From: Hyphomicrobiales bacterium
GTDB lineage: Bacteria; Pseudomonadota; Alphaproteobacteria; Rhizobiales; Rhizobiaceae
Reading direction: 5' to 3'
DNA length: 64,000 bases
Assembly (NCBI GenBank): GCA_900473045.1
Contig: UCKS01000001.1
Location: forward strand, 1-64,000
Shown: in pieces, positions 1-64,000 of the stretch
Layout: each line of letters starts with the position of its first letter
How positions within the stretch are numbered: the stretch's first letter is position 1
Position numbers and translations under genes: made by a program
Notes under the pieces: model-generated
Told to the model about the DNA's origin: nothing
Database searches by the model: none
What the model saw: only the letters and a program-made list of their open reading frames with translations

Positions 1-25
1 GGGGAGGGGTTGGGGAGGGGCTTTT
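1..25. repeat. edge of a GC-rich intergenic repeat
   Basis: The window opens with two GGGGAGGGG blocks joined by TT. The same string forms the right arm of the inverted-repeat element at 50981-51144, and its reverse complement forms that element's left arm. It lies just after the stop of the first gene and is probably one arm of the same repeat family, truncated by the window edge. Confidence 0.55.
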
Positions 26-30
26 CAAAA

Positions 31-807
31 TTATTTCGAAACGTCTGCGCCGAAATACTTCTGCGAGATGGTTTCATAGGTGCCGTCGGCCTTGATCTCG
101 GTCAGTGCCTTGTTGATGGCGTCAAGAAGTTCAGGCTCGCCCTTGCGCACGATGATGCCGGAATAGTCGGCATTGGCCTGCTCGGCTGCGATCTTGACCG
201 GCGCATCGGGCTTCTTCTTCTTGAAGTCGAGGAAGGACAAGCTGTCGTTGATCGTGGCATCGGCGCGGCCGGTGAGAACCAGCTGGATCGACTGGTCGAA
301 GCCGTCTGTGCCGATCAGTTCAGCGCCGGAAGCCTGTGCGAGCTTGCCAAAATTGCTGGTCAGCGACTGGGCGGAATTCTTGCCCTTCAGATCCGGAAAA
401 TCCTTGATGTCGGCATTATCAGACTTGACGATCAACACGGCCTTCGAAGCGATATAGGGCTCAGAGAAATCGTACTTCTTCTTGCGCTCTTCGGTGATGC
501 CGACCTGGTTGATGACTGCATCGTAACGGTTGGCGTCGAGGCCAGCGATCAGGCCATCCCACTTGCCTTCGAGGAACTCGGCCTTGACGCCCAGCTTCTT
601 GGCCACGGCTTCGCCGATTTCAACGTCGAAGCCGACGAGCTTGCCGCTTTCGTCATGGTAGGTGAACGGTGCGTAGGTGCCTTCGGTGCCGATCTTCAGC
701 GCGCCGGCCGACTTGACGGCTGCAAGGTTTTCACCGGCAGAAGCCGAGCCGAACGATACCAGCTGGGCAAAGGCGGCAGCGGCGAGAAGTGTGGGAACCC
801 ATTTCAT
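31..807 (-). CDS. amino-acid ABC transporter substrate-binding protein, cystine (FliY/TcyJ) type
   Basis: Periplasmic binding protein of family 3 (SBP_bac_3), 258 aa. The N-terminus MKWVPTLLAAAAFAQ followed by SASA is a typical Sec signal peptide. The mature part has the family landmarks GTEGTYAPFTY, KWDGLIAGLDANRYD, ITEERKKKYDFSEPY and a C-terminal KYFGADVSK, which closely resemble the E. coli cystine-binding protein TcyJ. It would bind cystine or a related amino acid and deliver it to an inner-membrane permease. The ATG at 807 is chosen because an upstream in-frame ATG at 912 would put 35 charged residues before the signal peptide. The permease and ATPase genes probably follow beyond the left edge. 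Substrate is inferred from similarity only. Confidence 0.88.
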   Translation of the reverse strand: MKWVPTLLAAAAFAQLVSFGSASAGENLAAVKSAGALKIGTEGTYAPFTYHDESGKLVGFDVEIGEAVAKKLGVKAEFLEGKWDGLIAGLDANRYDAVINQVGITEERKKKYDFSEPYIASKAVLIVKSDNADIKDFPDLKGKNSAQSLTSNFGKLAQASGAELIGTDGFDQSIQLVLTGRADATINDSLSFLDFKKKKPDAPVKIAAEQANADYSGIIVRKGEPELLDAINKALTEIKADGTYETISQKYFGADVSK

Positions 808-884
808 TTTGTTTTTCCATCTTTTTTGGTCCGGCCCGTCTGCCGGTGTGAAGAGACAATCGCATAACGATCGACGCAAAACAG

Positions 885-906
885 CGCACAAAACTTCAAT
901 TGTGCG
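885..906. promoter_or_regulatory. inverted repeat between divergent genes
   Basis: CGCACAA (885-891) and TTGTGCG (900-906) form a perfect 7-bp inverted repeat with 8 bp between arms. It lies in the 307-bp spacer between the binding-protein gene and the divergent DeoR gene, about 80 bp upstream of the former. It could be an operator for either gene. I see no strong -35/-10 pair in the spacer. Confidence 0.3.
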
Positions 907-1114
907 GCGCAACAGCGAAGGTTTTTCTCAAATTCATTCTATTTCAACGCAAAATTGGCGCCGCACGGTTAAAATCAAGGCGCGGTGCTAATTTTTGCGG
1001 CAGAACCGCCGTTATTTTCCAAAGGCAACATATAAACCGATTGAAATTCCGTTCGAAGCGCTCTATGCACGTTTATGCCGATTTGCACTCATTCATGCGT
1101 GATCTGATTTTCTG

Positions 1115-1897
1115 ATGCAGACAGAACTCCTTCTACGACAGAGACAAAGCCTGATTCAGGATCGCCTACGGACGTCCGGCCGCGTGCTGGCGGCTGATCT
1201 CGCGCAGGAATTCAACGTCTCTGAAGACACGATCCGCAGGGATCTGCGCGAACTTGCGGCAGCGGGCCTCTGCGAGCGGGTCTATGGCGGCGCCCTGCCG
1301 ATCGCCCCGGGCGGCACGACCCTTTCGCAGCGCGTCGGCGAGGCGCCCGAGCGCAAAGCGGCACTTGCCGCCGCAGCCCTGGCCTTCATCAAGCCGAGCA
1401 TGACTGTCTTCTTCGATGCCAGCTCGACCAATCTCGCCATCGCCCGGGCGCTTCCCGCCGGTCTGGAGTTGACCGCCGTGACCAATACGCCGCTGATTGC
1501 AGCCGTGCTGATGGAAAATCCGGGTGTCGATATCATCCTGATCGGCGGCAAGATCGACCGGCAGGTCGGTGCCGCCATCGGTGCCAGGGCGCAGCGTGAT
1601 GTTGGCGTATTGCGGCCGGATCTCTGTATTCTCGGGGTGTGTGGTGTCGATGTCAGCGCCGGACTGACGGCATTCGAATATGAAGATGCGGAATTCAAGC
1701 GGCTTGTCGCCCACAACAGCGCCTCCGTTCTGGCTGCGGTCACAAACGACAAGCTGGGCACATCAGCGCCGCATGCGGTGATTGCGATGCAGGAATGCGC
1801 GACGATGATCGTCGAGCATGATGCGGCCCGCAACACCGCCGATCTCTACAGTACCCAGGGCACTACAGTCGTTTACGCAGGAGGAACAAGACCATGA
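1115..1897 (+). CDS. DeoR/GlpR-family transcriptional regulator
   Basis: 260 aa. The N-terminal winged helix-turn-helix (about residues 5-60) carries the DeoR signature around VLAADLAQEFNVSEDTIRRD, followed by a GGA segment (VYGGALP). The C-terminal DeoRC sensor domain (about 75-235) has FFDASSTNLAIARAL, IILIGGKIDR and the glycine-rich GVCGVDVSAGLT. Family members usually repress sugar or sugar-phosphate catabolic genes and sense a phosphorylated sugar. The stop overlaps the start of the next gene by 4 bp (ATGA), so it is cotranscribed with the VOC and MFS genes and probably controls them. The effector is unknown; no sugar kinase or dehydrogenase lies beside it. Confidence 0.88.
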   Translation: MQTELLLRQRQSLIQDRLRTSGRVLAADLAQEFNVSEDTIRRDLRELAAAGLCERVYGGALPIAPGGTTLSQRVGEAPERKAALAAAALAFIKPSMTVFFDASSTNLAIARALPAGLELTAVTNTPLIAAVLMENPGVDIILIGGKIDRQVGAAIGARAQRDVGVLRPDLCILGVCGVDVSAGLTAFEYEDAEFKRLVAHNSASVLAAVTNDKLGTSAPHAVIAMQECATMIVEHDAARNTADLYSTQGTTVVYAGGTRP

Positions 1898-2277
1898 GGA
1901 TCGCCCATGTCGCACTCTGGACCACGGACCTCGATCGCCTCTGCCGCTTCTGGGCGGACATCTTCGGCGCTACCGTTGGCGATCTCTACGAAAGTGCCCG
2001 GCGCCCCGGGTTTTCTTCCCGGTTTCTGTATTTGAAGGACGGCCCCTCGATCGAGGTCATGCAGGGACCGTGGATCGATGCGCAGGATGAGCAATCCGAG
2101 CGCCAAGGTTACGCCCATCTCGCCTTGTCTCTCGGCAGCCGCGAGGCCGTCGATGACCTGGCTACGAAAGCCGCAGCATCGGGCATCCTATTATCTGCGG
2201 CCCGCATGACGGGCGATGGCTTCTATGAGGCGGTCCTCCAGGATCCCGACGGCAACCCAATCGAAATCACGGCCTGA
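1894..2277 (+). CDS. VOC-superfamily protein (glyoxalase/dioxygenase fold)
   Basis: 127 aa, a single vicinal-oxygen-chelate unit built from two beta-alpha-beta-beta-beta modules. Visible landmarks are the opening strand RIAHVALWTTDLDRLCRFW, the central YAHLALSLGSREAVDDL and the closing LQDPDGNPIEI, which usually carries the last metal-ligand glutamate. Candidate metal ligands are His in the first strand, His in the middle and Glu near the C-terminus. The reaction cannot be assigned; lactoylglutathione lyase-like, dioxygenase and antibiotic-binding members all share this fold. It is coupled to the DeoR gene by ATGA overlap and is followed 30 bp later by an MFS transporter. Confidence 0.82.
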   Translation: MRIAHVALWTTDLDRLCRFWADIFGATVGDLYESARRPGFSSRFLYLKDGPSIEVMQGPWIDAQDEQSERQGYAHLALSLGSREAVDDLATKAAASGILLSAARMTGDGFYEAVLQDPDGNPIEITA

Positions 2278-2307
2278 CGCCGGCACCAAATTCCACAGGA
2301 AGAGACC

Positions 2308-3501
2308 ATGGATCAGCATAGTATCAACCCTCCGCATGCCGCTGTCCGGCAAGGCTATATGCCAAAGAGCCGGCTCGCCGTGTCGCTGCTGTTCCTGATG
2401 AACGGCTTCGTCACCGGCAGCTGGGCGCCAAAAATCCCGGAATTCAAGGACAGGCTCGGTATCAGCGAAAGCGTGCTGGGTCTGCTGATCCTCGCCTTCG
2501 GCCTGGGCTCGCTGATCCTGATGCCGATTGCCGGTGGTTTCATCGCCCGGATGGGGTCGCAGAAGGTGGTGAAGGTGACGGCGATCCTGCTGTCGCCGAT
2601 GCTTCTGCTGTTGACGCTTCTTCCCAACGTCTGGACGGCCGTGATCGGCATGCTGCTGCTCGGCGGTTTCGTCGGCGCCATGGACGTGGCGATGAACGCC
2701 AATGCGGTTGAGGTCGAAAAATCGATGCGCCGGGCGATCATGTCGTCCTGCCATGCCTATTGGAGTCTCGGGGGTCTGATCGGCGCTGCGAGCGGTGGTC
2801 TGATCATGGCGCATTTTGGCGTCTACGTGCATGTCATACTCGTCACGCTGGTCTGCCTTTCGGTGCTGGCCGTCGCCTGGCCGATGATCCTTGCCGATCA
2901 GCCGCATCCGGATATCGCCAAGCAGAAGCTGCGGCTGCCGTCCAATCCGCTGCCCTGGCTGATCGGCCTGGTGGCGCTGTTCTCGATGGTGCCGGAAGGC
3001 ACGGTGCTGGATTGGGGCGCGCTTTACCTGCGCAACGAACTCGGGGCTTCTGTTGCGATGTCCGGCTTCGGCTTTGCCGCCTTCTCGGCCACGATGGCAA
3101 TCATGCGCTTTGCCGGCGACCATGTCCGCGACCGCTTCGGTGGCGTGAGAACCCTGCGCGTCTGCACGCTGACCGCATTGGTCGGCCTTGTGCTTGCCGG
3201 TCTGGCGCCGAATGCGCCGCTGGCCATCCTCGGTTTTGCCCTTGCCGGTGTCGGCATTTCCAACATGGTGCCGATCGCCTTTTCGGCTGCCGGCAACATG
3301 CCGGGCCTGGCACCCGGCATCGGGCTGTCGGTCGCCACGTTCATGGGCTATTCCGGCATGCTGTTTGCACCGTCACTGATCGGTTTTGTTGCGGAGCATA
3401 CCGGTTTCTCGATCATCTTCACCTGCGTGCCGATCCTGTTCATCGTCGTTCTGGCGCTGTCGCATCACGCCGTGCATGCCGATCCGAAGGGGCACGACTG
3501 A
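2308..3501 (+). CDS. MFS transporter (YbjJ-like, 12 TM)
   Basis: 397 aa, hydrophobic throughout with about 12 predicted membrane helices. The opening LLFLMNGFVTGSWAPKIP and the motif-A-like loop AGGFIARMGSQKV match the YbjJ / fucose-permease-like branch of the major facilitator superfamily. A second half begins near NPLPWLIGLVALFSMVPEG. A purine-rich GGAAGAGACC precedes the ATG. It is the third gene of the DeoR-VOC-MFS operon and may import or export the compound processed by the VOC protein. The substrate is unknown. The next gene starts 121 bp downstream, so the operon probably ends here. Confidence 0.85.
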   Translation: MDQHSINPPHAAVRQGYMPKSRLAVSLLFLMNGFVTGSWAPKIPEFKDRLGISESVLGLLILAFGLGSLILMPIAGGFIARMGSQKVVKVTAILLSPMLLLLTLLPNVWTAVIGMLLLGGFVGAMDVAMNANAVEVEKSMRRAIMSSCHAYWSLGGLIGAASGGLIMAHFGVYVHVILVTLVCLSVLAVAWPMILADQPHPDIAKQKLRLPSNPLPWLIGLVALFSMVPEGTVLDWGALYLRNELGASVAMSGFGFAAFSATMAIMRFAGDHVRDRFGGVRTLRVCTLTALVGLVLAGLAPNAPLAILGFALAGVGISNMVPIAFSAAGNMPGLAPGIGLSVATFMGYSGMLFAPSLIGFVAEHTGFSIIFTCVPILFIVVLALSHHAVHADPKGHD

Positions 3502-3622
3502 GCTGCGTTGACGGCGGCCTGTCATCAATTCGCCGTCAAACCATGAATGTTGCCGTTGACAAGGCGGCTTTCCTCATCCACCTCAGGGAAAGTCGCCGCA
3601 ACAGCACGTGCAAGGGGCTTTC

Positions 3623-4876
<1,254 letters not shown>

Positions 4877-4877
4877 C

Positions 4878-5516
4878 CTAGATTTTTGCAGTCAGCAGCT
4901 TGAGGCCGGCAAAGGCGAAGAACCCTGCCATGGCGCCTTCGATCCAGCGGCGGGCTTTCCTGTAGCCCCGGTGCACGGGCTCGATGGAGAACAGCAACGC
5001 AAAGCCCATGAAGATGACGACGCCGAGCAGCATGCAGCCGCCGATCAGGATCGGCATGACATGCGGCGCATCCTGCGGCGTGCCGAGCGAAACCAGCGTC
5101 AGCCAGGAAAAGATCGCCTTCGGGTTGGTCAGGTGGATGCCGAGACCCTTGAAGTAGAGGCGTCGCAACGAGGGTGGCTGCTGATCGAGCGGCAGTGCGG
5201 CTTCTGTCTCTTTCCTCATCGCCGATTTCAGCGCCTTGAACGCCAGCCAGAGCAGATAGAGCCCGCCGGCAATCTTCAGAATGAAGAGTGCGTTGCCATA
5301 GGTGCGGATCAGCGCTGAAAGCCCGGCAGCGGCCAGCATCGCCCAGGTATAGGACCCCGTCAGCACACCAAAGGCCAGCGCCAGCCCGGCATTGCGGCCC
5401 CGGCTGATGGCCGTGGAGATGATCGCGACGACGGCGGGCCCCGGCGACGCGGTGGCGATGATATAGGCGCCCCAGGCGACCATCAGCTGGGGCAGGTAGG
5501 GTAGAAGGGTCGACAT
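4878..5516 (-). CDS. LysE/RhtB-family amino-acid exporter
   Basis: 212 aa inner-membrane protein with about six hydrophobic segments. Family landmarks are ATASPGPAVVAIIS near the N-terminus and HLTNPKAIFSWLTLVSLG in the middle. Members export amino acids or derivatives such as lysine, homoserine and threonine. ATG 5516 is chosen over an upstream in-frame start at 5648 whose extra 44 residues are charged and unlike the family. The stop lies 1 bp past the convergent ispG stop, with no room for a terminator between them. Substrate unknown. It is the first of three LysE-type genes in this window. Confidence 0.87.
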   Translation of the reverse strand: MSTLLPYLPQLMVAWGAYIIATASPGPAVVAIISTAISRGRNAGLALAFGVLTGSYTWAMLAAAGLSALIRTYGNALFILKIAGGLYLLWLAFKALKSAMRKETEAALPLDQQPPSLRRLYFKGLGIHLTNPKAIFSWLTLVSLGTPQDAPHVMPILIGGCMLLGVVIFMGFALLFSIEPVHRGYRKARRWIEGAMAGFFAFAGLKLLTAKI

Positions 5517-5660
5517 GCGCAATCTCCGATGCGGCGCTTTCAAACGCGGCAGGGTGCCATCATGCCGGGCGCCGATGGAAAGAGAATGCGCATTCTTGTT
5601 GCGGTGACAATTTCGCTGTGAGGGATGAAGCGCGAGCACGCGCCTCACTCGCTACCGAGA

Positions 5661-6569
5661 TCAGTGGCTGCGGTTGGCGATAAAGCGGGCGGTCTGGTTG
5701 AGAATGTCGGCGCGTGCGCCAAATGGCTCCAGCAACGCGGCCGCATCTGCGACCAGCGCCGCCAGCCGGGTTTCCGCCCAGGCCTGCCCGTGCAGCGACA
5801 CCAGGGTACCCTTGCCGCGGGCTGCATCCTTGCCGGTCGCCTTGCCCATCGTCTCAGCGTCCGCCGTCAGGTCGAGCAGATCGTCGGCCAGCTGGAAGGC
5901 AAGGCCGATGGTTTCGCCATAGTGGCGCATCAGCTGCCGGTCACTGGCGCTGCCACCGGCGATGATGGCGCCGGCTTCGCAGGCAAAGCGGATCAACGCG
6001 CCGGTCTTCATTGCCTGCAGGGTGACGATTGCCGCCTCGTCCGGTACCGAGGTTTCGGCTGCCAGATCCAGCGCCTGCCCGCCGGCCATGCCGCCGATGC
6101 CGGAGGCGCGTGCAAGGGCCAGCACCAGATCGGTCTTCTGCCGGTCGGGAAGGTTGGTTTCCGGGGCGGCGATGATGTCGAAAGCGAGCGTCAGAAGGCT
6201 GTCGCCGGCAAGGATCGCATTGGCCTCGCCATAGGCGATATGCACCGTCGGCTGGCCGCGTCTGAGGTCATCGTCGTCCATGGCCGGAAGGTCGTCATGC
6301 ACCAGCGAGTAGCTGTGCACGCATTCAAGCGCTGCACCGACCCTCAGGGCCGCCCGCCGGTCGCCGCCGAGGAAGGCTGTGCTTTCCATGACCAGAAATG
6401 GGCGCAGGCGCTTGCCGCCATTCAGGAGGCCGTGGCGCATCGCAGCGATGAGGGATGCCGGACGTGCGATTTCGTCTGCCTGCGGCTGTTCGTGGAGAAT
6501 ACCGATGAGGCAGGCCTCGATCTCTGTGGCGCTGCTCTTCAGGCGGATTTCGAAGGATGTCTCGCTCAT
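5661..6569 (-). CDS. ispA: polyprenyl synthetase, farnesyl-diphosphate-synthase type
   Basis: 302 aa all-helical prenyltransferase that condenses isopentenyl diphosphate with allylic diphosphates. The first aspartate-rich motif is [15 protein letters not shown], with the two-residue insertion typical of bacterial type II FPP synthases; the second is [26 protein letters not shown] carries the substrate-binding Lys and Arg. ATG 6569 fits the family start; a longer in-frame start at 6671 adds 34 basic residues. FPP would feed undecaprenyl phosphate, quinones and hopanoids. Chain length cannot be proven from sequence; a GGPP synthase is the alternative. Confidence 0.9.
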
Positions 6570-6767
6570 GCGGCGTTGTTTGGCATGACTGCGCGCCCGC
6601 TGGCAACGGGATTTTACCATATCGGTAGTCGTGCCCACGGCTTGCTGTGGAGCCTTGAGAAAACCATTCAAATTTATTCGCGCTTGCTCTATGAAAATCG
6701 GATGGATTATCAGGCGGGCGTTTCAGGCGTGGACATCGTACCGGAAACTCGTGGGGAGGAAGCAGGC

Positions 6768-7478
6768 GTGTCTTCCAGCCGTTCGCGAGGATGGGGTCAG
6801 GCCTTGCGACGGCGCTGGCGGCAGATCGCATTGATCGCGATCGTCATCGTCGCATTGCCCTATGTCCTGATCGTCCTTTACGCACCCAGCTTCATCCATC
6901 CAATCTCGACCCTTATGCTGCGCGATCTCCTGCTTTTCCGCGGCTATGACCGCCAGTGGGTCGCCTTCGAGGATATATCGCCCAATCTGGTGCGATCTGT
7001 GATGATGTCGGAGGATGGCCAGTTCTGTATTCACGACGGCGTCGACTGGGTGCAGATGCGTGGCGTCGTGACCGATGCGCTGGAAGGGGAAGCAACCCGT
7101 GGCGCCTCGACGATCCCGATGCAGACAGCCAAGAACCTGTTCCTGTGGAATGGCCGCTCGTTCATTCGCAAGGGAATGGAGCTGCCACTGGCGCTCGCGG
7201 CAGATTTCGTCTGGAGCAAACAGCGGATGATGGAACTCTATCTCAACGTCGCCGAATGGGGTCCCGGCATCTATGGTGCAGAAGCGGCAGCAAAACACCA
7301 TTTCGGCGTTCCGGCGGCAAAACTGACCCGGCGGCAGGCAGCCCTTCTTGCCGTATCCCTGCCCAATCCGATCGATCGCAACGCCGGCAAGCCCGGCCGT
7401 GGTTTGCGTAGCCTGGCCTCGCTGATCGAGCGCCGCGCCAGCCGGTCGGGCGAATATATCAAATGTCTTTATGAGTGA
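6768..7478 (+). CDS. mtgA: monofunctional biosynthetic peptidoglycan transglycosylase
   Basis: 236 aa, family GT51. It polymerises lipid II into glycan strands at the inner membrane. One membrane segment ([20 protein letters not shown]) follows a basic N-terminus. Catalytic landmarks are [13 protein letters not shown] (general-base Glu), [15 protein letters not shown] and the [18 protein letters not shown] region. I place the start at GTG 6768 because GGGGAGGA at 6752-6759 is an excellent ribosome-binding site for it; an in-frame ATG at 6702 would add 22 residues without one. Divergent from the prenyl synthase, whose pathway makes the lipid carrier of its substrate. Confidence 0.93.
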
Positions 7479-7584
7479 GATCAGACCTTTTCATTGGAGC
7501 CTCTCAGCGGACGGTGTCACTCTGGCGTTGTGAAAATATGCCATCCGGGCCTCATTGCTATCCTTGAAAAGGCTCGATTGTCCC

Positions 7585-8337
7585 ATGGTCCCGATTGATT
7601 CATCCCTTATCGCGCTCGCACGCAGTGCCAACGATAGTCCGCCACGGCATTTCGGAACGCGCTACGATGCCGATGGCCGTTTTCTGAGAGAGCCTGGCAA
7701 CACCGTCGTTTCTCACGTTGCTGCAGGGACGTCTTCGCATGATGCCATCCTGACGGTACGCGATCGTTTGATGGCGATGCCGGAAGCCGGTCAGTTCGCC
7801 TTCACACATGCGTCCAGCCTGCACATGACCATCTTCCAGGGTATCATCGAATATCGCCGCAGCCCGCCCTTTTGGCCAGCCGATATGGCTTTTGATACGC
7901 CCATCGATGGTATGACGGATCATTATCGTGAAAAGCTGAAGAATTTCGCGGGGCTCTCGCCTTTCCGTGCACGCATTACCGAGGTGACGCCGCTTGGGCT
8001 GACGCTTGAGGGGGATAGCGCGGATGACCGGCGGTGCCTGCGGGAATGGCGTGACGCTTTTGCCGGTGTTTTTGGCTATCGGCATCCGGACCATGACGAT
8101 TACGTGTTCCACATCACTTTCGCGTACATCATCGATTGGCTCACTGCCGCGGCGCTGCCACGTTGGCAGGAGATGCTGACGCAGCAACTGGCCTATCTCA
8201 AGGAACATTCGCCTGTCGTCGATCTCGATCCGCCGGCCTTCTGTTCGTTTGAGGACATGAACCATTTCGAAGAACTCGTCGTCTTCGGATACCAATCAGA
8301 GACAGTCCAATCCAAGACAGCAAGGAACGCGCCATGA
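7585..8337 (+). CDS. DUF1868 protein, possible 2H phosphoesterase fold
   Basis: 250 aa soluble protein. It resembles the DUF1868 family, which belongs to the LigT/2H phosphoesterase-like fold. Two histidine motifs of the right spacing are visible, SSLHMTIFQG and YVFHITFAYI, each fitting the HxT/S signature of 2H enzymes (HMT and HIT). This supports cyclic-phosphodiesterase or RNA-ligase-like chemistry, but no substrate can be named. ATG 7585 is preferred to an upstream TTG at 7555. The gene ends with a 4-bp ATGA overlap with the next gene, a glutathione transferase. Confidence 0.72.
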   Translation: MVPIDSSLIALARSANDSPPRHFGTRYDADGRFLREPGNTVVSHVAAGTSSHDAILTVRDRLMAMPEAGQFAFTHASSLHMTIFQGIIEYRRSPPFWPADMAFDTPIDGMTDHYREKLKNFAGLSPFRARITEVTPLGLTLEGDSADDRRCLREWRDAFAGVFGYRHPDHDDYVFHITFAYIIDWLTAAALPRWQEMLTQQLAYLKEHSPVVDLDPPAFCSFEDMNHFEELVVFGYQSETVQSKTARNAP

Positions 8338-8981
8338 CCAAGCTGACGCTCTATGTCGGTAACAAGAACTACTCGTCGTGGTCGCTTCGGGCCTGGCTGG
8401 CGCTGGAAGCGTGCGGCATTGCGTTCGAGGACGTTCTCATCCCGTTCGATTTTCCGGCCGGCAATCCGAAGTTCAAGGATATTTCCCCGACAGGACAGGT
8501 CCCCGTTTTGCATCACGGCGATGTTCGTGTCTGGCAGTCTCTGGCGATCATCGAATACGCCGCAGAACTTTTTCCCGAAGCCGGGCTCTGGCCGGAAGAC
8601 CCGGCTGAGCGCGCTGCGGCACGGTCTTACTCGATGGAAATGCTCTCCGGTTTCCGGGCCTTGCGCAATGCCTGCCCGATGAACATTCGCCGTGGCAAGC
8701 GGGCGATCGATCTGCCGGATGGGGTGATGGACGATGTCGAGCGGATCGAGACGATCTGGCGTGAGGCGGTGGCCCGCTCCGGCGGTCCGTTCCTGTTCGG
8801 CCGTTTTACGGCTGCCGATGCGATGTTTGCCCCGGTGGTCAATCGTTTCGAGATCTACGACCTCACCCGCAATCCCGGCTCGCTGGAATACATGGATGCG
8901 GTGAAGACCCATCCTGCCTTCCGCAAATGGCAGGAGGCGGCATTGAAGGAACCCTGGATCGTGCCGGAAGATGAGGCCTGA
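8334..8981 (+). CDS. glutathione S-transferase family protein
   Basis: 215 aa with an N-terminal thioredoxin-like domain (about 1-80: LTLYVGNKNYSSWSLRAWLA, then the cis-proline TGQVPVL and the gamma-glutamyl-binding QSLAIIEYA, with Gln before the usual Ser) and an all-helical C-terminal domain (about 90-205) with FTAADAMFAPV. NYSSWSLR supplies the likely glutathione-activating serine. It would act in the cytoplasm in detoxification or as a lyase or isomerase. The start overlaps the DUF1868 stop by 4 bp, so the two are translated together. Substrate unknown. Confidence 0.87.
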   Translation: MTKLTLYVGNKNYSSWSLRAWLALEACGIAFEDVLIPFDFPAGNPKFKDISPTGQVPVLHHGDVRVWQSLAIIEYAAELFPEAGLWPEDPAERAAARSYSMEMLSGFRALRNACPMNIRRGKRAIDLPDGVMDDVERIETIWREAVARSGGPFLFGRFTAADAMFAPVVNRFEIYDLTRNPGSLEYMDAVKTHPAFRKWQEAALKEPWIVPEDEA

Positions 8982-9140
8982 TGCTTTTCCCGGATGAGGC
9001 TTACGAAAAAATGCCCGCAGGGACTGGTCAAACGCCTGTGGGGCATGTATAAGCCCGGCAAATTCCGAGATTGACATCTGTTTTTCCCGGCCAACGGACT
9101 GGCCGCGAAACAGAGTTTCGCCCGATAAGTGGAGTATGAA

Positions 9141-9326
9141 ATGGCTGTACCTAAAAGAAAAACAAGCCCGTCCAAGCGTGGCATGCGCCGCTCCGCTGAT
9201 GCGCTGAAAACACCGACCTACATCGAAGACAAGAACTCCGGCGAACTGCGCCGTCCGCACCACATCGACCTGAAGACAGGCATGTATCGCGGCCGTCAGG
9301 TTCTGACCCCGAAGGCTTCCGCTTAA
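9141..9326 (+). CDS. rpmF: 50S ribosomal protein L32
   Basis: 61 aa, beginning [18 protein letters not shown] as in nearly all L32 proteins. The zinc-ribbon cysteines of some L32 homologues are absent, as expected in the alphaproteobacterial cysteine-free form. ATG 9141 is used instead of an in-frame ATG at 9129 because all L32 proteins start MAVPK, and GGAG at 9131-9134 serves as ribosome-binding site. A TTGACA at 9071-9076 could be the -35 box, although I do not see a convincing -10. A terminator follows at 9353. Confidence 0.97.
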
Positions 9327-9352
9327 TCAGCGTGCCATCAGGCAGTTATTGG

Positions 9353-9379
9353 AAGGGCTGGCTTTTGCCGGCCCTTTTT
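9353..9379 (+). terminator. rho-independent terminator of rpmF
   Basis: AAGGGCTGGC, a TTTT loop, then GCCGGCCCTT run into a T tract. The stem has one G-T wobble. It lies 27 bp after the rpmF stop. Confidence 0.8.
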
Positions 9380-9556
9380 CTGTTCCCCGCTTGCGCGCGG
9401 CGCGGTGAGTTTGCCTTTCCCATCGCCATGGTTTCCCCAGATTCCTGCCCTATCTGCCAGCCGCAGCCGTTTTGTTGACGCTTGCAGCGCCGTAAGGCAC
9501 ATATCGATGAATGCCCGGCCGGAAAGGCTGGCGCGAGAAATTTGGAGCCGTTGCTG

Positions 9557-9964
9557 ATGATTGCCGCCATTCCATTGCTGATCCTGCCGTTCATTCTCTA
9601 CAATCTCGGAATGATGGGCGTTTTAGGAAGCGGCGGTGTCGCAGTTTTCGAAAACACCGTTTTCTCGATGACCATGCTGTCCGGTGCGGTCTGGACAATG
9701 AGCATGGGCGACCTGATGATCGTCATCGCGCTGGTGCTGCTCTTTGTCGAAATCCTCAAGGCAACCCGCATCAGCTCCAAGGCACTGATGGACCATCTTT
9801 TGTCGATGGTTCTGTTCATCGTCTTCCTGGTGGAATTCCTGCTGGTTGCCAATGCCGCAACCCAAGTCTTCTTCATCCTGATGACGATCTGCTTCATCGA
9901 CGTCATCGCCGGGTTTTCCGTGTCGATGCGCACGGCCGGACGGGATGTTTCCATTGGTCTTTGA
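9557..9964 (+). CDS. small integral membrane protein, unknown function
   Basis: 135 aa with about four hydrophobic segments (IPLLILPFILYNLGMMGV; a central helix around GDLMIVIALVLLFVEIL; HLLSMVLFIVFLVEFLLV; VFFILMTICFIDVIAGF). It has no signal peptide, cofactor motif or family I recognise beyond similarity to conserved hypothetical rhizobial membrane proteins. ATG 9557 has GGAG at 9544-9547, whereas an upstream in-frame ATG at 9482 would add 25 polar residues. It stands alone between rpmF and the convergent phaR. Confidence 0.72.
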   Translation: MIAAIPLLILPFILYNLGMMGVLGSGGVAVFENTVFSMTMLSGAVWTMSMGDLMIVIALVLLFVEILKATRISSKALMDHLLSMVLFIVFLVEFLLVANAATQVFFILMTICFIDVIAGFSVSMRTAGRDVSIGL

Positions 9965-10021
9965 AGAGACCTGAGTGGGTGCCGCGGGCCGCTCAAGACG
10001 GCAGCGCGGCACGAAGGCATA

Positions 10022-10603
10022 TCAACCGAGATTTTCCAGCTTCGTCTGCAGGGCGCGCAGCTGTTCCTTCAGTTCATCGATGTCCTTGGCTTCCGCCTTG
10101 CGCGGTTCCTTGACAGCGGGCGTTGCCGCCATGAAGGGCGAAAACATCTGCATGGCCTGATGGAAGAGGTCGGTATTGCGCTTGACCTGTTCTTCCACCA
10201 GTTGCAGCGGGACAGACAGGTTCTTGCCGAGCGGCGTATCGCCGAAGGCCTTGTTGATCTGCTCGCGCATCGTCACTTGCTGGTCGGTGAAGGCCTGCAT
10301 GGAATGCTCGAGATAGCTCGGTACGACCATCTGCATCTGGTCGCCGTAGAACGAGATCAGCTGGCGCAGGAACGAGATCGGCAAAAGCGTATTTCCGGTC
10401 TTGGATTCCTGCTCGAAGATGATCTGCGTCAGCACCGAATGGGTGATGTCATCGCCTGACTTGGCATCCTGAACGGTGAACTCTTCTCCCTTTTTCACCA
10501 TTACCGCGAGATCGTCGAGCGTCACATAGGTGCTTGTTCCGGTATTGTAGAGCCTCCGGTTGGCATATTTTTTGATTACGATCTGACCGTCGTGTTTAGC
10601 CAT
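10022..10603 (-). CDS. phaR: polyhydroxyalkanoate synthesis repressor PhaR
   Basis: 193 aa. The N-terminal PHB/PHA accumulation regulator DNA-binding domain (about 1-65) has IVIKKYANRRLYNTGTSTYV; the following PHB_acc segment (about 70-115) has FLRQLISFYGDQMQMVVPSYL. The C-terminus ends in a short helix/coiled coil (DELKEQLRALQTKLENL). In related bacteria PhaR binds PHB and represses phasin and PHB genes, and in rhizobia the homologue AniA/PhaR affects carbon flow. ATG 10603 is preceded by GGAGGAGACC. It is divergent from phaA-phaB, which it may control. Confidence 0.93.
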   Translation of the reverse strand: MAKHDGQIVIKKYANRRLYNTGTSTYVTLDDLAVMVKKGEEFTVQDAKSGDDITHSVLTQIIFEQESKTGNTLLPISFLRQLISFYGDQMQMVVPSYLEHSMQAFTDQQVTMREQINKAFGDTPLGKNLSVPLQLVEEQVKRNTDLFHQAMQMFSPFMAATPAVKEPRKAEAKDIDELKEQLRALQTKLENLG

Positions 10604-10686
10604 CTGGGTCTCCTCCCATGCTCCCGTCTTTATTATGTTTTTCAGAGTACCCGCAAAAAACGGGTTCTGACAATCTCTTTGTGCGT

Positions 10687-10698
10687 TGCGTGGACGCA
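10687..10698. promoter_or_regulatory. small palindrome in the phaR-phaA spacer
   Basis: TGCGT GG ACGCA lies in the 222-bp divergent spacer between phaR and phaA. It is a candidate PhaR operator by position only; it does not match the CTGC-N3-GCAG pattern described for some PhaR proteins. Confidence 0.25.
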
Positions 10699-10825
10699 GG
10701 TGCAAAATTTAGTGGCATGTTCGATTGCCCCGCGAAAGGGCGGCTGCCGCATCAAGGCGTTTGACTTGCGCGGTGACCTTTGCCAGTCTTTAGCAATTGC
10801 GAGAAGAAGAATGAGGAAACATCTG

Positions 10826-12007
10826 ATGAGCACTCCCTCCATTGTCATCGCCAGCGCCGGCCGCACTGCGGTTGGATCGTTCAATGGCTCTTTTGCCAAT
10901 ACCCCTGCCCATGAGCTTGGCGCTGCGGTTATCAAGGGCGTGCTTGAGCGCGCTGGTGTTGCGGCAGCCGAAGTTGACGAGGTGATCCTCGGTCAGGTTC
11001 TGTCGGCCGGCGAAGGCCAGAACCCGGCCCGTCAAGCGGCGATGAAGGCGGGCATCCCGCAGGAAGCGACGGCCTGGGGCATGAACCAGCTCTGCGGCTC
11101 GGGCCTGCGCGCCGTTGCGCTGGGCATGCAGCAGATTGCAACCGGCGATGCCAAGATCATCGTTGCCGGCGGCATGGAATCGATGTCGATGGCCCCGCAC
11201 TGCGCGCACCTGCGCGGCGGCGTCAAGATGGGCGATTTCAAGATGATCGACACCATGATCAAGGATGGCCTGACCGACGCTTTCTACGGCTATCACATGG
11301 GAACCACCGCCGAGAACGTCGCCAAGAAGTGGCAGCTTTCGCGTGAGGACCAGGACGTGTTTGCACTCGGGTCGCAGAACAAGGCGGAAGCGGCCCAGAA
11401 GGCCGGACGTTTTGCCGACGAGATCATTCCCTTCATCGTCAAGGGCCGCAAGGGCGACGTCACCGTCGATCAGGACGAATATATCCGCCATGGGGCAACG
11501 CTGGAATCGATGACGAAGCTGCGCCCGGCCTTCGACAAGGAAGGCACGGTCACCGCTGCCAACGCCTCGGGTCTGAATGACGGTGCCGCCGCGACGCTTT
11601 TGATGACCGAAGCAGAGGCCGGACGCCGGGGCATCCAGCCGCTGGCCCGCATCGTTTCCTGGGCAACGGCGGGTGTCGATCCGCAGATCATGGGGACCGG
11701 GCCGATCCCGGCTTCGCGCAAGGCCCTTGAAAAGGCCGGCTGGTCGGTCGCCGATCTCGAGCTTGTCGAGGCCAACGAGGCATTTGCGGCTCAGGCCTGC
11801 GCCGTCAACAAGGACCTCGGCTGGGATACCTCCATCGTCAACGTCAATGGCGGCGCGATTGCCATCGGCCATCCGATCGGTGCTTCGGGTGCCCGCGTGC
11901 TGAATACGCTTCTGTTCGAAATGAAGCGTCGCGGTGTGTCCAAGGGGCTGGCGACGCTCTGCATCGGCGGCGGCATGGGTGTCGCCATGTGTGTCGAGCG
12001 GCTGTAA
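10826..12007 (+). CDS. phaA: acetyl-CoA C-acetyltransferase (beta-ketothiolase)
   Basis: 393 aa thiolase joining two acetyl-CoA to acetoacetyl-CoA, the first step of polyhydroxybutyrate synthesis. The nucleophilic cysteine lies in NQLCGSGLRAVALG (near residue 88); the second catalytic region has NVNGGAIAIGHPIGASGAR (His) and the third LCIGGGMGVAMCVE (Cys). GAGGAA lies 8 bp before the ATG at 10826. The reductase phaB follows 117 bp later. The PHB synthase phaC is not in this window, as is common in rhizobia. Confidence 0.96.
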   Translation: MSTPSIVIASAGRTAVGSFNGSFANTPAHELGAAVIKGVLERAGVAAAEVDEVILGQVLSAGEGQNPARQAAMKAGIPQEATAWGMNQLCGSGLRAVALGMQQIATGDAKIIVAGGMESMSMAPHCAHLRGGVKMGDFKMIDTMIKDGLTDAFYGYHMGTTAENVAKKWQLSREDQDVFALGSQNKAEAAQKAGRFADEIIPFIVKGRKGDVTVDQDEYIRHGATLESMTKLRPAFDKEGTVTAANASGLNDGAAATLLMTEAEAGRRGIQPLARIVSWATAGVDPQIMGTGPIPASRKALEKAGWSVADLELVEANEAFAAQACAVNKDLGWDTSIVNVNGGAIAIGHPIGASGARVLNTLLFEMKRRGVSKGLATLCIGGGMGVAMCVERL

Positions 12008-12124
12008 CCGCCGCACGAACAATCGTTCCGGCTCACGGGCCGGGACAAACTCCACCGCAAGAGCCAGACTCTATTTTAGTCTCGAGGCGCTGGCGAAAAG
12101 ACAAAACGGAAAACGGGGGAAACC

Positions 12125-12850
12125 ATGAGCAGAGTAGCATTGGTCACAGGTGGTTCGCGCGGTATTGGCGCCGCGATATCCATCGCCTTGAAGGCGGCCG
12201 GGTACAAGGTCGCCGCGAACTATGCCGGAAATGACGAGAAGGCCAAGGCCTTCACCGAAGTCACCGGCATTCCGACCTACAAATGGGACGTTTCCGACTA
12301 TGCCGAGTGCACCAAGGGTATTGCCCGGGTGGTGGATGACCTCGGCCCCGTGGAGGTTCTGGTCAACAATGCCGGCATCACCCGTGACGCCATGTTCCAC
12401 AAGATGACGCCGGAGAGTTGGGGTGCGGTTATCGACACCAATCTCACCGGCCTTTTCAATATGACCCATCCTATCTGGACCGGCATGCGCGACCGCAATT
12501 TCGGCCGCGTGATCAACATCTCCTCGATCAACGGGCAGAAGGGCCAGATGGGGCAGGTCAATTATTCGGCGGCCAAGGCCGGCGATCTCGGCTTTACCAA
12601 GGCCTTGGCCCAGGAAGGTGCTGCCAAGGGGATCACCGTCAATGCCATATGCCCCGGCTATATCGGTACGGAAATGGTGCGGGCGATCCCGGAAAAAGTG
12701 CTGACAGAGCGGATCATTCCGCAGATTCCCGTTGGCCGTCTTGGCGAGCCGGAGGAAATCGCGCGCTGCGTCGTATTCCTCGCCTCGGACGATGCCGGCT
12801 TCATCACCGGATCGACGCTTTCGGCCAATGGCGGTCAGTTCGTCGTCTGA
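12125..12850 (+). CDS. phaB: acetoacetyl-CoA reductase
   Basis: 241 aa short-chain dehydrogenase that reduces acetoacetyl-CoA to (R)-3-hydroxybutyryl-CoA with NADPH. The Rossmann motif is TGGSRGIGAAIS, NNAG is present, and the catalytic set is the Ser of INISSINGQKGQMGQVNYSA with YSAAK. The substrate-recognition part GYIGTEMV and the terminal SANGGQFVV are typical of PhaB rather than FabG. It is the second gene of the phaAB operon and is followed by a terminator. Confidence 0.96.
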   Translation: MSRVALVTGGSRGIGAAISIALKAAGYKVAANYAGNDEKAKAFTEVTGIPTYKWDVSDYAECTKGIARVVDDLGPVEVLVNNAGITRDAMFHKMTPESWGAVIDTNLTGLFNMTHPIWTGMRDRNFGRVINISSINGQKGQMGQVNYSAAKAGDLGFTKALAQEGAAKGITVNAICPGYIGTEMVRAIPEKVLTERIIPQIPVGRLGEPEEIARCVVFLASDDAGFITGSTLSANGGQFVV

Positions 12851-12873
12851 TACCCTGTCTGTTTTGCCATCAG

Positions 12874-12897
12874 CGGCGCCTTCACGGGCGCCGTTTT
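12874..12897 (+). terminator. rho-independent terminator of phaAB
   Basis: CGGCGCC (12874-12880) and GGCGCCG (12887-12893) form a perfect 7-bp stem followed by TTTT, 23 bp after the phaB stop. Confidence 0.8.
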
Positions 12898-13001
12898 GCA
12901 TCCCGGAGAAAGATTAACGTGGCGGATGCCGTTTGGCGCGGCGTCTCGGGTTATCCACCGTTTCATATGGTTAACAATTTGTTTTTACACCATATATCGC
13001 G

Positions 13002-13052
13002 GTGAACAAACCGGGAAATCATCTGCGTCCGTGATTCGTCTCCGGTTCGTTC
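13002..13052. repeat. imperfect 51-bp direct repeat, copy 1
   Basis: Aligns without gaps to 13482-13532 (offset 480 bp) with about 36 of 51 positions identical. Shared blocks are GTGAACAAA, GATTCGTC and TTCGTTC. The two copies flank most of the GANTC cluster. Confidence 0.5.
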
Positions 13053-13481
13053 TCGCTTTGGTTGAGTCGTTAACGGCCGATGGAAAAAAGGGTCCAAGCG
13101 ACGGTTGGTGGCAGGCCGTATCCGGTTCTGCAGTTTGTACGGATGCGGGTCCGAATCTGGCGAATGGCATTCGATCTGGCATCGAAACAGGCTGGCGCTC
13201 GCTACCATATGTTGTGCGAACTCGGCGGTTTGAATCAGTTCCGTCGCAACTCGTGCCGGTTTTGTTTTGTCCGTTGTTTCGATTGTTGCTAATATTAAGA
13301 CTGCTCTACAGTATCGCGGGCCAGGTCGATTTTTCCTCGATATTCAGTTGTTTGGATTCTGAATCTCAAAACGGCCTGGGTTCCAGTGCGACTCGATACG
13401 TTCATTTTCCCGTAAAATCCGCCGTGAAAAAAGCGATTCAGCATCTGGTGAGAATCCGGCTCAGGAAATCAATATCTAGCA

Positions 13482-13532
13482 GTGAACAAAGCCTGAATCT
13501 GTGCGAGTCAGCGATTCGTCGCTGTTTCGTTC
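13482..13532. repeat. imperfect 51-bp direct repeat, copy 2
   Basis: Partner of 13002-13052, same orientation. This copy contains three GANTC sites (13495, 13505, 13513), of which the last is shared in position with 13033 in copy 1. Confidence 0.5.
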
Positions 13533-13717
13533 CTCCGCTGTTCCGGATTCCGGCGATGGAGGGTGGAAGTGTGGGCCGAAAGCCCCATTTGCACGTTTCA
13601 TGACCGCGCGCCCCTTGCGTTTGTGCTTTGGCGTGGGCATGTGTTGTCCGCCGGTTGAAACGGCTTTGAAACGCCGTGAATGGCCTTCACAGACTGAAAG
13701 TGCGCAGGATCCATACA

Positions 13718-16700
13718 GTGCCTGACCAACCGATGATCTTGAGCGGCCGCGGCGTGATCGCGGTGCTCGGCCCCACCAATACCGGCAAGACGCATTACGC
13801 GATCGAGCGCATGGTCGCGCACGAAAGCGGTGTCATCGGCCTGCCGCTGCGCCTTTTGGCGCGCGAGGTCTATACGCGCGTCGTCGAAAAGGTCGGTGCC
13901 CACAATGTCGCGCTGATCACCGGCGAGGAAAAGATCACCCCGCATATGGCGCGCTTCTCGGTGTGCACCGTGGAAGCCATGCCGCGCGAGACCAAGGCCG
14001 CCTTTGTCGCGATCGACGAAGTGCAGCTGGCCGGTGACCTGGAGCGCGGCCATATCTTCACCGACCGGCTGATGCATCTGCGCGGCCGCGTCGAGACGCT
14101 GCTTCTGGGTGCCGCGACCATGCGGCCTATCCTCGAACATCTGTTGCCGGGTATTACCGTCGTCGAGCGTCCGCGGCTGTCGCAGCTTCTCTATGCCGGC
14201 TCCAAGAAGATCACCCGCCTGCCGCAACGCACCGCCATCGTCGCCTTCTCGGCCGAGGAGGTCTATGCGATTGCCGAGCTGATCCGCCGCCAGCGCGGCG
14301 GGGCTGCCGTCGTGCTCGGGGCGCTGTCGCCGCGCACGCGCAATGCGCAGGTGGCGCTCTACCAGGCCGGCGATGTCGAATATCTGGTGGCGACCGATGC
14401 GATCGGTATGGGGCTTAACCTCGATGTCGATCACGTCGCCTTTGCGCAGGGCCGTAAATATGACGGTTACCAGTTCCGCGATCTCAATCCCGGCGAGCTG
14501 GCGCAGATCGCCGGGCGCGCGGGCCGTCACCTGCGCGACGGTACCTTCGGCGTCACCTCTCGGGTCGAGCCGTTCGACAACGAACTGGTGCACCGGATCG
14601 AATCGCATCATTTCGATCCGGTTCGCGTCCTGCAATGGCGCTCCAAGTCGCTCAACTATGCCTCGATCCCAGCCCTGAAGAAGAGTTTGGACGCCGCACC
14701 CGCCGTTCATGGGCTGACACGGGCCTTGCCGGCGGTGGATCAGCAGGCTTTGGACTATCTTTCGCGCTATCCGGAGGTTACCAGTGTCGCAACGACACCG
14801 GAGCGTGTAGAAAAACTCTGGGAGGCCTGTGCGCTTCCCGACTACCGGCGTATAACGCCGGCGCAGCATGCCGATCTGATTTCGACAATCTATGCCGATC
14901 TCGTCCGGCGTGGCACAGTGAATGAAGATTTCATGGCCGAACAGGTCCGCCGCGCGGACCATACGGACGGTGAAATCGACACATTGTCTGCAAGAATTGC
15001 ACAAATTAGGACATGGACCTATGTGTCCAACCGTCCGGGATGGCTTGCCGATCCGACACACTGGCAAGAAAAGACGCGGGAAATCGAGGATCGATTGTCT
15101 GACGCGTTACATGAAAGGTTGACGAAACGCTTTGTTGATCGCAGGACATCTGTGCTCATGAAGCGCCTGAGAGAGAATGCGATGTTGGAAGCTGAAATCA
15201 GTGTAAATGGCGATGTCTTCGTTGAAGGTCATCATGTGGGACAATTGGCCGGGTTCCGTTTCACGCTGGCGACAGTGGCCGATAGTCTTGATGCGCGTGC
15301 AGCGCAAGGGGCCGCGCAAAAAGCGTTGGCTCTCGAATTCGAGGCACGGGCGGCACGGCTGCATGCGGCGGGCAATGCCGATCTGGCCTTGGCGTCGGAT
15401 GGTCTCGTGCGCTGGCTCGGCGATCCGGTGGCGCGGCTGACGGCCAGCGATCATATCATGCGTCCGCGCGTGCTGTTGCTCGCCGACGAGCAGCTGCAGG
15501 GCAATGCCCGTGAGCACGTGCTCGCCCGCATCGAGCGCTTCGTCAATCATCACATCTCGACGGTGCTGAAGCCGCTCGACGATTTGTCGCGCGCCGAAGA
15601 CCTTGAAGGTCTCGCCAAAGGCCTGGCTTTCCAGCTGGTCGAAAACCTCGGCGTGATGTTCCGCCGCGATGTTGCCGATGACGTCAAGTCGCTGGATCAG
15701 GAGGCACGCGCCTCCATCCGCCGTCACGGTATCCGCTTCGGCGCCTATCACATTTTCATGCCGGCCCTTTTGAAGCCTGCTCCGGCGGAACTCATCACCC
15801 TGCTCTGGGCGCTGAAGAACGACGGTCTCGACAAGCCCGGCTACGGCGATCTGATCCCCGTTCTGGCTGCTGGCCGAACCTCTGTGGTGACCGACCCGAC
15901 CTATGAGCGTACGTTCTACAAGCTGGCCGGTTTCCGGTTCCTCGGAAAACGTGCCGTCCGCATCGATATCCTCGAGCGTCTGGCCGATCTGATCCGTCCG
16001 CTGCTGCAGTGGAAGCCGGGTACGGCGGCGCGTCCGGACGGTGCTTATGACGGCCGCCGCTTTACGGCGACGACGGCGATGCTTTCGATTCTGGGCGCGA
16101 CGCCGGATGATATGGAAGAGATCCTCAAGGGTCTCGGTTACAGAGCCGATGCGGTGAAGATCGAGGAAGCTGCGGCTTTCCTCGCCGCGCAGTCCGGACC
16201 TGCCACACCGGCAACCGATGCTGCAGCGTCCGATGCACCGGCTGAAACTGCCGATCATGATGATGATGCGGACGCCGCAGGTGAAGAGCCTCACGCTGCT
16301 GAAGCGGCACCGGAGCCGGCAGCAGAGCCTGCTGCCGTTGTTGCGGAAGCCGGTGTTCCCGCAGAAGCCGATGTGACCGCGACCGAGCAGGCCGTCGCCG
16401 CCGAGCAGGCCGGCGAACTGGCCGAGCCGGTCGAAGCCAAACCGGTTCTTCTGTGGCGCCCAGGCAGCCGCAACGACAATCAGCGCTCGGGTGGACGCCC
16501 GCAGGGTGATCGCCGTGGTGGCAACAACCGGGCACCGCAGGGTGAAGCGCGCCGCGAAGGCGGCGAGCCGCGCCGTGAGGGTGAAGGCCGTCGCGAAGGT
16601 CGCGACGACAATCGCAAGCCGGGTGGTGGTGGCAGACCCGACCGCAATCGCGGCCGTGACGGTGGCAAGCCCCAGGGCGGTCAGCGAAATGAGAAAGGCG

Positions 16701-16840
16701 ACCGTCCGGATCGTAACGACCGCGGCGCTAAGCCGCAGGCCGCCAAGTTCGAGGCCCGTCCTCCGCGCAAGGAAAAGCCGATGGATCCGGATTCGCCTTT
16801 CGCCAAGCTCGCTGCTCTCAAGGAGCAGATGAAGAAGTAA
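13718..16840 (+). CDS. mgpS: SUV3-like DEAD/DEAH-box helicase (MgpS type) with RGG-like tail
   Basis: 1040 aa. Walker A GPTNTGKT at residues 18-25, DEVQ box at 100-103, and motif VI QIAGRAGRH near 263-271, preceded by ATDAIGMGLNLDVDHVAF; this arrangement matches the SUV3 RNA-helicase family of the mitochondrial degradosome. A long central part has helical-bundle-like sequence, an Ala/Glu/Pro-rich acidic linker follows (about 828-915), then an Arg/Gly/Asp-rich tail (about 918-1005) with RREG and GGRP repeats, likely to bind RNA. GTG 13718 is chosen because AGGAT sits about 7 bp before it; alternatives are GTG 13676 and ATG 13733. It is followed 16 bp later by an S4 RNA-binding gene. RNA turnover is inferred from the family. 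Confidence 0.87.
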   Translation: MPDQPMILSGRGVIAVLGPTNTGKTHYAIERMVAHESGVIGLPLRLLAREVYTRVVEKVGAHNVALITGEEKITPHMARFSVCTVEAMPRETKAAFVAIDEVQLAGDLERGHIFTDRLMHLRGRVETLLLGAATMRPILEHLLPGITVVERPRLSQLLYAGSKKITRLPQRTAIVAFSAEEVYAIAELIRRQRGGAAVVLGALSPRTRNAQVALYQAGDVEYLVATDAIGMGLNLDVDHVAFAQGRKYDGYQFRDLNPGELAQIAGRAGRHLRDGTFGVTSRVEPFDNELVHRIESHHFDPVRVLQWRSKSLNYASIPALKKSLDAAPAVHGLTRALPAVDQQALDYLSRYPEVTSVATTPERVEKLWEACALPDYRRITPAQHADLISTIYADLVRRGTVNEDFMAEQVRRADHTDGEIDTLSARIAQIRTWTYVSNRPGWLADPTHWQEKTREIEDRLSDALHERLTKRFVDRRTSVLMKRLRENAMLEAEISVNGDVFVEGHHVGQLAGFRFTLATVADSLDARAAQGAAQKALALEFEARAARLHAAGNADLALASDGLVRWLGDPVARLTASDHIMRPRVLLLADEQLQGNAREHVLARIERFVNHHISTVLKPLDDLSRAEDLEGLAKGLAFQLVENLGVMFRRDVADDVKSLDQEARASIRRHGIRFGAYHIFMPALLKPAPAELITLLWALKNDGLDKPGYGDLIPVLAAGRTSVVTDPTYERTFYKLAGFRFLGKRAVRIDILERLADLIRPLLQWKPGTAARPDGAYDGRRFTATTAMLSILGATPDDMEEILKGLGYRADAVKIEEAAAFLAAQSGPATPATDAAASDAPAETADHDDDADAAGEEPHAAEAAPEPAAEPAAVVAEAGVPAEADVTATEQAVAAEQAGELAEPVEAKPVLLWRPGSRNDNQRSGGRPQGDRRGGNNRAPQGEARREGGEPRREGEGRREGRDDNRKPGGGGRPDRNRGRDGGKPQGGQRNEKGDRPDRNDRGAKPQAAKFEARPPRKEKPMDPDSPFAKLAALKEQMKK

Positions 16841-16856
16841 GGCCCAAGGTAACAGC

Positions 16857-17270
16857 ATGGGTAAAAAACAGCCTCAGTCCCTGCCGGTTCTCCGCCAGCG
16901 TCTCGACAAATGGCTGTTCTTCACGCGACTGCAAAAGACCCGCTCGATCGCCCAGAAGGCGATCGAGTCCGGCGATATTCGGGTCAACGGTGCCCGCATC
17001 ACCCAGCCATCCCATGCGCTGAAAGCCGGCGATGTGGTCGTCGTGTCGTTTGACCGGCGCGACACCACCGTGCGTGTTCTGCTTCCCGGCGTGCGCCGCG
17101 GACCTTATGAGGAAGCCCGCCTTCTCTATGACGATCTGACGCCGGCGGTTGTTCCCGGCGAAAAGCCGACTGCTTTCGATCAGGCGACGCGCGAGCGTGG
17201 CAGCGGCCGGCCGACCAAGAAGGAGCGGCGCGAAGTCGACAGGTTCAAGCAGGGCTGGCATGAGGAATAG
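16857..17270 (+). CDS. S4-domain RNA-binding protein, Hsp15/RqcH-partner-like
   Basis: 137 aa with an S4 domain at about 12-75 ([20 protein letters not shown], then [22 protein letters not shown]) and a basic C-terminal tail ([14 protein letters not shown]). It matches the HslR (Hsp15) family, which binds 50S subunits carrying a stalled nascent chain. It starts 16 bp after the helicase stop, so the two are one operon and may act together on RNA or stalled ribosomes. The name hslR is likely but not certain. Confidence 0.85.
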
Positions 17271-17346
17271 AAAACAGGATTAGAAAACTGTCCCGCCAAG
17301 CGGCTGTTTGGCGCATGGATTATTCTTGCAAAGCCCCTGCAAAGCC

Positions 17347-17364
17347 TTTACCTCACGGGGTAAA
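17347..17364. promoter_or_regulatory. inverted repeat upstream of fdxA
   Basis: TTTACC-N6-GGTAAA, about 125 bp before the fdxA start, in the 218-bp spacer after the S4 gene. It could be an operator. Nothing else clear is seen in that spacer. Confidence 0.3.
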
Positions 17365-17488
17365 TGAGCAGCCACGTCGCGTCACGAAAGACGTTGGCGG
17401 GCTGGTATCCCCGAACGGATTGCCGATAAGCGGGCCTCCCTTGTGGTTCCTATCTGCCGTCAAACGTGAGAAATCGCTGGAGTACCTC

Positions 17489-17827
17489 ATGACGTATGTC
17501 GTGACCGACAATTGCATACGCTGCAAATATACCGATTGCGTTGAAGTGTGCCCGGTGGACTGCTTCTATGAAGGTGAAAATTTCCTGGTCATTCATCCCG
17601 ATGAGTGCATCGACTGCGGCGTCTGCGAGCCGGAATGTCCGGCAGGGGCGATCAAGCCGGACACCGAGCCGGGTCTCGACATGTGGCTGAAGGTCAATGC
17701 AGACTTTGCCACACAATGGCCCAATCTCACCGTCAAGCGTGATGAGATGCCGGAAGCCAAGGAAATGGACGGCGAAGAAGGCAAGTACGAAAAATACTTT
17801 TCGCCGAAGCCCGGTCAGGGCGACTAA
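17489..17827 (+). CDS. fdxA: 7Fe ferredoxin FdxA
   Basis: 112 aa. The N-terminal half carries the binding residues for a [3Fe-4S] and a [4Fe-4S] cluster: [19 protein letters not shown] and the second set [17 protein letters not shown]. The C-terminal extension ([18 protein letters not shown]) is typical of the Azotobacter-type seven-iron ferredoxin. It is a cytoplasmic electron carrier essential in several alphaproteobacteria. GGAG stands just before the ATG at 17489; an in-frame upstream start at 17315 would add 58 unrelated residues. Confidence 0.95.
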
Positions 17828-18233
17828 CGCAGGCAGCGTCTAGCAGCCGGTTGATTCCCGGTTGCAAAAGATGGCGAAATTTAGGGAATCATGGCTTAAC
17901 CATGTCCGTGACGGGCTGGTTGGCCTTGATGGCCGTTGTAAAGCAAATTATTGATTTCTGCAGTTTTTTATGATAGGGTCTAAAAACTGATCCACATCGT
18001 GGCACTTGCGTGTGCCCGAAAAACCATCACGAAAGCAAAAGAATCCCACTGCGCGGCTGACCCCAAATACGCAACGGCAGTTGCTTGTGTGTGATCGCCC
18101 TGCAGAAGATCGATTTGATGACCGTTGGAACGGATCAGCATGGAGTCACCCGACGGTGCCCCCGTCCATCCCGGGCCTGACTGACCCGGCCCCGGCTTGT
18201 TGCCGGGAGCGTAACAGGGAGTTTTTGAAACGA
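17828..18233. other. 406-bp spacer upstream of carD
   Basis: No gene is seen. It holds four GANTC sites (17853, 17886, 18041, 18143), a CtrA-half-site-like CTTAACCAT near 17893, and a small hairpin CCCGGC-TTGTT-GCCGGG at 18191-18207 about 27 bp before the carD start, which has no T tract and could be part of a leader. The promoter is not obvious. Confidence 0.5.
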
Positions 18234-18803
18234 ATGACGACCCAGCAGAAAAAATCTTCAACACGCCATGGATTCAAGACCGGTGAATCGATCGTTTACC
18301 CAGCCCACGGCGTTGGACAAATTGTAGCAATTGAAGACCAGGTGGTTGCGGGCATGTCGCTCGAACTGTTTGTCATCGATTTCGAAAAGGACAAGATGCG
18401 TCTCAAGGTGCCGGTAGCAAAGGCCGTCTCCATTGGCATGCGCAAGCTCTCTGAGACCGATTTCGTCGAACGTGCATTGAAGGTTGTTCAGGGCAGGGCA
18501 CGCGTCAAGCGGACCATGTGGTCCCGCCGCGCACAGGAATATGATGCCAAGATCAATTCCGGTGACCTGATCTCGATCGCCGAAGTTGTTCGCGACCTCT
18601 ATCGTGCTGAAAACCAGCCAGAGCAGTCCTATTCCGAACGTCAGCTTTACGAAGCTGCGCTTGACCGCATGGCGCGCGAAATCGCAGCCGTGAACAAGAT
18701 GTCGGAAACCGAAGCTGTCCGTCTTGTCGAAACGAACCTCAACAAGGGTCCGAAGCGCGGCAAGGCTATCGAAGAAGACGAAGCGCAGGAAGAAGCTGCG
18801 TAA
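18234..18803 (+). CDS. carD: CarD/CdnL-family RNA-polymerase-binding regulator
   Basis: 189 aa. The N-terminal CarD/TRCF RNAP-interaction domain (about 10-75) has GFKTGESIVYPAHGVGQIVAIEDQ and ELFVIDFEKDKMRLKVPV; the helical C-terminal domain has TMWSRRAQEYDAKINSGDLI with the conserved tryptophan that contacts the promoter. In Caulobacter and other bacteria CdnL stabilises open complexes at rRNA and housekeeping promoters. The start ATG 18234 follows GGGAG at 18218. The acidic Glu/Ala tail is typical of the alphaproteobacterial proteins. Confidence 0.94.
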   Translation: MTTQQKKSSTRHGFKTGESIVYPAHGVGQIVAIEDQVVAGMSLELFVIDFEKDKMRLKVPVAKAVSIGMRKLSETDFVERALKVVQGRARVKRTMWSRRAQEYDAKINSGDLISIAEVVRDLYRAENQPEQSYSERQLYEAALDRMAREIAAVNKMSETEAVRLVETNLNKGPKRGKAIEEDEAQEEAA

Positions 18804-18830
18804 GCGGCCTTCAAGCACTGCTTCCATCTC

Positions 18831-18862
18831 AAAAGCCCTGTCAGCAATGACGGGGCTTTTTT
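18831..18862 (+). terminator. rho-independent terminator of carD
   Basis: AAAAGCCCTGTCA, a GCAA loop and TGACGGGGCTTTTTT form a strong stem with one mismatch and a run of T, 28 bp after the carD stop. Confidence 0.9.
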
Positions 18863-19027
18863 GTGCTCGTGGTCCGGTTCTGAAGCTACGATCGGGGAAG
18901 CTCTCGGTGCTGCGGGCAAGTGCGAGGAGACTCTTTCCGTCATCGTGATATGCTACCGCTTGAGGCGCCTTGCCGCGATCTGCCGGCACGGGGAGGCGGA
19001 GTATATGAACCGGCACGGGAGGAGAAC

Positions 19028-19603
19028 ATGCCTGCTACCGTTTCTCTACATCCATTGCTCGACAAGGGCGTGCCCAAGGGCTCGCCCGGCTTCACTGGCG
19101 GCGTTCTGGTCTGCGCCTGTGCCGACAGGCCTGTGCGTGTCAGGGTCGAGGGTGACATCGCCCATAACCATGCCTGCGGCTGCACAAAATGCTGGAAACC
19201 GGCCGGGGCGACGTTTTCGATTGTTGCCGTTGCCGCACATGACAAGATTACCGTGCTCGAGAACGGCGACAAGCTCGACGTCGTCGACAAGGCGGCACTG
19301 ATCCAGCGTCATGCCTGCATGAGCTGCGGCGTTCACCTGTATGGCCCTGTGGTGCGTGAGCATCCTTTTCAGGGGCTGGATTTCATTCATCCCGAACGCT
19401 TTGATAAGGATGGCTGGTCGCCGCCTGGTTTCGCCGCCTTCGTGTCCTCGGTCATTGAAGCTGGAACGGATCCAGCCGACATGCCGGCCATCCGCGCCCG
19501 ATTGACCGAACTTGGCCTGACACCGTCCGATTGCCTGAACAATGCCCTGATGGACTACATGGCCACCTGGATGGCGAAGAAGAGTGGTGTGCTGAAATCC
19601 TGA
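19028..19603 (+). CDS. gfa: S-(hydroxymethyl)glutathione synthase
   Basis: 191 aa glutathione-dependent formaldehyde-activating enzyme that speeds condensation of formaldehyde with glutathione. Zinc ligands are visible in [13 protein letters not shown] and [13 protein letters not shown]. The length and the GFA-specific C-terminus match the Gfa family rather than the short GFA-like proteins. GGGAGGAG ends 4 bp before ATG 19028, a strong ribosome-binding site. The partner dehydrogenase is not beside it. It is convergent with typA, with a shared terminator between them. Confidence 0.9.
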
Positions 19604-19644
19604 AGCAGATAACTGTAAACCGATAAAACACATCGGTCAGAATG

Positions 19645-19680
19645 AAAAAGGGCGCAGCGATCGATATCGCTGCGCCCTTG
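19645..19680. terminator. bidirectional terminator between gfa and typA
   Basis: A 14-bp perfect stem, AAGGGCGCAGCGAT against ATCGCTGCGCCCTT with a CGAT loop, lies between the convergent genes. On the minus strand it is followed by TTTTT, so it mainly serves typA. Confidence 0.88.
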
Positions 19681-19703
19681 TCTATTTCGCAGGAAGCGTC
19701 TGC

Positions 19704-21533
19704 TTATGCAGCGCCGCGCGACTTTTCGAAACGCTTGCGGTCGTTCGAGTCGAGGTACATCTTGCGCAGGCGGATGTTCTTCGGCGTCACTTCGACCAGT
19801 TCGTCGTCCTGGATCCAGGAGAGCGCGCGGTCAAGCGTCATGCGGATCGGCGGGGTCAGCTTGACGGCTTCGTCCTTGCCGGAGGCGCGCATGTTGGTGA
19901 GCTTCTTGCCCTTCAGCACGTTGACTTCGAGGTCGTTGTCACGCGTGTGGATGCCGATGATCATGCCGGCATAGACCTTCTCGCCGACGTCGATGATCAT
20001 CGGGCCGCGGTCTTCCAGGTTGAACATGGCGTAGGCAACGGATTCGCCGGCGTCGTTGGAGAGCAGAACGCCCTGAACGCGGCCGCCGATGTCACCCTTG
20101 TAAGGCTGATATTCGTGGAACAGACGGTTCATGATGGCCGTGCCGCGCGTATCGGTCATCAGTTCCGACTGGTAGCCGATCAGACCACGGGTCGGAGCGA
20201 AGAACTTCAGACGAACGCGGTTGCCGCCGGACGGACGAAGCTCGGCCATTTCAGCCTTGCGCTCGGACATCTTCTGGACGACGACGCCGGAATATTCTTC
20301 ATCGACGTCGATGACGACTTCTTCGACCGGCTCCAGCATCTGGCCGGTTGCCTCGTCCTTGTGCATGACGACGCGCGGGCGCGATACGGCAAGCTCAAAG
20401 CCTTCGCGGCGCATGGTTTCGATGAGAACGGCGAGCTGCAATTCGCCACGGCCGGAGACGTAGAACGAATCCTTGCCTTCGGCTTCTTCAATCTTCAGCG
20501 CGACGTTGCCTTCGGCTTCCTTGAGCAGGCGGTCACGAATGACGCGGCTCGTGACCTTGTCGCCTTCGGTGCCGGCAAGCGGGCTGTCGTTGACGATGAA
20601 GGACATGGTGACGGTCGGTGGGTCGATCGGCTGGGCATGCAGCGCTTCTGTGACCGATGGATCACAGAACGTGTCGGCGACCGTGCCCTTGGACAGGCCG
20701 GCGATGGCGACGATATCGCCCGCATGCGCTTCGTCGATCGGCGTACGCTCGATGCCGCGGAACGCGAGGATCTTCGAGATACGGCCATTTTCGATCAGCT
20801 TGCCGTCCTGGCCGAGAACCTTGACGGCTTGGTTCGGCTTGATCGAGCCGGAATGGATGCGGCCGGTGATGATGCGGCCGAGGAAGGGGTTGGCTTCCAG
20901 GATCGTGCCGATCATGCGGAAGGCGCCATCTTCTTCGCCGACGCTCGGCTCTGGGACATGCTTGAGAACGAGGTCGAGAAGCGGTGCGAGACCCTCTTCC
21001 TTCGGACCTTCCGGATTGAGATTCATCCATCCGTTGCGGCCCGAACCGTAGAGGATCGGGAAGTCGAGTTGCTCGTCGGTCGCATCGAGATTCGCAAACA
21101 GGTCGAAGACTTCGTTGATGACTTCTTCATGGCGGCCGTCCGGACGGTCGATCTTGTTGATCGCGACGATCGGGCGAAGGCCGACCTTCAGCGCCTTGGA
21201 GACGACGAACTTGGTCTGCGGCATCGGGCCTTCAGACGAGTCGACCAGTACGATCGCGCCGTCCACCATCGACAGAATACGCTCGACTTCACCACCGAAG
21301 TCGGCGTGGCCGGGCGTGTCGACGATGTTGATGCGGACGCCCTTCCACTCGATCGAGGTGGCCTTGGCAAGAATGGTGATGCCGCGCTCTTTTTCGAGGT
21401 CGTTCGAGTCCATCATGCGCTCGGTCGTGCGCTGGTTGTCGCGGAAAGAACCCGACTGCTTCAGAAGTTCGTCGACAAGCGTGGTTTTCCCATGGTCAAC
21501 GTGTGCGATGATCGCGATGTTGCGCATTTTCAT
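19704..21533 (-). CDS. typA: ribosome-associated GTPase TypA/BipA
   Basis: 609 aa translational GTPase. G1 is [10 protein letters not shown]3 is [14 protein letters not shown] and G4 is NKIDRPD; EF-Tu domain 2, EF-G-like domains III and V and the BipA-specific C-terminal domain follow (the latter around [18 protein letters not shown] and [17 protein letters not shown]). It binds ribosomes under stress and assists 50S maturation in cold conditions. The start at 21533 (MKM) is taken; ATG 21527 is two codons inside and equally possible. It stands alone between terminator and phoD. Confidence 0.96.
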
Positions 21534-21670
21534 GTGTGAATACTCGGAGGTTTCGGGGCGTATGTGATGAACGCCGCATCTTCAATTGCGCGGCTCATAC
21601 AGGTTTTTTTGCATTTGCGAAAGGGGGGAAGGCGGCAAAGTCTTGAGAGAGAGTGAATGCGGCGGCTGTT

Positions 21671-23263
21671 TCATACCGAATTCCCAGCGGGATCGAGGGT
21701 AATCTGCCAGAGTTCGCGGTCGTCCCTGTCCATCAGCCGGACCGTCATCTGCTCGGTCTGGCCGTTGATATCGACAAGACCGAAGAATTGCAGGCCGGCG
21801 GTTGGCGGCAGGTTTTGATCGATGCCGGTGCCGGCAGCCTTGATGAAACGCACATCCGGCCCGAACGTCATGTCGAGTTCTTTCGGTCCATAGGTGCCGG
21901 AATGCAGCGGGCCGGAGACGAATTCCCAGAATGGCAGGAAATCCTTGAACGCGGCGCGGGAGGGATCGTAGTGATGGGCGGCGGTGTAGTGCACGTCCGC
22001 CGTCAGCCAGACGGTGTTCTGCACGGCGTTGTCGCGGATGAAGGTGAGGATATCGGCGAATTCGGTCTCGCGGCCAGTCGGCTGGCCATTGTCGCCATTG
22101 GCTATCGCATCGGAACCCTGCCTGTTGGCGAAATCGTCCCAGACGACGAGGCCGATCGGCATGTCGCAGGCAATCACCTTCCAGGTGGCTTTCGAGGCCG
22201 CCAGTTCCCGCTTCAGCCAGTCCGCCTGCCGCCAGCCGAACAGCTCGTTGCCGCCGCCCTGATTGGCTTCACGGTAGGAGCGCAAATCGACGAAGAACAC
22301 ATCGAGTAGGCGGCCATAGGGGATCTTGCGGAAGATGCGGCCGGGCTGGGCGGGAATGGCGCGGATCGGCGTCATTTCCTGGAAGGCCTGCATGGCCCGG
22401 GCGGCATAGACGGAGACGTCCTTGTCCGGATAGCGCGGATCGTCGCTGAGATCGGTCGAAGGCGACCAGTTGTTCAAAACCTCATGGTCGTCCCACTGGT
22501 AGAAGGTCGGGCATGTGGCATTCAGGGCGCGAACATGATCGTCGAGAAGATTGTATTTCCACTGGCCGCGATATTCATCCAGCGTGCGCGCCACTTCGCG
22601 CTTTTCCGGCGTGACGATACGGTTTTTCCATAGGGTGCCGTCCCGCAGCGGGATTTCGTCGGGAATCGGGTTGTCGGCATAGATGGTATCGCCGGAATGG
22701 ATGAAAAAATCCGGTTCGTGCAGTTGCATGGTCGAATAGGTCTTCATGCCGATATCGTCGATGCCCCAGCCCTGCCCGGCCGTATCGCCCGACCAGACGA
22801 AACGTACCGAGCGGCGGCGCAGCGGCGCCGTGCGGAACCGGCCAATGACCGGCTCGGAAACAGAATTGCTGTCGTAGAGATCGGTTGCGGTAAAGCGGTA
22901 GAAGATGTCCTGATCAGGCAGCAGGTTGTTCAGCGCGCATTTCACGGCGTAGTCGCTGCCCGGCAGCGCGTCGATCGACGGCAACCGCACCGGGGACGAA
23001 AAGCTCTCGGTCGTCGAATATTCGACCGCGATGCGTGACGGGCGGTCCGCCCGTGTCCAGATCATTCCGGATTTGGTGTCGACGTCGCCGGACTGGACCC
23101 CATGGGTGAAGGATGGCCTACCGGTGCTTCGGGAGTAAAATGGCGTGGCGAGAACGGATGTGGCGGCAAATCCCGCGGCGCCTGCGGACAGCAGGAAGGA
23201 GCGGCGGCTCAGCGTGTCCTGAATATCGACCAAATCGGCCTCCGGTACCGTCTCGGGAATCAC
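21671..23263 (-). CDS. phoD: PhoD-family alkaline phosphatase/phosphodiesterase, Tat-exported
   Basis: 530 aa. The N-terminus has a twin-arginine signal (LSRRSFLLSAGAAGFAATS), then the PhoD N-terminal domain and a metallophosphatase domain with FVWSGDTAGQGWG, FIHSGDTIYADNP, WDDHEVLNNW and a late TADVHYTAAHHYD, which supply the metal ligands. It would be exported folded to the periplasm and release phosphate from phosphoesters. The start is GTG 23263 without a good ribosome-binding site; TTG 23233 is an alternative that still keeps the Arg pair. A candidate Pho box lies 33 bp upstream. Confidence 0.9.
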   Translation of the reverse strand: MIPETVPEADLVDIQDTLSRRSFLLSAGAAGFAATSVLATPFYSRSTGRPSFTHGVQSGDVDTKSGMIWTRADRPSRIAVEYSTTESFSSPVRLPSIDALPGSDYAVKCALNNLLPDQDIFYRFTATDLYDSNSVSEPVIGRFRTAPLRRRSVRFVWSGDTAGQGWGIDDIGMKTYSTMQLHEPDFFIHSGDTIYADNPIPDEIPLRDGTLWKNRIVTPEKREVARTLDEYRGQWKYNLLDDHVRALNATCPTFYQWDDHEVLNNWSPSTDLSDDPRYPDKDVSVYAARAMQAFQEMTPIRAIPAQPGRIFRKIPYGRLLDVFFVDLRSYREANQGGGNELFGWRQADWLKRELAASKATWKVIACDMPIGLVVWDDFANRQGSDAIANGDNGQPTGRETEFADILTFIRDNAVQNTVWLTADVHYTAAHHYDPSRAAFKDFLPFWEFVSGPLHSGTYGPKELDMTFGPDVRFIKAAGTGIDQNLPPTAGLQFFGLVDINGQTEQMTVRLMDRDDRELWQITLDPAGNSV

Positions 23264-23295
23264 GTGAAACCCGAGGCGGACCTTTGGTCAAAGCG

Positions 23296-23313
23296 ATGTC
23301 AGTTCGTTTACAG
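23296..23313 (-). promoter_or_regulatory. candidate Pho box of phoD
   Basis: On the minus strand CTGTAAA-CGAA-CTGACAT fits the PhoB layout of two 7-bp CTGTCAT units 4 bp apart, with 11 of 14 positions matching. It lies 33 bp before the GTG start of phoD, which makes phosphate-starvation control plausible. Confidence 0.5.
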
Positions 23314-23371
23314 TTGGATGAATCTATTCCAACGGTTTGGCGACAGTTCCGTGACTTGATGCCTTTCTGTG

Positions 23372-23383
23372 GTCAATATTGAC
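23372..23383. promoter_or_regulatory. perfect 12-bp palindrome upstream of toxin-antitoxin operon
   Basis: GTCAATATTGAC is a perfect palindrome 48 bp before the antitoxin start and is followed by a second AATATT at 23384-23389. Antitoxins of this class usually repress their own promoter by binding such sites, so it is a likely operator. Confidence 0.55.
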
Positions 23384-23431
23384 AATATTCCTCACAGGTT
23401 TCATTTTGAAAGCTGTAATTGGGAGATCAGT

Positions 23432-23683
23432 ATGGCGTCGGAAAGCATTCACGTCCGGGTCACAGGTCCGTTGCAGGATCATGTGCAGCAGCAGATCGGC
23501 CAGGATGGCCTCTATGAAAACGCCAGCGAATATATCCGCGCCCTGATACGCCGCGACCTTCAGGGCCGGACAGAGGCTTGGGACTGGCTGCAGAAAAAAC
23601 TGGAGCCTGGCTTGAGGGCCGACGAAAGCGAGTTTGTCACCGTCTCCGCCGAAGATGTCATTCGCCGCAACACAAGACGATAG
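23432..23683 (+). CDS. ParD-like ribbon-helix-helix antitoxin
   Basis: 83 aa. The N-terminal RHH part (ESIHVRVTGPLQDHVQQQIG) is followed by the helix of the ParD/CC2985 family (GLYENASEYIRALIRRDL) and a toxin-binding C-terminus. GGGAG lies 6 bp before ATG 23432; an in-frame start at 23369 is less likely. The stop is 1 bp before the toxin start, the usual order of antitoxin then toxin. It would neutralise the downstream toxin and repress the operon. Confidence 0.82.
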   Translation: MASESIHVRVTGPLQDHVQQQIGQDGLYENASEYIRALIRRDLQGRTEAWDWLQKKLEPGLRADESEFVTVSAEDVIRRNTRR

Positions 23684-23684
23684 G

Positions 23685-24041
23685 ATGGGCGGATATCTGT
23701 TTTATCCTCCTGCTGATGCGGCACAGGATCGTATCTGGAAGGACACCGTTGTTCACTGGGGTGAAGCCCAGGCGGCCACCTATATTACAGGCCTTCATGC
23801 TCATCTGAAGACACTGTCTGAGACCAAAGCCCTGTGGCGCCGTTTGCCAAGCGCTCTCGCAGTCCCGGCCGGCCTGAACATCCAGGCCTTCTTCAGCCGT
23901 TACGAACGGCACTATCTGTTTTTTCGAGCGCTCCCCAGCGGCAAGATCGGGGTGATGGCGATCCTTCACGAGCGAATGGATATCCCCGTGCGGCTGCACG
24001 AGGATTTGAGTGGTATCGCCAACAAGTTCGAAGACCTGTAG
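23685..24041 (+). CDS. ParE/RelE-family toxin
   Basis: 118 aa. Order, 1-bp spacing after the ParD-like gene and the sequence pattern (ADAAQDRIWKDTVVHWGEAQAATYI, here shown for recognition of the first helices, and the strand block RYERHYLFFRALPSGKIGVMAILH) support a ParE/RelE-superfamily toxin. It is longer than ordinary ParE proteins (about 95-100 aa). ParE members poison gyrase and RelE members cut mRNA; which applies here is not determined. It converges on the M3 peptidase gene with only 4 bp between the stops. Confidence 0.75.
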   Translation: MGGYLFYPPADAAQDRIWKDTVVHWGEAQAATYITGLHAHLKTLSETKALWRRLPSALAVPAGLNIQAFFSRYERHYLFFRALPSGKIGVMAILHERMDIPVRLHEDLSGIANKFEDL

Positions 24042-24045
24042 ATTT

Positions 24046-26133
24046 TCAGGCGTCGGAACCCGAGAGTTCTTCCGTGACCGCCAGGCCCTTCTTGGCCAGC
24101 ATCGCATCCGGGCTGGGCAGCTTGCCGCGGAAGGCCTTGTAGGCGTCTTCCGGGTCGATCGAGCCGCCGACGGAATAGATATGGTCCTTGAGCTTCTTGG
24201 CTATCGCAGTATCGAAGGCGTCGCCGGTTTCCTCGAAGGCGGCGAAGGCGTCGGCGTCGAGCACTTCCGACCACATGTAGGAATAATAGCCGGCCGAATA
24301 ACCTCCGGCGAAGATGTGCTGGAAGTGCGGGGACGCGTGGCGCATGACCAGCGATTTCGGGATGCCGAGTTCTGCCAGGATTTCCGCTTGAACCGCCATC
24401 GGGTCGTCGATCGGGCCGCGAGTGTGGAACTCCATATCGACGATAGCCGAGGAGGTGAATTCCACAGTGTTGAACCCGGCGTTGAAGGTGCGGGCGGCCA
24501 GAACCTTGTCGAGCAGGGCCTGCGGCATCGGTTCGCCGGTTTGGACATGCACGGCATATTGCTTGAGGATGGCCGGAACCGTGAGCCAGTGTTCGTAGAG
24601 CTGCGAGGGCAGTTCGACGAAGTCGCGGGACACCGAGGTGCCGGAGACGGATGGATATGTCACGTCGGACAGCATACCGTGCAGGGCGTGGCCGAATTCG
24701 TGGAACAGCGTGCGGGCATCGTCGAGCGACAGCAGCGCCGGCTTATCCGCCGCTGGCTTTGCGAAGTTGCAGACGTTGTAGATGATCGGCAGCTCGCCGG
24801 TCTTGCCGTTCTTCAGCGGCAGCTTGTGCTGCGACTGGAACGCGCTCATCCAGGCGCCGGAGCGCTTCGAACTGCGGGCAAAATAGTCGCCGAGGAAAAG
24901 GGCGACAAGCTTGTCGTTCGCATCGCGGATTTCAAAGACGCGTACGTCCGGGTGATAGGCGGCAATGCCTTTCTTCTCGACCGCCCGAATGCCGAACAGC
25001 CGGTTGGCGACGTCGAAGCAGGCCTCGATGATCTTTTCGAGCTGCAGATAGGGCTTCAGTTCCGCTTCGGAGAAGTTGAATTTTTGCGCACGGATGCGCT
25101 CCGAATAGAAGCGCCAGTCCCAGGGCATGACGTCGTGGTTCTTGCCGTCTTCGGCAATCAGCCCGGCGATATCGGCTTCTTCCTCGCGGGCGCGCTTGAC
25201 GGCTTTTTGCCAGACGGCGCGCAAGAGGCCGTTCACTGCGGCCGGCGTCTTTGCCATGGTATTGTCGAGCTTCATTTCGGCAAAGTTGCCGTAGCCGAGC
25301 AGCCTGGCGACGTTGCTGCGCAGCGCCAGCGTCTCGCGGATGATGCCGCGATTGTCGGTCTCGCCTTCATTTTCGCCACGGGCAACCCAGGCCTTGAAGG
25401 CCTGTTCGCGCAGGTCGCGACGCTCGGAGAAAGTCAAAAAGGGCTCGATGATCGAGCGCGAGAGGGTGACGGCATATCGGCCGTCTTCGCCGCGTTCGCG
25501 CGCCGCCGATGCCATGGCGTCCCTGAGAAAATCCGGCAGACCGTCAAGCTCCGGGCCGTCGGAGAGGATGAGCGCCCAGCCCTTTTCGTCGGCCAGCACG
25601 TTCTGGCCGAACTGGGTGCTCAAGCCCGCGAGCTTTTCGTTGATCCCCGCCAGCTTCTCCTGCTCGGGCTTGGGCAGCTTGGCGCCGGATTTCACAAAAC
25701 CCTTCCAGTGGCGCTCCAGAACGCGTGTCTGTTCGAGATCGAGGCCAAGAGTCTCGCGCTTTTCCCAGAGCTGGTCGATGCGCTGAAACAGCGCTGCATT
25801 CATGCCGATCTTCGAATAGTGCCGTGACATCTTTGGCGAGATATCCCGTTCCAATACCTGGATCGTGTCGTTGGTGTGGGCGCCGGCGCGGTTCCAGAAC
25901 AGCGACGAGACGCGCGACAGGCTATCGCCAGCTGTCTCGAGGGCGACGATGGTGTTCTCGAATGTCGGTGCTGCACTGTTATTGGCGATGGCGTCGATTT
26001 CGGTTTCGTGCTCGGCAAGGGCCGCCTCGAACGATGCTGCGAAATCGCTGTCGCTGACTGCCTCGAAGCGTGGCAGCCCGTCCGGGCCGTTCCAGTCAGT
26101 GATGGCAGGGTTCAGAGCAGGGCTCGACGTCAT
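24046..26133 (-). CDS. M3-family oligopeptidase (OpdA/Dcp type)
   Basis: 695 aa zinc metallopeptidase. The zinc motif HEFGHALHG starts at residue 478, and the third ligand Glu is in the conserved stretch SGTSVSRDFVELPSQLYEHW. The long helical N-terminal half and the C-terminal AGGYSAGYYSYMWSEVLDAD fit oligopeptidase A and peptidyl-dipeptidase Dcp. It has no signal peptide, so it acts in the cytoplasm, degrading short peptides. ATG 26133 has AAAGGA before it and replaces a start at 26151. OpdA and Dcp cannot be separated by eye. Confidence 0.92.
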   Translation of the reverse strand: MTSSPALNPAITDWNGPDGLPRFEAVSDSDFAASFEAALAEHETEIDAIANNSAAPTFENTIVALETAGDSLSRVSSLFWNRAGAHTNDTIQVLERDISPKMSRHYSKIGMNAALFQRIDQLWEKRETLGLDLEQTRVLERHWKGFVKSGAKLPKPEQEKLAGINEKLAGLSTQFGQNVLADEKGWALILSDGPELDGLPDFLRDAMASAARERGEDGRYAVTLSRSIIEPFLTFSERRDLREQAFKAWVARGENEGETDNRGIIRETLALRSNVARLLGYGNFAEMKLDNTMAKTPAAVNGLLRAVWQKAVKRAREEEADIAGLIAEDGKNHDVMPWDWRFYSERIRAQKFNFSEAELKPYLQLEKIIEACFDVANRLFGIRAVEKKGIAAYHPDVRVFEIRDANDKLVALFLGDYFARSSKRSGAWMSAFQSQHKLPLKNGKTGELPIIYNVCNFAKPAADKPALLSLDDARTLFHEFGHALHGMLSDVTYPSVSGTSVSRDFVELPSQLYEHWLTVPAILKQYAVHVQTGEPMPQALLDKVLAARTFNAGFNTVEFTSSAIVDMEFHTRGPIDDPMAVQAEILAELGIPKSLVMRHASPHFQHIFAGGYSAGYYSYMWSEVLDADAFAAFEETGDAFDTAIAKKLKDHIYSVGGSIDPEDAYKAFRGKLPSPDAMLAKKGLAVTEELSGSDA

Positions 26134-26247
26134 AAGGCAGTCCTTTCGCATTCCGGTCTATCCCGCTGATGGCGGGCGCTACAGAACGTTGTCGGCAGCG
26201 ATTGTGGAAATATCAAGATTGTCAGGTGGGCGTTTGCGGACTGCCGG

Positions 26248-26889
26248 TCAAGGCTTGCGCAGTCCTAAAAGTCCGGGTGCCGCATGCCAGATGGCCTGGA
26301 CGGCAAAGCCCATGAACAGCACGCCGGACAGGCGCACGATCGCCAGTTCATGGCGGCGGTAGAAGCGCCGCACCACCGAAGCGCCGATGATGCCGATGAG
26401 AATGATATCGGCGACAAGAAACCCGAGGAAGGAAACGGCGAGCAACGCCGGAAGTGCATGAAAATCGAGGGCGTTGGAGGAGCTGGCGAGAAGCGCGGTA
26501 AAAGTCGCCAGCGCGACCGGATAGCCCTTCGGGTTGGTGAGGCCGAAGATCAGGCCGCGCCGGTAGGGCCGCTCGACGGTCATCAGCGGCCGGTTTTCGC
26601 CGCGGGGCTTGGCCCGCAGCGCGTTCCAGCCGATCCAGGCGAGATAGAAACCGCAGAGCAGACCGAGAATATCGAAGACCGTGCTGCCAATGGTCTTGGC
26701 GCCGACGATCGCCACGAGAGCCAGTGCCGACCAGAGCAGGTCACCGGCCAGATGTCCTCCCATGAACATTGCGCCCGCCTTGCGGCCTTGCCCGGCACCG
26801 ATGCCAAGAAGAGCGAGGAATGCAGGGCCGGGAATAAGGACGTAAAGGAGGGCGGCCAGGAAGGCGCCGAAAAGTAGGGTCTGCGTCAT
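26248..26889 (-). CDS. LysE-family amino-acid exporter
   Basis: 213 aa inner-membrane protein with about six helices. Landmarks are LLYVLIPGPAFLALLGIGAGQGRKAG and the central GLTNPKGYPVALATFTALLA. ATG 26889 has GGAGA before it; the upstream in-frame ATG at 26943 would add 18 polar residues. It is the second of three LysE-type genes in the window. Substrate unknown. No regulator lies next to it. Confidence 0.87.
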   Translation of the reverse strand: MTQTLLFGAFLAALLYVLIPGPAFLALLGIGAGQGRKAGAMFMGGHLAGDLLWSALALVAIVGAKTIGSTVFDILGLLCGFYLAWIGWNALRAKPRGENRPLMTVERPYRRGLIFGLTNPKGYPVALATFTALLASSSNALDFHALPALLAVSFLGFLVADIILIGIIGASVVRRFYRRHELAIVRLSGVLFMGFAVQAIWHAAPGLLGLRKP

Positions 26890-27007
26890 GGAATCTCCTC
26901 GCGCGTGAAGATCCATTCGACCTTGCGCAGATGATTCCGTCAAGATGCGGTGGGCGGGGAGCGGGCAGGGCCAGGCGAGGCCCAGCCCGCGTGAAGGGCG
27001 GCGAAGC

Positions 27008-27271
27008 TTACTTGGCTTCGGTTGCCTTCATGGCGTTGTCGAGATGCATGGAGCAGGCTTCGGTCTTGCCGTCCTTCATCGCCATCTTGGCGCTGTCGAC
27101 TTCTTTCATGGCCATCATCATCGAATCCTTCTTCATCGGATCTGTCATGCCTTTGGCCATTGCTTCTGTCTTCATGATGGATGCGTCGTCGCAAGCCGTC
27201 ATGCCTGCGGCAAAAGCAGGAGCCGAAAGGCTGGCGATGAGGGCCGTGGCGGCGAAAATTGTCTTGAACAT
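27008..27271 (-). CDS. small secreted Met/Lys-rich protein, unknown
   Basis: 87 aa. A clear signal peptide (MFKTIFAATALIASLSAPAFA) is followed by a short mature part of about 65 residues that is rich in Met and Lys and predicted helical, with repeated MAKGM, MKKDSMMMAMK and KMAMKDGK. Two cysteines (TACDD and EACSM) could form a disulfide that closes the helical unit. I do not recognise a family; methionine-rich periplasmic peptides sometimes bind copper or silver, but this is only a guess. ATG 27271 is preceded by GAGAGA. It lies upstream of and divergent from the MarR gene. Confidence 0.7.
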   Translation of the reverse strand: MFKTIFAATALIASLSAPAFAAGMTACDDASIMKTEAMAKGMTDPMKKDSMMMAMKEVDSAKMAMKDGKTEACSMHLDNAMKATEAK

Positions 27272-27477
27272 GGTCTCTCTCCGAGTGAGTTGGGAACGTG
27301 ATTGCTCCCGCCGCCAACTCTGCCCCCAGGCTACGGACACGTTCAATTCACGCCTGCGCGATACACGCCATTGTCATAACGTGTGCTTTTCATTGATGCT
27401 TTCGTGATCGATATATTGTCGACTTTGAAGATTTTAATTCAGTCCCGAGGGAAACTTGCCGGTGTCTCTCACTCTTG

Positions 27478-27492
27478 GTAAGTAAAACTTAC
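27478..27492. promoter_or_regulatory. operator of the MarR-MFS operon
   Basis: GTAAGT-AAA-ACTTAC is a perfect 6-bp inverted repeat with a 3-bp spacer, ending 23 bp before the MarR start codon. Its size and symmetry fit a dimeric MarR protein, so autoregulation is likely. Confidence 0.7.
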
Positions 27493-27515
27493 GATTATCC
27501 CAAAGGCGAGTTCCC

Positions 27516-27992
27516 ATGCCGGTCAGACTGGAAACCGATACGATCGGCATGCTGCTCACCGATGTGTCGCGGTTGCTGCGCGGTGCTTTCGATCGCCGCA
27601 TCATCACGTCGGCTCTGGGCGTGACGCCAGGCGAGGCCAGGGCCTTGATCCAGGTGGCGGCGACCGAGGGCATCAAGCAGGCCGAGATCGCGGTGAAGAT
27701 GGGCATAGAGCCAATGACGCTCTCCACCTATCTCGACCGTCTGGAAGGGCTGGGCCTCGTCGAGCGGGTTCCCGATCCCTGCGACCGCCGCGCAAAGAAC
27801 GTCGTTGTCACCGACAAGGCGGATACGCTGCTTCTCGACATCCGCAAGGAGGTCCGCGACCTGATGGATCAGGTGACGTCGGGGCTTGATGCGGACGGCC
27901 GCGAGGCGCTCAGGGCAAGCCTGAAGGGCCTGCGCGAAAATCTCCAGCAACTGGATCGCTGCGCATCCCCTGACAAGAGTGCCTCCGAATGA
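27516..27992 (+). CDS. MarR-family transcriptional regulator
   Basis: 158 aa winged-helix protein. The recognition region IKQAEIAVKMGIEPMTLSTYLDRL and the wing GLVERVPDPCDRRAKNVVVTDK are typical of MarR. A dimerisation helix precedes it (LLTDVSRLLRGAFDRRI). It most likely represses its own operon through the palindrome at 27478-27492 and responds to a small molecule. Its stop overlaps the start of the Bcr/CflA transporter by 4 bp (ATGA), which marks the transporter as its target. Confidence 0.9.
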   Translation: MPVRLETDTIGMLLTDVSRLLRGAFDRRIITSALGVTPGEARALIQVAATEGIKQAEIAVKMGIEPMTLSTYLDRLEGLGLVERVPDPCDRRAKNVVVTDKADTLLLDIRKEVRDLMDQVTSGLDADGREALRASLKGLRENLQQLDRCASPDKSASE

Positions 27993-29206
27993 GCCTGCGG
28001 ATGAGCGAACGGCGCACCAGCATGCTCGGTGCCTTGCTGGCGACGCTTGGGCCGATCTCCATGTCGATCTATACGCCGGCGATGCCCGAACTGGTCAAGG
28101 CCTTCGCCACCACCGAATCGATGATCAAGCTGACGCTGTCGGTCTATTTCGGCGGATTCTCGGTGGCGCAACTGATTGCAGGCCCGATGTCCGACGCTTT
28201 CGGCCGCAAGAAGGCAACGCTTGCTTTTGTCGGCATCAATCTTCTTGGCAGCCTCGTCTGCGCCTTTGCGCCGACGGTCGAGTGGCTGCTTGCCAGGCGG
28301 TTGATCCAAGGCATCGGTGCCTCCGTCGGTATCACCGTCGCCCGTGCCATTGTTCGCGATCAGTTCACCGGTGCCGAGGCTTCGCGGATCATGAACCTGG
28401 TCGGCATCATGCTGGCCATCGGCCCGGCCATGGCGCCGACAATCGGCGGGCTGGCGCTGGCGGCTTTCGGCTGGCAGGCGATCTTCTTCGTGCTGGTCGG
28501 TTTCGGGCTGCTCGCCATTTTTGCCGTCATCGTCTTCATGAGCGAAACCACGGTGCCGGATCGCCGCCGCGCCCGGCCGGGGCCGCTTGTCTCGGCCTAT
28601 GGCGAACTCATCCGCGATCCGCGTTTCGTCGCCGCCGCCATCGTGCTCGGCGGTTCGGTCGGCGCGCTCTATGCGCAGTCGACCATGCTGTCCTTCATCC
28701 TGATCGATAGAGTCGGAATGACGCCGACCGCCTTCGGGATCGGCATGCTGATGCAGAGCGGTTCCTATTTTTCGGGCTCGGTCTGCTTGCGGCTGACGGC
28801 GGCAAAACTGGGCGGCGAAGGCTCGGTTCGTGTCGGTCTTGCCCTTTGTGCCATCGGCGGCTTGTTGATCGCCCTCTCCGTGCTTTTCGTCGAGCCGACC
28901 TATCTTTCGGTCATGCTGCCGGTCGCATTCTCCAGCTTCGGCATCGCCTTCCTGACACCGCATATGACGACGGCGGCCCTGCATTCCTTCCCGCATATTG
29001 CCGGTTCGGCATCGGCGATGATGGGGTTCATCCAGATGGCCGGCGGCTTTCTCGGCGGGCTTGCCGCAGCGCTTCTCGGTACGCCGTTCACGGCCTTCGG
29101 CGTGATCATCCCGGTGATGCTGTTTGCCTCGGTCGCCAGCTATCTCTGGTTTCAGTATTCGACGCGGCGGCTGGTGCTGGATACGGACAGGACGCGGGAC
29201 GAATAA
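27989..29206 (+). CDS. Bcr/CflA-family multidrug efflux MFS transporter
   Basis: 405 aa, 12 predicted membrane helices. The opening LLATLGPISMSIYTPAMPEL, the motif A region GPMSDAFGRKKATLAF and the following ARRLIQGIGASVGITVARAIV match Bcr/CflA drug:proton antiporters of the DHA1 group. It would export drugs such as bicyclomycin or another toxic compound. It is translationally coupled to the MarR gene upstream and ends at a terminator shared with argG. Confidence 0.9.
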   Translation: MSLRMSERRTSMLGALLATLGPISMSIYTPAMPELVKAFATTESMIKLTLSVYFGGFSVAQLIAGPMSDAFGRKKATLAFVGINLLGSLVCAFAPTVEWLLARRLIQGIGASVGITVARAIVRDQFTGAEASRIMNLVGIMLAIGPAMAPTIGGLALAAFGWQAIFFVLVGFGLLAIFAVIVFMSETTVPDRRRARPGPLVSAYGELIRDPRFVAAAIVLGGSVGALYAQSTMLSFILIDRVGMTPTAFGIGMLMQSGSYFSGSVCLRLTAAKLGGEGSVRVGLALCAIGGLLIALSVLFVEPTYLSVMLPVAFSSFGIAFLTPHMTTAALHSFPHIAGSASAMMGFIQMAGGFLGGLAAALLGTPFTAFGVIIPVMLFASVASYLWFQYSTRRLVLDTDRTRDE

Positions 29207-29212
29207 ACGAAT

Positions 29213-29240
29213 AAGCCCGCTTCCGTGTGGAAGCGGGCTT
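29213..29240. terminator. bidirectional terminator between MFS gene and argG
   Basis: A 12-bp perfect stem, AAGCCCGCTTCC with GGAAGCGGGCTT and a GTGT loop, sits between convergent stops. T tracts are short on both sides. Confidence 0.8.
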
Positions 29241-29259
29241 CTGATCGGCACTTCAGACT

Positions 29260-30477
29260 TTACTTGTCGCGGTTGCGGGCGGCCAGGGTGCGCAGGCGCA
29301 GGGCGTTGAGCTTGATGAAGCCGGCGGCATCCTTCTGGTCGTAGGCGCCTTGGTCGTCCTCGAAGGTCACCAGCTTATCGGAATAGAGCGACTTGTTGCT
29401 CTCGCGGCCGGTGACCATGACGTTGCCCTTGTAGAGCTTCAGCGTCACTTCGCCTTCGACATGTTCCTGGCTCTTGTCGATCAGTGCCTGCAGCATTTCG
29501 CGCTCCGGCGAGAACCAGAAGCCGTAATAGATCAACTCGGCGTAGCGCGGCATGATGTCGTCCTTGAGGTGGGCTGCACCCCGGTCGAGCGTGATCGATT
29601 CGATGGCGCGGTGGGCAGCCAGAAGAATGGTGCCGCCGGGGGTCTCGTAGACGCCGCGCGACTTCATGCCGACGAAGCGGTTTTCGACGAGATCGAGACG
29701 ACCGATACCGTTGTCGCGGCCAAGCGCGTTGAGCGCGGTCAGGATCGAGGCCGGGCTCATGTCCTTACCGTCGATCGAAACGGCGTCACCCTTGCGGAAA
29801 CCGACCTTGACGGTGGTCGCCACATCCGGCGCTTCTTCCGGCGAGATGGTGCGCATGTAGACATAGTTGGGAGCTTCGACAGCCGGATCTTCCAGAACCT
29901 TGCCCTCGGACGACGAGTGCAAAAGGTTGGCATCGACCGAAAACGGCGCTTCGCCCATCTTGTCCTTGGCAACCGGGATCTGGTGCTGTTCGGCAAAGGC
30001 GAGCAGGTCGGTGCGGCTCTTGAACGACCAGTCGCGCCAGGGGGCGATGATCTTGATGTCGGGGTTCAGCGCGTAGGCCGAAAGCTCGAAACGAACCTGG
30101 TCATTGCCCTTGCCGGTGGCGCCATGGGCAATCGCGTCGGCACCGGTTTCGCGGGCGATGTCGATCAGGTGCTTTGAGATCAGCGGGCGGGCGATCGAGG
30201 TGCCGAGCAGGTAGACGCCCTCATAGACGGCATTGGCGCGGAACATCGGGAAGACGAAATCCTTGACGAATTCTTCGCGCACATCGCGGATATAGATATC
30301 CTTGATGCCCATCATCTCGGCCTTCTTGCGGGCCGGCTCAAGTTCTTCACCCTGGCCGAGATCGGCGGTGAAGGTAACGACTTCAGCGCCGAGTTCGGTC
30401 TGCAGCCATTTCAGAATGATCGAGGTGTCGAGACCGCCGGAATAGGCGAGAACGACCTTTTTCACTTGCTTTGCCAT
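29260..30477 (-). CDS. argG: argininosuccinate synthase
   Basis: 405 aa, full length. It joins citrulline and aspartate with ATP in arginine synthesis. The ATP-binding P-loop is [15 protein letters not shown], and further signatures are [25 protein letters not shown] and [20 protein letters not shown]. The ATG at 30477 begins [15 protein letters not shown] as in rhizobial ArgG. The 267-bp region upstream, shared tail-to-head with the BA14K gene on the same strand, shows no other gene. The subunit acts as a tetramer in the cytoplasm. Confidence 0.97.
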
Positions 30478-30744
30478 GTTTGTCTGTCCGTCTTGTCAGA
30501 GAAAACGCGGGCTTGTCCGGGAAAATGCGGGATCGCGCCCAAGAAAAATTCTGCGGCACTTTTAGCGAGATTGCCCGGCCACGCAACCCTTTCGGCCGGA
30601 GAATAGCGCGCTCTGCGCCTCAATGAGTTTTAGTACAGAGGCAATTGCGATCCGCACTGGACTATAAAACGGAAAACCCGCCATCCTTTATGGGTGGCGA
30701 GCTTGATAGCAATTGTCATCAGAGAATGGTTGACCCGTTATCGC

Positions 30745-31215
30745 CTAGTTACACTGGCGGCGCGGTCCGTAATTCGGCTGGTATGTGTTGTCGGACGCCC
30801 GGTACGAGCGATATCGCGCATAGCAGGCCTGGGTGTGGGAATTGCCATTGGAATAACGCGGCTGCGATGCGAGGGCGCCGCCAATGATGGCACCGGCTGC
30901 CAGGCCGCCGATGATAGCGCCAGCATTGTTGTTCCGATCGTGCCTGCGATAGTCGTCCCGGTAAGAGCCACGGCGATCGTCGCGGTGGTTGCGATCCCAT
31001 CTGTTGTTCCGGTCACGATTGTTATTCCGGTCGCGGTCCCAGCCGTTGGCATGGTGCTTCCTGCGAATGATCGTTGGTCCGCGGTGGTCGCCAACCTGGA
31101 GAATATCGGATTGGGTGGTCTGGGTTCTCATAGGGGCTGCTGGAAAGGCATGCGCGGGCGCAAAGCTGGTCAGCGCCGTTACGGCTGAAATGAAGAGGAC
31201 TGCGATTTTTCTCAT
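30745..31215 (-). CDS. BA14K-family secreted protein
   Basis: 156 aa. Signal peptide ([23 protein letters not shown]), then an Asn/Arg/Asp-rich low-complexity segment (about 55-95), a glycine-zipper-like hydrophobic part ([18 protein letters not shown]) and the BA14K C-terminus with [20 protein letters not shown] ending in two cysteines. The family is named for a Brucella immunoreactive, lectin-like 14-kDa protein and is common in Rhizobiales. AAGGAA precedes ATG 31215. Role in the envelope is inferred, not shown. Confidence 0.82.
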
Positions 31216-31421
31216 GAATTCTTTCCTTGTGTCATCACGGAAACGGTTCGATCGCGCATTCGTTCCAGCCGTGCGGCATCACCATTTGGTGATGCGTGTA
31301 TCCGGTGTCTTTCGACGCCCGGTGCCTGGCGAAATGTCGAATTGCTTTCAGCCGCCATTTGGGACATTCAATAGGCGCGCATCGAACGCATGCGCCGCCT
31401 CACCTCCCATAGGATCGAACG

Positions 31422-32063
31422 ATGGATTTCCTGCCGAGCCTGCCGACACTTCTGGCTTTCACCGCGGCGACGCTGCTTTTGGCGGCGACGCCGGGTCCCG
31501 ACATGACGCTGTCGATCAGCCGGGCGCTGAGCCAGGGCAAGTCCGCTGCCTTCTTCGTCGTGGTGGGAACCAGCCTGGGGTGCGTCGTGCACACGCTGTT
31601 GGTCGCTTTCGGCGTCTCGGCGCTGATCACCGCGTCGCCGACAGCCTTCATGATTTTGAAGACAGGTGGTGCTGCCTACCTATTCTGGCTGGCGGTGCAG
31701 GCGATCCGCTATGGATCGACGCTGACGGTCAAGAAGGTCGATGACACCGGCGCGTCTGCGCTGTCGAACATCTCGACGGGGCTGGGGGTCAATCTGCTCA
31801 ACCCGAAGGTCATCATCTTCTTCATGACCTTCCTGCCACAGTTCGTCACTGCCAACGATCCGGCCGTGACGCAGAAGCTCCTGTTCCTCGGCTTCTTCTT
31901 CATCGCCGCGTCAATACCGGTCAGCGTGCTGGTCATCCTCACGGCTGACTGGCTGTCCGCCTGGCTGCAGCGCCGCAAAAGGGTCATGCGCGGCATCGAC
32001 TACACGTTTGCCGGCGTCTTCTCGATCTTTGCGGTGAAAATCCTGTTCACGCAGACGCGCTGA
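31422..32063 (+). CDS. LysE/RhtB-family exporter
   Basis: 213 aa with about six membrane segments. ATLLLAATPGPDMTLSISRALSQG and VNLLNPKVIIFFMTFLPQFV are the family signatures; the latter is the standard RhtB-type NPK motif. It is the third LysE gene in the window. It converges on the ABC ATPase gene with only 11 bp between stops, and no terminator is seen there. Substrate unknown. Confidence 0.88.
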   Translation: MDFLPSLPTLLAFTAATLLLAATPGPDMTLSISRALSQGKSAAFFVVVGTSLGCVVHTLLVAFGVSALITASPTAFMILKTGGAAYLFWLAVQAIRYGSTLTVKKVDDTGASALSNISTGLGVNLLNPKVIIFFMTFLPQFVTANDPAVTQKLLFLGFFFIAASIPVSVLVILTADWLSAWLQRRKRVMRGIDYTFAGVFSIFAVKILFTQTR

Positions 32064-32074
32064 GCTAACCGAAA

Positions 32075-32869
32075 TCACCCGATCAGCAGCGCATCGTCAT
32101 CCAGCGTCTGGCCGCGAATCTTGCGGAACATGGCGATGAGGTCTTCGACCTGCAGCGTCTTGCGGCTGTCGCCGGAGACGTCGAGAACGACTTCGCCGCC
32201 GTGCAGCATGATGGTGCGGTGACCGAAATCGAGCGCCTGGCGCATCGAATGGGTGACCATCAGCGCCGTCAGCTTGCGCTCGGAGACAATCTTCTGAGTG
32301 AGGTTCATGATGAACTCGGCCATGCCGGGATCGAGCGCTGCGGTATGCTCATCAAGCAGCAGCACTTCGGAGCCTGCCAGCGTTGCCATGACCAGAGACA
32401 CCGCCTGCCGCTGGCCGCCCGAAAGCAGGTCCATGCGATCCCGCATGCGGTTTTCAAGGCCGAGGTTCAGTTCGGCGATGCGGTCGCGAAAATGTTCACG
32501 GCGCTTGGCGCCGAGTGCCGGCGTCAGGCCACGGCTTTCGCCGCGCCGCGCGGCCAGTGCCAGGTTTTCCTCGATCGACAGGGCGCCGCAGCTGCCCGCC
32601 AGCGGATCCTGAAAGACGCGCGCGACGAGGCCGGCACGGGCTGCCGTGCCCTTGCGGGTAACGTCCGTATTACCGATCATTACCTGGCCTGCGGTCGGGA
32701 TGACGTCGCCGGCGAGCACGCCGAGCACCGTGGATTTACCGGCGCCGTTGGAGCCGATGACGGTGACGAAGGTGCCTTCCTCGATGGTCAGGCTGACGCT
32801 GTTCAGCGCCTGCTTCTGCAGCGGCGTTCCCTTGCCGAAGATGACCTGGATATTGTCGAGCTTGATCAT
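32075..32869 (-). CDS. ABC transporter ATP-binding protein (TrpZ-like)
   Basis: 264 aa. Walker A GSNGAGKST, signature LSGGQRQAVSL, Walker B EVLLLDEHTAALDP and the switch His of ALMVTHSMRQAL are all present. Length and motifs fit the ATPase of the TrpXYZ / branched-chain-like uptake group. The ATG overlaps the permease stop by 4 bp. It is the last gene of the binding protein-permease-ATPase operon, read from 34844 to 32075. Confidence 0.9.
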   Translation of the reverse strand: MIKLDNIQVIFGKGTPLQKQALNSVSLTIEEGTFVTVIGSNGAGKSTVLGVLAGDVIPTAGQVMIGNTDVTRKGTAARAGLVARVFQDPLAGSCGALSIEENLALAARRGESRGLTPALGAKRREHFRDRIAELNLGLENRMRDRMDLLSGGQRQAVSLVMATLAGSEVLLLDEHTAALDPGMAEFIMNLTQKIVSERKLTALMVTHSMRQALDFGHRTIMLHGGEVVLDVSGDSRKTLQVEDLIAMFRKIRGQTLDDDALLIG

Positions 32870-33744
32870 GCGGCACCTCCGCGGCGCAAGCGGGGAAGGA
32901 CGAGAGCGACCGTGACCAGGGCTGCCGTGACCAGATTGAGGTCGGAGGCCTGCAGGCCCAGCATGTCGGTGGAGAGCGCCAGCTGGATGGCGATGCGGTA
33001 GAGGATCGAGCCGAGCACGCAGCCGATCAGGGCGATCAGGATGCCGCGTGCGCCGAGCAGGGTTTCGCCGATGATGACGGCGGCGAGGCCAACGACGATG
33101 GTGCCGACACCGGAGGTGACGTCGGCAAAGCCGTTGGTCTGGGCAAACAGCGCGCCGCCGAGGGCGACAAGCGCGTTGGACAGCGCCATGCCGAGATAGA
33201 TCTGGCGGCTGGTATCGACGCCTTGCGCCCTTGCCATGCGTGCATTGGCGCCGGTGGCCCGCATCGCCAGGCCGGCGTCGCTCTCAAGGAAGCGCCAGAC
33301 GGCGATCACCGCAATGATGACCAGAGAGCCGATGAACAGCGGGCGGACATAAAAGTCCCGCAGGCCAAGGCCGTAGAAGGGCGACAGCATCGTGTCGGCA
33401 TTGATCAATGCGACGTTCGGCTTGCCCATGACGCGCAGATTGACCGAGAACAGCGCGATCATCGTCAGGATCGACGCCAGAAGATTGAGAATGCGGAAGC
33501 GGACATTGAGGATGGCGGTGACGATGCCCGCGGCAGCGCCAGCGATCATGGCGACGCCCGAGGCGATCCATGGATTGACACCGGCGATGATCAGCACGGC
33601 GGCAACGGCAGCACCCAGCGGAAACGAGCCGTCGACGGTCAGATCGGGAAAATCGAGCACGCGGAAGGCAAGGAACACGCCGATGGCGACGAAGGCATAG
33701 ACGAGCCCCAGTTCCACCGCTCCCCAGAAGGCAATTTGGCTCAC
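32866..33744 (-). CDS. ABC transporter permease (BPD_transp_2 type)
   Basis: 292 aa with about eight hydrophobic helices. AFVAIGVFLAFRVLDFPDLTVDGSF and the EAA-like part SNALVALGGALFAQTNGFAD place it with permeases of TrpY-like and branched-chain amino-acid transporters. I use GTG 33744, which has AGAGGA 9 bp upstream; a TTG at 33774 would add ten residues with no ribosome-binding site. It overlaps the ATPase gene by 4 bp and follows the binding-protein gene by 146 bp. Confidence 0.85.
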   Translation of the reverse strand: MSQIAFWGAVELGLVYAFVAIGVFLAFRVLDFPDLTVDGSFPLGAAVAAVLIIAGVNPWIASGVAMIAGAAAGIVTAILNVRFRILNLLASILTMIALFSVNLRVMGKPNVALINADTMLSPFYGLGLRDFYVRPLFIGSLVIIAVIAVWRFLESDAGLAMRATGANARMARAQGVDTSRQIYLGMALSNALVALGGALFAQTNGFADVTSGVGTIVVGLAAVIIGETLLGARGILIALIGCVLGSILYRIAIQLALSTDMLGLQASDLNLVTAALVTVALVLPRLRRGGAA

Positions 33745-33890
33745 CGCTGTCGGTCCTCTTCTTAAAGTCTCCAAGCCTGTTGTGGCTGCTTTGCCGGCAA
33801 AATGAGGCTTGTTTTACAGATGAACCGCCCCCGTATGATGCGAGGGCGGTTCAAAATCAATCGGATTGTGCAGCCAAAAGCGGCTTGGCG

Positions 33891-34844
33891 TTATTCGATG
33901 ACGCGGGTGGCGCGGCTCAGAACGCTTTCCGGGAAGGTCACGCCCATCTTGGCGGCAGAGCCCTTGTTGATGACCAGATCGGTGCCTGCGGCAACCTTGA
34001 CGGCGATATCGCCCGGGTTTTCGCCCTTCAGGATACGCACGACGATGTCGCCGGTCTGCTTGCCAACGTCATGATAGTTGAAGCCGAGGGCGGCAACGGC
34101 GCCCCGCGAGACGGAGTCCGTATCGGCGGTGAACAGCGGCAGCTTGGCTTCGACGGCCACGGCGACAGCGCCTTCGAGCGCCGAAATGATCGTGTTGTCG
34201 GTGGGCACGTAGATGACGTCGGCACGGCCGACCAGCGCGCGGGCAGCACCCTGGACTTCGGCGGACTTGGTGGCCGCGGATTCAACGACCGTCAGGCCGG
34301 CTTTTTCGGCTTCGGTCTTCAGCACTGCGAGCAGCGATACGGAGTTCGCCTCGCCGGAATTGTAGAGATAGCCGATCGACTTCACGTTCGGCAGGATTTC
34401 CTTGATCAGCGCCACGTGTTCGGCAACCGGCGACAGGTCGGAAAGGCCGGTGACGTTGCCGCCCGGCTTGTCCATGTCCTTGATCAGCTGGGCGCCGAGC
34501 GGATCGGAAACGGCGGTGAAGACAAGCGGGATATCGCGTGTCGAAGAGACGACGGCCTGGGCCGACGGTGTCGAGATCGGCACGATGACGTTCGGTGCTT
34601 CGCCGGCGAACTGGCGGGCGATCTGGGCTGCCGTTGCCGGGTTCCCTTGCGCGGATTCGTAGAGGAACTTGAGGTTCTCGCCTTCCTTGTAGCCGGCGGC
34701 GGCAAGAGTTTCCTTGACGCCATCACGCACGGCATCGAGTGCCGGATGTTCGACGATCGCGGTAACCGCAACCGTGACATCTGCCGCCCGGGCGGGCAGG
34801 GTGAGGGCGACGGTTGCCGCCAAGGCAATGAGAAGTGAACGCAT
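33891..34844 (-). CDS. ABC transporter substrate-binding protein (TrpX-like)
   Basis: 317 aa. Signal peptide MRSLLIALAATVALTLPARA, then a two-lobed periplasmic binding fold of the ABC_sub_bind family, with VTAIVEHPALDAVRDGVKE, FVFTA-like VFTAVSDPLGAQLI, IGYLYNSGEANSV and VIYVPTDNTIISALEG. Related proteins bind tryptophan, tyrosine or other aromatic ligands; the ligand here is not certain. It is first in the operon, ahead of permease and ATPase genes. Confidence 0.87.
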   Translation of the reverse strand: MRSLLIALAATVALTLPARAADVTVAVTAIVEHPALDAVRDGVKETLAAAGYKEGENLKFLYESAQGNPATAAQIARQFAGEAPNVIVPISTPSAQAVVSSTRDIPLVFTAVSDPLGAQLIKDMDKPGGNVTGLSDLSPVAEHVALIKEILPNVKSIGYLYNSGEANSVSLLAVLKTEAEKAGLTVVESAATKSAEVQGAARALVGRADVIYVPTDNTIISALEGAVAVAVEAKLPLFTADTDSVSRGAVAALGFNYHDVGKQTGDIVVRILKGENPGDIAVKVAAGTDLVINKGSAAKMGVTFPESVLSRATRVIE

Positions 34845-34937
34845 GAGTGTCCTCCAAGACTGATTTTTGGGCAGTCTTAGGAAGGCTCGACACTTAAATC
34901 AATCGAATTGCAGACCAGTATCCATCAAATTTACTGA

Positions 34938-36170
34938 TCAGTCCTCGCCGTGATTGGCGATCATCATGGCTTCGAAGGCCATGCGGTCGACCTTGCGCAT
35001 GCGCTCGGAGTCCGATTTCAGCTGGCCGCAGGCGGCAAGAATGTCGCGGCCGCGCGGCGTGCGGATCGGCGAGGCATAGCCGGCCGCGTTGATGAAATCG
35101 GCAAATTTCTCGATCTGCTCCCATTTCGAACACTGGTAGTTAGTGCCTGGCCAGGGGTTGAACGGAATGAGGTTGATCTTGGCAGGGATGCCCTTCAGGA
35201 GGCGGACCAGTTCCTTGGCATCTTCCAGCGTATCGTTGACGCCTTCGAGCATGACATATTCGAAGGTGATGCGGCGGGCATTCGACAGGCCGGGATATTT
35301 CCGGCACGCGTCGAGCAGGTCCTTCAGCGGATATTTCTTATTGATCGGCACCAGCATGTCGCGCAGGTCGTCCTTTACCGCATGCAGCGAGATCGCCAGC
35401 ATGACGCCGATTTCCTCGCCGGTGCGGAAGATTTCCGGAACGATGCCGGATGTCGACAGCGTGACGCGGCGCTTCGACAACGACAGGCCGTCGCCGTCGG
35501 TGGCGATCAGAAGCGCCGTCTTGACGTTTTCGAAATTGTAGAGCGGTTCGCCCATTCCCATCATCACCATATTGGTGACCTTGCGGCCTTCATTGGGGAC
35601 GACGGTGCCGACCGGGGTGTCGCGGTCGGGGAAATCGCCCAGCCGGTCGCGGGCCAGCAGCAGCTGCGAGAGAATTTCCTCTGCCGTCAGGTTGCGCACC
35701 AGCTTCTGGGTGCCGGTATGACAGAAGGAACAGGTGAGGGTGCAGCCGACCTGGCTGGAAACGCAGAGCGTGCCGCGGCCTTCCTCGGGGATATAGACGG
35801 TTTCGATCTCGACGGGACGGCCGGCACCGCGCGGCGGAAAGCGCAGCAGCCACTTGCGGGTGCCGTCGGTGGAAATCTGTTCTTCAACGATTTCGGGCCG
35901 GGCGATGGTGAAATGCTTCTTCAGCAGCTCGCGCATGTCCTTCGACACATTGGTCATATGGTCGAAATCGGAGACGCCGCGCACATAGAGCCAATTCCAG
36001 AGCTGGCTGGAGCGCATCTTGACCTGCTTTGCCGGAACGCCGACGTCTGCCAGCGCCTTGCCCATGTCTTCCCGTGAAAGGCCAATCAGCGTCGGCTTTT
36101 CTGCCATCATGGCCGGGCGGACCGGCGCCTTGACGGGACGGTCCAGATCGAGTGCTTCAGTCGCGGCCAT
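34938..36170 (-). CDS. rlmN: dual-specificity 23S rRNA (A2503)/tRNA (A37) methyltransferase
   Basis: 410 aa radical-SAM enzyme. The cluster motif is [27 protein letters not shown] is the conserved MGEP loop, and the conserved C-terminal cysteine appears in ILAACGQL. It methylates C2 of adenine 2503 in 23S rRNA and A37 of some tRNAs through a methyl-cysteine intermediate. The start is placed at ATG 36170; ATG 36179 is three codons earlier and possible, while the track start at 36284 would add 38 unrelated residues. It lies 93 bp upstream of the TrpX-like operon on the same strand. Confidence 0.95.
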
Positions 36171-36390
36171 TCTCGCCATTTCCCATGTTTGCGATACGCA
36201 AGGTCCGTTCAAGCGCTTTTTGCCTGCAATCGGTTGCGTCAATGCTGAGATCAGAGTTCGTTTGCCGCGCATCGGGAACATCAACGATCCGCGCAGCTGT
36301 CGTTGAGCGGGCCTTTAGCACGGTTTTCGCCCGGCGTCACCCTCCAGTGCTTCAGGGCAGATCTGCAAAAAGATGAAGGTCTCGAACGCC

Positions 36391-36416
36391 AAAAGGCCAG
36401 ACGAACCGGCCTTTTG
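36391..36416. terminator. terminator downstream of ialB
   Basis: AAAAGGCC and GGCCTTTT (36408-36415) form a perfect 8-bp stem. On the minus strand it lies about 25 bp after the ialB stop; its U tract is part of the stem. Confidence 0.65.
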
Positions 36417-36441
36417 AAATAGTAGCGAAGCCGAGGGCTGC

Positions 36442-36945
36442 TTATTTGCAGTTTTCGATCTGCTTCAGCGCGGCAGAAATGCCAGAGAGCGAGTAGGAAT
36501 AGGCCGTCGGCGTGCCCTTGCGCGACTTGGCGGCAACGGACATGGCCTTGCCGGTCTTCATCGCAGCTACGAGTGCCGGCTCTTCAGCGGCGTTCTCCAC
36601 CCAAGCCGAGTTGCCCTTGGTGAACATCGTGAAGTTCTTGGCATCGATGGTGACGACGACCTTCGAGCTTTCCTGCAGCGGATAGCCCATCATCGCCTGC
36701 GGTTCATAGGAGATGTTCTGGCCGGGGCGCTGCGACACGAGGAAAAAGACATCGCCGTGATCAACATTGGCGGGGCTCTTGTCCTTCGGGACGGAGAGCA
36801 CATAGCAGACCTTGCCAGCGCCGGCCTGATAGGAATAGGCGCCCCAGGCATTGAACTGCTGAATGCGGGTCGGCGACTGAGCCGAAGCAACGCCGGCGAA
36901 TGCCAGCACGAGTGCGATTGCGAGGTTAAGCTTTCTTACAAACAT
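36442..36945 (-). CDS. invasion-associated locus B (IalB) family protein
   Basis: 167 aa. Signal peptide MFVRKLNLAIALVLAFAGVASA, then an IalB domain with FNAWGAYSY, the conserved KVCYVLSVPKDKSP and a late CK. The family is named for a Bartonella protein linked to erythrocyte invasion and is widespread and poorly understood in Rhizobiales. AGGA precedes ATG 36945; the longer frame to 37008 is rejected. Periplasmic or outer-membrane-associated placement is inferred. Confidence 0.86.
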   Translation of the reverse strand: MFVRKLNLAIALVLAFAGVASAQSPTRIQQFNAWGAYSYQAGAGKVCYVLSVPKDKSPANVDHGDVFFLVSQRPGQNISYEPQAMMGYPLQESSKVVVTIDAKNFTMFTKGNSAWVENAAEEPALVAAMKTGKAMSVAAKSRKGTPTAYSYSLSGISAALKQIENCK

Positions 36946-37008
36946 CTTGTCCTGCCGGTTTCTTGCTGCCAAAGCCCGATCAGCATCAGCCGGGCCACGC
37001 ATGGTCAT

Positions 37009-37379
37009 GATTTCATTGATTTTGACTTAATTCAGGTTACCAAACCGTCAACATTCCCGGAATTCTCTGCGTTTCCGCTTTAATACGGAACAGAGTACGG
37101 CGCAAACAGGGCTTGAGTTTCAGGTTGGCCGTGAAGCGCCTGAACGAAACAAGCTTGGTCTGTCCATCGTGTGCGAAAACCCAGGAACGGTGCGTCGGAT
37201 GCTGCCGAATTCCGTCTGCCTTGCACGTTTCGCTTGCCAGACCACCGCCCGATCCGCCGACACGTGCCCGGCGCCGTTTTATGTCACAAAGAATCAGGCA
37301 AGAGTTTGACCTTTGACAAAAGCGCTGTACCTGTTGTGAAATACTGCGGAAATCAGGCGGGGAGGCGATCAAAAGCGGA
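37009..37379. other. 371-bp divergent spacer without a gene
   Basis: It separates ialB from the ECF sigma gene. I see short open frames but no gene with a start signal or a family motif, and no convincing ECF-type GGAAC/GTT promoter for autoregulation. Confidence 0.5.
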
Positions 37380-37952
37380 ATGAATGTTGAAGTCAGACAG
37401 CATTTCGCCACCCTAGCCGTGGCCGTCGCACGCAATCGTGACCAGGAAGCCTTTTCGGAACTCTTCGACTTTTTCGCACCTCGGCTCAAATCCTTCCTGA
37501 TGCGGCAGAATGCCAGTGTTGCGGAAGCGGAAGAGGTCGTGCAGGAGGTGATGGTCATTCTCTGGCAGAAGGCCCATCTCTACGACCCGCAAAAATCCTC
37601 GCTTTCGACCTGGCTCTTCCGTATTGCCCGCAATCGCCGCATCGATGCGGCCCGCAGGCATCGCAACGGAACGCTCGATGCGCATGAACCGCTGCTCCTG
37701 CCGGTTGCGCCACAGGCGCCGGATGCTGTGATTGAAAACGAGAATCGCGAACAGATCGTCCGGATCGCCCTGACACAACTGCCTGTCGAGCAAGTTACCC
37801 TGATCCAGATGGCATTCTTCTTCGGCCAGTCGCACTCGGAGATTTCCGCCGCCACCGGCCTGCCGCTCGGAACCGTCAAGTCCCGCATCCGCCTCGCTTT
37901 CGGCAAGTTGCGGACGCTGCTTGAAGCGGGCGGTGTGGACAGTGCGTATTGA
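37380..37952 (+). CDS. ECF-type RNA polymerase sigma factor
   Basis: 190 aa with sigma region 2 (about 20-90: EAFSELFDFFAPRLKSFLMR, EAEEVVQEVMVILWQKA, STWLFRIARNRRIDAARR) and region 4 (about 130-185: ALTQLPVEQVTLIQMAFFFG, HSEISAATGLPLGTVKSRIR). It resembles ECF factors whose genes are followed by a ChrR-type anti-sigma gene, which is absent here: the next gene is on the opposite strand. GGGGAGG lies upstream of ATG 37380. Its regulon and control are unknown. Confidence 0.92.
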   Translation: MNVEVRQHFATLAVAVARNRDQEAFSELFDFFAPRLKSFLMRQNASVAEAEEVVQEVMVILWQKAHLYDPQKSSLSTWLFRIARNRRIDAARRHRNGTLDAHEPLLLPVAPQAPDAVIENENREQIVRIALTQLPVEQVTLIQMAFFFGQSHSEISAATGLPLGTVKSRIRLAFGKLRTLLEAGGVDSAY

Positions 37953-37958
37953 CGTCGC

Positions 37959-38357
37959 TTAATCGGGAAGCTTGTCCTTCAAGGTCTCGTCCGCCTTGAT
38001 ATAGTGCTTTTCCTTGATTTGGCCGCTGATGGCGGCAAAGGCGGCCGTCAGAACGGCAATGTCGTCGGAAAAGCCGACCATCGCCAGCACGTCGGGGATG
38101 AGATCGAACGGCATGACGAAATAGGCGAGCGCGCCGAGCAGGATGCCGCGCGTGCGCAGCGGCGTCGTCGGGTCCATGGCGCAGTAATAGGCGGCAACGA
38201 CGTCGCGGCTGAACGGCACCTGCCGCATCGCCCGCTTCAGGGTCGGCCAGAAGCTGCGCTGTACCTTGCGGGCCTTCGCCTCCTGCTCGCTTTCCTCGCC
38301 TGGCAGCAAAATCTCGCCGATCTTGATGTCATCCATCTTGTGTGTCCCATCCGTCAT
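37959..38357 (-). CDS. YkvA family protein (DUF1232)
   Basis: 132 aa. The DUF1232 core is AYFVMPFDLIPDVLAMVGFSDD, a short hydrophobic hairpin ending in an aspartate pair. Function unknown; members are small inner-membrane proteins. Start ATG 38357 is used; ATG 38336 (MDDIKIG) is equally possible. It converges on the ECF sigma gene with 6 bp between stops, so the ECF gene has no room for a cotranscribed anti-sigma gene. Confidence 0.82.
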   Translation of the reverse strand: MTDGTHKMDDIKIGEILLPGEESEQEAKARKVQRSFWPTLKRAMRQVPFSRDVVAAYYCAMDPTTPLRTRGILLGALAYFVMPFDLIPDVLAMVGFSDDIAVLTAAFAAISGQIKEKHYIKADETLKDKLPD

Positions 38358-38411
38358 GGAAAATCATATGGTGAGCAGCGCCCGGATTTCAAATGGCGTT
38401 CTTTCAAATGC

Positions 38412-38729
38412 CTATTTGAGGTGGTCGGGCATCCGGCCCGCCGCTGCCCTGTCCATCCGGGCGGCAAGCTTGAAGTCCAGCTCGGTCAACCCTTGTGAAT
38501 CATGGGTGGTGAGGGTGACGTCCACCTTGTTGTAGACATTGAACCATTCGGGGTGATGGTTGAGCTTTTCGGCCGAAATCGCGCTTTCGGTCATGAAGCC
38601 GAAAGCCTCGACGAAGGTCTTGAAGCGGAAGGCTTTCCAGATCGACAGCCCATCCTCGGAAAGCACCCAGCCCTCCATCTTCGAAAGGTTTTCGGCAACA
38701 GCCTCCTTGGCGAGCTTTTCCTGTTTCAT
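38412..38729 (-). CDS. phhB: 4a-hydroxytetrahydrobiopterin dehydratase
   Basis: 105 aa pterin-4a-carbinolamine dehydratase. The signature is [20 protein letters not shown], holding the catalytic histidines, and the C-terminal [14 protein letters not shown] is typical. It recycles the oxidised pterin of aromatic amino-acid hydroxylases; no phenylalanine hydroxylase lies in this window. AGGAGGGG precedes ATG 38729, which decides the start over 38873. Confidence 0.92.
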
Positions 38730-38835
38730 GGCACAATCCCCTCCTGATATTTCTGACAACGGCAACCGGTATTTCCGGTTCCACAACGCGGCAGCCGCAG
38801 ATAGGTTCAACCTTTTCCCGGGCCTGTTGGATACC

Positions 38836-39297
38836 ATGGAACCTGTCAGAATTCTGTTCGTCTGTCTCGGCAATATCTGCCGCTTTCCCTTGGCCGAGGG
38901 TATTTTGCGTGATGTCGCAGGGGATGGTCTGGTGGATGTCGATTCGGCCGGAACGGGCGGCTGGCATATCGGCGATCCGCCGGATCAACGCTCGATCGCG
39001 GTTGCGCGCAAATATGGGATCGATATTGCCGGTCAGCGCGGACGCAAGGTCAATGCCAGTGACTTCAAGGCCTTCGATCTGATCTTTGCAATGGACCGCA
39101 GCAATCTGGCCAATCTGCGCGCGCTGGCTCCCCACGAGGCACAACACAAGTTGCACCTCTTTCTGGACTATACGCTTGGGACGATAAGCGATGTTCCCGA
39201 CCCCTACCATGAGGGGCCGGAGGGCTTCGAGACCGTCTACAACATGCTCTTTGAGGGATGCAGGTCGCTGACCGGCAGACTGGAAGAGCGCTCGTAG
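38836..39297 (+). CDS. low-molecular-weight protein-tyrosine phosphatase, altered active-site loop
   Basis: 153 aa. The P-loop is [14 protein letters not shown], with catalytic Cys10 and Arg16, but the residue after Arg is Phe17, where the family has Ser (CRSP). The general-acid aspartate is in VPDPYHEG (near residue 123), itself a variant of DPYxG. It would dephosphorylate tyrosine or arginine phosphates, perhaps in exopolysaccharide control, yet the Phe may lower or change activity. The last 61 bp overlap the 3' end of thpR on the other strand. Confidence 0.85.
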
Positions 39298-39824
39298 AGC
39301 GGAAAGACTTCTTCGGTGACATAAGGGCCGCCACCGACGGAATCGCGCGACGACAAGAGCACGAAGCGCGAGACGGTGAAGGGGTTGGTGTAAAAGCCGC
39401 CGCGGCCGGAGAGGTAGCCGACCACATCCTCGACCCGCGAGGCCCGCAAACGGCCAAGCGTCACATGCGGGGTGAATTTGCGGGGATCGGCCGGCAGGCC
39501 GAGCCGCTGGCAGATGCGTTCGATTTCGGCCTGAAGGGCATAGAGTTCCGGCGGGTTGCTGACGCCAGCCCAGACGGAATGCGGTTTTTTCGAACCGAAG
39601 GCGCCGGTGCCGGTGAGTTGCAGCTGGAATTCCGGCCGTTCGATGCGGTCGAGCCGGTCGACGATCTCGTCGGCCGTGCGGTTTTCGACGTCACCGATGA
39701 AGCGAAGAGTGATGTGGTAATTCTCCACATCGATCCAACGGGCACCGGGAAGACCACCACGCAACAATGAAAGGCTCATTGCGGCATTGCGCGGTATCTC
39801 GAGGGCGGTGAAAAGTCTCGGCAT
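39237..39824 (-). CDS. thpR: RNA 2',3'-cyclic phosphodiesterase (2'-5' RNA ligase family)
   Basis: 195 aa. The two HxTx motifs of the 2H superfamily are ENYHITLRFIGD (His37) and TPHVTLGRLR (near 124). The fold starts with RLFTALEIP as in ThpR/LigT. It opens 2',3'-cyclic phosphates and can join 2'-5' bonds in RNA. ATG 39824 has GGGAG before it. The gene overlaps the phosphatase gene tail-to-tail by 61 bp, which leaves no terminator between them. Confidence 0.9.
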   Translation of the reverse strand: MPRLFTALEIPRNAAMSLSLLRGGLPGARWIDVENYHITLRFIGDVENRTADEIVDRLDRIERPEFQLQLTGTGAFGSKKPHSVWAGVSNPPELYALQAEIERICQRLGLPADPRKFTPHVTLGRLRASRVEDVVGYLSGRGGFYTNPFTVSRFVLLSSRDSVGGGPYVTEEVFPLYERSSSLPVSDLHPSKSML

Positions 39825-39964
39825 AACGAGCTCCCCGAATCTCTTGAAGATAACCCAGCGAATCATGCTTGCCATCTGGAAGCAATTATAATTTCGCACC
39901 TGCAATATTTATCCAACGCCATTAACAGATGCTGAACAAAGCAATCATTCCTGGTTGGTTGGCG

Positions 39965-40606
39965 TCAGCCTCCTGTCGACAGTGATTGAAGGAAGCGTTC
40001 GGCGGATGGCAGGAAGCGTTCGACCATGACGCCGATGCCATCGCCGTTGGGATGCATGCCATCCTCGATCTTCAACTTGGCATCCTCGACAACGCCGTCG
40101 AGGAAGAACGGATAGAGTTCCAGGCCGTAGGTCTTGGCCAGTTCCGGGTAGACCGGATTGAACCGCGCGGCATAGTCGGCGCCCATGTTCGGCGGTGCCA
40201 TCATGCCGACCAGAAGTACGGCGATGCCGCGCGACTTCAGCTTCTCGATCATGGCGACAAGGTTCTTGCGGCTTTCCTCGGGTGCGATGCCGCGCAGGGC
40301 ATCGTTGGCGCCGAGTTCGAGAATGACGCCTTTCGTGCCGTCCGGAACGGACCAGTCGATCCGCGCCAGGCCGCCGGATGTCGTGTCTCCGGAGACACCG
40401 GCATTGCTGATCGTCACGTCGTGACCCTTTGCACGCAGGGCTTTTTCCAATCGGGCCGGGAAGGCGTCTTCGGCCGGCAGCTGGTAGCCGGCCATCAGGC
40501 TATCGCCGAAGCCGACGAGGCTGAGTGGCTCGGCGCGGCTGACCGCCGGCATGATCACAATCGCCGTGATCGCCAACAAAAATGTACAGAAACCTTTTAT
40601 TCGCAT
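39965..40606 (-). CDS. tesA: SGNH-hydrolase arylesterase/lysophospholipase (TesA type)
   Basis: 213 aa. Signal peptide MRIKGFCTFLLAITAIVIMPAVSRA, then block I LVGFGDSLMAGYQL (catalytic Ser), block II with the oxyanion Gly (VSGDTTSGG), block III LGANDALRG and block V EDGMHPNGDG (catalytic Asp and His). It is the periplasmic thioesterase/esterase I family. It is divergent from ybbA-ybbP, the same neighbourhood as E. coli tesA-ybbA-ybbP. AAGGGCACG precedes ATG 40606. Confidence 0.9.
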   Translation of the reverse strand: MRIKGFCTFLLAITAIVIMPAVSRAEPLSLVGFGDSLMAGYQLPAEDAFPARLEKALRAKGHDVTISNAGVSGDTTSGGLARIDWSVPDGTKGVILELGANDALRGIAPEESRKNLVAMIEKLKSRGIAVLLVGMMAPPNMGADYAARFNPVYPELAKTYGLELYPFFLDGVVEDAKLKIEDGMHPNGDGIGVMVERFLPSAERFLQSLSTGG

Positions 40607-40690
40607 GAACGTGCCCTTAAATCGGTAAAAGTCAGCCGTTCCGGCAACCTTCATATTTTACATATAGGACAGTTTCCTTTGGCAAAAACC

Positions 40691-41404
40691 ATGATCGAAC
40701 TGAAAAATGCGGATCTGACCCTCGGCCAGGCCGCTGCGTCCGTTCATGTGCTCAAGGGTATGGATCTCGTCATCGATGCGGGAGAATCCGTCGGGATCGT
40801 CGGTCCGTCCGGGTCCGGTAAATCGACCTTGCTGATGGTTCTGGCTGGTCTCGAACGCCTCGACAGCGGCGAGATCGTTATCGACGGCACGCCCTTGCAT
40901 GGTTTGAGCGAAGACCGGGTGGCAGAGTTTCGCGGCCGCAATATCGGCATCGTCTTCCAGTCCTTCCATCTGATCCCCAACATGACGGCGCTGGAAAACG
41001 TCGCCGTGCCGCTTGAACTTGCCAATGTCCGCGACGCGTTCGAGATCGCCCGCCAGGAGCTGATCTCCGTCGGCCTCGGCGAGCGGCTGTCGCATTATCC
41101 CGGCCAGCTGTCGGGTGGCGAGCAGCAGCGCGTTGCCATTGCCCGGGCGCTTGCACCATCGCCAAAACTGCTGATCGCCGACGAGCCGACTGGCAATCTC
41201 GATGCCGAAACCGGCAAGCAGGTCGCCGATCTGATCTTCTCCAAACAGGCCGAGCGTGACATGACGCTGGTTCTGGTCACCCATGACACATCGCTTGCCG
41301 CCCGCTGCTCGCGCCAGGTCCGTGTCCGTTCCGGCGAGATCGTGTCCGGCTCCGGTCACGAACCATCGGTTTCCGCTTCGCTGTCCAAGGTCGCGTCCGC
41401 ATGA
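40691..41404 (+). CDS. ybbA: ABC transporter ATP-binding protein YbbA
   Basis: 237 aa of the LolD/MacB class. Walker A GPSGSGKST, signature LSGGEQQRVAIARALA, Walker B LLIADEPTGNLD and the switch His of VLVTHDT are intact. The start is ATG 40691; a TTG at 40679 is possible. It overlaps the permease gene by 4 bp (ATGA) and lies 84 bp from the divergent tesA. The pair is predicted to act as a mechanotransmission complex in the inner membrane, with substrate unknown. Confidence 0.93.
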   Translation: MIELKNADLTLGQAAASVHVLKGMDLVIDAGESVGIVGPSGSGKSTLLMVLAGLERLDSGEIVIDGTPLHGLSEDRVAEFRGRNIGIVFQSFHLIPNMTALENVAVPLELANVRDAFEIARQELISVGLGERLSHYPGQLSGGEQQRVAIARALAPSPKLLIADEPTGNLDAETGKQVADLIFSKQAERDMTLVLVTHDTSLAARCSRQVRVRSGEIVSGSGHEPSVSASLSKVASA

Positions 41405-43953
41405 GCGCCGCTGCTTTCGGCGGTTTCCGTCTCGGGCTGGCCTTCCGCCTGGCGCTGCGCGAAATGCGCGGCGGTCTGCGGGGGTTCTATATTTTCCTTG
41501 CCTGCGTGGCGCTGGGAACGGCGGCGATCGCCGGGGTCAATTCGCTGTCGCAGTCGATCACCGGCTCGATCGCCAGCCAGGGCCGCGAGCTTCTGGCGGG
41601 CGATATCCGCTTCGAACTCAACAATCGCGTCGCAACCGACGAGGAAAAGGCGTTCATCGACAGCCTTGGCGCTGTCTCCGTCTCGTCTGGCCTGCGGTCG
41701 ATGGCCCGTCTGCCGGATGGCTCCAACCAGGCGCTGGTCGAGCTGAAAGCCGTTGATGGTGCCTATCCGCTTTACGGCACGTTCGACAGCGACCCGGCGG
41801 CACCGCTTGGCGATATGATCGCTGAAAACAACGGTGTTTACGACGCGCTGGCCGCGCCGCTTCTGCTTGAGCGTCTCGGCATCCAGACCGGCGATGAAAT
41901 CCTGCTCGGGACCGCCCGCATCCGCGTCGCCGGCACCATCGTGCGTGAACCGGATGCCCTGTCGGACGGTTTCGGGTTTGCGCCGCGCCTCATGATCTCG
42001 AAACAGGCGCTTGACGCCTCCGGTCTTGTGCAGACGGGCAGCCTGGTCGAACATACCTACAAGGTAAAGGTCGCCGATAGCTCCAGCGTGCCGGCCTTGC
42101 GCAGGCAGGCGGAGGAAAAGTTTCCGCAGGCCGGATGGTCTGTTCGCACCAGCCAGAACGCCGCCCCGGCGCTGACTGCCAATATCACCCGCTTTTCGCA
42201 GTTCCTCACCCTGGTCGGATTGACGGCGCTGATCGTCGGCGGCGTCGGTGTCGCCAATGCGGTGCGCTCCTACCTCGATTCCAAGCGCGGCGTCATCGCC
42301 ACGTTCAAATGCGTCGGCGCGCCTGCCTCCATGGTCACGACCATCTATCTCATCCAGATCCTGCTGATTGCCTTTATCGGCATCGGTATCGGGCTGGTCC
42401 TTGGCGCGCTCATCCCATTCGTCGCGGCGCAATTCCTTGCGGGCGTGTTGCCGGTTTCGACGGCGTTTCAGCTCTATCCGGGCGCACTCGGCCTTGCCGC
42501 CGTGTTCGGTCTTTTGACGTCGCTCGCCTTCGCCATCCTGCCGCTTGGCCATGCCCGCGAAGTGCCGGCAACCGCGCTGTTTCGCGAACAGGGGTTCGAG
42601 CGGGCGCGTCTGCCGTCCTGGCCGTATCTGGTGGCTGCTGCCCTTTGCCTCGGGGCTCTGGCTGGCCTTGCGATCTTCACGGCCTATGACCGGACGATTT
42701 CCTTGACCTTCCTCGGTGCCATCGCCTTTTCGTTCGTCGTGCTGCGTGGTGTCGCTATCCTGGTCGCCATGCTTGCCCGCCGGGCGCCGCGCGTCAGTTC
42801 GCCGGCCCTTCGGCTTGCCATCGGCAATATCCATCGCCCCGGCGCGCTGACGCCGTCGGTGGTCCTGTCGCTCGGCCTTGGTCTGGCGCTTCTGGTGACC
42901 TTAGCGCTGATCGACGGCAACCTGCGCCGCGAACTGACCGGCAACCTGCCGGAACGGGCACCGAACTTCTTCTTCGTCGATATCCAGAGCGCCGAGGTTG
43001 AGGGCTTCCGCTCGCTGCTGCAGACAAGCCTGCCGGAGGGCAAGGTCATCGAAGTGCCGATGCTGCGCGGCCGTATCCTCGCTTTCAACGGCCAGGACGT
43101 CACCAAGATGAACGTTCCGGCTGCCGGTCAATGGGTCCTGCGTGGCGACCGGGGGATCACCTATGCCAAGAACAGGCCCGAAAATTCGACATTGACCGAG
43201 GGCGAATGGTGGGCACCGGATTATACCGGCGAGCCGCTGGTGTCGTTTTCCTCCGAGGAAGCCGGTGAACTCGGCCTGAAGATCGGCGATACCGTCACCG
43301 TCAACGTGCTCGGCCGCAACCTCACGGCCCGGATCGCCAACTTCCGCAAGGTCGAGTGGGAATCCCTGTCGATCAATTTCGTCATGGTGTTTTCGCCCAA
43401 CACCTTTGCCGGTGCGCCGCATGCCTGGCTTGCCACGGTAATCGATCCGGGTGCGACGGCGCAGGAGGAGGCCGCGACTCTGAAGGCCGTCACCAATGCC
43501 TATCCGACGATCACCAGCGTCCGGGTCAAGGATGCGCTCGACATTATCAACGTGCTAGTCGGCCAGCTGGCGACAGCCATCCGTGCCGCCGCTGCCGTAG
43601 CGCTGGTTGCATCGATCCTGGTGCTTGCCGGTGCGCTTGCGGCCGGCAACCGGGCACGCACCCATGATGCCGTGGTCTTGAAGACGCTGGGCGCCACACG
43701 CTCGACGCTGATCCGCGCGTTCTGCTACGAATATGCCATCCTCGGGCTGTCGACGGCGATCTTCGCGCTGTTTGCCGGCGGGGTTGCGGCCTGGTTCGTG
43801 GTCAGCAAAATCATGAGCTTGCCGTCGTCCTTCCTGCCGGATGTGGCGCTGATCACCATGGCTATCGCCTTGATCGTTACCGTTGGTTTCGGCCTGGCGG
43901 GCACCTGGCGGGTGCTCGGTCAGAAGGCTGCACCCGTGCTGCGCGAGCTCTGA
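41401..43953 (+). CDS. ybbP: FtsX-domain ABC permease YbbP
   Basis: 850 aa. It opens with a basic N-terminus and one helix (FYIFLACVALGTAAIAGVNS), a large extracytoplasmic domain (about 50-250), a cluster of helices with FtsX/MacB_PCD parts (about 255-480), a second large outer domain and a final four-helix FtsX domain (about 700-850). The size and domain order fit YbbP. It is coupled to ybbA by overlap. It is followed by a long hairpin at 43984-44027. Confidence 0.93.
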   Translation: MSAAAFGGFRLGLAFRLALREMRGGLRGFYIFLACVALGTAAIAGVNSLSQSITGSIASQGRELLAGDIRFELNNRVATDEEKAFIDSLGAVSVSSGLRSMARLPDGSNQALVELKAVDGAYPLYGTFDSDPAAPLGDMIAENNGVYDALAAPLLLERLGIQTGDEILLGTARIRVAGTIVREPDALSDGFGFAPRLMISKQALDASGLVQTGSLVEHTYKVKVADSSSVPALRRQAEEKFPQAGWSVRTSQNAAPALTANITRFSQFLTLVGLTALIVGGVGVANAVRSYLDSKRGVIATFKCVGAPASMVTTIYLIQILLIAFIGIGIGLVLGALIPFVAAQFLAGVLPVSTAFQLYPGALGLAAVFGLLTSLAFAILPLGHAREVPATALFREQGFERARLPSWPYLVAAALCLGALAGLAIFTAYDRTISLTFLGAIAFSFVVLRGVAILVAMLARRAPRVSSPALRLAIGNIHRPGALTPSVVLSLGLGLALLVTLALIDGNLRRELTGNLPERAPNFFFVDIQSAEVEGFRSLLQTSLPEGKVIEVPMLRGRILAFNGQDVTKMNVPAAGQWVLRGDRGITYAKNRPENSTLTEGEWWAPDYTGEPLVSFSSEEAGELGLKIGDTVTVNVLGRNLTARIANFRKVEWESLSINFVMVFSPNTFAGAPHAWLATVIDPGATAQEEAATLKAVTNAYPTITSVRVKDALDIINVLVGQLATAIRAAAAVALVASILVLAGALAAGNRARTHDAVVLKTLGATRSTLIRAFCYEYAILGLSTAIFALFAGGVAAWFVVSKIMSLPSSFLPDVALITMAIALIVTVGFGLAGTWRVLGQKAAPVLREL

Positions 43954-43983
43954 GCGCCCAGTTAACCGTTAACGCTAACCCCT

Positions 43984-44027
43984 GATAGCCCCCAGATTCA
44001 GCATTTCCGCCGATTCTGGGGGCTATC
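43984..44027 (+). terminator. long hairpin after ybbP
   Basis: GATAGCCCCCAGA (43984-43996) and TCTGGGGGCTATC (44015-44027) form a perfect 13-bp stem with an 18-base loop holding one GATTC site and part of another. No T run follows, so termination is likely but not certain. Confidence 0.6.
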
Positions 44028-44178
44028 GGTCTTGTACAAGTCGTAATTCGACATCATATTCATCGCAGGCATGCTGGAGCCCCGCAGCGGCGCCTGGGTT
44101 AAGTGGCTGGCACCTTTCGAGGATGCGCCTTTACCGCCCGACACCGTAAACTTAACCGGGGCTTTTAAAGAGGAAACA
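44028..44178 (+). ncRNA. probable ybhL-type leader RNA
   Basis: The 150-nt leader of the Bax-inhibitor-1 gene. A conserved ybhL RNA motif has been described upstream of ybhL (YccA/Bax inhibitor) genes in Rhizobiales, and this leader has the right host gene, order and length, with GC-rich segments able to pair (around 44072-44125). I do not recall the consensus well enough to align it, so the call rests on context. Confidence 0.4.
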
Positions 44179-44922
44179 ATGGCTGATCTTAGAAACTACC
44201 AAACCCGAATGTCGCCTGCCGGCGCACAGGCGGGGGCCGTAATCGACGAAGGTCTGCGCACCTATATGCTCAAGGTGTACAACCTGATGGCCCTCGGTCT
44301 GGCAATCACCGGTATCGCTGCCTATGCTGCGTTCCAGTTCGCGTTTGCGGACGGGCAACTGACAGCGTTCGGCCAGGCGATCTATGTGAGCCCGCTGAAG
44401 TGGGTCGTCATGCTCGCACCGCTGGCTCTGGTGTTCTACATGAGCTTCCGCATCAATTCGATGAGCGTATCCGCCGCGCGGACAACGTTCTGGGTGTACG
44501 CCGGCCTGATGGGTCTCTCGCTGTCGTCGATCTTCCTGATCTACACCGGCCAGAGCATCACCCAGACGTTCTTCATCACGGCCGCTTCGTTCGGTGCTCT
44601 GTCGCTCTACGGCTACACCACCAAGCGTAGCCTGTCCGGCATGGGTTCGTTCCTGATGATGGGTCTGTTCGGCCTGATCATCGCCTCGATCGTCAATATC
44701 TTCCTCGCCTCGTCGGCGTTGAATTTTGCGATCTCGGCTATCGGTGTTCTGATCTTCGCAGGCCTCACCGCCTACGATACCCAGAAGATCAAGGAAATGT
44801 ACTTCGAAGCAGACAGTGAAGATGCTGCTGGCCGCAAGGCCATCATGGGCGCCCTGACCCTGTACCTCGACTTCATCAACCTGTTCCTGTTCATGCTGCG
44901 CTTCCTCGGAAACCGCAACTAA
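44179..44922 (+). CDS. Bax inhibitor-1/YccA-family membrane protein
   Basis: 247 aa with about seven membrane segments, starting after a soluble 30-residue head. Family features are YMLKVYNLMALGLAITGIAAY and the conserved C-terminal AGLTAYDTQKIKEM, whose aspartate takes part in the calcium/proton gate of BI-1 proteins, followed by LTLYLDFINLFLFMLRFL. AAGAGGAAA precedes ATG 44179. Bacterial members are linked to FtsH proteolysis (YccA) or calcium leak (BsYetJ). It corresponds to ybhL. Confidence 0.92.
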   Translation: MADLRNYQTRMSPAGAQAGAVIDEGLRTYMLKVYNLMALGLAITGIAAYAAFQFAFADGQLTAFGQAIYVSPLKWVVMLAPLALVFYMSFRINSMSVSAARTTFWVYAGLMGLSLSSIFLIYTGQSITQTFFITAASFGALSLYGYTTKRSLSGMGSFLMMGLFGLIIASIVNIFLASSALNFAISAIGVLIFAGLTAYDTQKIKEMYFEADSEDAAGRKAIMGALTLYLDFINLFLFMLRFLGNRN

Positions 44923-44942
44923 TCCGGAACCGGATACATCTG

Positions 44943-44969
44943 AAAAGGCGGCTTCGGCCGCCTTTTTTG
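44943..44969 (+). terminator. rho-independent terminator of the BI-1 gene
   Basis: AAAAGGCGGC, a TTCG tetraloop and GCCGCCTTTTTT form a perfect stem with a long T tract, 20 bp after the stop. Confidence 0.93.
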
Positions 44970-45056
44970 TTGCCTGCATTTTGGCAGGGCCGCGCGCTTG
45001 AATGGCTGAATGCGATATGGCAGACGAGGACGCACTCTTCCAGACAGGTCTGCCCC

Positions 45057-45614
45057 ATGTCCTTTATCCTGCGCGATGCAATCCTATCCGATATCCCGGC
45101 CATCACTGCGATCTATCAGGAATCGGTCCTGAACGGCGTGGCTTCCTATGAGATGACGGCGCCGGACGAAGCCGAAATGGCCTCGCGCTTTTCTGTGATC
45201 ACCGGCAACGGTTATCCCTACATCGCTGCGGTTGATGCGGCCGGCATCCTCTTGGGCTACGCCTACGCCTCAGCATTCCGCACCCGCACGGCCTACCGTT
45301 TCCTGGTCGAGGATTCGATTTATCTGGCGCCGCAGGCGCGCGGCCGTGGTGTGGGCAAGGCTTTGCTTGCCGAGCTGATCCGGCTCTGCACAACGCTCGG
45401 TTTCCGGCAGATGGTCGCCGTCATCGGCGGCGCGCATCCGGCATCCGTCGCTGTTCATCGCGCGGCCGGTTTCGAGCATGGCGGGTTGATGAAGGGCACG
45501 GGTTTCAAGCATGGCCGCTGGCTCGATACGATCATCATGCAATTGCCGCTGGGCGAGGGGCTGACGAGCGATCCGGAGCCGGGCGCCTACCCCGATACGC
45601 TCTACCGCAGATAA
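45057..45614 (+). CDS. GNAT acetyltransferase, phosphinothricin acetyltransferase-like
   Basis: 185 aa. The PAT-type opening ILRDAILSDIPAITAIYQESV, the TASYE-like VLNGVASYEMTAPD, and the acetyl-CoA loop IYLAPQARGRGVGKALLAELI are clear. Members N-acetylate phosphinothricin, methionine sulfone/sulfoximine or related amino-acid analogues. ATG 45057 is used. It converges on DUF2794 with 1 bp between stops. Confidence 0.88.
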   Translation: MSFILRDAILSDIPAITAIYQESVLNGVASYEMTAPDEAEMASRFSVITGNGYPYIAAVDAAGILLGYAYASAFRTRTAYRFLVEDSIYLAPQARGRGVGKALLAELIRLCTTLGFRQMVAVIGGAHPASVAVHRAAGFEHGGLMKGTGFKHGRWLDTIIMQLPLGEGLTSDPEPGAYPDTLYRR

Positions 45615-45615
45615 T

Positions 45616-46023
45616 CTAGGTCTTGACGACTTTCAGCATCTTGTCGAAGACCTTGAGCACTTGTTGCAGGTCGTGACCGCGCTTGAGGATCATGCCGTGG
45701 GTATTGACGACGCTGAAGGCGCCTTGCTTGGCAGACAGTTTCGGGTTCTTTTCGATCCGGAACAGCGGCACTTCACCCGACCGCTTGAAAACCGAGAAGA
45801 CGGCCTTGTCGCGCAGATGGTCCATCGCATAGTCGCGCCATTCGCCTTCGCCGACCATGCGCCCATAGATCCTGAGGATCATGTCCAGCTCGCGGCGATG
45901 GAAAGTGATGGGAAGCGTGTCCTGATTGCTGCTGCGATATTCGTGCAGGTTAACAACCACATCGGACGATTTCTGCCTTTCGGAACGGGTCTCGCCTTGC
46001 GGCAAATCCGGCTGATCGGTCAT
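45616..46023 (-). CDS. DUF2794 protein
   Basis: 135 aa. It matches the alphaproteobacterial DUF2794 family through ITFHRRELDMILRIYGRMVGEGEWRDYA-type sequence (residues about 39-66), AVFSVFKRSGEVPLFRIEK and VVNTHGMILKRGHDL. No catalytic or metal motif is evident. It has no signal peptide and is a soluble conserved hypothetical. Confidence 0.85.
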   Translation of the reverse strand: MTDQPDLPQGETRSERQKSSDVVVNLHEYRSSNQDTLPITFHRRELDMILRIYGRMVGEGEWRDYAMDHLRDKAVFSVFKRSGEVPLFRIEKNPKLSAKQGAFSVVNTHGMILKRGHDLQQVLKVFDKMLKVVKT

Positions 46024-46411
46024 CGGTACTCCGGCCTTATATTGTGACAGGACGGTTACAGTTTGCCTGAGCTTGGCTGAAATGCAAGCAGCATGGCCAG
46101 CCGAAACAGGGGAAGACTTTTTTCACCCTGCCGCATTTCAAACAAACCGACGCCCCATTTGACAAGGAAACTCGCGCTCGCTGGCACAAGGGAGTCCTTC
46201 CGAGTGTCTGCCTGCATGGTGTTTGGGATTTTCTGTCTCGAGCGGGTGCAGCAATGGAGCGGCTAGCCAAAGCGCCCTTCGGGCGCGGTTGCTCCGGACG
46301 CCATGTCGATCGGGTGCAGTCTGCGCCTGCGAAATATGGCCGGTTCGGTCCGGCATCTTCGAACCCTCAGCCCCAGCCCCTCGATGCTGCCGGGCCGAAC
46401 CAGATTATCCG
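46024..46411. other. 388-bp gene-free region with structured elements
   Basis: I find no gene here. It contains a nested hairpin at 46256-46295 (GGAGC ... GCTCC outside, GCGCCC-TTC-GGGCGC inside) and a long imperfect inverted repeat at 46343-46402. It could hold a small RNA or be decayed sequence. Confidence 0.5.
46343..46402. repeat. long imperfect inverted repeat downstream of DUF1223 gene
   Basis: GGTTCGGTCCGGCATC (46343-46358) pairs with GATGCTGCCGGGCCGAACC (46384-46402) with a G-T pair and a short bulge. It lies 10 bp after the stop of the minus-strand DUF1223 gene, so it may be its transcription terminator, but no U tract follows. Confidence 0.5.
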
Positions 46412-47170
46412 TCAGTTGGCAGTGTTATTCGCCATGACAGTCGTGGCGCCAACGATGGCGCCGGGCGTTTCGCTGTCCTTCATCTTCTGCAGAAGCACGG
46501 CACAGCCGCCGTTTTCACCCTGGTTGAGAACGGACGCAGGCAGGACGAAACTGGCAGCCTTGCCGTCCCACATGCCGATCGTCTGGATGTCGCGGACGGA
46601 GTGCCAGTAGGAAATCTTCTTGCCGCTGTTCTCGCCCTTCTTGACGTCGACGAGCTGCTGCCGGTTGAAATAGACGACGACGACATTGGCCTTGCCATCG
46701 CCGGCGCCTATCTTGATGTCAATCTCGTCGTTGCGGACGCTGGCGGAGACCGGAACGGCAAGGCCTTTTCCGGAGGCATTCATCGCCAAAAGGCGATTGT
46801 TGATGCCGTCGATATCGGCACCGTTGATGTGATCGCGGCCGTTGAGTACTGCCTGCGGCGTATAGACTCCGCTACGGCCCAGCATTTTTGCATAGGCATA
46901 TTGCCGGGCGGTGTTGTCTTTCGAGGCCAGCGTATCGGCCCAGCCAAGATAATTCCAGTAATCGACGTGATAGGAGAGCGCCACGACCTTGCCGTCGTCG
47001 ATCAGCGTCTTCAATGCGGCGTCTGCCGGCGGGCAGGAGGAGCAGCCCTGGCTGGTGAACAGTTCCACGACGCCTGCCGGCTTCGCTGCATCTTCGGCCA
47101 TAGCCGGCATCGCCATGAGGCCAAGGCCACAGGCGAGCATGATGCGGCGAACGGTGCTTGATCCAGACAT
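46412..47170 (-). CDS. DUF1223 thioredoxin-like secreted protein
   Basis: 252 aa. Signal peptide (RRIMLACGLGLMAMPAMA), then a thioredoxin-like fold with VVELFTSQGCSSCPPADAAL, a CxxC redox motif, SYHVDYWNYLGWAD and the cis-proline part YTPQAVLNGR. Members are common in Rhizobiales with unknown role; disulfide exchange in the periplasm is plausible. The start is ATG 47170; ATG 47182 (four codons earlier) is an alternative. Confidence 0.85.
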   Translation of the reverse strand: MSGSSTVRRIMLACGLGLMAMPAMAEDAAKPAGVVELFTSQGCSSCPPADAALKTLIDDGKVVALSYHVDYWNYLGWADTLASKDNTARQYAYAKMLGRSGVYTPQAVLNGRDHINGADIDGINNRLLAMNASGKGLAVPVSASVRNDEIDIKIGAGDGKANVVVVYFNRQQLVDVKKGENSGKKISYWHSVRDIQTIGMWDGKAASFVLPASVLNQGENGGCAVLLQKMKDSETPGAIVGATTVMANNTAN

Positions 47171-47323
47171 CGGGACTTCCATTCCAAGGGTGCGGCATTT
47201 CAACGGGCGGCATTCAACGTGTTGTACATCTGTACAGTCTCTGTCAGCATCCTTCATACGCTGCTGCCCTTTCAACGGAAAATCACGTTGGAGTGAGCCT
47301 TGTTGCTCCGGCGATCACAAAAA

Positions 47324-47349
47324 AGCCGGGGCTCGTGAAAGCCCCGGCT
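47324..47349 (-). terminator. rho-independent terminator of acnA
   Basis: AGCCGGGGCT and AGCCCCGGCT (47340-47349) form a perfect 10-bp stem. Reading the minus strand it is followed by TTTTTT, 26 bp after the acnA stop. Confidence 0.92.
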
Positions 47350-47375
47350 CCATTCATGTCGGCATCAGGGATGCA

Positions 47376-50066
<2,691 letters not shown>

Positions 50067-50330
50067 TGGAATACCCCGTTCCGTTAGATCGCCAAAAACG
50101 TGACGCACGAACGCCCGAACGCATTTAAAGCGCGATATGGGATGCGGGTACGGCCATTTCCGCTGTCCGTACGTGGAAATCATTCCAAGTTCGGCGCTAG
50201 GATGAAATTCACGCCGACCGCTGGCGTGTTGCGGCGGTTATAGATAATTTCTCCGGAACGTGCCAGACCATCCGTCCTCAATTTGAGACAATTTTTTTGC
50301 GCTGCGACGAACGTCGTAAAGGGAATGTGA

Positions 50331-50966
50331 ATGCCGATCCGCCTGCGTGTCGAAGGCCTCAGTGCGAAACGCGGTGAGGACCTGATTTTCCACGATATTT
50401 CGTTCGTTCTTGCGGCCGGGGAAGCCTTGATTGTCACCGGTCCGAACGGGTCGGGAAAGTCGACATTGCTGCGCGTTCTGGCGGGGCTTCTGACCCCCGA
50501 ATCCGGCACTGTCCGGATGGATGATACAGTCGCCGACATCGGCCATCCACGCGAGCTCTGTCACTATCTCGGTCACCGCAACGCGATGAAGCACGAACTG
50601 ACCGTTGAAGAAAATCTCTCCTTCTGGAAATCCTTCATGGGTGATTCGGTGGGGGGTTCTGGCATCGGTATCGAGGAGGCGACGGAAGCGCTTGGTCTCG
50701 CCGGAATTTCGCATCTTCCCTTCGGCTACCTCTCGGCCGGACAGCAACGGCGCATGGCGATGGCCAAGCTCCTGGTCGCCTACCGGCCGGTCTGGATCCT
50801 CGACGAGCCGACAGCCGCACTCGACGCGGCGGCGGACCGGCTGTTTGCCGGACTGGTGGAGCGGCATCTTGCGGCCGGCGGTCTTGTTGTTGCGGCGACG
50901 CATCAGCCATTGGGGGTGACAGCGCGGGAATTGCGGATGACGGGGTTTGCGGGAGTGGAGGCGTGA
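50331..50966 (+). CDS. ccmA: heme exporter ATP-binding protein CcmA
   Basis: 211 aa ABC ATPase of the CcmABCD cytochrome c maturation complex. Walker A GPNGSGKST, signature LSAGQQRRMAMAKLL (CcmA-type, without the standard LSGGQ) and Walker B VWILDEPTAALDA are present. It powers release of holo-CcmE from CcmC. The next gene ccmB starts 212 bp downstream because a repeat element has been inserted between them. Confidence 0.95.
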   Translation: MPIRLRVEGLSAKRGEDLIFHDISFVLAAGEALIVTGPNGSGKSTLLRVLAGLLTPESGTVRMDDTVADIGHPRELCHYLGHRNAMKHELTVEENLSFWKSFMGDSVGGSGIGIEEATEALGLAGISHLPFGYLSAGQQRRMAMAKLLVAYRPVWILDEPTAALDAAADRLFAGLVERHLAAGGLVVAATHQPLGVTARELRMTGFAGVEA

Positions 50967-50980
50967 TAATTTTACAGAAG

Positions 50981-51144
50981 AAAACCCCTCCCCAACCCCT
51001 CCCCACAAGTGGGAGGGGCTTCCCTGCGGAAATCCCTCGACCAAATACATGTGCTCCCACTATCGGTGCTCTTTGTCGTCGGTTACAGGCGGTGCCTCCG
51101 GTTAGTCCCTCCCCCCTGTGGGGAGGGGTTGGGGAGGGGTTTTT
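50981..51144. repeat. 164-bp element with 28-bp inverted terminal arms, between ccmA and ccmB
   Basis: The left arm (from 50981) is AAAACCCCTCCCCAACCCCT followed by CCCCACAAG; the right arm (to 51144) is its reverse complement with about two mismatches. The middle has no gene. The arms match the window's first 25 bp, so the arms belong to a repeat family. It sits inside an operon and its hairpin could affect ccmB expression. Confidence 0.75.
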
Positions 51145-51177
51145 CTTTCTCACGCAGCCTGGAGATCTGGTCGCATC

Positions 51178-51837
51178 ATGATCGCCCTCTTCCTCCGCGA
51201 CCTCAAACTCTCCATGCGCGCCGGTGGCGGTGCGCTGATCGGCGTCCTGTTCTTCATGACGGTCGTCGCCGTCGTGCCCTTTGCCGTCGGTCCGGATCTC
51301 AATCTCCTCTCCCGCATCGGTCCGGCAATCCTCTGGATCGGTGCGCTGCTCGCGTCTCTCCTCGGCCTCGACCGGCTGTTCCAGGCAGAGCGCGAGGACG
51401 GCTCGCTGGATCTGATGCTGATGCAGGAGGTGCCGCTGGTGCTGACGGTGCTGGTCAAATGCCTGGCACACTGGACGGCGACCGGACTGCCGCTGGTGAT
51501 TGCCGCGCCGCTGCTCGGGCTGTTCATGAACATGAGCGAGGTGGCCATCGGCGCAACTATGCTGACGCTGCTGGTCGGCACGCCGGCTATCACGTTCATT
51601 GGTGCCACCGGCGCTGCCGTGGCGGTCACCCTGCCGCGCGGCGGGCTGCTGGTGTCGATCCTGGTTCTGCCGCTGGCGATCCCGGTGCTGATCTTCGGCG
51701 TCAGTGCCGCCTATGCCGCCGTCCAGGATCCGGTGCCATTTTTGCCGCCGCTGCTGATCCTGATTGCCATCACACTGTTCTTTGCGGTTATCGGCCCGCT
51801 GGCGGCGGCTTTGGCGCTGCGGTCTGCGTCGGACTAG
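51178..51837 (+). CDS. ccmB: heme exporter permease CcmB
   Basis: 219 aa, six hydrophobic segments. FLRDLKLSMRAGGGALIGVLFF, AILWIGALLASLLGLDRLFQAERE and DGSLDLMLMQEVPL are CcmB signatures. It forms the transmembrane part of the CcmA-CcmB ATPase that supports holo-CcmE release. The start ATG 51178 has only a distant GGAG (51161-51164), so translation may be weak. Confidence 0.95.
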   Translation: MIALFLRDLKLSMRAGGGALIGVLFFMTVVAVVPFAVGPDLNLLSRIGPAILWIGALLASLLGLDRLFQAEREDGSLDLMLMQEVPLVLTVLVKCLAHWTATGLPLVIAAPLLGLFMNMSEVAIGATMLTLLVGTPAITFIGATGAAVAVTLPRGGLLVSILVLPLAIPVLIFGVSAAYAAVQDPVPFLPPLLILIAITLFFAVIGPLAAALALRSASD

Positions 51838-51945
51838 AGGGATGCCGGAGCGACCTGCACGCCCTTTGAACGCGCGGCGCTCTGACGCAAATGTGATTGA
51901 TGCCTCTTTATTGAAGAGAAGCGCGTTGCACGCTAAAGAACCATC

Positions 51946-52707
51946 ATGAGCGAAAACAGTCTGGCCATTCGAAAATTCAGCGACCTTGCCAATCCCACCC
52001 GGTTTCTGGCCCTGGCGGCCCGTGTCCTGCCGTGGTTTGCCGCGCTGACGGTGCTTTTGTTTGCCGCCGGGCTCTATCTGTCCTTCACCACCGAAGGCGA
52101 CTACCAGCAGGGCGAGACGGTGCGCATCATGTATGTGCATGTGCCGGCCGCCTGGCTGTCGATGATGTGTTACTCGGTGATGGCGCTTTCGGCGCTCGGC
52201 ACGCTGGTCTGGCGCCATCCGCTGGCCGATGTCGCGGCCCGGACTGCCGCCCCGATCGGTGCTTCCTTCACCTTTCTGGCACTGGTTACCGGTTCGCTCT
52301 GGGGCAAGCCGATGTGGGGCACCTGGTGGGTCTGGGATGCGCGGTTGACCTCGGTCTTCGTGCTGTTCCTGATGTATCTCGGATTGATGGCGCTCAACCG
52401 TGCCATGGACGAACCCGGCAAGGCTGCCAAGGTTTCGGCCGTGCTGATCCTCGTCGGCTTCGTCAATATCCCGATCATCAAGTTCTCTGTCGAATGGTGG
52501 AACACGCTGCACCAGCCGGCAAGCGTGCTCAGGCTCGGCGGCTCGGCAATCGATCCGGAGTTCCTGCGGCCGCTGCTGGTCATGGCGGTTGCCTTCACCA
52601 TGCTGTTCTTCACCCTGCACATCGCCGCCATGCGCAACGAGATCTGGCGGCGCCGGGTGACCTCGATGCGGCGTCAGGCTGCCCGCAGTGCTGGCCGGGA
52701 GGTTTGA
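51946..52707 (+). CDS. ccmC: heme handling protein CcmC
   Basis: 253 aa with six membrane helices. The WWD-type heme motif is WGTWWVWDARLTSVFVLFL, flanked by the conserved histidines of MYVHVPAAWLSMM and the later WWNTLHQPAS. It attaches heme covalently to CcmE in the periplasm. It starts 108 bp after ccmB and ends 4 bp before ccmD. Confidence 0.96.
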   Translation: MSENSLAIRKFSDLANPTRFLALAARVLPWFAALTVLLFAAGLYLSFTTEGDYQQGETVRIMYVHVPAAWLSMMCYSVMALSALGTLVWRHPLADVAARTAAPIGASFTFLALVTGSLWGKPMWGTWWVWDARLTSVFVLFLMYLGLMALNRAMDEPGKAAKVSAVLILVGFVNIPIIKFSVEWWNTLHQPASVLRLGGSAIDPEFLRPLLVMAVAFTMLFFTLHIAAMRNEIWRRRVTSMRRQAARSAGREV

Positions 52708-52711
52708 GCCG

Positions 52712-52882
52712 ATGATGACCCATACCGCCTATGTTCTTGCCAGCTATGGCATCGCCACCGTCACGGTGCTTGCTCTCGTTCTCTGGGTCTGGACCGATGG
52801 ACGCGCCCGCCGCCGAGAATTGCAGGCGCTGGAAGCGGCCGGTATCCGCCGCCGACCAGTGCAGGCCGGAGACGTACAATGA
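52712..52882 (+). CDS. ccmD: heme exporter protein CcmD
   Basis: 56 aa, one membrane helix (YVLASYGIATVTVLALVLWVW) followed by a basic stretch (DGRARRRELQALEA), the standard CcmD layout. It stabilises the CcmC-CcmE and CcmABC complexes. GGGAGG precedes ATG 52712; ATG 52715 is one codon in. Its end overlaps ccmG by 4 bp. Confidence 0.93.
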   Translation: MMTHTAYVLASYGIATVTVLALVLWVWTDGRARRRELQALEAAGIRRRPVQAGDVQ

Positions 52883-53484
52883 GCATCGAGACCCCCGCCA
52901 CGCCCGAGGCTAGCCGGCCGGGCAAGGTTCGCATCGTCTTCGCGGTGCTGCCGCTTCTAATCTTTGCCGGGCTTGCCGTGATTTTCTGGAGCCAGCTCGA
53001 TTCCGGCCGGAGTATCAGTGAAATCCCGTCTGCGCTGATCGGTACCAAGGCGCCATCACTCGATATGCCGCCGCTCGAGGGGGCGACGTTCAAAGGCGCG
53101 TCCATGCCGCCTCTCACCGATGCGGCGATCAAGGGCAAGCTGACACTGGTCAATGTCTGGGCGTCTTGGTGCGTGCCCTGCCGCGAGGAAAATCCGATCA
53201 TCCTGGAACTGGCCAAGGATTCCAGATTGACTGTGGTCGGGATCAACTACAAGGACCAGACCGAGAATGCGCTGCGGTTCCTCGGCGAACTCGGTAACCC
53301 CTTTTCTGCCGTCGGCGTCGACCCACGCGGCAAGGCGGCGATCGACTGGGGCGTCTACGGCATCCCTGAATCCTATCTTGTCGATGCGTCGGGGACGATC
53401 GTCTACAAGAGGGTGGGACCGTTTGATGAGCGCAGCCTGAAGGAAGGTCTGTATCCGGCGATCGAGAAGGCTATGGCGAAGTAG
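52879..53484 (+). CDS. ccmG: thiol:disulfide interchange protein CcmG/DsbE
   Basis: 201 aa periplasmic, membrane-anchored thioredoxin-like protein (one N-terminal helix VFAVLPLLIFAGLAVIFW). The redox motif is WASWCVPCREENP, followed by YGIPESYLVDASG with the cis-proline. It reduces apocytochrome c cysteines before heme attachment. It closes the ccmABCDG cluster; ccmE, ccmF and ccmH (cycHJKL) are not in the window. Confidence 0.95.
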   Translation: MSIETPATPEASRPGKVRIVFAVLPLLIFAGLAVIFWSQLDSGRSISEIPSALIGTKAPSLDMPPLEGATFKGASMPPLTDAAIKGKLTLVNVWASWCVPCREENPIILELAKDSRLTVVGINYKDQTENALRFLGELGNPFSAVGVDPRGKAAIDWGVYGIPESYLVDASGTIVYKRVGPFDERSLKEGLYPAIEKAMAK

Positions 53485-53500
53485 GCGTTTTGGCTTGGTT

Positions 53501-53642
53501 CTCTCTTCTCCCCATCGGGGAGAAGGTGGCCCGCAGGGCCGGATGAGGGGGCCGAAGGCACCTTCGTCGTATTGCTCCGGCGCGCCGACCCCCTCATCGC
53601 CTCACTGCGTTCGGCACTTCTCCCCGCGGGGGAGAAGAGGGA
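53501..53642. repeat. RIME-like palindromic intergenic repeat
   Basis: CTTCTCCCC-ATC-GGGGAGAAG begins it, and CTTCTCCCCGCGGGGGAGAAG ends it; between them GGATGAGGGGG faces CCCCCTCATCG. The layout of nested palindromes matches the Rhizobium-specific intergenic mosaic element (RIME). It lies between ccmG and the convergent DUF2585 gene. Confidence 0.85.
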
Positions 53643-53727
53643 GATCGTGACGCGCTCACGCAATCCAAAGGTTCAACTGAGTGGGCGCGGGGAAATATTT
53701 CGCTTCAGTCCTGCTTTTCGAACTCTC

Positions 53728-54321
53728 TTAAAGCGCGCTTTGCCAAGCCTTCACCGCGTCCACGGGATAGACCAGCATCAGCACGTTGAGCGTCAAATTA
53801 TCGCGGATCAGCCAGCCGGTGAATATCTCGAAGAATATTGCGATGGCGATTGTCACTGCGACCGGAGCACGCCGGGCGAAGAAGAAACCGAACGCCATGA
53901 ACACCGTGTCCATCGCCGAGTTCAGGATACTGTCGCCGTAATAATCGAGCGAGATGGTGGCGGTGCGGTAGCGGTCGATGATGACGGGGGAGTTTTCGAG
54001 CAGTTCCCAGCCGGATTCGATCACCAGCGCCAAGAGCAGCTTTGCCGCCAGGGGCTTGCCACGCAAGGTCAGATGCGCCAGCCCGTAGAACAGGAAGCCG
54101 TGGATGATGTGCGACGGCGTATACCAGTCGGCCATATGCTGCGAATTGCCCGGGCCGTTGGCATTGGGCTCGAACAGCTTGATAGTGCCGCATTCGCAGA
54201 TCGGCGTGCGGCCTATCCAGTATTCGATGACGATTTGCAGGAGGAGGACGCCGGCGCAGGCCGCAAGCCAGAAAGTGGCTGCGTGCGGCGAACGGTTTTC
54301 GGCCGGTACCAAAGTGGTCAC
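53728..54321 (-). CDS. DUF2585 (UPF0314) membrane protein
   Basis: 197 aa with about five membrane segments. WADTYT-like [39 protein letters not shown] and [13 protein letters not shown] are the family core, rich in conserved polar residues inside helices, which suggests an enzyme or channel. Function unknown. Its start overlaps the ispZ stop by 4 bp, so the two are cotranscribed. Confidence 0.88.
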
Positions 54322-54950
54322 TTCGGCGTATCCTGATCCAGCGAATGCTTCATGATGATTGGCATCTGCGACAGGGTGAACAGCACCGTGATCGGCATCG
54401 TGCCCCAGACCTTGAAGGCGACCCAGAAATCGGTCGAGAAATTGCGCCAGACGACTTCATTGAGGACGGCGAGGACCAGAAAGAAGATGCCCCAGCGAAT
54501 GGTCAGCTTGCGCCAGCCTTCCTCATCGAGCTTGAAGGCGGAATGGAAGACATAGCCGAGCAGTGATTTTCCAAACAGCAGACCGCCGAGCAGAATGACG
54601 CCGAACAGCGTATTGATAATGGTCGGCTTGATCTTGATGAACGTGTCGTTCTGCAGCCAGAGCGTGAACGCGCCCATGATGAAGACGACGATGCCGGAAA
54701 TCAGCGGCATCATCGGCAGCGTCCGGGTCAAAATCCAGGACGCGGTGAGCGCAATCGCGGTTGCGGCCATGAACAGGCCGGTGGCGATGAAGATCGGTCC
54801 GCCGAGTTCGGTCAAAGCCGGGAATTGCCGCGCCAGCCACTCGCCACGCGAATTGGCGAAGAAGAACACCACCAGCGGCCCGAGCTCCAATACCATTTTC
54901 AGCAGCGGGCTGATTTCCTTGCGCGGCTTGACCGCCTCGATCGATGACAT
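54318..54950 (-). CDS. ispZ: inner membrane-spanning protein YciB (septation protein A family)
   Basis: 210 aa, about six helices. [36 protein letters not shown] and [22 protein letters not shown] are YciB/IspZ signatures. It is implicated in cell-envelope synthesis and septation, although the original septation function is debated. ATG 54950 is chosen over 54995. It is followed by DUF2585 with ATGA overlap. Confidence 0.92.
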
Positions 54951-55250
54951 AGTGACGTCCTTAAGTGCCTGCGCGATGGAGCGAGTGCATTGCAAGTTTC
55001 GTGTGCGTGGATGTTTTCACGCGGGTATTTCGGTCTTGGTCGTCGAACGCTTATTTTCGACCGTCGTTCCTATGCTTGTCAAAGGAATCCAATGATGCGG
55101 CGTCTGCCGCATCAAGGAAGTCTTAGCGGCGCGGACGCGCCGCTGCTGGATGCCCGCCACAGGGGCGAGCATGACGGAGAGAATAGAACCCGCTTCCAAG
55201 CTCTTCATTCGACCCTCTAACATCAGCAAAAAGGCAAAATGATATCCGGG
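54951..55250. other. 300-bp spacer between ftsY and ispZ with two hairpins
   Basis: No gene. GATGCGGC-GTCT-GCCGCATC (55094-55113) and AGCGGCGCG-GA-CGCGCCGCT (55125-55144) are perfect hairpins in tandem. They could terminate ftsY transcription or form a leader of ispZ, but no T run follows either. Confidence 0.5.
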
Positions 55251-56837
55251 TCAATGAGGAATTCCGGCAATGGCTTCGGCAAAATCCTTGGCCTCGAACG
55301 GTTCGAGATCGTCCACGCCTTCGCCGACGCCAATGAAATAGACGGGCAGCTTGTGCTTGGCGGAAATGGCGACGAGGATGCCGCCGCGTGCCGTGCCGTC
55401 GAGCTTGGTCATGATCAGGCCGTTGACGCCGGCGACATTGCGGAAGATCTCCACCTGGTTGAGGGCGTTCTGGCCGGTGGTGGCGTCGAGTGTCTGCAAC
55501 ACGGTGTGCGGCGCATCGGGATCGAGCTTGCCGAGCACGCGGACGATCTTTTCCAGCTCCGCCATCAGTTCTGTGCGGTTCTGCAGGCGGCCGGCCGTGT
55601 CGATGATCAGCACGTCGCTCTTTTTCAGCCGCGCTTGTTCGAAGGCCTCGTAAGCCAGGCCTGCGGCATCGGCGCCGAGTTTCGAGGAGACGATATCGGA
55701 CTTGGTGCGCTCGGCCCAGATTTTCAGCTGCTCGATGGCGGCGGCCCGGAAGGTGTCGCCGGCGGCGAGCATGACCTTGAGCCCGGCGCCCGACAGTTTT
55801 GCCGCCAGCTTGCCGATGGTGGTGGTCTTGCCGGTGCCGTTGACGCCGACAACGAGGATGACGTGCGGCTTGTGGGACAGATCGAGCTGCAGCGGCTTGG
55901 CGACAGGCGCCAGAACCTTGGTGATTTCGGCAGCCATGATGCGGGAAACGTCCTCGCCGCTGACGTCCTTGCCATAGCGCTCGGAGGCCAATGTATCGGT
56001 GATGCGCAGTGCCGTTTCGACACCGAGATCGGCCTGGATCAACAGGTCTTCCAGATCCTGCAGCGTCTCGTCATCGAGCTTGCGCTTGGTGAAGAGAGCG
56101 GTGATCTGGCCTGTCAGCTGCGACGAGGTGCGGGAAAGACCCTGGCGCAGGCGCTGGAACCAGGTGAGTTTCTGTTTTGGCGCTTCCGGTGTCGGCTCGA
56201 CGGCACGGCCGGTGGCGAAGCCTTTCGGAAGGGCGATTTCGGTGGCGGGCTCTGTGGCTGCGGAGAGTTTGTCACCCCCCTCTGCCCTGTCGGGCATCTC
56301 CCCCTCAAGGGGGGAGATTGCTGGACGCATGCTCTCGGCTTGGTGTTCGGGCTCGGAGAGCGCGGAAAGTTCCTGTGGTTCATCGATCGCAGCAGATTGC
56401 GGTGAGGGAGCGACGTCCTCCACCGGATCTCCCACTTCCGCGGTTTCTGCCGCTTCAGCTTCCGCCTCCAGCAGCGACAACGGGATCAGGCCGATATCGC
56501 CGATCTCTTCGACGGCAGGCAGAATTGCCGGTGTATCGTCCACTTCTTCGGCAGAGGTCGCCGTCTCATCCACGAACTCGGGCGCATCGTGGGTATCAGC
56601 AGACGGTCCCCCCGCGGTGTCCATCTCCTCCGGCAGGACAGGATCTTCAGCGACCGGCAGGTCTTCGGTGCGGGAATGCGGCTCCAGCTCGGCTTCGATT
56701 GCCCGGGTTTCTGCGGGGCTGAACGTCGATTCCGCCTGGTCCATGACCGCGTCGGTCACCGGCGTGGCAGCTGGCTCGCCTTCGACCGGCTTGTCCTTGC
56801 CGAACGTGAAGACCTTTTTCAGAAAGCTGAGCGCCAT
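55251..56837 (-). CDS. ftsY: signal recognition particle receptor FtsY
   Basis: 528 aa. The first 210 residues are an acidic, Glu/Ala-rich A domain; the NG domain starts near 215 (KLTWFQRLRQGLSRTSSQL). GTPase motifs are GVNGTGKTTTIGKLA, DTFRAAAIEQL, DTAGRLQNRTEL and TKLDGTARGG. It docks SRP-ribosome complexes at the membrane. Residues 174-190 (ISPLEGEMPDRAEGGDK) come from a repeat element at 56272-56320. MALSFLKKVF at the start is a membrane-binding amphipathic segment. Confidence 0.96.
   Translation of the reverse strand: MALSFLKKVFTFGKDKPVEGEPAATPVTDAVMDQAESTFSPAETRAIEAELEPHSRTEDLPVAEDPVLPEEMDTAGGPSADTHDAPEFVDETATSAEEVDDTPAILPAVEEIGDIGLIPLSLLEAEAEAAETAEVGDPVEDVAPSPQSAAIDEPQELSALSEPEHQAESMRPAISPLEGEMPDRAEGGDKLSAATEPATEIALPKGFATGRAVEPTPEAPKQKLTWFQRLRQGLSRTSSQLTGQITALFTKRKLDDETLQDLEDLLIQADLGVETALRITDTLASERYGKDVSGEDVSRIMAAEITKVLAPVAKPLQLDLSHKPHVILVVGVNGTGKTTTIGKLAAKLSGAGLKVMLAAGDTFRAAAIEQLKIWAERTKSDIVSSKLGADAAGLAYEAFEQARLKKSDVLIIDTAGRLQNRTELMAELEKIVRVLGKLDPDAPHTVLQTLDATTGQNALNQVEIFRNVAGVNGLIMTKLDGTARGGILVAISAKHKLPVYFIGVGEGVDDLEPFEAKDFAEAIAGIPH
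56272..56320. repeat. palindromic repeat inside ftsY coding sequence
   Basis: CACCCCCCTCTGCCCTGTCG followed by GGCATCTCCCCCTCAAGG and GGGGAGATTG contains two palindromes (TGCCCTGTCGGGCA and ATCTCCCCCTCAAGGGGGGAGAT-type). It is read in frame as ISPLEGEMPDRAEGG. The same short stretch is known to recur, translated, in unrelated rhizobial proteins. Confidence 0.7.
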
Positions 56838-56852
56838 TTGAATTCCGTAAAC

Positions 56853-58127
56853 TCAGGCCGCGTTGGCAGCCGTCAGTTGCATCTCGAGATGCTTGCCGTT
56901 GTGGCCGGTGATCTCAGCCCGCACGATCGTGCGCGGGGTGAGGCCGGGGACGGCGGCAAGCGTGAAATTTTCCGTATGCGCCAAGCCGTTGTTCTCGACG
57001 AGCAGGCTTTGCTGCGTTCCGATCATGCTGTCAAGATGGGCCTGATGCAGTTGATGTCCAGTAGCGCGCAGCCGGGCAGCCCGTTCCTTGACAAGCGCCC
57101 GGTCGAGTTGCGGCATGCGGGCGGCAGGCGTTCCCTCGCGCGGCGAATAGGGAAAGACGTGCAGATGGGCGATATTGGCCTCCTCGGCCAATCCCATTGC
57201 ATTGGCAAACATCTCTTCAGTCTCGGTCGGGAAACCGGCAATCATGTCGGCGCCAAAGCTCGTGTCCGGCCGCAGGCGGCGTACATCCTCAATGAACGCC
57301 AGGGCATCAGTGCGGGAATGCCGGCGCTTCATCCGCTTCAGGATCATGTCGTCGCCATGCTGCAGCGACAGGTGCAGATGCGGCATGAAGCGCGGTTCAT
57401 CGGCGATCAGGTCCATCAGGTGGCTGTCGGCTTCGATGCTGTCGATGGAGGAAAGGCGCAGGCGCAGGATGTCGGGCACCTGTTTCAGCAAGGTTTTCGC
57501 AAGCAGGCCCAGCGTTGGGGTGCCCGGCAGATCGCTGCCATAGCTGGTCGCATCGACGCCGGTCAGCACGATCTCGCGGTAACCGCTCTCGGCCAGTTTG
57601 CGGGCCTGATCGACGACAGCACCCATCGGCACGGAGCGGGAATTGCCACGTCCATAGGGGATGATGCAGAAGGTGCAGCGGTGGTCGCAACCGTTCTGCA
57701 CCTGGATGAAGGCGCGCACGTGGCCTTCGATCAGCTTGACCATCTGCGGCGCCGTTTCGCGCACGCTCATGATGTCGTTGACGCGCAGCTTTTCTTCCGC
57801 CGAGACGCCGAAGTCGGGGAGCGACCGGTAGGAGGCGCTTTTCAGCTTTTCCTCGTTGCCGAGCACGGCATCGACCTCGGGCATTGCGGCAAAGGTCTGC
57901 TTCTCTGTCTGGGCGGCGCAGCCGGTGACGATGATGCGGGCATGCGGGTTTTCGCGCCTGGCCCTGCGGATCGCCTGGCGGGCCTGGCGCACGGCCTCAG
58001 CCGTGACGGCGCAGGTGTTGACGAGGATGGCGTTGTTCAGCCCGGCCTTCTCGGCCTGCGCCCGCATCACTTCGGATTCATAGGTGTTGAGACGACAGCC
58101 AAAGGTTATGACATCGACGCCGCTCAA
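56853..58127 (-). CDS. mtaB: tRNA (ms2t6A) methylthiotransferase MtaB
   Basis: 424 aa radical-SAM enzyme adding a methylthio group to t6A37 in tRNA. Three N-terminal cysteines are in [22 protein letters not shown] and VTGCAAQT; the radical-SAM motif is [15 protein letters not shown], and a TRAM-like C-terminus follows. TTG 58127 is taken as start, giving [14 protein letters not shown]; it overlaps the dapF stop as TTGA. The track start at 58253 would add 42 basic residues. FtsY starts 15 bp downstream. Confidence 0.93.
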
Positions 58128-59035
58128 AGCGCGGCGCTTTCCGTCTTTGGTTCGTCTTCGCGCGACCAGATGCCGTTTACGGGATCGACGGCTCCGGACC
58201 ATTCCCATTCGGCAGGGCCGGTCATGACGACATGATCGTCGCTTTCGCGCCATTCGATGGTGAGAATGCCGGGAGGGGTGGCGCTGGCGACCTTGATCGA
58301 CACATTGCGGCCGGTGCGGCCGGTGCGGGCAGCCGAGACGGCGGCGGAACAGGCAGCGGAACCGCAGGCCAGCGTCAGGCCGGCGCCGCGTTCCCAGGTG
58401 CGTGTGGTCAGCGACGAAGGCGAGGTCACCTGGGCAAGGGTGATATTGGCGCGCTCGGGAAACATCGGGTGGTTTTCGAGCAGGGGGCCGAAGCGTTCGA
58501 GATCGAACGACATGACGTCACGGTCGACCCAGAAGATCGCATGCGGATTGCCCATCGACATGACGGAGGGCGAATGCAGGATCGGATTGTCGATCGGGCC
58601 GATCTGCAACTCGATGCGGCTGGTGTCGTAAAACTCTTCCGACAGCGGGATCTTGTTCCACTCGAATACCGGCTTGCCCATGTCGACGGAGATGGTTCCA
58701 TCCGCATGTTCCTGCGCATTCAGGATGCCGGCGACGGTCTGGAAAGTGAACACCTTCTTGCCGGTCTCGGCCGAAAGCGCCTGGACAACGCAGCGCGTTC
58801 CGTTGCCGCAGGCCTGCGCCTTCGAGCCGTCAGAATTGAGGATGTCGATCCAGGCGTCGGTGCCCTCGGCCTTGGGGTCATGGATGGCCATGATCTGGTC
58901 GAATTGGGTGTCCGCATGCGCGTTGAGCGCAATTGCGGCTTCCGCCGTCACCTTGTCCGTGCGGCCGCGCATATCGACGACCAGGATCTTGTTGCCAAGC
59001 CCGTTCATCCGCGCGAATTCGACCGTTGTGTTCAT
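58124..59035 (-). CDS. dapF: diaminopimelate epimerase
   Basis: 303 aa. It converts LL- to meso-diaminopimelate for lysine and peptidoglycan. The two active-site cysteines are in [14 protein letters not shown] and [14 protein letters not shown], the latter slightly different from the common ACGSGAC. The start is ATG 59035 ([16 protein letters not shown]); ATG 59050 is five codons earlier, without a ribosome-binding site. It is cotranscribed with mtaB and ftsY. Confidence 0.94.
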
Positions 59036-59181
59036 GACGTCCAGTTCCATCGTTTGTTGGGCTGTATATGGCGGAAATGGGTTGAAATTACCAGTGGGGC
59101 GGTGGTCCTCCGCGCGAGGAAGACGTTGAGCTTCTTTCCCGGGATCTGGCCGCTTCCCGGTGGGAGAAGCGAGGCCACAAC

Positions 59182-59706
59182 TCAAGCCGTATCCTTGTCG
59201 CGGGTGGAGCAGACCTGTTCGAACGATGTGACGAAGCGGTCGAAGAGGTGTGCGAAGGCGGCGACGTCTTCTTCCGGCCACTCAGTCAGCACAGTTTCGA
59301 TGACGTCACGCTTGACCGCCTGGATCTTGGCCATCAACTGCTGGCCAAGCTCGGTCATGACGACGATGATGCGCCGCGCATCGGCCTGCGAAGCCTCACG
59401 GCGCAGGGCACCGCGCGTCACCATCTCGCCGACGATGCGGCTGGCGCGCGACGGGTCGATACGCATCATCTCGGCAATGGTGCCGACGGTCACTTCGCCC
59501 CCCGGCGCGGCGCGGCGGACGGCATCGAGGACGTCGAGATGGGTGATTTCAAGGCTGGGTGCGACACTGCTGATCGCCAGACGTGCGAGCACCCGCCGAC
59601 CGATCATCGTCCGCCAGCGGCCCATGGAGTTGCTGATCAGGGCGCGGCTGGTCTCCGGCTCGGTGGGCTCAGTGATGCATTCCAAGGGGAGATGTGCGTG
59701 ATCCAT
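59182..59706 (-). CDS. MarR-family transcriptional regulator
   Basis: 174 aa. The winged helix has [22 protein letters not shown] and [21 protein letters not shown] with the DxRR wing arginines. It is divergent from a DHA2 efflux gene and the 119-bp gap holds a perfect 11-bp palindrome, so it is very likely the local repressor. Start ATG 59706 is used; ATG 59721 is five codons earlier. It sits upstream of dapF on the same strand, 146 bp away. Confidence 0.9.
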
Positions 59707-59747
59707 GGTGCATCTTAGCAAAACGGGTGGTCTTCATAAAGCAGAAT

Positions 59748-59777
59748 ATGCTGTTGGCATAAACATGCTGTTGACAT
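59748..59777. promoter_or_regulatory. 13-bp direct repeat in MarR-MFS promoter region
   Basis: ATGCTGTTGGCAT (59748-59760) and ATGCTGTTGACAT (59765-59777) are spaced by 17 bp and differ at one position. The second carries TTGACA, a consensus -35 box (59771-59776). Confidence 0.6.
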
Positions 59778-59800
59778 TTATGTGCTAACAGCACATAAAT
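59776..59800. promoter_or_regulatory. operator of the MarR/DHA2 efflux pair
   Basis: ATTTATGTGCT-AAC-AGCACATAAAT is a perfect 11-bp inverted repeat centred between a TTGACA box (59771-59776) and the efflux gene start (59826). CATAAA at 59794-59799 is placed 17 bp after TTGACA and can be the -10 box, so a bound repressor would cover the whole promoter. Confidence 0.72.
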
Positions 59801-59825
59801 TCCCCAACGCAATTGGAATTCCCCC

Positions 59826-61325
59826 ATGGATATGCAGGTCACACCGGCGCCGCTGGTTTCAAACCCGGCGCTCCGCCTCACGCTTTTCTTCTTCCTGATG
59901 ACGGCCTTGTTCATGGCGACGCTGGACAACCAGATCGTCGCGACCGCGCTGCCGACCATTGTCGGCGAGTTCGGCCAGATGGAGCGGTTCGGCTGGATCG
60001 GTTCGGCCTATCTGCTGGCCACCTGCGCCGTCATGCCGCTCTACGGCAAGCTCGGCGACCTGTTCGGCCGCAAATATGTGATGATCGCGGCGGTGACGAT
60101 CTTCACGCTGGGCTCGATCGCCTGCGGGCTGGCCGTGTCGATGAACACGCTGATTGCGGCGCGCGTGCTGCAGGGCCTTGGCGGCGGCGGCATCATGGTA
60201 TCGATCTTTTCGATCACCGCCGACCTGTTCGAGCCACGCGAACGGGCGCGTTACCAGAGCTATTCCAGTCTTGTCCTGATGGCATCCGGCGCTGTCGGCC
60301 CTGTGATCGGCGGCGCGATGAGCGATCATTTCGGCTGGCGCTCGATCTTTCTGATCAATATCCCGATCGGTATCGCGGTACTGATCGGCCTGTTCGTGTT
60401 CCTGCCCTATCGCCGCCCGACACGCCGTCCGACCATCGACTATGCCGGGGCGCTGCTGCTGGCGGCTTCCGTGACCTGCGTCGTGCTGCTGGGCGATGGT
60501 GCCGAACTGTTCGGCTCGCTGTTTTCGCTCGGTAGCCTGGCGATTGTCGTGCTTGGCGCGATCTGTGCGACGGTATGGGTATTTGTCGAGCGGCGGGCGC
60601 CGGAGCCGATCGTGCCGCTGACGTTGTTTCGCAATCCGACATTCAGCCTGATGCTGGTGATTTCGCTGGCGAGCGGCGCTGTCGGCATCGGCATGGTCAA
60701 CTATTTTGCGCTGTACCTGCAGACGACGACGGGGCTGACGCCGTCGCTTGCCGGGCTGCTGTTCATCATGCTGACCGGCGGCATCGTCTGCGGTGCGCTG
60801 ACGGCGGGACGGCTGATTTCGCGCTCGGGCCGCTACAAGCCGTTTGCGATCATCAGCGCCAGCCTGACCGTCATTGCCTTGCTGATTTTCACGCAGATCC
60901 AGCCGGGCACGCCGCTTTATGTGATCTGCGCGATCATGGCGCTGCATGGCATCGGTATCGGTTTTGGCCAGCAGGTGCCGATCGTCGCCGTCCAGAACAT
61001 CGCCTCGCGCGGTGATGTCGGCGCCGCCACCGGCGCTGTCACCCTGTCGCGCATGGGCGGCGCCTCGATCGCCATCTCGATCTATGGCGCCATCATCGCG
61101 GCTGGCCTTGCACGGGGAACGACCGCGATCCCGGGCATTGCCGATATCGAAAAGCTGACGCCGCTGGTGCTCTCGACCCTGCCGGAAGCGACGCGGCAGC
61201 TGGTGGCGCAGAGTTATACGGCCGCCTTCCTGCCGCTGTTTCTGACGGCTGGTGGCATCTCGCTGATCGCGCTCACCGCGGCGATAAGCCTGAAGGCGGT
61301 GCGGTTGCCGCAGAAGGTGGTGTGA
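59826..61325 (+). CDS. DHA2-family (EmrB/QacA) multidrug efflux transporter
   Basis: 499 aa, about 14 membrane helices. The opening MATLDNQIVATALPTIVGEF, the motif A YGKLGDLFGRKYVM, and the motif-C-like GPVIGGAMSDHFGWRSIFLINIPIG are DHA2 signatures. It would expel hydrophobic cations or other drugs by proton antiport. It is divergent from the MarR gene, which likely represses it. Substrate unknown. Confidence 0.93.
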   Translation: MDMQVTPAPLVSNPALRLTLFFFLMTALFMATLDNQIVATALPTIVGEFGQMERFGWIGSAYLLATCAVMPLYGKLGDLFGRKYVMIAAVTIFTLGSIACGLAVSMNTLIAARVLQGLGGGGIMVSIFSITADLFEPRERARYQSYSSLVLMASGAVGPVIGGAMSDHFGWRSIFLINIPIGIAVLIGLFVFLPYRRPTRRPTIDYAGALLLAASVTCVVLLGDGAELFGSLFSLGSLAIVVLGAICATVWVFVERRAPEPIVPLTLFRNPTFSLMLVISLASGAVGIGMVNYFALYLQTTTGLTPSLAGLLFIMLTGGIVCGALTAGRLISRSGRYKPFAIISASLTVIALLIFTQIQPGTPLYVICAIMALHGIGIGFGQQVPIVAVQNIASRGDVGAATGAVTLSRMGGASIAISIYGAIIAAGLARGTTAIPGIADIEKLTPLVLSTLPEATRQLVAQSYTAAFLPLFLTAGGISLIALTAAISLKAVRLPQKVV

Positions 61326-61425
61326 GGGCTGAGACGGTGACCACAACATTAAAACAGGTTACGGCCTGCCTTGGGCGCCAGAAGCGGGCAGGCTGCGCAA
61401 CAAATGAAGTTGCCCAGCCGCTGTT

Positions 61426-61878
61426 TCAGCCCTTGAATCGCAAACGCACATTCTCGAACGGAAAGCCTTGATCGTCGGTGGCTCTTCGCGACACTTCAAA
61501 GAACCCCAGTGCTGTGTAGAACCGCATGGCTTGTTCGTTCTCGGTATAGACCTCCAATGAAAGCTCGCCTTTTCGATCCACCGCATGGGTGATCAACTTG
61601 CGCCCGATTCCCCGCCCGTGCTGGTCTGGGGCAACAAAAATTCCCCCGATGAACGTGTCCATCAAGCTGATGAAGCCAACAGGTTCATCCATGCGGCAGG
61701 CCACCCAGGTCTCGGCATTGGGCAAGTATTTTTCCTCGATCAGCTGCCGCTGTTCGATGAGTCTGGATTCACCGATGAAAGGGTGAGCGACAAGGGAAGC
61801 GTCGAGCCAAATGCCTGACAGTTTTTTGGTGTCCGTCGCCGCCACAAACGGCCGGACCACTAGATTTTGGTTCTCCAT
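61426..61878 (-). CDS. GNAT-family N-acetyltransferase
   Basis: 150 aa. The acetyl-CoA site is IFVAPDQHGRGIGRKLITHAV; the closing LEVYTENEQAMRFYTALGFF is a typical GNAT motif B. The opening part IWLDASLVAHPFIG and DEPVGFISLMDTFIGG resemble YjaB-type acetyltransferases. ATG 61878 has GGAG 5 bp upstream and excludes a hydrophobic leader of a longer frame to 61989. Substrate unknown. Confidence 0.85.
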   Translation of the reverse strand: MENQNLVVRPFVAATDTKKLSGIWLDASLVAHPFIGESRLIEQRQLIEEKYLPNAETWVACRMDEPVGFISLMDTFIGGIFVAPDQHGRGIGRKLITHAVDRKGELSLEVYTENEQAMRFYTALGFFEVSRRATDDQGFPFENVRLRFKG

Positions 61879-62147
61879 GAGAACTCCACAGAATAGACAT
61901 GCAAAGAAGATCAGCACCTTTATGGTGCCGAGCGATACCGCTGCAGGCGGTTTAATCTTATCTTCTGCGCATAAGTCTCCTTCTGCCAATAAGTCTGTTT
62001 ATGCCCGTCATATCGTGGCGTCAATGGCGGCTCGGGACATCTGTAGCCTCATCACCGATCCAAGCGGGAACGGCGCGACCGCCCAACAATCGCCACCCCG
62101 TTCTTGCCCCTTGCCAAGTATTTCCCTCAGGTCTAAACCTCCTTCTG

Positions 62148-62253
62148 CTCTAACGGGGTGCCGGTCGTTCTTTTTTGGAACGTTCGGCTGAGAGGCTTTT
62201 TGAAAGCCAACCCGAAGAACCTGATCCGGTTTGTACCGGCGGAGGGATTAGAC
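62148..62253 (+). promoter_or_regulatory. thiamine pyrophosphate (TPP) riboswitch
   Basis: The THI-element core is complete: GGGGTGCC (62155), CTGAGAG (62188-62194), GAACCTGATC (62217-62226) and GGCGGAGGGA (near 62239), closed by a P1 pairing TCTAA (62149-62153) with TTAGA (62248-62252). It lies 52 bp before the thiB start. TPP binding would lower expression of the thiamine uptake operon. Confidence 0.96.
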
Positions 62254-62304
62254 GGCACATTCCAGCGCCCTATTCCCAATTTTTGGATTTATAAGGAGGC
62301 GCGG

Positions 62305-63327
62305 ATGCGCAAGGCAATCATTCCACTTCTCGGGCCATTTTTCGCGGCAGTCGCTGCCCTCGCTACGCCGTTCTCCGCCTCGGCCGAAAACAAGGTGCTG
62401 ACGGTCTACACTTATGAAAGTTTTACCAGCGAATGGGGTCCCGGCGCCAAGGTCGCGGAAGCGTTCGAAAAGACCTGCGGCTGCAAGATGTCCTATGTCA
62501 GCGTTGCCGATGGCGTCGAGCTTCTGACCCGGCTGAAGCTCGAGGGGGCGTCTTCCAAGGCCGACATCGTGCTTGGCCTCGATACCAACCTCGTGTCTGA
62601 AGCCAAGGCGACCGGCTTCTTTGCGCCGCACGGCGTCGATACCTCGGCAGTCAAGGTTCCCGGCGGTTTTACTGACGATACGTTCGTTCCCTATGACTAC
62701 GGCCATTTTGCCGTGATCTACGACACGCAGGTGATGAAGGAGCCGCCGAAGAGCCTGAAAGAACTGGTCGAGGGCGATCCGAACCAGAAGATCGTCATCG
62801 AGGATCCGCGCACCTCGACGCCGGGCCTTGGTCTGCTTTTGTGGGTGAAGTCGGTTTATGGCGATGATGCTCCTGCCGCCTGGGCAAAACTCAAGGACCG
62901 CGTGCTGACGGTCACCCCCGGCTGGTCGGAAGCCTACGGCCTGTTTACCAAGGGTGAGGCGCCGATGGTGCTTTCGTACACGACCTCGCCGGCCTACCAC
63001 ATGGTTGCCGAAAACACCGACCGTTACCGGGCGGCGTCCTTCTCCGAAGGCCATTATATCCAGATCGAGGTGGCTGGGATGACCAAGGCTGCCAAGGATC
63101 CGGCGCTCGCCAAGGACTTTCTGTCCTTCGTCACCGGGCCGGAGTTCCAGTCGATCATCCCGACCACCAACTGGATGATGCCGGTTGCGGCTACCAAGGA
63201 ACCGTTGCCGGAGGCTTTCAGCAAGCTGGTGACGCCGGAAAAGACATTTTTGATGTCGTCGGACGAGGTTGCCGCCAGCCGCAAGGCCTGGATCGACGAG
63301 TGGCTGGCGGCGATGAGCAAGAACTAA
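62305..63327 (+). CDS. thiB: thiamine/TPP ABC transporter substrate-binding protein ThiB
   Basis: 340 aa. Signal peptide ([27 protein letters not shown], cleaved after ASA); mature part has [47 protein letters not shown] and [11 protein letters not shown], which match ThiB. It captures thiamine, thiamine phosphate and TPP in the periplasm. GGAGG lies 5 bp before ATG 62305. It is first in the thi operon, after the TPP riboswitch and before thiP. Confidence 0.96.
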
Positions 63328-63359
63328 CGCAGGTTGGGGCTCGCTTCGTCTGTGCGCCT

Positions 63360-63473
63360 GCCCCTCATCCGGCCTGTCGGCCACCTTCTCCCCGTTGGAC
63401 GGGGAGAAGGACCAAGCGGCCAGCTCTGTCGTCCCCTCTCCCCGCGAGCGGGGAGAGGGCTAGGGTGAGGGGC
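63360..63473. repeat. RIME-like palindromic repeat between thiB and thiP
   Basis: GCCCCTCATCCGGCCTGTCG opens the element, CTTCTCCCC faces GGGGAGAAG, and a second hairpin CCTCTCCCC-GCGAGC-GGGGAGAGG follows before GGGTGAGGGGC, which mirrors the opening. It matches the RIME layout and separates thiB from thiP by 217 bp in all. Confidence 0.85.
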
Positions 63474-63544
63474 GGAGGCTCTCCGTTTGCTGGGAGGCTT
63501 GGGGTGAGGGGCTGAGGAAACCTACCTGAAATTTTATGGGCATC

Positions 63545-64000
63545 ATGATCAACCGCATCGAACGCCGTCTGACACTGACCGCAGGCGCCTTCTGCCTTGG
63601 CGGCATTGTGCTGTTCGTCTGTCTGGCGGCTGCGGCGCTTCTCGCCTTCGACGAGCCGGGCTCAGCCAATGGCGGTGTGGTGTTCGATGCCTATGTCTGG
63701 CGTGTTGCTCGTTTCACGCTGCTGCAGGCGTCGCTCTCGACCGTTCTCTCCATCGCCTTTGCCATCCCCGTTGCCCGGGCCTTGGCGCGGCAGGCCGTCT
63801 TTCCCGGCCGTGTCTGGATCATCCGGTTGATGGCGCTGCCGCTTGGGCTGCCGGCGCTGGTGGCGGCTCTGGGGCTGATTGGCGTCTGGGGGCGGCAGGG
63901 GGTGCTGAATACGGCACTTGTTGTTGTCGGGGTTGATCAGCCAGTCAGTATCTATGGTCTGTCGGGTATTCTGATTGCCCATGTGTTTTTCAACATGCCG
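63545..64000 (+). CDS. thiP: thiamine ABC transporter permease ThiP (3' end outside window)
   Basis: At least 152 codons, open to the window edge. The first membrane segment is GAFCLGGIVLFVCLAAAALLAF, a second begins RVARFTLLQASLSTVLSIAF, and ALPLGLPALVAALGLIGVWG with the later AHVFFNMP is the ThiP type. Start ATG 63545 is used; ATG 63536 is three codons upstream. It forms the two-domain permease that works with ThiB and an ATPase (ThiQ) expected next. Confidence 0.92.
   Translation, partial: MINRIERRLTLTAGAFCLGGIVLFVCLAAAALLAFDEPGSANGGVVFDAYVWRVARFTLLQASLSTVLSIAFAIPVARALARQAVFPGRVWIIRLMALPLGLPALVAALGLIGVWGRQGVLNTALVVVGVDQPVSIYGLSGILIAHVFFNMP

Follow-up and report, generated by a model that had tools for sequence, protein, structure and literature searches.

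A GANTC-rich repeat unit conserved upstream of a Suv3-like helicase gene in Alphaproteobacteria is a candidate replication-responsive operator

The window (the whole analyzed stretch of 64,000 nucleotides, from the Hyphomicrobiales assembly GCA_900473045.1, contig UCKS01000001.1) contains, between phaB and the gene for a Suv3-like helicase, a non-coding gap (12851–13717, plus strand, 867 bp), which carries the whole of an element with 13 GANTC sites. This cluster is built of copies of a nearly ungapped unit of ~102 bp, located at 12965–13059 and 13436–13547. With roughly even confidence, the region is read from its sequence as a composite cis-regulatory operator of the helicase gene that would respond to replication and the cell cycle.

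The left flank of the gap was identified as acetoacetyl-CoA reductase (phaB; TIGR01829) and the right flank as the helicase (13718–16840, plus strand, start codon provisional; PF22527), whose best solved-structure relatives are Suv3 proteins; the initial annotation, which had named phaB and an RNA helicase and had called the region gene-free, was correct on both counts. The Sinorhizobium meliloti counterpart of the helicase gene is mgpS (SMc03877), which is acid-induced in that organism (excerpt of PMC4941405). Five reading frames of the gap were without a Pfam match above cut-off, and the longest frame (235 aa, TTG start, 12896–13603) was rejected as a gene: each of nine aligned relatives interrupts it with four to seven in-frame stops, and most alignment gaps are not multiples of three. 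No phage match was found for the gap; six records of a plasmid collection matched, and the two that were inspected (H4 and H5) both represent the helicase locus. A promoter-like sequence, TTGCGT-N17-CATGTG (13615–13644, plus strand), was picked by eye and is conserved in the genus; a promoter consensus scan of positions 12800–13800 reported none, this candidate included. The unit closest to the helicase ends ~70 bp above the likely −35 region of this candidate. In Rhizobium sp. NLR16a (locus L034, 1657–3000), the unit-bearing gap from phaB to the helicase also contains two small genes, one for a glycine zipper protein and one for a DUF3309 protein. At another locus (L007), tblastn spread the matches to phaB and to the beginning of the helicase over more than a single frame, which suggests frameshifts or assembly errors in that genome.

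A recount over the 64-kb window bore out all 13 previously listed GANTC positions between 13033 and 13550, that is, within 518 bp. The window holds 90 sites in total, and its runner-up stretch of 518 bp contains six. The peak is exceptional along the genome as well: a sample of 20 stretches from its contig starts (252,234 bases) contained 330 GANTC (1.31 per kb) and no more than six in any 518 bp. If sites are taken as independent, with 0.68 expected per 518 bp, the Poisson probability of at least 13 sites is ~5e-13 for a given stretch and ~7e-9 after multiplication by how many stretches of this length the genome contains. The chance expectation had initially been put at about two, which is near that of dinucleotide shuffles (338 GANTC per 64 kb); because the window holds 90 instead, this expectation is too high for the real GANTC content and the cluster is rarer than was stated. 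Intergenic GANTC are about twofold commoner than genic ones in Ensifer (excerpt of PMC8725594), and an enrichment of that size does not account for the cluster. The second densest GANTC stretch of the window (17853–18289; six sites in 437 bp) is flanked by genes for a ferredoxin and a CarD-like protein (named from the S. meliloti gene order).

A DNA-level search with the 867-bp gap gave matches in 31 of 61 genomes, the window's own included. In 27 of 30 fetched loci, phaB was upstream and the helicase downstream, and these 27 gaps contain 2–17 GANTC sites, corresponding to 7.3–23.4 per kb, compared with 0.36–3.7 per kb in the flanking genes; the poorest gaps are those of L029 (2 sites in 249 bp) and L024 (10 in 1,373 bp). 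The three loci lacking phaB have 3, 14, and 7 sites in the 899 bp upstream of the helicase. Alignment of the relatives revealed conserved blocks amid drifting sequence, the GANTC cluster being kept while much of its surroundings has changed. Across 26 gaps (L027–L030 were left out of this test), GANTC amounts to 32.5 per kb inside the units and 8.6 per kb outside of them, where six of seven control palindromic pentamers occur at 1.6–2.8 per kb and TCNGA at 5.6. Because GANTC is enriched over the control pentamers even outside the units, the site itself appears to be selected in the gaps.

The best conserved copy in the window is the proximal unit (13436–13547; 82.8 bits with model R1), which, like all features described here, was read on the plus strand. 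It contains two NrdR-box-like motifs (13439–13479) with cores at 13439–13448 and 13470–13479, 31 bp apart, followed by a left arm GAAC-N7-GAAT (13484–13498), GAGTC and the invariant GATTC (13505–13517), and a LexA-box-like right arm GTTC-N7-GTTC (13529–13543); the dyad of both arms falls between 13513 and 13514. The upstream unit (12965–13059; 48 bits with R1) has NrdR-like boxes 29 bp apart, GAAC at 13004–13007, GATTC at 13033–13037, and GTTC at 13049–13052; the second GTTC is not kept. Between the two lie a decayed middle unit (about 13202–13276, 3.1 bits only), which has the NrdR-like box CTACCATATGTTGTGC, has lost the core, and is intact in some relatives, and a block conserved in the alignment of relatives (13331–13368), which carries the palindrome GATTCTGAATC with two GANTC sites. 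In general form, the unit shows, one after the other, a partial NrdR-like box AT.T.G, C.A.AT.T.G 31 bp on, GTGAACAAA, GAATC, GAGTC, GATTCG, GATTCGTTC, and GTTCC. GAAC (columns 42–45) and GAA (53–55) mirror GTTC (87–90) and GTTC (98–101) around an axis at column 71.5, at the start of GATTCG.

An HMM of the unit, refined in four rounds and trained on the loci later counted by it, found 183 almost gap-free units in 102 of 114 loci, a set in which L001, L031, and L032 all represent the gap of the window itself; copy number ranged from one to four units per locus. The column tables (70 proximal and 51 upstream units) leave out the loci below L033. All 70 proximal units have GATTC (columns 71–75) and both GTTC, 67 have GAAC, 58 GAGTC, and 53 the second GATTC, and two further sites keep GA.TC with a variable middle base (44/70 and 37/70). 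GATTC or GAGTC is present at columns 71–75 in 49/51 upstream units, whereas 5/51 keep the second GTTC and 6/51 the first NrdR-like box. This invariance is partly built in because the HMM selected the units. When 65 spacings between units, taken from related and thus non-independent genomes, were examined for a 10.5-bp phase, R was 0.60; helical phasing was dropped because of this non-independence and because a test over 27 distinct values resulted in R = 0.27 (p = 0.14).

In the window's genome, R1 scored strongly at two places, both of them within the gap, and the match ranking after these reached 9.5 bits. The 21-bp core, with up to two mismatches, was found in 92 of 151 family genomes, and a reversed control pattern gave zero matches. 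Among 80 named loci retrieved together with the Suv3-like helicase gene, 68 carry the unit upstream of it; four Aureimonas, Xanthobacter, and Ancylobacter are among the 12 that lack it. The window, L033, and 46 named loci served to build R1, and only the class sample is independent of this model. There, 25 of 190 genomes match at E ≤ 0.01, under stricter filters by which weak matches are missed. At E ≤ 1e-4, 18 loci from 13 families beyond the window's were obtained, and in 17 of them the helicase follows downstream, on the same strand and within ~1 kb; in the exception (L136), the unit precedes another gene. The helicase was downstream in one (L150) of six weaker class loci. The upstream neighbor varies (phaB, an acyl-CoA-dehydrogenase-like gene, and others; names assigned by eye). 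In four loci from compact genomes of 1.4–1.9 Mb, the unit ends 75–115 bp from the helicase start codon, and some genomes have more distant units, as far as 1.7 kb upstream.

Xanthobacter (G207) has the helicase without the unit, and its six matches are in other parts of the genome, one of them at E 1e-7 and the weaker ones at 1e-4 to 0.03; in the other eleven genomes lacking the unit at the helicase, nothing below E 0.04 was found genome-wide. The Xanthobacter copies at L118, L125, L127, and L128 consist of GGAAC, then GATTCG, then GTTCC; three are in tandem in L118, several have a GTCCCA-type palindrome ~30 bp on, and some are apparently at gene ends (read by eye). They are possibly a separate repeat family.

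Control of the helicase gene is the favored function because the unit is coinherited with one gene and lies close to it in compact genomes. How the unit might be read is suggested by its core. The extended motif reported for Caulobacter GcrA is TGATTCG/YGAKTCK, whereas GcrA from Brevundimonas showed no preference for it (excerpt of PMC7987155); binding of GcrA, orthologues included, is methylation-dependent (excerpt of PMC3667746). Columns 70–76 fit YGAKTCK in 70/70 proximal units, partly by construction of the HMM, and in 49/51 upstream units. GcrA was present in 19/19 strong carriers, the window's genome included, compared with 115/190 class genomes (irrespective of kinship), and was lacking in 3/6 genomes with weak matches. 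Tabulating GcrA against the unit, counted by hand and with an E cut-off set post hoc, gave 18/49 against 0/140 (p = 2e-12), and 18/114 against 0/75 when all GcrA matches were used; this co-occurrence is confounded by phylogeny. Among the functions proposed in the initial annotation, an epigenetic element or a platform for a methylation-sensitive protein thus fits best, in view of the Caulobacter motif and the GcrA-bearing strong carriers, with the behavior of the Brevundimonas protein counting against it.

The NrdR-like pair, spaced 31 bp in the proximal units of most Rhizobiales loci, resembles in its core pattern C.A.AT.T.G and its 31-bp spacing (15-bp spacer) the pairs of ribonucleotide reductase operons, for which a spacer rule of 15–16 bp holds (excerpt of PMC12051234). 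The core of box 2 is present in 53/70 proximal and 43/51 upstream units, and partial box 1 in 48/70 and 6/51, respectively. A pair 31 bp apart also precedes nrdJ of the window's genome, and the boxes of the unit score lower than those of nrdJ. Unlike NrdR operons, the helicase locus is without a ribonucleotide reductase gene (the nrd genes are on other contigs), its boxes are weaker, and most upstream units do not have the pair. Upstream of nrdJ (L156), one more box, ACACAACATCTGGTGT, occurs ~250 bp farther upstream of the pair.

If the region is such an operator, passage of the replication fork would leave its GANTC sites hemimethylated, CcrM would restore full methylation late in the cycle, and GcrA, a methylation-dependent protein that binds RNA polymerase, would read the GATTCG core. 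A DNA-damage signal might come in through a LexA-type repressor bound to the GTTC repeats and a dNTP signal through NrdR on the paired boxes, with the result that helicase expression would track stress as well as the state of replication; the additional GANTC sites could sharpen or lengthen the methylation switch. Methylation, protein binding, and expression at the locus are all inferred here. Against the operator stand the Xanthobacter copies elsewhere in that genome, L136, and the 12/80 helicase loci without a unit, and neither the NrdR pair (6/51 upstream units) nor the second GTTC (5/51) is general. The distance of ~70 bp to the likely −35 region and the units up to 1.7 kb upstream are unusual, being atypical of operators for GcrA, LexA, and NrdR. 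It is conceivable, if somewhat doubtful, that the unit is an alphaproteobacterial control unit as deep as the class, in which a CcrM site centers opposed GAAC/GTTC repeats alongside an NrdR-type dNTP-sensor box; one locus would then sense the passage of replication together with DNA damage and the supply of nucleotides, possibly via a dedicated binding protein.

Among the closest known elements are the CcrM/GcrA-controlled promoters, such as those of mipZ, podJ, and ftsZ in Caulobacter, in which GANTC likewise lies upstream of a gene and with which the core shares its fit to the extended GcrA motif. The Agrobacterium gcrA locus (six GANTC in 250 bp) and repABC loci are GANTC-dense, too (excerpts of PMC11514494 and PMC3667746), and hypomethylated GANTC loci shielded by MucR in Caulobacter and S. 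meliloti (excerpt of PMC5172544) are similar in that GANTC sits in non-coding DNA. In contrast to CcrM/GcrA promoters, the element is a fixed 102-bp unit in up to four copies, conserved in the class at one gene, with built-in LexA- and NrdR-like motifs and a Suv3-like helicase as the target. No prior description of it was found in searches of open-access literature, and within this scope the initial description as an undescribed element stands; the kinds of site are known already, and their fixed combination and the depth of conservation are undescribed as far as these searches reach. A non-coding sequence of ~100 bp traceable in 14 families of the class, down to genomes of 1.4 Mb, is unusual among bacteria. 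The locus may be one concrete place where CcrM methylation, GcrA, and stress repressors meet, and it points to possible control by the cell cycle of a Suv3-like helicase, whose mitochondrial relative acts in RNA turnover.

It is rather unlikely that the region is instead a stand-alone chromosomal site for replication timing, titration, or segregation, read by a protein that senses GANTC methylation, with the helicase linkage being ancestral synteny. Such a site would work like crtS of Vibrio cholerae or datA of Escherichia coli, which are single non-coding chromosomal loci with repeated methylatable or initiator motifs. This reading was retained because of the Xanthobacter copies off the helicase, L136, the remote units, and how far the element lies from the probable promoter in the window, and it is consistent with a single locus in the window's genome, repeated units of methylation sites, and a nearly ungapped, protein-binding-like geometry. 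The DnaA-box-like sequence noticed initially was confirmed as TTATCCACC (12951–12959, plus strand), upstream of the first unit; TTATCCAC is exact in 14/30 aligned loci. DnaA boxes, which also speak for a chromosomal site, are limited to some clades, in 13/80 named loci (11 TTWTNCACA compared with 2.1 in shuffles). In 20 genomes, the element and the parS pair are separated by 46–803 kb, as measured to the close pair and ignoring stray one-mismatch sites, one of which lies ~49 kb from the element in both G219 and G353; G016, G194, G152, and G108 were left out, as were G163 and G122, in which element and pair are on different contigs. An oriC/parS region was rejected given these distances and the sparse DnaA boxes, and the replication or segregation site suggested in the initial annotation is weakened by the same two results, the Xanthobacter copies keeping it alive. 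Unlike crtS and datA, the element is tied to one gene across families while its place relative to parS is inconstant; the same gene follows in 17/18 class loci although the other neighbor changes, and the spacing to the helicase in compact genomes is promoter-like.

Still less probable is that the region is mainly an SOS operator of the helicase gene, with GANTC as a by-product of GATTCGTTC-type repeats. The right arm matches the alphaproteobacterial LexA box exactly: GTTC-N7-GTTC, found in 70/70 proximal units, is the Caulobacter SOS box (excerpt of PMC9578287), and a box of the same type, GAAC-N7-GAAC, is present at the lexA promoter of the window's genome. However, the unit adds to this box a second, opposed repeat (GAAC-N7-GAA) and has a CcrM site where the dyad shared by both repeats lies; its most invariant part, GATTCG at the dyad, lies outside any LexA box, the second GTTC is mostly missing from upstream units, and GANTC is enriched beyond the units as well.

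That the region is transcribed into a small or structured RNA, as had been considered initially, is very unlikely. It would fit a long conserved non-coding stretch and the weak hairpin CAGCGATTCGTCGCTG followed by T-rich sequence, but an Rfam search gave no match near threshold, and the consensus fold comprises six pairs, which form because GANTC is a palindrome and none of which is changed on both sides, so that the proposed small-RNA template was discarded. A repeat family or miniature mobile element settled at the locus, to which the tandem copies and the dispersed Xanthobacter copies with their palindromes could point, is the most improbable reading of all, as the element occupies a single locus in the window's genome, is syntenic in relatives, and is conserved as far as other families of the class.
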